In this document: positions 1 to 37,818 of the stretch, piece by piece | Position numbering within the stretch: the stretch's first letter is position 1 | Layout of the letters: every line of letters starts with the position of its first letter | NCBI GenBank assembly: GCA_947624665.1 | Contig: CANQLK010000003.1 | Span: 1-37,818, forward strand | Length of the DNA: 37,818 nucleotides | From: Candidatus Gastranaerophilales bacterium | Lineage (GTDB): Bacteria > Cyanobacteriota > Vampirovibrionia > Gastranaerophilales > Gastranaerophilaceae | Direction: 5' to 3' | The notes under the pieces: model-generated | The model's input: only the letters and a program-made list of their open reading frames with translations | Databases searched by the model: none | What the model was told of the DNA's origin: nothing | Translations under genes and position numbers: made by a program

Positions 1-1
1 C

Positions 2-628
2 CCCGGGTTGATTGAAGGTGCGTCAGAAGGCATAGGTTTAGGTCATGAATTTTTAAGACACGTTGAAAGATGCAGATTCCTTATTCATATTGTTGATTTA
101 ACTGCTGAAAACCCCATTGAAAACTACAATATAATTAATCAGGAGCTTAAAAAGCACTCTAATCAGCTTTCTCTTGTATATCAAATTATCGCTCTCAATA
201 AAATTGATGCGGTTTCCGAAGAGATAAAACAAAAATATTACGGAGAATTTAAGAAAATTTCAAACGACGTTTTTCTGATTTCGGCAGCAACAAAAGAAAA
301 CTTAAAAGAATTTATGTATTTTGTTTCAAAGAAAGTTGAAGAAATACCAAAACCCGTCATCGAGGTCGAAGTTGAAGAAGACTTAGGCGCCGTTGATAAC
401 GATGACAGTGCTTATCAAATATATAAAATTGATAAGCATACTTATGCCGTAGAAGGCGGCAAAATATTCAGGCTCGCAAATGTAACCGACGGAAGAAATA
501 CCGAACAATTATACAGATTTCAGAATATATTAAAATCCATGGGCGTATTTGAAGCACTAAAAGCTTCGGGAGTTAAAGAAGGCGATATTGTCAAAATAGG
601 TCATCTTGAATTTGACTATTTTGACTAA
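2..628 (+). CDS. obg: GTPase Obg/CgtA, C-terminal part (5' truncated by window edge)
   Basis: Reads PGLIEGASEGIGLGHEFLRHVERCRFLIHIVDLT...LNKID, Obg G-domain motifs, followed by an OCT-like C-terminal domain; open to the window edge. Confidence 0.9.
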   Translation, partial: PGLIEGASEGIGLGHEFLRHVERCRFLIHIVDLTAENPIENYNIINQELKKHSNQLSLVYQIIALNKIDAVSEEIKQKYYGEFKKISNDVFLISAATKENLKEFMYFVSKKVEEIPKPVIEVEVEEDLGAVDNDDSAYQIYKIDKHTYAVEGGKIFRLANVTDGRNTEQLYRFQNILKSMGVFEALKASGVKEGDIVKIGHLEFDYFD

Positions 629-634
629 TACTTC

Positions 635-901
635 CTACATATCCATTTTGAATGTCGAAATCGGCTGTCCTTCTCTTGAAGCCTGCCCCAGTGCATATAT
701 CATCGACTGATATTTTCTTATTTCTTTTGTAACGTTTCCGTTATACACTTCCATTTTTTCATCAACATTGTTCACGAAAAAATTTGAACCGTTTTTTTCT
801 AATTCTGTTTTTTCCGAATGTTTTATTTCTTCCGTCGATTTCTTCGGAAGTATTATATTTAATCCGAACAGATGTTTTTGTACTTTGTTGTTATCTTCCA
901 T
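635..901 (-). CDS. hypothetical protein, ~88 aa
   Basis: Start MEDNNKVQKH chosen inside the 635..994 ORF because AGGA lies just upstream; the longer N-terminus looks like translated leader. No family recognised. Confidence 0.5.
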   Translation of the reverse strand: MEDNNKVQKHLFGLNIILPKKSTEEIKHSEKTELEKNGSNFFVNNVDEKMEVYNGNVTKEIRKYQSMIYALGQASREGQPISTFKMDM

Positions 902-1073
902 GTTTTTTCCTATTCTTACCATGTTTTTATCGACAGATTTTAATTTTTTCTTTAATGTTAAAATTATTTTTGTAAAGAAAAAATAAGCAATCATATAAAA
1001 TTTTTGGAAAAATTTTTATTACATGGCAAAATTTTTTTTGACACACATTAATATGTTCGGAAAATAAAAAAGT

Positions 1074-2693
1074 ATGATAAATAAAATACAGATACACGAA
1101 CAGCCGAAATCAAAAGACAATAAAAACAGTTTTAAAGGGCCGGCTACGGCTGCTTTAGCAGGATTAAGGGCATTGAATAACAGTCCTGCTGTTGGGGCAT
1201 GTGCTGTTGATTTATGCTCAATGGTTATTCCAAGAACATATATCGAAGCAAAAAGCAGAGGTCCTCAATCCGGGATCGAAACATTTATAAGAGAAATGAC
1301 AAGTAACGTTATTCATGCCTGTGTCGGGTTGATTGGTCTTGGTTCTGCAATTTTATTGTCAGGCAAATTTAATAATAAGTATTCAACTAAAGCTCAAAAT
1401 ATATACGCAAGCGGTGAAACAATTCAGAGTATATCCGAGATATGGAAAAATTCCAACGGACAAAGAGAATTTTTCAATACATTTGTTAATAATATAGAAG
1501 GACTTAACGGTACCGATTGGCAAGGAATATCAGATTCCGCAAAAGATAATATTGTTAACAAAATTGTAACTTTGGCAAAGAAAACTGAAAATTTGGCAAA
1601 TACAAAAGGCCCGAGAAAAAAACTTCTTGCCAGAGAAGTAAAAGATATAAAATCACTTATAACAGCCGAAGTTACGCAAAATACCGGCGCACAGGCTTCA
1701 TTCAGATTAAAAGGAATAAACGGAGCAAAAGATTTATCTGCAAGTTTCGGTGTGCTTTTGGATAACGTTGTAGGAGTATCAAATTCTTTTATAAATAAGC
1801 CGAAAGAAAAATTACCTCAATTTATAGAAGCATTAAAAAAGAATAAAACAGCTTCAACACTTTTAGGCATGGGAATTTGCGCCGCATTATGCATGTCCGT
1901 TCAGCCGATAAACAGATATCTTACAAAAAAACGTACGGGTTCCGACGGATTTGTAGGTGTTGACAATAATAAACAATCCGAAGGAAACAAATCTCAAAAT
2001 TATAAAAAGTGGAAAACATTAGCAGGCATTGTTTTTCCATTAGCTGCTTTAAGAACTACAGGAAAATATTCCGATTTGGTTAAGAATATTCAATTTAACA
2101 GTAAAGTTCCTACTATTAACCAGTTTAAATTTTTATACGGTTTAACAATCGGCTCAAGGCTTTTATCCTCTAGGGACGGCAACGAACTTAGAGAATCATT
2201 AATAAAAGATACATTAGGATTTACAAACTGGCTTATATTAGGCGGAATGGTATCAAAACTCACGGCAAGGGTACTCGGAGGAAAACAGCTTATTAATAAT
2301 CCTGTTGTTCAAAACGGAAAGAAAGGCATAAAATACGCTCTAAAATGGCTCACTAAAGCTTCTGTTAAATCATTTGACGAAGTCATACTGCCAAAAGCAC
2401 AAGATATAATTAAAGACGGAAAAGTTAAAAGTTTCTCCGAATTGTATAAAAACGCAGATTCCGCTGTTAAAACTCAAGTTAAGAAAATTGCGGGTGCTCA
2501 AATCGCCGGATACTTATACTCTGGTATTGTTCTTGGTGTTGGTATTTCAAAACTGAATATATTTATTACAAAAACGTTAAATAAAAATAAAAGTCAAAAA
2601 TTAATGGTTGATAAGGTTAACGCAAAACCTGATACCGTTAATATTTCACAAATAAAAGAATTTATGAGTCCTGTATTTAAAGATTTTACTTAA
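1074..2693 (+). CDS. hypothetical protein with several hydrophobic segments, N-terminal NSFKG motif
   Basis: 539-aa ORF with no competing ORF; hydrophobic stretches (HACVGLIGLGSAILLSG, ASTLLGMGICAALCMSV, AGYLYSGIVLGVGIS). No family recognised. Confidence 0.75.
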   Translation: MINKIQIHEQPKSKDNKNSFKGPATAALAGLRALNNSPAVGACAVDLCSMVIPRTYIEAKSRGPQSGIETFIREMTSNVIHACVGLIGLGSAILLSGKFNNKYSTKAQNIYASGETIQSISEIWKNSNGQREFFNTFVNNIEGLNGTDWQGISDSAKDNIVNKIVTLAKKTENLANTKGPRKKLLAREVKDIKSLITAEVTQNTGAQASFRLKGINGAKDLSASFGVLLDNVVGVSNSFINKPKEKLPQFIEALKKNKTASTLLGMGICAALCMSVQPINRYLTKKRTGSDGFVGVDNNKQSEGNKSQNYKKWKTLAGIVFPLAALRTTGKYSDLVKNIQFNSKVPTINQFKFLYGLTIGSRLLSSRDGNELRESLIKDTLGFTNWLILGGMVSKLTARVLGGKQLINNPVVQNGKKGIKYALKWLTKASVKSFDEVILPKAQDIIKDGKVKSFSELYKNADSAVKTQVKKIAGAQIAGYLYSGIVLGVGISKLNIFITKTLNKNKSQKLMVDKVNAKPDTVNISQIKEFMSPVFKDFT

Positions 2694-2710
2694 TTTGATA
2701 TAATTTTTTT

Positions 2711-3928
2711 ATGTCTGTCAACTTAAAAGAAAATATTTATAACGGTATTTCAAATGATTTTATAAACGCAATTGAAGCTGCCACTGCGGTCGCGCAAAAT
2801 TGTAATATAAAAATTTTTCTTATAGGCGGCATTGTTAGAGATTTAATTCTAAATCGTCCGATAAAAGATATTGATATTACCGTTGAAGCTAATGCCGTTG
2901 AATTTTGTAAACTATTGGAAGAAAAATCATTTTTTACGATTGAAAGCATTCAAGAAAACTTAAGAACGGCAAAGGCAAGGTTTAGAAACGGAGTTATAAT
3001 TGATTTTGCTTCAACCCGTGAAGAGAAATACCCGATAGCGGGAAATCTTCCGATTGCATTTAACTTCGGCTGCGAGCTTAAAAAAGATGTTGCAAGAAGA
3101 GATTTTACCGTAAATACTCTCGCCATCAGCTTAAATCACGATGATAAGTATTTTTTAATTGACTATTATAACGGGTATGATGATATTTTTAATAAACAGA
3201 TTAAAATACTTCATAAAAAAAGTTTTACGGATGACCCCTCCAGAATTATAAGAGCTTTAAAATTTATGGTTCGGCTTAATTTCAATATTGAAAACGAAAC
3301 GCTTAATATTATGAACACTTACCTATCGAATGTTGATATGACAATTCCGTTAGAGCGAATTAAAAATGAACTCCTTCAATATTTTTCAATAGCTAAGGGA
3401 AATATTTATCAAACAATTATTGAAACTCAGGCTTATAAATTGGTAAGTGATAACCCCGTTAAATCATTTAATAAAAATTTATTTAATGAAACTTTATCCT
3501 TCTTAAAAAAAGAGCAGATTAAATTTATTTATTTCTTTTTGCTTATTTATAATTCTGATTTATCCGTAGAAAGACTTAATTTGACAGTTTTAGAGAAAAA
3601 AACTATATCTGATATAAAAGCATTAATTAAAAATGTAAAATCGAATTATAACAATAATTATGAAATATATGATACTTTTCGAAATAAAACGGATATGGCA
3701 ATTCTTGTTTATTATATTTGCACGGGAGATAATGCCGTTAAAAAATATTTTAACGAATTAAAAGATATAAAAATTGAAGTAACAGGGAAAGATTTAATAG
3801 CACTCGGTCTAAAGCCTTCACCTTATTTCAGCAGAATTTTCGAACAAATTTTATTTCAAAAACTGAACGGAAATTTGATAAATAAAGAAGAAGAAATAAA
3901 TTTTATAAAGCAAATAAAAAAGGAATGA
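2711..3928 (+). CDS. cca: CCA-adding enzyme / poly(A) polymerase family tRNA nucleotidyltransferase
   Basis: IFLIGGIVRDLILNRPIKDIDITVEANA (GGxVRDxLL...DxDxT nucleotidyltransferase signature), RDFTVNTLAI, DDPSRIIRALKF. Confidence 0.85.
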   Translation: MSVNLKENIYNGISNDFINAIEAATAVAQNCNIKIFLIGGIVRDLILNRPIKDIDITVEANAVEFCKLLEEKSFFTIESIQENLRTAKARFRNGVIIDFASTREEKYPIAGNLPIAFNFGCELKKDVARRDFTVNTLAISLNHDDKYFLIDYYNGYDDIFNKQIKILHKKSFTDDPSRIIRALKFMVRLNFNIENETLNIMNTYLSNVDMTIPLERIKNELLQYFSIAKGNIYQTIIETQAYKLVSDNPVKSFNKNLFNETLSFLKKEQIKFIYFFLLIYNSDLSVERLNLTVLEKKTISDIKALIKNVKSNYNNNYEIYDTFRNKTDMAILVYYICTGDNAVKKYFNELKDIKIEVTGKDLIALGLKPSPYFSRIFEQILFQKLNGNLINKEEEINFIKQIKKE

Positions 3929-3950
3929 AACAAATTCATTCCTTTTTATT
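3913..3950. terminator. bidirectional intrinsic terminator between cca and metK
   Basis: AATAAAAAAGGAATGAA-ACAAA-TTCATTCCTTTTTATT inverted repeat with A/T flanks between convergent genes. Confidence 0.75.
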
Positions 3951-3969
3951 TCAATTCTATTAATTTATT

Positions 3970-5241
3970 TTAGGCATGACAAGTCATTTTCATAGCTTGT
4001 TCTTTTAAAGATTGAGCTTTATCAATATGTTCCCAAGGAACATCAAAATCCGTTCTGCCCATATGACCGTATGCTGCAAGCTTTTGATAGAATTTTCCGC
4101 CGTTTTTGGAAGGAAGATTTCTTAAATCAAATTGATTAATAATAGCAATCGGTCTTAAATCAAAGTTAGCTTGAACAAGTTTCATGATTTCATCGTCAGA
4201 GATTTTACCCGTACCAAATGTTTCAACATAAATGGAAACAGGTTCTGCAACGCCTATAGCATAAGCGAGTTCTATTTCGCATTTTTCTGCGATACCTGCG
4301 GCAACAATATTTTTAGCAACATATCTTGCTGCATAAGCGGCACTTCTGTCAACTTTTGTAGGGTCTTTACCTGAGAATGCACCGCCGCCGTGTCTTGAAT
4401 ATCCGCCGTAAGTGTCTACTATAATTTTTCTTCCGGTCAAACCTGCATCGCCTTGCGGCCCGCCTATTACAAATCTTCCCGATGGATTGATTAAATATTT
4501 TGTTGTTTCATCAGGTTTTAATGTTTCTTTTTCAAATACATAATCTATAACGTATTTTATTATATCTTTTCTTATTATTTCCTGAATTTGTGTATTATCG
4601 GTAATTCCGTTAATTTCATCATCGTGTTGAGTAGATATAACGACTGTATCAATTCTTACAGGTTTATCATTTTCGTATTCAACGGTGACTTGAGATTTAC
4701 CGTCAGGTCTTAAATATTTGATAATACCTTGTTTTCTTGCCTGAGTAAGTCTGTATGCCAATTTGTGAGCAAGACTAATAGGAAGCGGCATTAACTCGGG
4801 TGTTTCATTGCAGGCAAATCCGAACATAATACCCTGATCTCCGGCACCAAGGTTATTTGTTTCATTAGTTGATACGGCAGCATTATTATCTCTTGTTTCA
4901 AATGCCTTATTTACTCCGCCTGCGATATCGGTAGATTGTTCATCAATACTTGTTATTACAGCACAAGTTTTGCTGTCAAATCCGCCTGAAGATTTTCCTG
5001 TATATCCGATATTTTCAATAGTTGTTCTGACTACATGCGGAATATCAACATAACATGATGAAGTAATTTCACCCGTTACAAGAGCCATGCCCGTTGTTAC
5101 TGATGTTTCTGCGGCTACTCTTGATTTAGAATCTTTGGTAAGAAATTCATCTAATATAGCATCAGATATTTGGTCGCAAACTTTATCGGGATGCCCTTCC
5201 GTTACGGATTCCGACGTAAATAAATATTTTTTTGAACTCAT
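3970..5241 (-). CDS. metK: S-adenosylmethionine synthetase
   Basis: [62 protein letters not shown]. Confidence 0.97.
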
Positions 5242-5306
5242 ATCTCACTCTTTCCTTTTTACGTTTTCGTTATTTATTTTATCTTTAACATAATTATCAG
5301 TCAAAT

Positions 5307-5332
5307 AAAAAGACCGCAAAAGCAGTCTTTTT
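5307..5332 (-). terminator. intrinsic terminator downstream of rpsO
   Basis: On the minus strand AAAAAGACTGCTTTTGCGGTCTTTTTATTT: stem-loop followed by T-tract, one internal mismatch. Confidence 0.6.
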
Positions 5333-5354
5333 AAATTATCTAACAATTAATTCA

Positions 5355-5630
5355 TTATTTTGTTTCTCTGATGTTAAGAGCTTTAATAAGTTTTCTGTAA
5401 TCGTCAAGATTTCTGTCTTTCAAATATGAAAGAAGTCTTTTTCTTCTGCCTACCATCATTAACAGACCACGTCTGCCTTGATAGTCTTTTTGGTTAGTTT
5501 TCAAGTGTTCGGTTAACTCTGCGATTTTTTCCGTAAGTAAAGCGATTTGGGTTTCTACGCTTCCGGTATCATTTGCATTTTTTCCGTATTTTTCTACGAT
5601 TTCTGCTTTGTTTTTTAAATTTATTGCCAT
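5355..5630 (-). CDS. rpsO: 30S ribosomal protein S15
   Basis: [52 protein letters not shown], canonical S15. Confidence 0.97.
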
Positions 5631-5737
5631 TTTTGTATCCTTTATCAGTTTTGTGACTTGTCGGTGGGTAAGTCTTAGTTCATATTAATACGAAGATAAT
5701 TACTTTTCAATATCATTTTTAACTTTTATTAATGTTT

Positions 5738-6448
5738 TTATTTAGAAAATCTGATTTTCCAAATCTTTATAAGTGCTTCGAGCATGATTTTTTTATTTAT
5801 TTTGGATTCTCCGTATTCTCTTTTATTGAATGTAAAAGGATATTCCAATATTTTCATATTATTTTTGAAGCATTTATATTTCATTTCTATTTGGAATGAA
5901 TAACCTTTTGAGATAATCTTGTCTAAATCAATGGAGCTTAAAGCTTTTTTAGTCCAAATATTAAAGCCGCCGGTTAAATCATTTATGGGACAATTCAAAA
6001 TTGTTTTTGCATAAATATTACCCAAACAAGATAAATTTGTTCTGTTTTTATTAGTATCTTTGCTCCAGTGCCCGTCTTTTACATATCTGGAAGATATAAC
6101 CAAATCATATTCTTTGGTTTTTTCTATGCAATCGGGCAATATCTCGACAGGGTGCTGAAAATCACAATCCATTTGTATAAATGTATCATAATCACCTTTA
6201 AGCGCCCATTTAAAACCTTCTATATACGCATTTGCCAATCCGAGTTTCTTTTCCTGTTTTAAAAGATGTAAATTTTTATATTTTTCTTGCAGTTTTTCTG
6301 CTATATTTGCCGTACCATCCGGAGAGTTTGAATCCACGATAAGTACATCTGCCTGCTGATTTTTAAACACTTCATTAAATATTTTATTTATCATTTTTTC
6401 AACATTTAATGCTTCATTATATGTCGGAAGAATTATTATCGGTTTCAT
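5738..6448 (-). CDS. GT2 family glycosyltransferase, polyprenol-phosphate mannosyltransferase (DPM1)-like
   Basis: IILPTYNEALNVEKMI, VDSNSPDGT, MDCDFQHPVEILPD, DLTGGFNIWTKKAL. Confidence 0.85.
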   Translation of the reverse strand: MKPIIILPTYNEALNVEKMINKIFNEVFKNQQADVLIVDSNSPDGTANIAEKLQEKYKNLHLLKQEKKLGLANAYIEGFKWALKGDYDTFIQMDCDFQHPVEILPDCIEKTKEYDLVISSRYVKDGHWSKDTNKNRTNLSCLGNIYAKTILNCPINDLTGGFNIWTKKALSSIDLDKIISKGYSFQIEMKYKCFKNNMKILEYPFTFNKREYGESKINKKIMLEALIKIWKIRFSK

Positions 6449-8072
6449 TTTCTTTTTTCCCCTCCCCCCTTTTTTTAGTTTTTAAGATAAATTTTTTATC
6501 AAATAATTTTTGAAAATCCGTTTTTTCTAATTCTTTTTTGCTAAAACTTCCTCCTAAGGCATAAAACCGTTTAATAGTTTTTTCTTTGGGCATACATATT
6601 GTATATTTATTCGTTTTTATATTATAAATACTTTTTAAGTATCTGTTTGTCTCATTAAAAATATTAATTTTTTCGCAAGAAAGATATATAGGACGATTTG
6701 TATATATTTCTGTCATCATAATTTTTTCTCTCTTATATACTTCTAATCTACATTTTCTTAAAGCTTTTGCCCAGCTTTGTTGTTCTTCAAGCATACTGTT
6801 TATATCCAATTCAACAGGTTTGTATAAGAATAAAAATAGAATAATTATATACAATATTTTAAAAAAGACGTTAACATTCTTACATAAATTCCCGATTAAA
6901 AGACAAACAACCGAGCTTATAAACATAAGAAAACAAAAATGATAAAAAGGTTCAATTATCCAAAATTTGTAATCATCACTTGGGAATGTGTCTCCCGCAA
7001 GAATCAATGTAAAGAAAAAAACCATCATTCCTATTATTGGTACTATATATATAATATTATTTAATATTGCATCTGTAATTTTTTCTTTATCCAGAACCAC
7101 ATTTTTTACAATACCACCAAAGAGAAGTATAAATATCGGCTTATACATATACATATATCTGTCAATAACATAAGCATAATATTCTTTTAGGAACGGAATA
7201 AAATCATTAATTATATCCGTAATTGATTTCGAATACCGCCAGGATACTTCTTTCCAAAATCCGGGGCATAACACTATACTAATAAATCCTATAAAAAATA
7301 ACATTAAAATTGGGGTTGTGGTTTGATTAAAAAATATATCGTTAGTTTTTGAAAAAGAAAATTTATTTTTAATCACAAATAAAAAATACAATAAGAATAA
7401 TGAAACTAATATGGTATAGGCAGCTGTTTCGGTTGAATTTCCCGCACAAAATGCCAATATACACAAAAGAATTTTACTTGTTTTATTTATTTCGGGAATT
7501 CTTTTTTCTTCAATATAAATAACAATGTATTTGTATACAAAAAATAAAAAGGTTAAAGCGAATACCATTGCAAGTACATAACCGTATTGAAAAGAGAATA
7601 GTGACTTATAAGGAAAATAAATGCCATTTTCATAACTATAGAAACAAACTGCTGCAAAAGTCCATAAAGAAGCATATATTATCGGATTTCTGTCTTTTAA
7701 ACAATAAAACATAGAAGATACCGTAAATAACAGAGAAAGAATTATAATATATGCAAACATACCTATGGTATTTGCGGCATTTTGCAAATGTATTCCAAGC
7801 AATTTTGGTATATATACAACAACTAAGCTGGAAATAAAATTGCAGACATATCTTCCGTCTTCTTCCCTCCAAAATGGGGGTGAATCCAATGTTGAATTTA
7901 AATCATCCACATCAAAAAAGCATAAATTCGAAAATATCGGATATAAAATTTTAAATAGGATTGCACTAAAAATTATAACAACCAGAATTAATAAAATATT
8001 ATTAATATTTTTCTGAAAAAATTTACAGTTCACTATTTTAATTCCTTTTGAATTCAAATCATATTTTATCAA
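6417..8072 (-). CDS. polytopic membrane protein, GT-C glycosyltransferase-like/uncharacterised
   Basis: 551 aa with many hydrophobic helices and a soluble C-terminus; adjacent to and overlapping the GT2 gene by 32 nt. Confidence 0.7.
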   Translation of the reverse strand: MIKYDLNSKGIKIVNCKFFQKNINNILLILVVIIFSAILFKILYPIFSNLCFFDVDDLNSTLDSPPFWREEDGRYVCNFISSLVVVYIPKLLGIHLQNAANTIGMFAYIIILSLLFTVSSMFYCLKDRNPIIYASLWTFAAVCFYSYENGIYFPYKSLFSFQYGYVLAMVFALTFLFFVYKYIVIYIEEKRIPEINKTSKILLCILAFCAGNSTETAAYTILVSLFLLYFLFVIKNKFSFSKTNDIFFNQTTTPILMLFFIGFISIVLCPGFWKEVSWRYSKSITDIINDFIPFLKEYYAYVIDRYMYMYKPIFILLFGGIVKNVVLDKEKITDAILNNIIYIVPIIGMMVFFFTLILAGDTFPSDDYKFWIIEPFYHFCFLMFISSVVCLLIGNLCKNVNVFFKILYIIILFLFLYKPVELDINSMLEEQQSWAKALRKCRLEVYKREKIMMTEIYTNRPIYLSCEKINIFNETNRYLKSIYNIKTNKYTICMPKEKTIKRFYALGGSFSKKELEKTDFQKLFDKKFILKTKKRGEGKKENETDNNSSDI

Positions 8073-8094
8073 AAAAATATTATTTATTTTGTTA

Positions 8095-9577
8095 TCAATT
8101 TAAAATATCATACATTTTGCGGAAATCATTTTGCTCTAATTCTTCTTCGCTAAAACTTCCGCCAATGTCATAAAACTGTTTCATAGCTTCTTCTTTTGTT
8201 GTACATATTATATATTTATCGGTTTTTATATTATATATATTTTTTAAGTATCTGTTTGGTTCATTAAAAATATTAATTTCATCACAAAGAATATATATAG
8301 GATTGTTTGTATATATAGATGTCATCATTATTTTTTCATTCATATATACTTCCTGCCTACACTCAATTATATCTTTTTGAATTAATGCCAGTTTATTAAG
8401 TACAACATTTTTATTTGTGCCATATATTTTATAAACATCAAAAAATATTACAACTATTAATAATATCTTTATAAAAACATTGCTGTTTTTACATAAATTT
8501 CCGATAAAAAGACAAATAACCGAGCTAAGGAACATAAAAAAACAAAAATGATAAAAAGGTTCCATTACCCAAAATTTGCTTTCGCCAAAAGTTCTTCCTG
8601 CTGCAATCAATGTAAAGAAATATGCCATCATCCCTATTACAGGCATTATAAATATGAAACTGTTTAATATAGCATTTGTAATTTTTTCTTTATCCCATAC
8701 CACATTTTTTACAATGTCACCCAAGAGAAGTATAAATATCAGTTTATATATATTCAAATATCTTTCAATAACATAAAAATAATATTCTTTTAGGAACGGA
8801 ATAAAATTATTAATTATATCCGAAGCTGATTTTGAGTGCCGCCAGGAAACTTCTATCCAAAATCCGGGACACAATACCATACAAAGAAATCCTATAAAAT
8901 ACGACATTAAAATCGGAGTTGTTGTTTTATTAAAAAATATACCGTTTGTTTTTGAAAAAGAGAATTTGTTTTTAAAAAGAAATAAAAAGTATAATAAAAA
9001 TAATGAAACTAATATGGTATAGGTAGCTGCCTGAGTTGAATTTCCTGCACAAAAGAATTTTACTTGTTTTATTTATTTCGGGAATTCTTTTTTCATCAAT
9101 ATAAATAACAATGTATTTGTATACAAAAAGTAAAAAGGTTAAAGCGAATACCATTGCAAGTACATAACCGTATTGAAAGGAGAATAGTGTAAAATAAAAA
9201 ACACTATTTTCATTTAAACCATTTAAATATTGATAAAAAAATATGCCCGCAAAAGTCCATAAAGAAGCATATATTATCGGATTTCTGTCTTTTAAACAAT
9301 AAAACATGGAAGATATTGTAAATAACAAAGAAAGGATTATAATATATCCAAACAAACCTATGGTATTTGCGGCATTTTGAAAATGTATTCCAAGCAATTT
9401 TGGTATATATACAGCAACTACTCTGGAAATAAAATTGCAGACATATCTTCCGTTTTCTTCTCTCCACAGCGGGTATGAATCCAATGTAGAATTTAAGTCA
9501 TCAACATCAAAAAAGCATAAATGCGATAAAACAGGTTTTAACAGCCAATATAAAAGAGCACTTCCCAAAAGAACCAC
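8095..9577 (-). pseudogene. tandem paralog of the 6417-8072 membrane protein, broken by a frameshift
   Basis: ORFs 8095-8907 and 8972-9577 match the C- and N-terminal parts of the neighbour (LCFFDVDDLNSTLDS, NAANTIG, CPGFWIEVSWRHSKS); frame lost at ~9048-9054 where 17 nt are missing relative to 7445-7468. Confidence 0.85.
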
Positions 9578-9697
9578 TAATAGAATAAGTATATCTTTAT
9601 ATCTTTTATTTATATTCTTTTTCTTTAAACAAAAATTCTTGTATTAATATAAAATATATAATAATATAAATTTCATAATATCATAAAAAAAGAACAG

Positions 9698-11146
9698 ATG
9701 AATATGAAAAAAATAATGTTAATATATCCGCCGGGGCGGTCTTTTCAAAGGGGAGAAGAAAGATGTCAAATCGATATAGATTCTTCTGCTGCCAATACAC
9801 ATAGACCTTGTAACGATTTGGGATATATGGCAGCAATTCTGAAAAAGTCAAATTACAGTGTTTTTTTAAGAGATTATCAAGGGGAAAATGCTTTATTAAA
9901 AGACTTATTGGATGATATAAACAAAGAATCTCCGAATTTTATTTTTTTAAGTATAACTAACGGAAGTATTTTAGATGATTTAAAAATTGTCAAAAAAATA
10001 AAAGAAACAAAACCCGATATAACCGTAGTTTTAAAGGGAGCATTATTTTTTAATCCTGAGGAAAGACTTTTCCGTGAATTAGATTATTTAGAAAATGTCG
10101 ATTACCTTATTGGCGGAGAACCTGAATTTATAACAGGTCCTTTAGTTAATGCTCATTATAAAGATAAAACTTTATTAAAAAATATTCAGGGTATTTCTTA
10201 CAAAGAAAACGGCAAATGGGTCAGCAATTATCTTAAAGATTTTTGCGATGATTTAGACAGCCTGCCTTTTCCTGACAGAAGTTTAATGAAGAATGAACTG
10301 TATATAAATCCCGAAACAAACAGACAAATGGCTAGTATTACTACGGCAAAAGGCTGCTGCTTCTCTTGTAAATATTGTTTATCGTCTATAATATCAGGGA
10401 AAAAAGTCAGGGAACGTTCTACAAACAGTATTTTTGAAGAAATAAAAGAATGTTTTTTTAAATACGGGATAAAAGACTTTTTCTTCCGTTCGGACACTTT
10501 TACCGTAAACAGGCAAAAAGTTATTGATTTATGCAATTTAATCATAAATTCCGAGTTAAACGGCAAAATCAACTGGGTTGCAACTACAAGGGTTGATACT
10601 ATTGATGAAGAAATGCTTAGATTAATGAAAAAATCAGGATGTTCATTGCTTTCTATCGGGTTTGAATCGGGCAGCGACGAATCTTTAAAGCTAATGAAAA
10701 AGAATACAAGTACATGGCAAAATCTTAAAGTCGCTAAACTTTGCAAGAAATACGGTATAAAAATATTCGGTCATTTTCTTGTCGGGTTTGACTGGGAGGA
10801 TGAACGCCACCTTGAGCTTACTAAAAAACATATTTTTGATATTGATGCCGATTACATTGAAGTATCAATTGTTACACCCTATTATCGTACGGAAATTTAT
10901 GAAGAATTAATTCAGTCTAAAAACATCATGCCTGATATTTTAGGGTTTGACTCATACGGGCATGTATTAAATCATTATTCAAAATTATCGGCTGACACAT
11001 TACAGCATTATAGGAAGCAGGTATTAAGGGAGTTTTATTTGCGTCCCAAATACATAATAAGGTGTTTAATGAGAATAAAATCATTATCGGTATTAAAAAA
11101 TTATATACATTATGGGATGAAGATGATAAAAAATACTCTGTTTTAG
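9698..11146 (+). CDS. B12-binding-domain radical SAM protein
   Basis: N-terminal domain of B12-binding type (MLIYPPG...LGYMAAILKKSNYSVFLRDYQGE) and CX3CX2C in TTAKGCCFSCKYCLSS; TRVDTIDEEMLRLMKKSGCSLLSIGFESGSDESLKLMKK. Confidence 0.9.
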   Translation: MNMKKIMLIYPPGRSFQRGEERCQIDIDSSAANTHRPCNDLGYMAAILKKSNYSVFLRDYQGENALLKDLLDDINKESPNFIFLSITNGSILDDLKIVKKIKETKPDITVVLKGALFFNPEERLFRELDYLENVDYLIGGEPEFITGPLVNAHYKDKTLLKNIQGISYKENGKWVSNYLKDFCDDLDSLPFPDRSLMKNELYINPETNRQMASITTAKGCCFSCKYCLSSIISGKKVRERSTNSIFEEIKECFFKYGIKDFFFRSDTFTVNRQKVIDLCNLIINSELNGKINWVATTRVDTIDEEMLRLMKKSGCSLLSIGFESGSDESLKLMKKNTSTWQNLKVAKLCKKYGIKIFGHFLVGFDWEDERHLELTKKHIFDIDADYIEVSIVTPYYRTEIYEELIQSKNIMPDILGFDSYGHVLNHYSKLSADTLQHYRKQVLREFYLRPKYIIRCLMRIKSLSVLKNYIHYGMKMIKNTLF

Positions 11147-12350
11147 CGGCGACGGCGAAGCGTGTGAGATTGTATCCGAGCGAGTCTTTGCTGAAATTTA
11201 GATTTTCATTATTCGTAATTCGAAGCTGACGTAATTAAATTATTTTTTAATATTAAATAAAAAAGAGAAATTGGATAACGGATACTTCGCTTCTATTTTA
11301 CTAAATTCAACCTAAGGCTTCGTAACTCACCGATTTCATCGGTTCAAACAGACGAAGCCTTGACGTTGTTTCATTAAGTAAACTTACGAAGCTCCGTATA
11401 TGTTCTCCAATTCCTCTTTTTTTATTTCAAAATTTTTTAAATTCAAAATTATGAAAGAATAAAAAAAATAATTTTAATTTAAGTCAGCTCTAATGGAGAA
11501 TAATAGAAAATCTTATTGAAGAAACAGCAAGACGAGCACTGTTTGAACGGAGCAACGCAAAGCGAATTATTGAGCCGTCAGGCGAAATCAATGAGCCTGA
11601 ATTTGAAGCGGAGCGAGTTTGCGAGTCTTTGCTGAAATTTAGATTTTCATTATTCGGAATTCGAAGCTGACGTAATTAAATTATTTTTTAATATTAAATA
11701 AAAAAGAGAAATTGTCGAACGGATACTTCGCTTCTATTTTACTAAATTCAACCTAAGGCTTCGTAACTCCCGATTTCATCGGTTCAAACAGACGAAGCCT
11801 CGACGTTGTTTCATTAAGTAAACTTACGAAGCTTCGTATATGTTCTCCAATTCCTCTTTTTTTATTTCAAAATTTTTTAAATTCAAAATTATGAAAGAAT
11901 AAAAAAAATAATTTTAATTTAAGTCAGCTCTAATGGAGAATAATAGAAAATCTTATTGAAGAAACGGCAAGACGAGCACTGTTTGAACGGAGCAATACAA
12001 AGCGAATTATTGAGCCGTCAGGCAAAATCAATGAGCCTGTATTTGAAGCGGAGCGAGTTTGCGAGTCTTTGCTGAAATTTAGATTTTCATTATTCGGAAT
12101 TCGAAGCTGACGTAATTAAATTATTTTTTAATATTAAATAAAAAAGAGAAATTGTCGAACGGATACTTCGCTTCTATTTTACTAAATTCAACCTAAGGCT
12201 TCGTAACTCCCGATTTCATCGGTTCAAACAGACGAAGCCTCGACGTTGTTTCATTAAGTAAACTTACGAAGCTTCGTATATGTTCTCCAATTCCTCTTTT
12301 TTTATTTCAAAATTTTTTAAATTCAAAATTATGAAAGAATAAAAAAACAA
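11147..12350. repeat. tandem array, about 2.7 copies of a ~440-bp non-coding unit
   Basis: GCGAGTCTTTGCTGAAATTTAGATTTTCATTATTC begins at 11180, 11621 and 12061 (periods 441 and 440); cores of copies 2 and 3 appear identical; third copy stops after ...ATTATGAAAGAATAAAAAAA. No long ORF. Confidence 0.95.
11180..11530. repeat. long imperfect inverted repeat, repeat-unit copy 1
   Basis: Left arm AGATTTTCATTATTC..AGCTGACGTAATTAAATTATTTTTT...AAAAAAGAGAAATTG...GGCTTCGT pairs with right arm ACGAAGCC...CAATTCCTCTTTTTTT...AAATAATTTTAATTTAAGTCAGCTCTAATGGAGAATAATAGAAAATCT; apex CCGAT-TTC-ATCGG. Confidence 0.8.
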
Positions 12351-12366
12351 TAAACCTTTTGTCACT

Positions 12367-13608
12367 TTAAGAATTAAATACTCTAAAGATTTCTTTTAAA
12401 AATTCATAGCCTTTTATATAAGAGATATAGTCAATCTGCTCATCAGCCGAGTGCATATTAAATACGTCAGCAAGTCCTATTAAAACGGGTTTTAGTTTTT
12501 TACCGTGCTTGTTATTATTGTTCGCATATATATGAGTTTCGGCACCTGCGTGGAATGAAGATACATCCAATTTAAGTTTTAAGTTTTCGCCTGCTTTTTT
12601 ACAAACCTCAACCAAAGTTTCATCACTGCTTTTTTCAAACGGCGGCAAATGTTCAGATGTTTCCATTTTCGCAATTGCAAGATTTTCGTATTTTTTATTA
12701 AAATTATCAACCGTTAATTGTATTTCCCGAATTAATTTATTTTCATACTCTTTACTTGAGCTTCTTATTGAATATGCGGCGCCTGCTTTTATATTAATTA
12801 CGTTTGTAACCGCTTTATCTATTATCGTATCAATAAACTCGGAGGATTTAATATTATTTTCTTTAATATAATTAACGGCGGTTTCAATACCTCCCCCTGT
12901 AATTACACCAAGATTTATTGAAGTAATAACCCCGAATTCATCTTGTTTATATACACCTTGAGGTATATCATTAACCAATTCCGCTATTAATTTAGCGGCA
13001 TTTAGTCTTGTTTTATCGGCGATATCGATACCCGAATGACCACCCTTTAAGGTTTTAACTTTTATGACCAGTTTAGTATAACCTGCACCCGATATTTGCA
13101 CCTGACCTAATTTATCGGCATCCATTACAAGAATGTATTCTGAATTTATTTCATTCATTTTAACGTTATGAATACCGGTCATATTTTGTTCTTCGTCACG
13201 GGTAAAGGTAATTTCAAGTCCGCCGTGTTTAAAGTCTTTGTTTTTTGAGAGTTCAACTGCAAGATTAACTGCGGCTGCAACTCCTGCTTTGTCGTCAGCA
13301 CCTAAGGTTCTTGTTTTGTCAGTTTCTATTATATTTCCGTTTAACCTGATGTTAACGGGAGAATCATCCCCCACTACATCCATGTGCGAGCTTAACATTA
13401 AAGATTTTTTGCTTGAATTCGTAGCGGGAATGTATGCTCTAATGTTTCCATAGTCATCCTTTCGGGCTTCTATATTGTTATTCTTAAATATTTCCAATAT
13501 TTTATCAGTAACTTTTTCTTCTTTCAAAGAAGGCGAAGGTATTTCAGCCAATGTGCAAAACAAATCGACAAGTGTATTTTCTTTTCTGAGTTCATTTATA
13601 TTATCCAT
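12367..13608 (-). CDS. M20-family peptidase, tripeptide aminopeptidase (PepT)-like
   Basis: LMLSSHMDVVGDD, RTLGADDKAGVAAAV, TRDEEQNMTGI, GGHSGIDI, SFHAGAETHIY. Confidence 0.85.
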   Translation of the reverse strand: MDNINELRKENTLVDLFCTLAEIPSPSLKEEKVTDKILEIFKNNNIEARKDDYGNIRAYIPATNSSKKSLMLSSHMDVVGDDSPVNIRLNGNIIETDKTRTLGADDKAGVAAAVNLAVELSKNKDFKHGGLEITFTRDEEQNMTGIHNVKMNEINSEYILVMDADKLGQVQISGAGYTKLVIKVKTLKGGHSGIDIADKTRLNAAKLIAELVNDIPQGVYKQDEFGVITSINLGVITGGGIETAVNYIKENNIKSSEFIDTIIDKAVTNVINIKAGAAYSIRSSSKEYENKLIREIQLTVDNFNKKYENLAIAKMETSEHLPPFEKSSDETLVEVCKKAGENLKLKLDVSSFHAGAETHIYANNNNKHGKKLKPVLIGLADVFNMHSADEQIDYISYIKGYEFLKEIFRVFNS

Positions 13609-13699
13609 AATAATTCTCCTTAAATATAATTATAGACTATATTTAACAAATAGTATATAATATATGAAAGAGGATATAGGAATAAGGAATATAGAAGCT

Positions 13700-13888
13700 A
13701 TGGCTAAAGTATTGTTATCTGTCCCTGAAAAATTTTTAAATAAGATTGATGAAATGGCAAAAAATGAACAGCGCACACGCAGCGAACTGATTAGAGAAGC
13801 ATTAAGAGCATATATGAAAAAGAATATAATGTTCGATTCAAAAAAAATCAATTCCGATGCTGAGCTGTTAAATAGCATGTTGGATTAG
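13700..13888 (+). CDS. ribbon-helix-helix (CopG/MetJ-Arc) DNA-binding protein
   Basis: MAKVLLSVPEKFLNKIDEMAKNEQRTRSELIREALRAYMKK; preferred start at internal Met of ORF 13664..13888. Confidence 0.75.
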   Translation: MAKVLLSVPEKFLNKIDEMAKNEQRTRSELIREALRAYMKKNIMFDSKKINSDAELLNSMLD

Positions 13889-14012
13889 ATTTATAATTAT
13901 ATTTCATATTCATCATTTAATAAAGTTAAACGAACCGTGTCTTGAATTTTTATTTTTATGTTGTAGAATCAAATTAACTTCTAAAGCGTGATAAATAAAC
14001 CAGAGGATTTAC

Positions 14013-14606
14013 ATGGCTCGAAAAGTATTAATAATATTAATAGTAACTTGTTTTACGATAATTAATTTTTTAGCCGAAGCGAAAGCGGAAGCCGTTTCGA
14101 ATATAACAATAAAACAGTTGATAGTGAAACATTCAATAGAAATGGGGTTGGATCCTGCACTTGCACTAAGTATAGCGAAGGCGGAATCAGGTTTCAGCAA
14201 TGAAAAAAGAAGCAAATACGGTGCTGTAGGAGTTTTCCAGTTAATGCCCGCAACCGCAAAAAGGATGGGATATAACCCGTATCATTTACACGACAATATC
14301 AAAGGCGGTATTGAATACTATAAAAAAATGTATAAAATGTTCGGTTCAACCGAACTTGCTCTTGCAGCATATAATGCAGGTCCGGGGAATGTAAAGAAAT
14401 ACAATGGTATTCCGCCGTTTGGCGAAACAAAAAAGTTTGTTGCTTCCATTATAAGCAACTATAACAAACTAAAAGTAAATCCCGATCCTGCAATTTCACA
14501 ATACAAAAATTCAATAAAAGAAATTAATAACAAAATATCGGAAGAAGATTTTAGAATGCAGCAGGATGCAATTCTAAACGATTATCTTTCCAACCAAGGA
14601 ATTTAA
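14013..14606 (+). CDS. lytic transglycosylase (SLT domain), secreted
   Basis: Signal-like N-terminus; ALSIAKAESGFSNEKRSKYGAVGVFQLMPATAKRMGY...LAAYNAGPGNVKKYNGIPPFGET. Confidence 0.9.
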   Translation: MARKVLIILIVTCFTIINFLAEAKAEAVSNITIKQLIVKHSIEMGLDPALALSIAKAESGFSNEKRSKYGAVGVFQLMPATAKRMGYNPYHLHDNIKGGIEYYKKMYKMFGSTELALAAYNAGPGNVKKYNGIPPFGETKKFVASIISNYNKLKVNPDPAISQYKNSIKEINNKISEEDFRMQQDAILNDYLSNQGI

Positions 14607-14608
14607 GA

Positions 14609-15289
14609 ATGTTTCAGGAAATAAAGACACACGAAATAACAACCGACGTAGTAATTTTTACGATTAAAGAGAATAAACTTCAAGTATTGCTTGTAAAACG
14701 TGCAAATGAACCGTTTAAAGGAAGATGGGCAATCCCCGGAGGTTTTATAAGATTATCAGAGAACCTAGACAGTGCGGCTTTAAGAATACTGAAAGAAAAA
14801 ACAAACGTAGATAACATATATCTTGAACAATTATATACCTTCGGTGACCCGTTAAGGTACCCGAGTTCAAGGGTTATTACCTGCGCATACTTCGCATTAA
14901 TAAGAAGCGATGATATTAAATTATCTTTTGATAATTCACAAGGTATAACAGAGGTTCAATGGCATGAAGTATATAACCTTCCCACTTTGGCTTTTGACCA
15001 TAAAGAAATTATTGAATATTCCATAAAAAGAATGAGAGAGCGATTGGAATTCTGCCCGATTGCATTCCAACTGCTGCCTGAAAAGTTTACACTTACGGAA
15101 CTTCAAAAATCTTATGAACTTATTCTTGATATGAAGCTTGACAAAAGGAATTTCCGTAAAAAAGTTTTAACAGGTTCAATTCTTAAAGAATTAAACGAGT
15201 TTACAAAAGTGGGTTCAAAACGCCCTGCAAGATTATATTCTTTTGATAAAATAACGCTAAACTCAAAGAGAGGAAGCTTTTTCTCGTAA
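14609..15289 (+). CDS. Nudix-domain protein with C-terminal winged helix, NrtR-type regulator
   Basis: VLLVKRANEPFKGRWAIPGGFIRLSENLDSAALRILKEKTNV (degenerate Nudix box) then FTLTELQKSYELILDMKLDKRNFRKKVL...RPARLYSFD (NrtR-like wHTH). Confidence 0.8.
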   Translation: MFQEIKTHEITTDVVIFTIKENKLQVLLVKRANEPFKGRWAIPGGFIRLSENLDSAALRILKEKTNVDNIYLEQLYTFGDPLRYPSSRVITCAYFALIRSDDIKLSFDNSQGITEVQWHEVYNLPTLAFDHKEIIEYSIKRMRERLEFCPIAFQLLPEKFTLTELQKSYELILDMKLDKRNFRKKVLTGSILKELNEFTKVGSKRPARLYSFDKITLNSKRGSFFS

Positions 15290-15532
15290 TTAGGCTTCAA
15301 TAAACAATTTTCTGCCGACAATATTGGGTTTTCCGTTAATATAGCCTGCAAAATATCCGCCTTTTACGGGTTTATTAACACCATAGGTTCTGCCGCCGTA
15401 GCTGCTTTGCTGCATAAACGGATTTGCAAACGGATTATTATTGCTGACAACAGAAGAAGAAGCACCGGTAAGCGCATTTGCACTCGGAGCATACAACACT
15501 TGAGATATCATATTTTTTAATCCGTTTATCAT
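15290..15532 (-). CDS. small hypothetical protein, 80 aa
   Basis: ORF with SD-like AGGAACCG upstream; Asn/Gly/Ser-rich; no family recognised. Confidence 0.5.
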   Translation of the reverse strand: MINGLKNMISQVLYAPSANALTGASSSVVSNNNPFANPFMQQSSYGGRTYGVNKPVKGGYFAGYINGKPNIVGRKLFIEA

Positions 15533-16067
15533 AATTCGGTTCCTTTTTTACATACCCTTTTATTTATAATGTTTTTTTTAAAATTGTCATTAATTATATC
15601 AATTCTAATTATTTTTTCTTTTTAATAAAAAAAAATCATACAAATATAGTATATTTATGTTAATAAAAATTTCAATCCGGGTTTAAACAAATAATTATTC
15701 GGGAACAACAACTATATACCTTTAAAGATAAATAAATATAAGTAAAAGCATTAATATAAAAAAATAAATAGCCTATAAGGAAAAAGAGCGCCTGCTTTTA
15801 AAGTTCAGGTATAAGTAAGAAGATGATTTATACGCTGATTTATTTGTATATTTTTGCACTGATATTTATTTGCAAAATTAAGGCAACGTAATATAATAGG
15901 CACAAAATAAAAATAATAGAATAATTTTCCCATACTCGTAAACGTCAAAATACAATATTAATAACAAAATATACCTATGGCAAGACATAGGCACAATAGC
16001 TGTTTTCGTGTAAATACTTCATTCGGATGGTATTTAAACAGTGCTGTATGTTAATTTTGTAAAATTC

Positions 16068-16096
16068 TTGACGGATTATATAAAAAATTATATAAT
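16068..16096 (+). promoter_or_regulatory. sigma70-type promoter for pilin-like gene
   Basis: TTGACG - 17 nt - TATAAT. Confidence 0.75.
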
Positions 16097-16143
16097 CGAT
16101 TGGTATTTGGAAAATACTAAAAAATGAAAGGTTTAGAAAAATT

Positions 16144-16743
16144 ATGAAAAAATTAGGTTTCACCCTCGCCGAAGTTTTAATTACTTTGGTAATTATAGGT
16201 GTAATTGCTGCTATGACAATTCCTACATTGATGAACAACACAAATGCTCAGGAATATCGTTCTGCATTTAAAAAAGCTATGTCATCAGTTAACCAAGCAT
16301 TGGAAACAGAATATGCTCTGGAAGGTCTTACCGCAGCAGATTTCGATTCCAGTGCAGAATTAGTATCAGACGTATTTAAGAAAAGACTCCAAACTTTAGA
16401 TGTAGACAACATAGTTACCGGCTCGGGCGGTAGTGCAGATACTTCATTTACAACTGCAGATGGTGCAATATTTACTGTTGTTAATTTCTCCGGTGCAGGT
16501 GCAGATACCTCAGAAGGTGAAGAAGCAAATTGTAACTATGAAAATACAAAAGCTTGCGGTACTGAACCAAACTTGTATATCGATGTTAACGGTTTAAGAA
16601 AACCTAACAAGCTTACAACTTCTTACAAAAGACCAAGAGATATTTACACTGCTTCTATCTACTCACAAAAAGTTATCCCTTATGATGAAGCTGCTCAAGG
16701 TGTTATGTATGACAGACCTGTTGAAGAAGGCGGAGGCGACTAG
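16144..16743 (+). CDS. type IV pilin-like / prepilin with N-terminal methylation motif
   Basis: MKKLGFTLAEVLITLVIIGVIAAMTIPTLMNN with GFTLAE processing motif. Confidence 0.9.
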   Translation: MKKLGFTLAEVLITLVIIGVIAAMTIPTLMNNTNAQEYRSAFKKAMSSVNQALETEYALEGLTAADFDSSAELVSDVFKKRLQTLDVDNIVTGSGGSADTSFTTADGAIFTVVNFSGAGADTSEGEEANCNYENTKACGTEPNLYIDVNGLRKPNKLTTSYKRPRDIYTASIYSQKVIPYDEAAQGVMYDRPVEEGGGD

Positions 16744-16768
16744 TTAAAAAAACTAAAATAAAAATTTT

Positions 16769-16804
16769 AAAAAAAGAGGGCAAATTTATTTGTCCTCTTT
16801 TTTT
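16769..16804 (+). terminator. intrinsic terminator downstream of pilin-like gene
   Basis: AAAAAAGAGGGCAAATTTATTTGTCCTCTTTTTTT. Confidence 0.85.
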
Positions 16805-16913
16805 ATATATAACGAAACCCAAAACAGGATTGATGTTCATGAATTGACCTGAGTTACAATACATAACAAATGGGATATAGAGAAGGAATACATAGAAGGA
16901 TATAGAGAAGGCA

Positions 16914-18041
16914 ATGAGAATTAATACTTTTTCAATTTTAACAAATTATAAAAATACAAACAATAATAAAGCAAACATAAAATCAATAAATAAACTTGAA
17001 TATACTCCAATAACAGATACATTTACTTTCCGTGGAGATATTGCAAAACAAGAAGAAGGTGAATGGAAAGTAATTCCTTGTTACGATAAAGACCCGGAGA
17101 ATTACGAAGCCAATGCAAAACAACTAAAAAAAATCCTAAAAAAAAGAATATATTGCGGAAAAATTTATCCAAAAACACTGTTAAAAACACAGACTTATCA
17201 TATATATATGACGGGAAATAAGCCTGCTGTAGTAATAGCTACGGAAGATGATAATATTAAAGACATAAGAAGCAATGTTAATGGGGATCTTAATGACAGA
17301 TACCTTGATATAGTAAATCAATATATTGAAAATAATAAGCTTAAACCTTCAAAAAATGCAGAATTAACATTAGAAGTAAGCAAATACCGAAAAGATAAAT
17401 ATGACAAATATAAAAATGACCTTAAGTGTGCAATAAGAATACAAAATGCCGAAAAAATTTTTAACTATTTTAATATAAAAACAGATACGGACAGATTCGG
17501 AAATATGACTATATCCGAATACAAACAGCCCGATAGCGAAATAACATATAAAGCTTTAGGAATAGACGAAAATAAATTATTATCCCGTGTAGTAACAATA
17601 GAAGGTGATGCGGACTTTAGGAAAAGTAAATTAACCTCCCCGGGCGCAGTTGAATACATCGGCGGTAACGCTATTTTTAGTTCTTCCGATATTACAAATT
17701 TGGATAAAATAGAAGTTATTGAAGGTGATGCATATCTTAATGCCTCGAAAGTTAATGATTTGGGAAATTTGGAATTTATAGGCGGAAATGCAAATTTTAG
17801 AAATTCTAATATTACCTCATTAAAGAATTTGGAGCATATAGGCGGTAACGCATTTTTTAGAGAGTCAAAAGTTAAAGATTTAGGAAAACTTAAATATATC
17901 GGAGGTGAAGTTACTTTTATAAATTCACCGTTAACAAAAAAAGATTTTGCAAATATCAAACACAAAAAAGAATCAACGGCGGAAAGTTTTCCTAATGAAC
18001 CGTTAGAAAGCGAACTTTTAATCTGCGGCGAGAACGATTAA
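16914..18041 (+). CDS. hypothetical protein with ~six 20-residue solenoid-like repeats
   Basis: Repeats IEGDADFRKSKLTSPGAVEY / IGGNAIFSSSDITNLDKIEV / IEGDAYLNASKVNDLGNLEF / IGGNANFRNSNITSLKNLEH / IGGNAFFRESKVKDLGKLKY / IGGEVTFINSPLTKKDFANI; N-terminal DTFTFRGD. Confidence 0.85.
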   Translation: MRINTFSILTNYKNTNNNKANIKSINKLEYTPITDTFTFRGDIAKQEEGEWKVIPCYDKDPENYEANAKQLKKILKKRIYCGKIYPKTLLKTQTYHIYMTGNKPAVVIATEDDNIKDIRSNVNGDLNDRYLDIVNQYIENNKLKPSKNAELTLEVSKYRKDKYDKYKNDLKCAIRIQNAEKIFNYFNIKTDTDRFGNMTISEYKQPDSEITYKALGIDENKLLSRVVTIEGDADFRKSKLTSPGAVEYIGGNAIFSSSDITNLDKIEVIEGDAYLNASKVNDLGNLEFIGGNANFRNSNITSLKNLEHIGGNAFFRESKVKDLGKLKYIGGEVTFINSPLTKKDFANIKHKKESTAESFPNEPLESELLICGEND

Positions 18042-18090
18042 CCTTTATTTTAAAATCACAAAAGCTTTAAATAATATTCGGCAGTAAAAA

Positions 18091-18975
18091 TCAGTCCAAG
18101 AAACCGAATTCGGAAGCATTGGAAAAGACATCGGTTGTTATTCCTTTACAATTGACCGCTGTCAAATTTTTAAGTTCTTCATCCGTGTTAACGGTCCACG
18201 TTTCCAAATCGAATCCTGAATTTTCCAATAATAAACCCGTATCAGGAGTTATTTGTGAAGATTTTATATCAAGAAAAACATCATTTTCTTCGGTATCTAA
18301 ATCCTGCAAAATATTTATTGTTTCTTCATCAGCCTGAGTTTTAGATAAATAGCCAAGGCGTGAATCAGGCATAATATTATTTATAAGCTTTAAATTGTTA
18401 TCATCAAAACTAATCCAAGTAACATTATTTTCAAGTCCGGCTTCTTTAACTGCATCGGTAAGGATTTTCGCACGCTCTTCATCAAAAGATGAGCCTGACT
18501 TTAAATCTACATAGACATTTAAGCCATAATCTTTGCAGCACTGCAACAATTCGCTAAATGTAGGAATTTTTGTTCCTTTAAATTCTTTATCTTTCCAAAT
18601 ACCAAAATCGTATTTTTGAAGTTTTTCATAAGTAAGTTTAGAACACTTTTTGGGAAGTAGAAACTTCCAACCGTTGGCTCGTCTTGCCGTACGATTAATT
18701 GTATCATCGTGAAGCAGAACGGGAACATTATCCTTAGTCCATTCGATATCACATTCCACGGTAGTAAATCCGTTTTCGGCAGCTGCAATGTAGGCAGGAA
18801 TTGTATTTTCAGGCGCTACAGCACTATACCCTCTATGAGCAATGAATTCCACCTGATTTAAGTCATTATCGGATTCGCCAATATTTAACGCTTCGTTACT
18901 ATCATTGGCATCGTAGATAACCGTTCCTTTTATATATTGTATTGGCAGTGGACTAATAGTAATATTTTCTATCAT
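18091..18975 (-). CDS. glycerophosphodiester phosphodiesterase
   Basis: EFIAHRGYSAVAPENTIPAYIAAAENGFTTVECDIEWTKDNVPVLLHDDTINRT, VYVDLKSG. Confidence 0.9.
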   Translation of the reverse strand: MIENITISPLPIQYIKGTVIYDANDSNEALNIGESDNDLNQVEFIAHRGYSAVAPENTIPAYIAAAENGFTTVECDIEWTKDNVPVLLHDDTINRTARRANGWKFLLPKKCSKLTYEKLQKYDFGIWKDKEFKGTKIPTFSELLQCCKDYGLNVYVDLKSGSSFDEERAKILTDAVKEAGLENNVTWISFDDNNLKLINNIMPDSRLGYLSKTQADEETINILQDLDTEENDVFLDIKSSQITPDTGLLLENSGFDLETWTVNTDEELKNLTAVNCKGITTDVFSNASEFGFLD

Positions 18976-19117
18976 AATTATAATAATATCCTACTTATAT
19001 ATAAAAAAATTTTTTCGATAAAAATTGCTTGAAAATATTTAAATATTCAATAGATAAGATGATAAAAAGTTATTAAAATTTAAAACGACAACTGCAAAAC
19101 TCCGTTTATTTTCATAC

Positions 19118-19146
19118 TTGACTTTTTATAGACATTTGTCTATAAT
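19118..19146 (+). promoter_or_regulatory. sigma70-type promoter overlapped by a perfect palindrome (candidate SOS/LexA operator)
   Basis: TTGACT - 17 nt - TATAAT with TTATAGACA-TT-TGTCTATAA at 19126-19145. Confidence 0.75.
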
Positions 19147-19152
19147 ATAATT

Positions 19153-19728
19153 ATGCTGACAGAAAAACAAAAAACATTCTTTGAAAGATTAAAAGAATTA
19201 TACGGACAAGAAATCTTCCCCAGCTTCGAAATTATTGCTAAAGATTTTGGGTTCAAACACAAAAATTCCATCTGGCAATATTTCAATAAACTGAAAGAAG
19301 AAAATTTAATCTGCGAAAAAAATAACAGATTTTATATAAATAAAGAATTCTTCGGCGCAGTTTTGTTTTCGTCGGTAGTAAAAGCAGGTTTCGCATCCGT
19401 TGCTGATGATTACATCGAAAAACGGGTTTCTTTGGATGAAACTTTCGATATAAACAATCCTTCAACCTTCCTCTTTACCGTTTCAGGCGATTCAATGATA
19501 AATCTTGGAATATATGAAGGCGATAAGGTTATAATCAAAAAAAGTAATACCGCCACCAACGGCGATATAGTTGTAGCCTATATAGACGGCGGATATACTC
19601 TTAAAACATTCAGAAATAAAAACGGCAAAGTTTGGTTGGAACCGGCTAACCCCAATTATCCTAATTTATATCCGAAAGAACAGTTGGTTATCTTCGGCAT
19701 AGCGCAAGGAATTGTAAGAAAATTTTAA
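19153..19728 (+). CDS. LexA/UmuD-family repressor-peptidase
   Basis: N-terminal winged-helix; KAGFASVADDYIEKRVSLDE resembles the UmuD cleavage region; VSGDSMINLGIYEGD (catalytic Ser) and GGYTLKTF (catalytic Lys). Confidence 0.88.
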   Translation: MLTEKQKTFFERLKELYGQEIFPSFEIIAKDFGFKHKNSIWQYFNKLKEENLICEKNNRFYINKEFFGAVLFSSVVKAGFASVADDYIEKRVSLDETFDINNPSTFLFTVSGDSMINLGIYEGDKVIIKKSNTATNGDIVVAYIDGGYTLKTFRNKNGKVWLEPANPNYPNLYPKEQLVIFGIAQGIVRKF

Positions 19729-19811
19729 AATTATTCAAATAAACACAATTATTCTTCTATTGCGGGATACTCCTCCCATATATCCCGCACCGTTTTTCTT
19801 AAAGGATGGTT

Positions 19812-21026
19812 ATGAAAGAAAAAATTATCGCATTAATAGACGGAAATAACTTTTTTGCAAGCTGTGAAATACTTATGAACCCCTCACTCCGAGGGAAAGC
19901 CGTATGCGTGCTAAGCAACAATGACGGATGTGTTATTGCCCGCTCAAAAGAAGCAAAACAGGCAGGTATCAAAATGGGTATGCCCTACTTTTTGGCAAAA
20001 AAAAGCTTCCCTAACGCCGTATATCTTAGTGCTGATTTTTCCCTATATCAGAATTTATCTTCAAGAATGATGAAATATTTGGAAAATTTCTCCGAAAAAA
20101 TAGATATTTACTCTATTGATGAAGCTTTCATTGATATAACGGGTCTTAATAAATTATTTAATTTATCTTTAAAAGAAATCGCTCAAAAAATTAAAACCGA
20201 AATCGAAACAAATATAGGTGTTTCTGTTTCTGTAGGTGTAGCGAGTTCAAAAGTACTCGCAAAAATCGCTTCCTATAAAGCAAAAAAACTTAATGGAACC
20301 TATGTTATAGAAAATAATATGATTAAAAACGAACTGGAAAGTATTCCTATTGAAGAAGTTTGGGGTATCGGCAGAAATATTGCAAGAAGTTTAAGAAAAT
20401 TCGGGATATTTTATACCGATGAAATTCTGTTAAAAGATGACGAATTTTACAGAAAAAACTACGGGAAAAAAGGACTTGAATTAAAATACGAGCTTATGGG
20501 CAAAAGCGTAATTCCGTTAACGGGAATTATAGAAAAACCAAAGTCCATACAAAGAACAAGGGCTTTCCCCGAATTTTCAAAGGATAAGAATTATATCATG
20601 ACGGAACTTGAAATTCATCTGCATAGTGTTTGCAAAAAACTTAGAGAAAATCAGCAAAAAACTTCTCTCATCTTCGTAATGCTTAGAACTAAAGATTTTA
20701 GAATATCCGTTAGAGAAATGAAGCTTGATTTTTCAACTAACTCCGAAATACGGCTTATAAAATACGTAAAAAAACTTTTTTCGGATATGTACAATAAAGA
20801 TATAATTTATCGTGCTTCGGGAATTTATGCCGTTTGCGATAAAGATGATAACGGTCAAATTCCTTTGTTTTGCAAACAAAAAGAAAATGAAAAAATAAAT
20901 AATGTATCAAAAGCGATAGATAAAATAGAAAATAAGTTTGGCAAAGGTTTCATTTTTTTGGGCGAAAATGGAGTAAAATCCGTTAACGAACGACACAAAA
21001 GAAAAATGAATTTCAGAGCATTCTAA
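19812..21026 (+). CDS. umuC: Y-family DNA polymerase, UmuC-type
   Basis: ALIDGNNFFASCEILMNPSLRGKAVCVLSNNDGCVIARSKEAKQAGIKMGMPYF, YSIDEAFIDITG, SVGVASSKVLAKIAS. Confidence 0.92.
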   Translation: MKEKIIALIDGNNFFASCEILMNPSLRGKAVCVLSNNDGCVIARSKEAKQAGIKMGMPYFLAKKSFPNAVYLSADFSLYQNLSSRMMKYLENFSEKIDIYSIDEAFIDITGLNKLFNLSLKEIAQKIKTEIETNIGVSVSVGVASSKVLAKIASYKAKKLNGTYVIENNMIKNELESIPIEEVWGIGRNIARSLRKFGIFYTDEILLKDDEFYRKNYGKKGLELKYELMGKSVIPLTGIIEKPKSIQRTRAFPEFSKDKNYIMTELEIHLHSVCKKLRENQQKTSLIFVMLRTKDFRISVREMKLDFSTNSEIRLIKYVKKLFSDMYNKDIIYRASGIYAVCDKDDNGQIPLFCKQKENEKINNVSKAIDKIENKFGKGFIFLGENGVKSVNERHKRKMNFRAF

Positions 21027-21166
21027 AAATAATGCGGCTTATTCAAAATCCGATAAACATTTGCAAAACAGCAAAATATATCTTCACATATTCACTTGCG
21101 ACGGACTATTAAAGACTTCAAGCAAAACAAATTATATGATAACGGATTAAATAAAGTCATGGTGCA

Positions 21167-21442
21167 TTATATTGCGGCAGTTTTAGCCTGATATTTAATA
21201 AGACATTGTGCTAACTGGTCAGGACAGCTTGTCGGTTTGCCTCCGCATTTTATTCCTTCAAGCTTTGATATTACATCTTCAACTTTCATTCCTTTTATAA
21301 GCTGCTTTATACCTTGAAGATTCCCGTTGCACCCGCCAAAAAATTCCACATCTTTTACCGTTCCGTTTTCTATTGATAATTGAATTAATTTACAGCAGGT
21401 TCCTTGTGTTTCATATTGAATTACTTCTGATTTATCTGTCAT
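21167..21442 (-). CDS. TSCPD domain protein (TIGR03905-like)
   Basis: GTCCKLIQLSIENGTVKDVEFFGGCNGNLQGI...CGGKPTSCPDQLAQCL. Confidence 0.85.
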   Translation of the reverse strand: MTDKSEVIQYETQGTCCKLIQLSIENGTVKDVEFFGGCNGNLQGIKQLIKGMKVEDVISKLEGIKCGGKPTSCPDQLAQCLIKYQAKTAAI

Positions 21443-21463
21443 TTTTTTACCTCTCCCTCTTCA

Positions 21464-21484
21464 TTTTAATTGACTCAATTAAAA
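21464..21484. promoter_or_regulatory. perfect palindrome between divergent TSCPD gene and rubrerythrin (candidate operator)
   Basis: TTTTAATTGA-C-TCAATTAAAA, with an additional TTTTAATTG half-site at 21506-21514. Confidence 0.55.
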
Positions 21485-21563
21485 AATTAAAGTTCCATTT
21501 TTTTATTTTAATTGCACAAAACAGGCATGACAATATATAATCAGGAAAATGGGAGAAATTAGT

Positions 21564-22100
21564 ATGACGGAATTAAGAGGAAGCAAAACAGAAAAGAACT
21601 TATTAGCCGCTTTTGCAGGTGAATCACAGGCAAGAAATAAATATACGTATTTTGCCTCGGCTGCAAAAAAGGACGGTTACGTTCAAATAAGCAAGATTTT
21701 TGAAGAAACGGCTAATCAGGAAAAAGAACACGCAAAAATATGGTTAAAACTGCTTAACGGAATAGGAGATACCGCACAAAATCTTAAAGAGGCAGCTGAA
21801 GGCGAACACTATGAATGGACGGAAATGTATAAGAATTTTGCTCAGGAAGCAAAAGAAGAAGGTTTTGACAGAATTGCTTTTCTATTTGAATATGTAGCTA
21901 AAATCGAAAAAGAACACGAAGACAGATATAAAAAACTGTTAGACAATATTAACAATAATCTTGTATTTTCTTCAAACGATGAACTGGCTTGGAGATGTTC
22001 AAACTGCGGACACATTCACTACGGTAAGACCGCACCTGAAATTTGTCCTGTATGTAATCATCCGAAAGCATTTTTCGAAAGAAAAGTCGATAATTTTTAG
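21564..22100 (+). CDS. rubrerythrin
   Basis: MTELRGSKTEKNLLAAFAGESQARNKYTYFA; EETANQEKEHAK; C-terminal rubredoxin-like WRCSNCGHIHYGKTAPEICPVCNHPKAFF. Confidence 0.95.
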   Translation: MTELRGSKTEKNLLAAFAGESQARNKYTYFASAAKKDGYVQISKIFEETANQEKEHAKIWLKLLNGIGDTAQNLKEAAEGEHYEWTEMYKNFAQEAKEEGFDRIAFLFEYVAKIEKEHEDRYKKLLDNINNNLVFSSNDELAWRCSNCGHIHYGKTAPEICPVCNHPKAFFERKVDNF

Positions 22101-22125
22101 TCCTAAATATTTTAATATTTTAAGG

Positions 22126-22152
22126 GGAGAACAAGTTTTGTTCTCCTTTTTT
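22126..22152 (+). terminator. intrinsic terminator downstream of rubrerythrin
   Basis: GGAGAACAA-GTT-TTGTTCTCC-TTTTTT. Confidence 0.85.
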
Positions 22153-22171
22153 GTTATTTCAGCGAATTTGC

Positions 22172-22197
22172 AAAAAAAAGCTCTTTTGGTAAAGAGC
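22172..22197 (-). terminator. intrinsic terminator read on the minus strand
   Basis: Minus strand GCTCTTT-ACCA-AAAGAGC-TTTTTTTT. Confidence 0.6.
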
Positions 22198-22400
22198 GTT
22201 AACTAGGTTAGTTTTGGTAGATAGTTGTTCAGTTTAGACTATATGAGTCTTACATTTCTTTTAATAACCCTGAAAAAATTTTTATGCTTTTTTTAAATAA
22301 AAAATTTACATAACTTTACAAAAAAATATAAAATATAACTAAAGTTTTAGAAAATAAAGCCGATAAAATAAACGGAAGTAAATTCGGTTGAGGTAGAAAA

Positions 22401-22535
22401 ATGTATTACAATTCGGTTTGGCCGGGTGCCTACAGTTTTAAAAATGAAATAAAACTTTTTACAACTTGGTTCAAAAACCAAATTGATATAATTTTGGCAA
22501 GAATAGAAGAAACCGAAAAAAAACTTGGCGAATAA
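22401..22535 (+). CDS. small ORF, 44 aa (below track cutoff)
   Basis: MYYNSVWPGAYSFKNEIKLFTTWFKNQIDIILARIEETEKKLGE* with GAGGT 8 nt upstream; amphipathic/coiled-coil-like C-terminus. Confidence 0.5.
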   Translation: MYYNSVWPGAYSFKNEIKLFTTWFKNQIDIILARIEETEKKLGE

Positions 22536-22604
22536 GGCATTATTCTTGCGATATAAAAATTTATAAGCTATACTTTAGAGGAAAGAAAAGTATAGGCTAA
22601 AACT

Positions 22605-24146
22605 GTGATTTCGCAAATTTTAACGGCATGTGTAATAGGATTGGACGTATATAAAGTTTTAACGGAAGTAGATGTAAATAATTCACTGCCTTCCGTTTCG
22701 ATAGTAGGATTACCCGATACCTCGGTTAATGAGGCAAAAGAAAGAATTCGTTCTGCAATAAAGAATTCAGGGTTTGAATTTCCGAATAAAAAAATAGTTG
22801 TGAACCTTGCACCTGCTGATATCAAGAAGACAGGCAGCGGTTACGATTTACCTATAGCCGTCGGAATACTTTTAAAAACAAATATAATAGAGCAACAGGA
22901 TATTAGTGATACGGCATTCATCGGCGAACTTTCACTTAACGGTTCATTAAGAGCGGTAACAGGAGTTCTGCCAATTGCTGCCGGCTTGAAACAACAGGGA
23001 ATAAAAACGCTTATAGTCCCTTATGATAATGCAAAAGAAGCTGCTATCATAAAAGGTCTTGATATAATAGGAGTAAAAAATTTAGTTGAACTCGTAAATC
23101 ATTTTAACAAATCATCGGAAAATCATAAGGAAATAAAACCCGTCTATGTCAACAACGAAGAATATATGGACTATGAAAAAAATTCCGATGAATATTTTGA
23201 CTTTAAGGATGTAAAAGGACAACTACAGGCAAAAAGAGCCATGGAAATTGCAGCCGCAGGAGCGCATAATCTTTTGATGTCAGGGCCTCCGGGGTCTGGG
23301 AAAACGCTTTTAGCAAAATGTTTTGCTTCCATTCTTCCTCCTTTAACGTTTGATGAATCCATCGAACTCACAAAAATATACAGTATTTCGGGTTTAATAA
23401 ATTCAAACCGGCCGTTAATCGTTAAAAGACCGTTCAGAAGCATACACCATACCGCTTCTGCAATAAGTATAACAGGAGGCGGAGCTAATCCGAAACCCGG
23501 AGAAATAACGCTTGCACATAGGGGCGTTTTATTTCTTGACGAGTTTGTCGAATTTCCCAGAAATGTTTTGGAAGTTTTAAGACAACCTATTGAGGACGGT
23601 AAAATCGTTATTGCAAGAGCAAAAACAAGATTGGAATTTCCTTGCAAATTCATTTTACTTGGCGCAATGAATCCTTGTCCTTGCGGTTATTTGGGCGACA
23701 GAGAAAAACAATGCACTTGCAGTGAATATCAGATTAAACAATACCGTTCAAAATTGTCAGGGCCTCTGCTTGACAGAATTGATATAGTTATGGAAGTTCC
23801 AAGACTAAGTGCGGAAGAATTAGCCTTGCAGAACGATAATAAAGCGGAATCATCTGAAAAAATAAGGCAAAGGGTTGTTCTTGCAAGAAATATTCAGCTT
23901 GAAAGATATAAAAATACGGGAATTTATACTAACTCGGAGCTTACACCAAAACTTATTAAAAAATATTGTCATTTGGATGAGGCAGCTTCTTCTCTGCTGA
24001 AAGAAGCTGTAAGAAAATTCAGTATGTCTGCAAGAGCCTATGACAGAGTTCTAAAGCTTTCCCGCACCATTGCGGACTTGGAACAAAGTGAAAATATTAA
24101 CGTTAAACATATTGCTCAGGCAGTTCAATACAGAACAAACATTTAA
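22605..24146 (+). CDS. comM: YifB/ComM family Mg-chelatase-like AAA ATPase
   Basis: [90 protein letters not shown]. Confidence 0.93.
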
Positions 24147-24490
24147 ATTATATTGTTATCTTCATCAATTTGAACAACAGACGGTTTAAAGCTTTGCGCT
24201 TCCTCGGGAGTCATTAGGGCGTATGCACAAATAATTATTTTATCTCCGATTTGAGCTTTTCTTGCGGCTGCACCGTTCAAACAAAAATCTTTTTTGCCTG
24301 CTTCACCTGCTATAACGTATGTTTGAAATCTTTCTCCGTTATTTATATTTAATATATCTACTTTTTGACCTTCGGAAATATTAGCTTTTTTTATAATATT
24401 TTTATCAATCGTAATAGAACCGACATAATTTAAATTAGCATCGGTTACGGTTGCTCTGTGAATTTTTGAATATAGAAATTCCAATAACAT
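24143..24490 (-). CDS. panD: aspartate 1-decarboxylase
   Basis: [38 protein letters not shown], the YVGS processing site, [20 protein letters not shown]. Confidence 0.95.
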
Positions 24491-24529
24491 AATAAATATT
24501 CCTTACAATGTTATTTTAACAAAAACAAA

Positions 24530-25282
24530 TTATTTTGAAGCATTTTTCATTAATTTTTTGATATAAGCTTTTATTTCTTTAACCTGTTTTGGCTTGATAT
24601 ATTTGAATTGCCCGCGTTTTAAGCCTTGAATATCAACAGGGCCTATGCTGTACCTTTTTAAAGAAATAACAGGATGTCCCAATATTTCAAGCATTTTTCT
24701 TATTTGCCTGTTAAGTCCCTGATATAATACCATCTCAAGAATCGTATTTTTCCCTTCAAACTCAACTATTTGAGAATAGGCATAAGCCATTTGTCCTTTT
24801 TCAATTTCTATCCCATTTTCCATTAATTTTAAGTCTTGCTGATTTAATTTTCCTTGAGCAGCAACCCTGTATACTTTGGGAACTTTTACGGAAGGATGTG
24901 CCAATTCATTTATAAAATCCCCGTCATTTGTAAGGATTAAAAGTCCTGTTGAATCTTTATCCAGTCTGCCTACGGGTTTTAAATGCTTTACTTCATCAGG
25001 AAGAATGTCATATATTGTTTTTCTGCCTTTTTCATCGTCAGAGGTAGTTATATATCCTGCCGGTTTATAATAACGAATATAAACCAATTCTTCGGGTTTA
25101 ATCAGTTTGTTTTCAACCGTTACTTTGTCTTTATCCGAAACCGTAAATCCCGGTTCGATAACGACCTGACCGTTTACTTTTACTTTCCCTCCGATAATAT
25201 ACCCGTCGGCTTTGCGCCTTGAACATACTCCTGATAATGCTATATATTTATTCAGTCTTATTTTTCTGCTTCCCATATTCAA
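24530..25282 (-). CDS. RsuA/RluB-family pseudouridine synthase
   Basis: IRLNKYIALSGVCSRRKADGYI (S4 domain), PVGRLDKDSTGLLILTNDGDFINELAHPS, GLNRQIRKMLEILGHPVISLKR. Confidence 0.92.
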   Translation of the reverse strand: MNMGSRKIRLNKYIALSGVCSRRKADGYIIGGKVKVNGQVVIEPGFTVSDKDKVTVENKLIKPEELVYIRYYKPAGYITTSDDEKGRKTIYDILPDEVKHLKPVGRLDKDSTGLLILTNDGDFINELAHPSVKVPKVYRVAAQGKLNQQDLKLMENGIEIEKGQMAYAYSQIVEFEGKNTILEMVLYQGLNRQIRKMLEILGHPVISLKRYSIGPVDIQGLKRGQFKYIKPKQVKEIKAYIKKLMKNASK

Positions 25283-25442
25283 ATGATACTAATTAAATAA
25301 TTCCTTAGCAAGTCATATTTATATAAATATGATTAAAAAAAAAAATTAAAACAGGCAAATATGTTAGCACGAATTTTAATAAAATATGGGAAAATTTAGT
25401 TATTGGGAGGAATTTTACAGAATAATTGTGAGGGAGTCTAAA

Positions 25443-25643
25443 ATGGTGGAATTAACATCAAGAGAGAAGGAAATACTTAAATTAATCTCTGCCGGCAAAA
25501 CAAATTTAGAAATAGCCAAAATTATGAATTTGAGTATACATACCATAAAAGCAAATGTAACATGTATATTCCAAAAGTTGAATGTAAAATTCAGGCTGCA
25601 AGCAGTAATTAAAGCATTAGAAGAAAATCTTCTCGAAAATTGA
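25443..25643 (+). CDS. stand-alone LuxR-type HTH protein
   Basis: MVELTSREKEILKLISAGKTNLEIAKIMNLSIHTIKANVTCIFQKLNVKFRLQAV; start moved inside ORF 25386. Confidence 0.8.
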   Translation: MVELTSREKEILKLISAGKTNLEIAKIMNLSIHTIKANVTCIFQKLNVKFRLQAVIKALEENLLEN

Positions 25644-25757
25644 AATTTTTAGCAGCTCTATTGATTTTTTTAAACTCATTTATGAAATCTGATTACAAAT
25701 AATTTCTTATGTGGTAAAATTAATTTATATTTTACAGAAGTTAAAAGGTGTTTAGGA

Positions 25758-27128
25758 TTGTTTGAAAAATTTACCGAAAAAGCAATAGATGCGGTTAAAA
25801 CTGCTCAAAAATATGCTATAGAATTTAATCATGAAAAAATATATCCCGAACATTTAATGCTTGCTTTGTTGAACGACACAAATAATATTGTAGTTAAAAC
25901 TTTTTCCGTATATAAAATTGAGATAAATGAAATAAAACAGGAAATTAAAAAGCTGTTAAATGAAAGAGCAGTTATAAAGCCTGCTGAATTCATAGTTTTT
26001 AGCGATTCATCCAAAGACATTTTCAACAGAACACTTGAAATAGCAAGAATAATGGGGAATTCTTATGTTAAACCCGAGCATTTGTTCCTTGCGATATGGG
26101 ATTATCCAAAATTAGAATTAACTTCCGTTTTAAAGGAAAAGGGAATAGATATTGATAGAATAAAAGAAACATTCTACAATATACTTTCTGCAAGAAAGCA
26201 AAAGAAATCCAAACACCCCGAGACAATTGAAAAAAGAAAGCGAACAGATAAAAACGATGATATAATCTCAATAATTGAATCCTCGGAAAGCAAAAAAATA
26301 TTTGATAATGCTATTGCAAAATTATCAACCTCGCAATACGAGATTTTAGGAACAGAGCAAATAATGCAGTCTATATTGGAAGACAACGAATGCGAAGCTA
26401 CTAAAATACTTGCAACTTATGGTGTTACGGCAGAGTCTTTTTCCCGAAAACTTAATGAAATTTCATCAAGACAGGCAGAATTTGAAGATAAACAAATAAT
26501 ATTTACCCCAAACGCATTAAAAACATTAATGATAGCACTGGATATAGTACGAGAAGAAGGAACGGCTTCCATTCTGCCGGAGCATATTATTTTAGGACTT
26601 TTAAAATCTAAAAAAGGAATAGCATACAATATTTTAAAAGAATTGAATATAAACGAATTTCTGCTTGAAGAGCAAATATTAAAACCCATTGAAAAACAGG
26701 TTAATGAAACTCTATATATAATGAGATTAGCAAAGCAAGAGGCAAGAAGAATAGGAAATAATGTTGTAGGCAGCGAACTCATTCTTTTAGGAATTATTTT
26801 GGAAGCCAACAGCATTGCCGCAGAAGTTCTTCGGGATTTAGGCGTTACTTCAGGCGATGCCAGAATGGTTATTCAAGATTTAATTGGCGTATCGGAAGAT
26901 TATAACAATTCGGAAATAACCTTCAGCCAAAGAGCTAAGCTTATTCTTGAAGATGCCTGGAATATAGCAAAATCTCAAAATAAAACCAAAACTTCGGCTG
27001 ATGATTTGTTGAACGCAATATGTAATCAGCAGGACTCAATAGCAATGAAAGCTTTAAGTAAATTAGGGGTTGATGCGCTTGAAATCAGACAAGGAATTAA
27101 AAATAGGATTGAAAGTTCCCGACATTGA
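25758..27128 (+). CDS. array of Clp N-terminal domains without AAA+ module
   Basis: Six Clp_N-type half-repeats (FTEKAIDAVKTAQKYAIEFNHEKIYPEHLMLALL; FNRTLEIARIMGNSYVKPEHLFLAI; FTPNALKTLMIALDIVREEGTASILPEHIILGLL; LYIMRLAKQEARRIGNNVVGSELILLGII; etc.), no Walker A. Confidence 0.85.
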   Translation: MFEKFTEKAIDAVKTAQKYAIEFNHEKIYPEHLMLALLNDTNNIVVKTFSVYKIEINEIKQEIKKLLNERAVIKPAEFIVFSDSSKDIFNRTLEIARIMGNSYVKPEHLFLAIWDYPKLELTSVLKEKGIDIDRIKETFYNILSARKQKKSKHPETIEKRKRTDKNDDIISIIESSESKKIFDNAIAKLSTSQYEILGTEQIMQSILEDNECEATKILATYGVTAESFSRKLNEISSRQAEFEDKQIIFTPNALKTLMIALDIVREEGTASILPEHIILGLLKSKKGIAYNILKELNINEFLLEEQILKPIEKQVNETLYIMRLAKQEARRIGNNVVGSELILLGIILEANSIAAEVLRDLGVTSGDARMVIQDLIGVSEDYNNSEITFSQRAKLILEDAWNIAKSQNKTKTSADDLLNAICNQQDSIAMKALSKLGVDALEIRQGIKNRIESSRH

Positions 27129-28932
27129 ACTGTTGGTTCCCGCTAACAATAAAGAAGTTGCAATAAAAGCAATAAAAGCAGGAGCAGATGCCGTATATAT
27201 AGGTTATTCAAGATACGGAGCAAGAATTCAAGCGGGAAACTCTTTGGCTGATTTGGCTGATATTATTGATTTCGCCCATATTTACAGAGTCAAAGTTTAT
27301 ATTACATTGAATACTATCTTAAAAGATACGGAAATAAATGATATAGAAAAAATAATTTGGAAACTTTATTATTTAAAAGCCGATGGTATTATCATTCAGG
27401 ATATGGGTTTAATCGAATGCAAGCTTCCGCCTGTACCTGTAATAGCAAGCACGCAATGTCATAATAATACTTTGGAAAAAATATTATTTCTCGAACAGAC
27501 AGGTTTTAAACGTGTAATCCTGCCCAGAGAGATAACACTTAACGAAATAAAGGAAATAAAAAAACATACAAAAATCGAACTGGAATGTTTTATTCACGGA
27601 GCATTATGCGTATCATACAGCGGGCAATGCTATTTAAGTTATGCAAACGGAGGAAGAAGTGCTAATAGAGGCGAATGCGCACAGCCTTGCAGAAAAAAAT
27701 ATTCTCTGAAAGATTCAGACGGAAAATATATTGTAAGAAATAAATATCTGCTTAGCTTAAAGGACTTTAATCTGTCTGAATATATTGAAGATTTAATATT
27801 TGCAGGGGTTACATCTTTTAAAATCGAAGGCAGACTTAAAAATGCTGCTTATGTTGTAAATACAACCGCATACTACAGGCAGATTATAGATAAAATTCTT
27901 GCGACTTACGGTCTGAGAAGGTCATCTCAAGGCTATTCGGAATATAACTTCGAGCCTGATATTTACAAAACGTTTAACCGAGGTTATACAACTTTCAATA
28001 TTAATAATTCAAAAAAAGATTTGGCAACAATGAATTATGTATCTTCGCTCGGTGAATACATAGGGGTTGTTAAAGAAGTAAAAAAGAACCATTTTTCTTT
28101 AAATACAAATATTCTCAATAACGGCGACGGAATTTGTTTTTTTGACGAGAACAATCAATTAAACGGCACAAATATTAACAAGACCGAAGGAAATCTTATA
28201 TTTCCCGCTAATATAAAAGGCATCAGGCAGGGAATAAAAATATACAGGAATTATAATAAATCTTTTAATGACCTGTTATCATCGGATGAAATCGTAAGAA
28301 AAATAAGTACTAAAATAAAAGTTAGAGAAACCGACTGCGGATATATCTTCTTTTTGTATGACGATGAAGGTAACTGCGCAATTTATATGATTTCAAACAA
28401 TACGGAAGAAGCAAAAAACCCTCAAAATGTTTTAAATACGTTAAAAATTCAACTTGCCAAAACAGGAAAAACCGAATTTGAAATTGATTCGGCTGATATC
28501 AAATTAAAAAAAGTTCCTTTTTTAAAAGTATCAAAAATTAATGAAATAAGAAGAATTTTAACTAATAATTTAAGAAAAATCCGAAGAAAAAATTACAAAA
28601 ACCGAAAAAAAAGAATATCACTCGAAACAATACCATATCCTATAAAAACATTGAATTATAAAGCAAATATATATAATAAAAAGGCTGCCGAATTTTATGA
28701 AAAACGAGGTTCCTCAATAAAAGAATATGCGCTTGAAAGTCAAAAAAATCTTTCGGGAAAAGAATTAATGGTATCGAAATATTGTATAAAAAATCAACTC
28801 GGGATATGTTCAAAATTTAATAACGTAAAAAAATATAAAGAGCCGTTCATCTTAACGGATGAATCCGGCAAGGAATATCTTGTCGGATTCGATTGTAATA
28901 AATGCATTATGAGTATAAAGAACAGGAATTAA
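27070..28932 (+). CDS. U32 family peptidase-like (RlhA/YdcP-related)
   Basis: IELLVPANNKEVAIKAIKAGADAVYIGYSRYGARIQAGN; ECFIHGALCVSYSGQCYLSYANGGRSANRGECAQPCRKKY. Overlaps the previous gene; a TTG at 27112 (LKVPDIELL) is an alternative start. Confidence 0.88.
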   Translation: MMRLKSDKELKIGLKVPDIELLVPANNKEVAIKAIKAGADAVYIGYSRYGARIQAGNSLADLADIIDFAHIYRVKVYITLNTILKDTEINDIEKIIWKLYYLKADGIIIQDMGLIECKLPPVPVIASTQCHNNTLEKILFLEQTGFKRVILPREITLNEIKEIKKHTKIELECFIHGALCVSYSGQCYLSYANGGRSANRGECAQPCRKKYSLKDSDGKYIVRNKYLLSLKDFNLSEYIEDLIFAGVTSFKIEGRLKNAAYVVNTTAYYRQIIDKILATYGLRRSSQGYSEYNFEPDIYKTFNRGYTTFNINNSKKDLATMNYVSSLGEYIGVVKEVKKNHFSLNTNILNNGDGICFFDENNQLNGTNINKTEGNLIFPANIKGIRQGIKIYRNYNKSFNDLLSSDEIVRKISTKIKVRETDCGYIFFLYDDEGNCAIYMISNNTEEAKNPQNVLNTLKIQLAKTGKTEFEIDSADIKLKKVPFLKVSKINEIRRILTNNLRKIRRKNYKNRKKRISLETIPYPIKTLNYKANIYNKKAAEFYEKRGSSIKEYALESQKNLSGKELMVSKYCIKNQLGICSKFNNVKKYKEPFILTDESGKEYLVGFDCNKCIMSIKNRN

Positions 28933-29540
28933 GATCTTTTTAATGTTGCGTAAGCCGGTTGATTAGCTATTATACCTGCTATTGTTGTCATTTGGTTACC
29001 GTCATTTACGTATAATTTTGATAAATAATTTAATCTTTTAACTAATTTTGAATCGCTTGTTTTTAAAGAAGGATTTAATCTTGTAAATGCAACCCATGTT
29101 TGAACTTCTGTAGTCCAAGCTCTTACTTCTTCATCATAAGTTTTTGTATTTTCGTGATGAACACTTTCGTGAGCGATTAAACAAGCAACAGCTTCAACAG
29201 GTGCAGTTTTATAGTTTGAGCTGATTAATATAACCAATCCGCCGTCTGCAGTTTTTGCCGTTACTGCTTCACAAGTTCCGTAGCCTAATGTTGCCAAATC
29301 TCTGAACATTATTTTTATCGGTCTGCCGGTTGAATTTTGACCTTGTATTACATTTAATACTTTTCTGTTATTCATTGCTTCCAATTTATTTAATGCAGCA
29401 GTCAAAACAGGCTGCTTTGTGTTTGCCGAATAATCTGCAGCTATTGCTGTATTTGAAAATACAGATAAAATTACAGCAGAAAATAATATAACTACTACCT
29501 TATTTAACATATTCATAACAGGGAATCCTTCTGAGAACAA
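28929..29540 (-). CDS. secreted hypothetical protein with HExxH motif
   Basis: Signal peptide MLNKVVVILFSAVILSVFSNTAIAA; AVACLIAHESVHHENTKTYDEEVRAW. Confidence 0.75.
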   Translation of the reverse strand: MFSEGFPVMNMLNKVVVILFSAVILSVFSNTAIAADYSANTKQPVLTAALNKLEAMNNRKVLNVIQGQNSTGRPIKIMFRDLATLGYGTCEAVTAKTADGGLVILISSNYKTAPVEAVACLIAHESVHHENTKTYDEEVRAWTTEVQTWVAFTRLNPSLKTSDSKLVKRLNYLSKLYVNDGNQMTTIAGIIANQPAYATLKRS

Positions 29541-29730
29541 CTATCTTTTACTCTAACTCTTAGGTTTTTAAACCTTACTTTTTTCTTATCGGAAATTTTC
29601 TTTGTTCACTTTAATTTTTTGTTTGAATTTTAATAAAAATTGTAATATTTCTTAAAAATTAACTTAAAATTCAAAAATTTTTTATAGCGGATAATATTGT
29701 AGTATAATAGTTTCGGGCGGAGGGATATTT

Positions 29731-31089
29731 ATGCATGATATAGGAATAATAGGAGCAGGGCCGGCAGGATATGTTGCAGCAATAAAAGCAGCTCAAAACG
29801 GACTTTCTGTCGTTCTTTTTGAAAAAAATCTTATTGGCGGAACCTGTCTTAATAAAGGCTGTATTCCTACAAAAACAATGCTTCATGCCTGCAATGTTTA
29901 TAATGAAATTAAAAATTCGGCAAAATTAGGTATTACTGCCGAAAATGTTAATATAGACTTTGAAAAAATTCAGGAGCGGCAAAGAAATGTTACGGAGAAG
30001 ATAAGGAAATCCTTAACTTCTTTAATAAAGAGCTACGGTATAGAAATAGTTGAAGAATATGCATTTATTGACTCTGCGCATGTTATAAAGACTTCGGCAA
30101 ACGAATATGAAGTTAAAAATATCATTATAGCAACGGGGTCAAAGCCAAATAGAATAAAGATTAACGGGAATTATGCTCCTGATTTTGTAATTACTTCAGA
30201 TGATATTTTGGAAATAAATACCCTGCCAAAAACCGTATTAATATTAGGTTCAGGTGCTATAGGCATAGAATGGGCAAGAATACTTTCCGCTTTTGGCTGT
30301 AAAGTTATTATTACAGAAATTCTGGATTCAATTTTTCCGGTTGCCGACTACGAAGTTTCGGAAAGAATTGCAAGGATTTTTAAAAGAAACAGGATAGATT
30401 TCTACACAGGTACTTCCGTTACGGAGATTAACGACAAAACAGTTACTTTATCAAACGGCAGAATAATAGAATGCGATAAAATCCTTTTAGGAGCAGGAAG
30501 AATACCCGACATTGATTTTGGTAAATATTCTTCAAATATTAAAATTAACAAATATATTGAAACAGACGGTACTTTTAAGACAAATATTGATAATATATTT
30601 GCAATAGGAGATGTAAACGGATATTCCTTGCTTGCGCACAGTGCAAGTAAGCAGGCAGAACAGGTTATTGATTATATTTTGGGAAAAGAGTACAAACCAA
30701 CCGATAAAAATTTAATTCCCTCCGTTATATACGGAAGTCCTGAAATTGCTTTTATAGGTAAAACAGAACAATTTTTGAAAAAAGAAAATATAGAGTATAA
30801 AAAAGGATTTTTCCCGATAAGTGCATTAGGAAGAGCTTATGCAGAGGATAAAATCGAAGGCTTTATAAAAATTCTTTCTTCTAAAAATGGTCAAATCCTC
30901 GGCGCTCATATAATTTCGCAAGAAGCAAGCGCCATGATTGAACAAATTGCTATAGCAATGACAAATAAAATCACTGCGGATAATCTGCTAAATGTTGTAT
31001 TTGCTCATCCCACATACTCTGAAGGTATAGCTGAAAGCCTTCTTGCTCTTGATAATAAAGCGGTAAATCTGCCGAAGATGCAACAATAA
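29731..31089 (+). CDS. lpdA: dihydrolipoyl dehydrogenase
   Basis: [61 protein letters not shown]. Confidence 0.92.
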   Translation: MHDIGIIGAGPAGYVAAIKAAQNGLSVVLFEKNLIGGTCLNKGCIPTKTMLHACNVYNEIKNSAKLGITAENVNIDFEKIQERQRNVTEKIRKSLTSLIKSYGIEIVEEYAFIDSAHVIKTSANEYEVKNIIIATGSKPNRIKINGNYAPDFVITSDDILEINTLPKTVLILGSGAIGIEWARILSAFGCKVIITEILDSIFPVADYEVSERIARIFKRNRIDFYTGTSVTEINDKTVTLSNGRIIECDKILLGAGRIPDIDFGKYSSNIKINKYIETDGTFKTNIDNIFAIGDVNGYSLLAHSASKQAEQVIDYILGKEYKPTDKNLIPSVIYGSPEIAFIGKTEQFLKKENIEYKKGFFPISALGRAYAEDKIEGFIKILSSKNGQILGAHIISQEASAMIEQIAIAMTNKITADNLLNVVFAHPTYSEGIAESLLALDNKAVNLPKMQQ

Positions 31090-31093
31090 AATT

Positions 31094-32187
31094 TTAGCGG
31101 GAATTACTATATTCCTTTAATACAGAATTGACTTTATTTATAAATTTTTCATTATATATCTCTTTAGTCGTTATATATACAGGTTCAGATTTTTTATCCT
31201 GATGTTCAATAACGTATTTCATTATTTTAAATAAGTTCCAAACTTTGTGTTTATAGTCAAAAATATAACCTGTAATATTTTTATTTTGAGAAATAATTTC
31301 TTTAACCCCGCATTGTGAACTTATTATAACGGGCAAACCGAATGAAACGGCTTCAACAGCTGTCATTCCGAAACTTTCAAGTTGAGATGCCATAACAAGA
31401 CAATCTATTCCGTAAAAAAATTCATGCATGGCCTGCTGTCTATTATAAAATTGAACATTTTTAGACAACCCTGCTAAATTAATAAATAAAGAAAGCAAAA
31501 AACCGGCTGGATTTTTATATATTATTTTAATCTTAAATTTTTTATTTAACAGCTTTAATAATAAGGCGCTTTGTAAAATCAAATATCCTCCCTTATTTTG
31601 AAAACCTAAGGCTGAAATACCGAATGTATAGACGTCTTCTTTATTTTTTACTTCATCGGTTTCATTTAAAGGGGATAAAGGTATAAAATTCGGATAAGGA
31701 TAAATTACTTCCGCTTTATTTAATTCGCATATTGAACAATAATCATCCTTCAATTGTTTTGAACAAAATATAAAATATTTATCTTTATTTTTTATTAAAT
31801 TATATATTTCATTTTTTATTCTGCTTTGTTTCGGTTTAAACAAATTATAAAAAACAGAAAACTTTGTTTTTTGAGAGTATAAATCCGAATGAGAATGTAT
31901 TGTATAAATATCAGCACTCAACTGCGGAAATTTCAGTCCGAATCTTGATGCAATAATTAAATCATAATTTTCTTTATTTATTTTTTCTAAATAATTTTCT
32001 TTATTCTTTAAAAAATCGGGAAACAGATTGTATGGTCTTTTATTAAGTGTTATATTACCTACCTTATAATAAATATCTATAATATAACCCAATGAAATCA
32101 AATCATTAATTACATTTATATGAATAGCGGGTTCCCACCCGTAGGAACATCAATAAATTTCTCTATTATAAATGCTATTTTCTTCAT
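31094..32187 (-). pseudogene. GT4-type glycosyltransferase, N-terminus apparently frameshifted
   Basis: ORF 31094-32101 (EVIYPYPNFI, ESFGMTAVEAVSFGLPVIISSQCGVKEII) lacks an ATG; upstream ATG at 32187 opens MKKIAFIIEKFIDVPTGG in another frame, while ...AIHINVINDLISLGYIIDIYY continues the ORF frame. Confidence 0.6.
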
Positions 32188-32263
32188 TCTAAACTCTCAT
32201 AAAATCAAAGTCCGATTTTAATATAGCATAAATTACAGAGAGAAAATATAATTATATTTACAT

Positions 32264-32665
32264 TTATTGAACAGAAGTAGCGTTTTGTTTTTGCTCCTGC
32301 TCCTGCTTATTCATAATATTATTTTTTATTTTTGTTGCTGCAAAAGCGGCTAAACCTGCAGCAACGGCACTGCCCAGATATGAAACGTACCCCTATATAT
32401 TGGTATGTAATACTTTTTTCGCTAAATCCTTTGACAAAATACTGTTAGCCCATTTATATCCTTTAATGGAAGCCATACCTTCTTCAAGAAGCATTGGAAC
32501 CATAGATGCAAATGCAAGTTTTCCGGCATTTTTTCTAACGGCATTTTTTACTTTTTGAGCTTTGGTAAGTTCTTTACCGTCCTCGGGTTTATCTTCCTTT
32601 GTAAATGCTGCAAATAATGCGATAGCTGATGCCATAATCATTCCAGGCATTCGCATTTTTTGCAT
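32264..32665 (-). pseudogene. small membrane protein gene interrupted by an in-frame TAG
   Basis: MQKMRMPGMIMASAIALFAAF...KKVLHTNI-TAG-GYVSYLGSAVAAGLAAFAATKIKNNIMNKQEQEQKQNATSVQ*; TAG at 32393-32395. Confidence 0.6.
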
Positions 32666-32734
32666 TAATTTCCAAAACTTAGAATTATTATTGTTAAGAG
32701 CATAACCAATTTACTAAGAAAATAAATTATAAAT

Positions 32735-33142
32735 TTACAATATTTTTTGAAAATTTATATTATTATTCAGTTCTATATAATCGTGAAGCTTGCGTAATAA
32801 CATAGGTGAAAAATTATAATTATTATCTACTGGAATAATTTTTATAAAAGAATTATATCCGTCTTTTGAAGCAATCGAGGCTATAAATTCCTTTTGATAA
32901 GCCTTAAAAAGAACACTTCCCGTTTTAAATTGAATTTCTTCAATAGAATAATGATTTTCATTTATTGCTGATAACAACAAATACAAAAGATTTTCGGATG
33001 AGGTTTTATAAAATTTAGAGAAATCCTGACTGCCGATTGTGGTTTTTATAGCCGTAGCCGCAGGTATTATATCATCCGCATAAGTTTTTTGAGCTGATAT
33101 AAAAATAATTGTTAATAATACTGCTGTTATATATTTATACAT
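32735..33142 (-). CDS. small secreted hypothetical protein
   Basis: MYKYITAVLLTIIFISAQKTYADD signal peptide; start overlaps the polA stop (TAATG). Confidence 0.65.
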   Translation of the reverse strand: MYKYITAVLLTIIFISAQKTYADDIIPAATAIKTTIGSQDFSKFYKTSSENLLYLLLSAINENHYSIEEIQFKTGSVLFKAYQKEFIASIASKDGYNSFIKIIPVDNNYNFSPMLLRKLHDYIELNNNINFQKIL

Positions 33143-36027
33143 TATATCTCCATCCAAGACTGCCCTGCGTATATATCGACTTTTAAAGGAACCAAAAACG
33201 GCTGATTGAGTTCCATAGCACTTTTTACTAATGATTTTACATCTTCTATTTCAGTATTAACCGTTTCAATAACAAGTTCATCATGCACTTGTATGATTAT
33301 TTTAGATTTAATGTTATTTTTTATAAAGTCATCTTGAAGCTTAATCATTGCTAATTTCATAATGTCTGCGGCACTACCCTGAATAGGAGCATTAATAGCA
33401 GCACGCCTTGCGGCTTCCTGTATTTTTGAATTAGTACTCATTAATCCCGAACTCAGATATCTTTTTCTGCCGTATATTGTTTCTACAAACCCGTGTGCGT
33501 ATGCAAATTTTACAATATCTTCCATATATTTTTTTACGTCAGGATAAGTGGCAAAATATCTGTCAATGAAATCTTGAGCTTCATAAGGTGAAATTCCAAG
33601 ACTTGAAGCCAAACCGTATCTTGATTGTCCGTATACTATACCGAAATTTACGGCTTTTGCTTTCTTTCTCATTTCTTTTGTAACTTGTTCTATGGGAACA
33701 TCAAATATTTTAGCCGCAGTTTGACTATGAATATCTTCATCAGAGCAAAATGCTTCTATCAAGTTATCATCACGTGATATATGCGCTAAAAGCCTTAATT
33801 CCACTTGAGAATAATCAGCCGAAATTATTGCATTATTTTTATCTTCGGCAGCAAATGCACCTCTTATTCTGTTCCCCAGCTCGGTTCTTATTGGAATATT
33901 CTGCAAATTCGGATTTGATGAGGACAATCTGCCTGTTGTTGTAATGGTTTGATTAAAGTTAGTATGTATTCTGCCGTCAATCGGACTTCTTAATTCAGGC
34001 AGTGTTTCCACGTATGTACTTTTTAGTTTTGCCAGATGCCTCTGTTCCAATATATCTCTGGCTATTTCGTTTTCTTCAGCCAGATTTTCCAAGACTTTTG
34101 CACTTGTCGAAAATCCCGTTCTGGATTTCATTCCTTTTGCTTTTAAATTTAATTTACCAAACAGTATATCCCCTACCTGTTTTGGAGAGTTAATATTAAA
34201 TTTTTCGCCTGCTTGAGCATATATTTTATTTTCAATTACCTCTAACTTGTCGTTTATTTCTTTTTCAATAGAACCTAAACAGTTAATATCAATATTTGCC
34301 CCATTTTCTTCCATAATCGCAAGTACAATGGTTAAAGGAACTTCAATGTTATATAGTAAATCAAGTTCTTTTTCGTCAAGATTTTCCTGCCAATATTTAG
34401 TCAAAAGCAATGTTGCAAAAGCATCATCACAAGCATAAGATGCGGCTTCTTCTATTGGAACTGTTTCTATGGTAAAAGAGGAGGAATTGTTTTTCAACAG
34501 TTCTTCATATTCTACCATTATATAATTAAGATAGTCACTTGCCTGCTGTTTCAATCCGTGCTTTCTTGACGAATCTTTTATATAGCTTGCAAGCATTGTA
34601 TCAAATATTATATTTTTTAAAGGCATATTATGATGTTTTAAAACATGATAATCAAACTTAGCATTTTGAAGGGTTTTTGCAATGTTATTATCGGTCAATA
34701 TGTCTGAAAGCTTGCCTCTTACAACCTCCAATTCCAATTGAGTACCTACAAGATGAAACACGGGGATATAAAATGATTTTACCAAATCGCTCTTTGTATT
34801 ATCAATTTTAACTCTTCCGTTTTTCGCCTGTATTTGCTCGCAATAAGCAATAGAAATACCTACCAGGTCGCACTCTAAAGGATTTATCCCTGTTGTTTCG
34901 ACATCAATAGAAAAAATCGTCTGATTTTTAAGCTCCTTAACAAGCTCATCAAGCTTTTCTACAGTATCAACCACCGTTTTATTATGATTGTATTCTTTAT
35001 GCGACTCAGAAACCAGCATATCTGATATTCCAAGACCTAACTGCATTTGCCCTGATGATGATATTAATTGTTCATTCTTTTCCGCACAATCGGGAGATAC
35101 TTTAGCTGAACCTGCACCGATTTTAAAAGGCTTTAACAGGTTATCGGAATTCTTTAAAAAATTATAAAATTGATTTTTCTTAAAAAATTCAACCACGTTA
35201 TTATAATTCGGCATTTCAAGTTTGGCACAGTCAAAATCGAAATCCACATCAAGATTTCTTTGAATCGTGGCAAGCTCTTTACTTAAAAATGCAATTTCCC
35301 TACCTTCCCTAAGCTTTTTGTTTAATGCTTTTTCAGTTACATCATCAATATGTTCATATATTTGTTCTAATTTATCAAATCTTGACAGGAGTTTACACGC
35401 TGTTTTCTCCCCAATCCCTTTTATTCCTGGGATATTATCCGAAGTATCACCGCTTAAACCTTTATAATCTATTATTTGATATGGATACACACCCATTTTA
35501 TCAAATACTTTATACCAGTCATAATAAATTAATTCACCCTTTGAAGGCACAATAACAGTAATATAACCTTCTCTGTCTACAAGTTGAAAAGAGTCCCTGT
35601 CACCTGTTAATATATATGTTTTATGCTGTTTTTGTTTAGCCATTGTTGCAATAGTGCCTATTACATCATCAGCTTCAAAACCTTCTTTTGTTAATATAGG
35701 AATATTTAATGCTTGAAGTCCCTCTATTATTAATGCAAGCTGGCTTCTTAAAGTATCGGGCATGCTTTCTCTGTTAGCTTTATACTCGGAATACATTTCC
35801 GTTCTGTATGTATGCCTTGATACATCAAATGCTACGGCAATCGCATCAGGCTGTATTTGTGAATTTTGCAATAAATCAAACATTGCCTTAAAAAAACCGA
35901 AAACCGCCCAAGTAGGCTGATTATCCGATGTTTTCATCGCCGTTCGCTCCAGTGCAAAAAAATACCTGTAAGCCAGTGCATGCCCGTCAATTAGTATAAA
36001 ATTCTTATCCTGCATAAATATCCCCAA
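33142..36027 (-). CDS. polA: DNA polymerase I with 5'-nuclease, 3'-5' exonuclease and polymerase domains
   Basis: FILIDGHALAYRYFFAL; SIDVETTG, NAKFD and YACDD exo motifs; SADYSQVELRLLAHIS, KAVNFGIVYGQS, QVHDELVIE. Confidence 0.97.
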   Translation of the reverse strand: MGIFMQDKNFILIDGHALAYRYFFALERTAMKTSDNQPTWAVFGFFKAMFDLLQNSQIQPDAIAVAFDVSRHTYRTEMYSEYKANRESMPDTLRSQLALIIEGLQALNIPILTKEGFEADDVIGTIATMAKQKQHKTYILTGDRDSFQLVDREGYITVIVPSKGELIYYDWYKVFDKMGVYPYQIIDYKGLSGDTSDNIPGIKGIGEKTACKLLSRFDKLEQIYEHIDDVTEKALNKKLREGREIAFLSKELATIQRNLDVDFDFDCAKLEMPNYNNVVEFFKKNQFYNFLKNSDNLLKPFKIGAGSAKVSPDCAEKNEQLISSSGQMQLGLGISDMLVSESHKEYNHNKTVVDTVEKLDELVKELKNQTIFSIDVETTGINPLECDLVGISIAYCEQIQAKNGRVKIDNTKSDLVKSFYIPVFHLVGTQLELEVVRGKLSDILTDNNIAKTLQNAKFDYHVLKHHNMPLKNIIFDTMLASYIKDSSRKHGLKQQASDYLNYIMVEYEELLKNNSSSFTIETVPIEEAASYACDDAFATLLLTKYWQENLDEKELDLLYNIEVPLTIVLAIMEENGANIDINCLGSIEKEINDKLEVIENKIYAQAGEKFNINSPKQVGDILFGKLNLKAKGMKSRTGFSTSAKVLENLAEENEIARDILEQRHLAKLKSTYVETLPELRSPIDGRIHTNFNQTITTTGRLSSSNPNLQNIPIRTELGNRIRGAFAAEDKNNAIISADYSQVELRLLAHISRDDNLIEAFCSDEDIHSQTAAKIFDVPIEQVTKEMRKKAKAVNFGIVYGQSRYGLASSLGISPYEAQDFIDRYFATYPDVKKYMEDIVKFAYAHGFVETIYGRKRYLSSGLMSTNSKIQEAARRAAINAPIQGSAADIMKLAMIKLQDDFIKNNIKSKIIIQVHDELVIETVNTEIEDVKSLVKSAMELNQPFLVPLKVDIYAGQSWMEI

Positions 36028-36080
36028 TATATCTATTATATTGTATTCTATTCAAGGCATTTTAACAACAATAACAGAAC

Positions 36081-37610
36081 TCAAATCCGTTTATTGTGAC
36101 AATTCTTTATTTCTTCATGATATTCTTCTTCGGTATTAACATTCCATATTTTTTCTTTGCTGCTGCTGTTAAGATAAGCTCTTGCCGCTTCAAAACCCGT
36201 TAGAGTAGAGTGATCCATATTGTTGTATCGGTGTTGTCCGTTTCTGCCTATACAATATAAATTTTCTATACCGTCCAAATATTTTTTCATTATATCAAAT
36301 TGATTATACGAGCCGAAATATGCCGGATATGCTTTCTTTACTTTTATTTCTACCGAATCAATAACATTTTCTTTATCAATAATGCCTATTTCACAAAGTT
36401 CATTAACTGCCATATCCGTAAAATCTTTTTCACTCATATTCCAAAGACTATCACCTTCGTTACAAAAGTATTCAAGTCCCAGAAAAACCGTATTAATGTT
36501 ATCTTTTACCATATACGGCGACCAATTATTAAATATTTGCAGTCTGCCTATTTTTACATTTTTTTCCTGTATATATATCCAACAATCGGGTACTATATTT
36601 TGGATAGTTTTTATCTTTGTGTTGTTCTTTATTTTTAATTTTTTTACAAGAAGACCTATGGTAATAAAATCTCTGTAACATAAGTTCTTCGCCGCATTTA
36701 TAACTTTATTGTCCGATATCTCGTTTACGGATAAAATTAAATCTTTAACGGGCATGGAAGAAAATACCGTATCACATTCATAATCATAAGTATTACCGTT
36801 TTCATCCTTTGCTTTTAAAGATATTATCCTGTTGTTTTTAACTGAAAAATTATAAACGCAGTTAGATTTATAAATAATACCGCCCATTTTCTCTATTTTT
36901 TCGGCAAGTTCTTCATAAAACTGCCCCGGTCCTTTTGGCGGATATAAAAATTCTTCTATTAAAGAAGTTTCTACTTTATGCTCTTTTTTTAAGATATTAA
37001 AAACGGCATTTTTCAAAACTTCCGTCAATGATATTCCTTTTACTCTTTGTTTTCCCCAATCGGGAGATATTTTTGACGGATGAAGCCCCCAAACTTTCTG
37101 CGTATATTGTTCAAAAAACATTTCGTATAATGGTCTGCCAAATCTGTTAATATAAAAGTCTTCAAGAGATTTTTCTTCTCTTTGAAAAATTTTTGAATAT
37201 AAATAGCCGAATCCCGATTTTAATACGTTATATAATCCCATATTCAAAAAAGTTGCAGGCTTCAGGGTAATAGGATAATCAAAAAATTTTTTATTGAAAT
37301 AAATTCTTGAATATCTTTTACGCTTTAAAAAGTTTTTATTATTTTCGTCCTTTTCGTATTGAGTTATAGTCGAATCAATAGGAAATATTTCATTCCAAAA
37401 CTCAAGAACCTCATCATTTTTGGTAAAAAAGCGATGACCGCCAAGATCCATTCTGTTGCCGTTATGATTATAAGTCCTTGCAATACCGCCTATATACGGA
37501 CTTTCCTCCAGAATTACAGGTTTTATGTCGGAATGTTTTAAGAGATAATATGCGCAGCTTAATCCCGCAGGCCCCGCTCCGATTATAATTACCTTCTTAT
37601 TTTCATACAT
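36081..37610 (-). CDS. FAD/NAD(P)-binding amine oxidase-like protein (UDP-galactopyranose mutase/protoporphyrinogen oxidase-like fold)
   Basis: [58 protein letters not shown]. Confidence 0.85.
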
Positions 37611-37612
37611 GA

Positions 37613-37818
37613 TTAATCCAATCTGAACTGTTTTTGGTATTGTTCAATTCCTTCGATAGCTTTTTGTTCTTCTTTTAACAGAACAAAATTTTCCAATACC
37701 AATACGTCTAAATCCGTAAACATAAAACATTTATAGGCATTCTCAGGAGTATTAACTATCGGCTCTCCTCTGATATTAAAAGACGTATTAACAACAACCG
37801 AACAATCAGTCAGCCGTT
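37613..37818 (-). CDS. NodU/CmcH-type carbamoyltransferase, C-terminus (partial)
   Basis: Manual minus-strand translation: [67 protein letters not shown]. Confidence 0.8.

Follow-up and report, generated by a model that had tools for sequence, protein, structure and literature searches.

Bacterial extragenic palindromes have been sorted into two tagged superfamilies, GTAG and CGTC (PMC3733652). The GTAG repeats (REPs and BIMEs) are mobilised by RAYT (Y1) transposases, and the CGTC REPs carry CGTC at their terminus, a CCA tail and a stem of 8-9 bp closed by a loop of 4-5 nt (PMC3733652). In pneumococci, the BOX, RUP and SPRITE clusters are bacterial MITEs that insert into one another (PMC10969869).

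The window, the whole stretch of 37,818 nucleotides that was analysed, comes from a Candidatus Gastranaerophilales bacterium (genome G000) and contains a 440-bp non-coding tandem repeat at 11180-12347 (period 440, 2.7 copies, 98% matches), the array length being that of a short-read assembly. The units start at 11180, 11621 and 12061 (spacing 441 and 440) and no ORF of at least 80 aa overlaps 11147-12366, in agreement with the original prediction of a tandem array of ~440-bp units explained by no ORF. The long self-pairing that closes on CCGAT-TTC-ATCGG was borne out by folding: the single strand 11618-11975 reached -94.6 kcal/mol, compared with -60.3 ± 5.7 kcal/mol for dinucleotide shuffles (z -6.0), and the full 440-bp unit gave a z of -7.1. 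The array and its neighbours comprise the following features (strand given where assigned).

9698-11146, plus strand: radical SAM gene, left neighbour of the insert
11147-12366: whole insert of 1,220 bp, between the stop codons of two convergent genes
11147-11179: C-like fragment containing GGCGAAGCGTGTGAGATTG, left edge of the insert
11180-11262, plus strand: truncated B element, right half (blastn against the compact B of G036)
11256-11428: A element copy 1 (blastn; the same hairpin on contigs C1, C10, C140 and C58 and in congeners)
11304-11371, minus strand: tip of A copy 1, core CTGTTTGA-ACCGATGAAATCGGT-GAGTT (covariance model R2, 57.9 bits)
11463-11703, plus strand: B element copy 2, left arm 11463-11553, right arm 11602-11703, with C inside the loop
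11548-11614: C piece in the loop of B copy 2, between CGGAGC hexamers at 11548-11553 and 11609-11614 (read from the sequence)
11697-11868: A element copy 2 (blastn)
11745-11811, minus strand: tip of A copy 2 (covariance model R2, 57.3 bits)
11903-12143, plus strand: B element copy 3, left arm 11903-11993, right arm 12042-12143
between CGGAGC at 11988-11993 and CGGAGC at 12049-12054: C piece in B copy 3
12137-12308: A element copy 3 (blastn)
12185-12251, minus strand: tip of A copy 3 (covariance model R2, 57.3 bits)
12367-13608, minus strand: M20 peptidase gene, right neighbour of the insert, convergent with the radical SAM gene

The repeat unit consists of two alternating dispersed hairpin elements, A and B, rather than of one palindrome. 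We took A and B as the natural units because they are found apart from each other at other sites: A (~172 bp) also stands alone in congeners as a hairpin of ~170 nt, and B alone is a compact palindrome of ~175 bp whose loop reads GCACTGTTTGAGCGAAGCGAGTTTGC. In the window, the B loop carries an extra piece of ~60 bp, C, flanked by the 6-bp direct repeats CGGAGC; the compact B of congeners is without C, and C-like pieces also stand alone elsewhere. Words of the C-like fragment at the left edge recur in the B loop on C1 and within an A copy on C102. Elsewhere in the same genome, one B is followed by one A at C1:35.5k, with the same order on C10. Judged from the sequence, the giant palindrome ascribed to each unit runs from the right half of one B through A into the left half of the B that follows in a tandem B-A array; the self-pairing stands, but the inverted repeat does not coincide with a unit. 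A third element type, D, has the same tip as A and B.

Parts of the unit occur at about 12 further places in G000, an undercount because several contigs end inside a unit, and A or B modules were found in 28 of the 41 species of the genus, so that the dispersed copies the original prediction had proposed to look for are indeed present. In two sister species, G031 (L084) and G039 (L080), the stop codons of the same convergent genes overlap and the insert is missing, from which we conclude that the 1,220 bp were acquired: A and B entered a zero-length spacer between convergent genes. An "old palindrome" is the wrong description of an array whose copies are 98% alike and which both sister species lack at this position. 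A second A site (L326) is filled in G039 and G029 and empty in G031, G030, G032, G036 and G021, where 0-20 bp separate the convergent stops and no hairpin is seen. An orthologous hairpin lies downstream of pyrG in six species, with a remnant of it in G027, and its place is taken in G030 and G032 by a plain terminator, AAAAAATCCCTTTTTAGGGATTTTTT; the orthologous copies at this site change both arms together. The empty sites of A and B are too diverged for a target-site duplication to be read, and only C shows a 6-bp direct repeat. In G039, the two flanks of each composite copy at L323 and L324 are unlinked in relatives, suggesting that the elements may take part in rearrangements.

The same genomes held two other repeats. 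An insert of ~113 bp with GC-rich hairpins (L287 1341-1460, G023) is cleanly absent from the orthologous G037 site (L293), and this comparison indicates that the genus harbours a further kind of small mobile hairpin. On contig 1 of G030, four 44-bp matches to an intergenic part of G027 (L303) recur every 84 bp at 292871-293166; this tandem repeat looks unrelated to the hairpin family.

The tips of A, B and D have in common an apical internal loop, CTGTTTGA-[variable paired stem]-GAGTT. A pattern with a free insert matched in 26 of 41 genomes of the genus, compared with a single match for the reversed control. The loop letters follow from the pattern used in the search and so carry no weight as evidence by themselves. 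Across a set of 70 distinct inserts, in which no rows were selected for pairing class, the apical (outer) stem averaged 4.06 bp, compared with 0.63 ± 0.12 bp after shuffling; 47 distinct matches from other Cyanobacteriota gave 0.66 bp, the random level. In a 32-row alignment of the continuous-stem class, 93.4% of cells paired (32-44% when slid), with double changes in 104 cells. The covariation score was 0.780, somewhat inflated by the choice of rows for their fit to this class, versus 0.214 when shuffled and at most 0.220 when slid. The stems flanking the loop are kept by compensatory change. Covariance model R2 also recovered tips with an altered loop (TTGTTTGA in G211, G148 and some G324 copies). 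For the long hairpin ncRNA that had been suggested, the structural constraint is real, but it could act either on folded DNA or on RNA.

The R2 core was found in 62 of 146 relatives at the level of Gastranaerophilaceae (26 of 41 genera), with up to at least 36 copies per genome. In a phylum-wide sample of Cyanobacteriota, 43 of the 44 positive genomes were Gastranaerophilaceae and the remaining one was marginal. A stricter pattern scanned over 84,980 species genomes gave at least 118 stretches. By title, the matches listed include Zoogloea, Gallionella, Solimicrobium, Methylophaga, Lachnospiraceae, Veillonellaceae, Bacteroidales, Parabacteroides, Eggerthellaceae, Syntrophus, Patescibacteria, Nitrospirales, Endomicrobium and Propionigenium, and most of them are the tips of long hairpins; the motif tips long hairpins in at least seven phyla besides that of the host. 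Among the matches listed, 105 unselected cross-phylum loci had a median arm score of 27, compared with 14 for a mismatched-locus control, whose 99th percentile was exceeded by 62 of the 105. A few coding-looking matches (L149, L176, L182, L205, L230 and L256 among them) are probably due to chance. Across 72,556 plasmids, the 36-nt consensus of one common core, which detects this variant only, had three partial matches; phages and E. coli gave none, and a scan of viral contigs gave one match, without a hairpin. From these sequence searches, the elements look chromosomal and patchy over phyla.

On contigs of at most 58% GC, 42 motif loci lay between tandem genes, 12 between convergent genes and one between divergent genes, with a background of 280 tandem, 52 convergent and 48 divergent gene pairs; divergent spacers are thus depleted (1/55 motif loci versus 48/380 background pairs). 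Five further motif loci on these contigs lay inside ORFs.

Compared with the GTAG REPs and BIMEs, the present elements are likewise intergenic palindromes forming many genome-specific families with a common short tag in several phyla. Inverted pairs occur as well: in G324 (L381, L383, L385, L390), tips stand head-to-head ~230-270 bp apart within a longer repeat of at least 36 copies, an arrangement resembling BIME pairs. However, the tag of a GTAG REP is at the foot whereas here it is an internal loop at the hairpin tip, GTAG REPs measure 20-40 bp and the present elements ~170-440 bp, and GTAG REPs go with RAYT whereas the copy number of the present family is not tracked by Y1 genes. As read from the sequence, GTAG and CTAC are absent from A copy 2, which places it outside the GTAG REPs. 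The CGTC REPs are similar in being palindromes of several phyla without a dedicated transposase, but CGTC occurs in one subclass only of the present family, inside the stem at the loop border, and the GGA-CTGTTTGA subclass is without it; the anatomy does not fit the terminal tag, stem, loop and tail that define those REPs. Both kinds of REP work similarly to the present elements, yet tag, size and transposase keep the present elements out of them.

Bacterial MITEs are likewise small, non-coding, dispersed, nested and intergenic (PMC10969869), and the elements described here are short, non-coding, multi-copy and dispersed, with sites empty in relatives. MITEs carry a signature of terminal inverted repeats and target-site duplication, whereas A and B are conserved at the tip and their outer ends vary between copies. 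The suggestion of a MITE-like palindromic element amplified in tandem holds for the dispersed copies, the empty sites and the lack of an ORF, but the array combines two families and an insertion, the family is defined by the internal-loop motif at the tip rather than by terminal inverted repeats and spans many phyla, and neither a target-site duplication of A or B nor a cognate transposase was found.

Integron attC sites have the boxes RYYYAAC and GTTRRRY. They resemble the present elements in being imperfect hairpins with conserved unpaired positions that form arrays, but the conserved sequence here is unlike these boxes and no gene cassettes lie between copies, there being no ORF in the array. 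None of the 4227 Rfam families reached its gathering threshold and there was no relevant weak match; the skipping-rope motif, tried as an identity, did not match either. A literature search by the letters of the motif, with most subscription journals outside its reach, returned primers and unrelated titles only and no paper on the motif.

Two enzyme families were tested as candidates for moving the hairpins. Y1 transposases were no commoner in high-copy genomes (6/20) than in zero-copy genomes (9/20), and RAYT (Y1, PF01797) is absent from G000 (88% complete); as these genes do not track copy number, RAYT/Y1 was rejected as the mobiliser. Reverse transcriptases (13/20 high-copy versus 8/20 zero-copy genomes) were not convincing. 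No recurrent gene or transposase stands beside the 118 loci among the matches listed, the largest neighbour clusters being translated repeats or housekeeping proteins, an absence that fits the expectation for non-autonomous elements.

These results lead us to favour, with a probability of about 0.58, a superfamily of non-autonomous mobile hairpins, REP- or MITE-like, whose folded tip would be recognised by a putative trans-acting enzyme. We infer that this enzyme would recognise the extruded or single-stranded hairpin through the CTGTTTGA / GAGTT tip motif and would carry it into new intergenic sites, in the manner proposed for RAYT transposases acting on REPs. The B+A composite would then have multiplied in tandem by ordinary unequal exchange or slippage. 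Most copies stand downstream of genes, where their cost is probably low.

The main rival is a structured RNA serving the host, in which 3'-UTR or terminator hairpins, their tip bound by a conserved host protein, aid transcription end or mRNA stability. We consider it unlikely, although an RNA role could just as well be what maintains the tip motif: the hairpins are A-rich at the left edge and T-rich at the right edge, a T-run stands 3' of the A stem, copies lie downstream of genes and often between convergent ones, and at pyrG the hairpin takes the place of the plain terminator of G030 and G032. Against such a function, the occurrence is patchy, in one species and not in the next, a terminator scan of the array (allowing loops of 3-8 nt only) finds none, and Rfam gives no match. 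Ordinary MITEs, descended from an IS with a transposase specific for terminal inverted repeats and retaining the tip motif as a relic of the ancestral element, would account for the size, palindromic form, dispersal and tandem and nested copies typical of such elements (PMC10969869) and for the 6-bp direct repeat of C in the B loop. We regard them as improbable, since a tip conserved over phyla with ends that vary between genomes and within one genome is the reverse of what recognition of terminal repeats predicts; the motif is also nearly missing from the plasmid and phage collections, and no transposase recurs beside the listed loci.

The outer arms bear on two further explanations. At loci in several phyla, locus-specific DNA forms a near-perfect inverted repeat as the outermost part of the hairpin, with 25-67 aligned nt at L240, L237, L185, L186, L201 and L157, while in Zoogloea and the window's own genome the outer arms are common to the family; in the AT-rich genomes of the genus, the test of outer-arm identity is not discriminating. 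At L240 the repeat overlaps the final codons of the LuxR-type gene upstream, suggesting a flank copied in inverted form, or a palindrome grown by template switching, rather than a family-specific end. Template switching during replication (quasi-palindrome correction), by which the arms copy each other and the flank with no dedicated enzyme, would explain locus-specific outer repeats of up to ~60 bp (e.g. L240, L237, L185, L186, L201) and the joint change of both arms in orthologous copies. It leaves unexplained an invariant loop across phyla and dispersed copies with the same inner arms, and as the origin of the palindromes is highly unlikely. Locus-specific arms may reflect creation at insertion or later concerted change. 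An undescribed cross-phylum superfamily in which a putative folded-strand enzyme makes locus-specific inverted flank copies at insertion is a speculative and rather doubtful possibility; if true, inverted flank copying at insertion would be a new mode of transposition. Insertion into pre-existing terminator loops, considered as a source of the outer arms, is unsupported at the L326 site, where five relatives are without a palindrome; L217 and L175 look terminator-like, so that it may apply elsewhere.

If the mobile-hairpin superfamily recognised by its folded tip is real, it would be a third tagged superfamily of palindromes beside GTAG and CGTC, with an internal loop at the hairpin tip as its tag, and would span Cyanobacteriota, Bacillota, Bacteroidota, Pseudomonadota, Actinomycetota, Patescibacteria and others. 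It would also suggest that a nucleic-acid-binding or mobilising protein is widespread and has gone unrecognised, and the pattern and the covariance model offer a precise means of searching for this protein by co-occurrence.

Elsewhere in the window, two adjacent minus-strand ORFs of 201 and 270 aa (8095-9577) resemble parts of one membrane protein. That protein looks paralogous to the intact 551-aa ORF at 6417-8072, with which the pieces have DVDDLNSTLDS..WREE..GRYVCNFIS in common, and by this resemblance the pair is probably a broken duplicate of the membrane protein gene.
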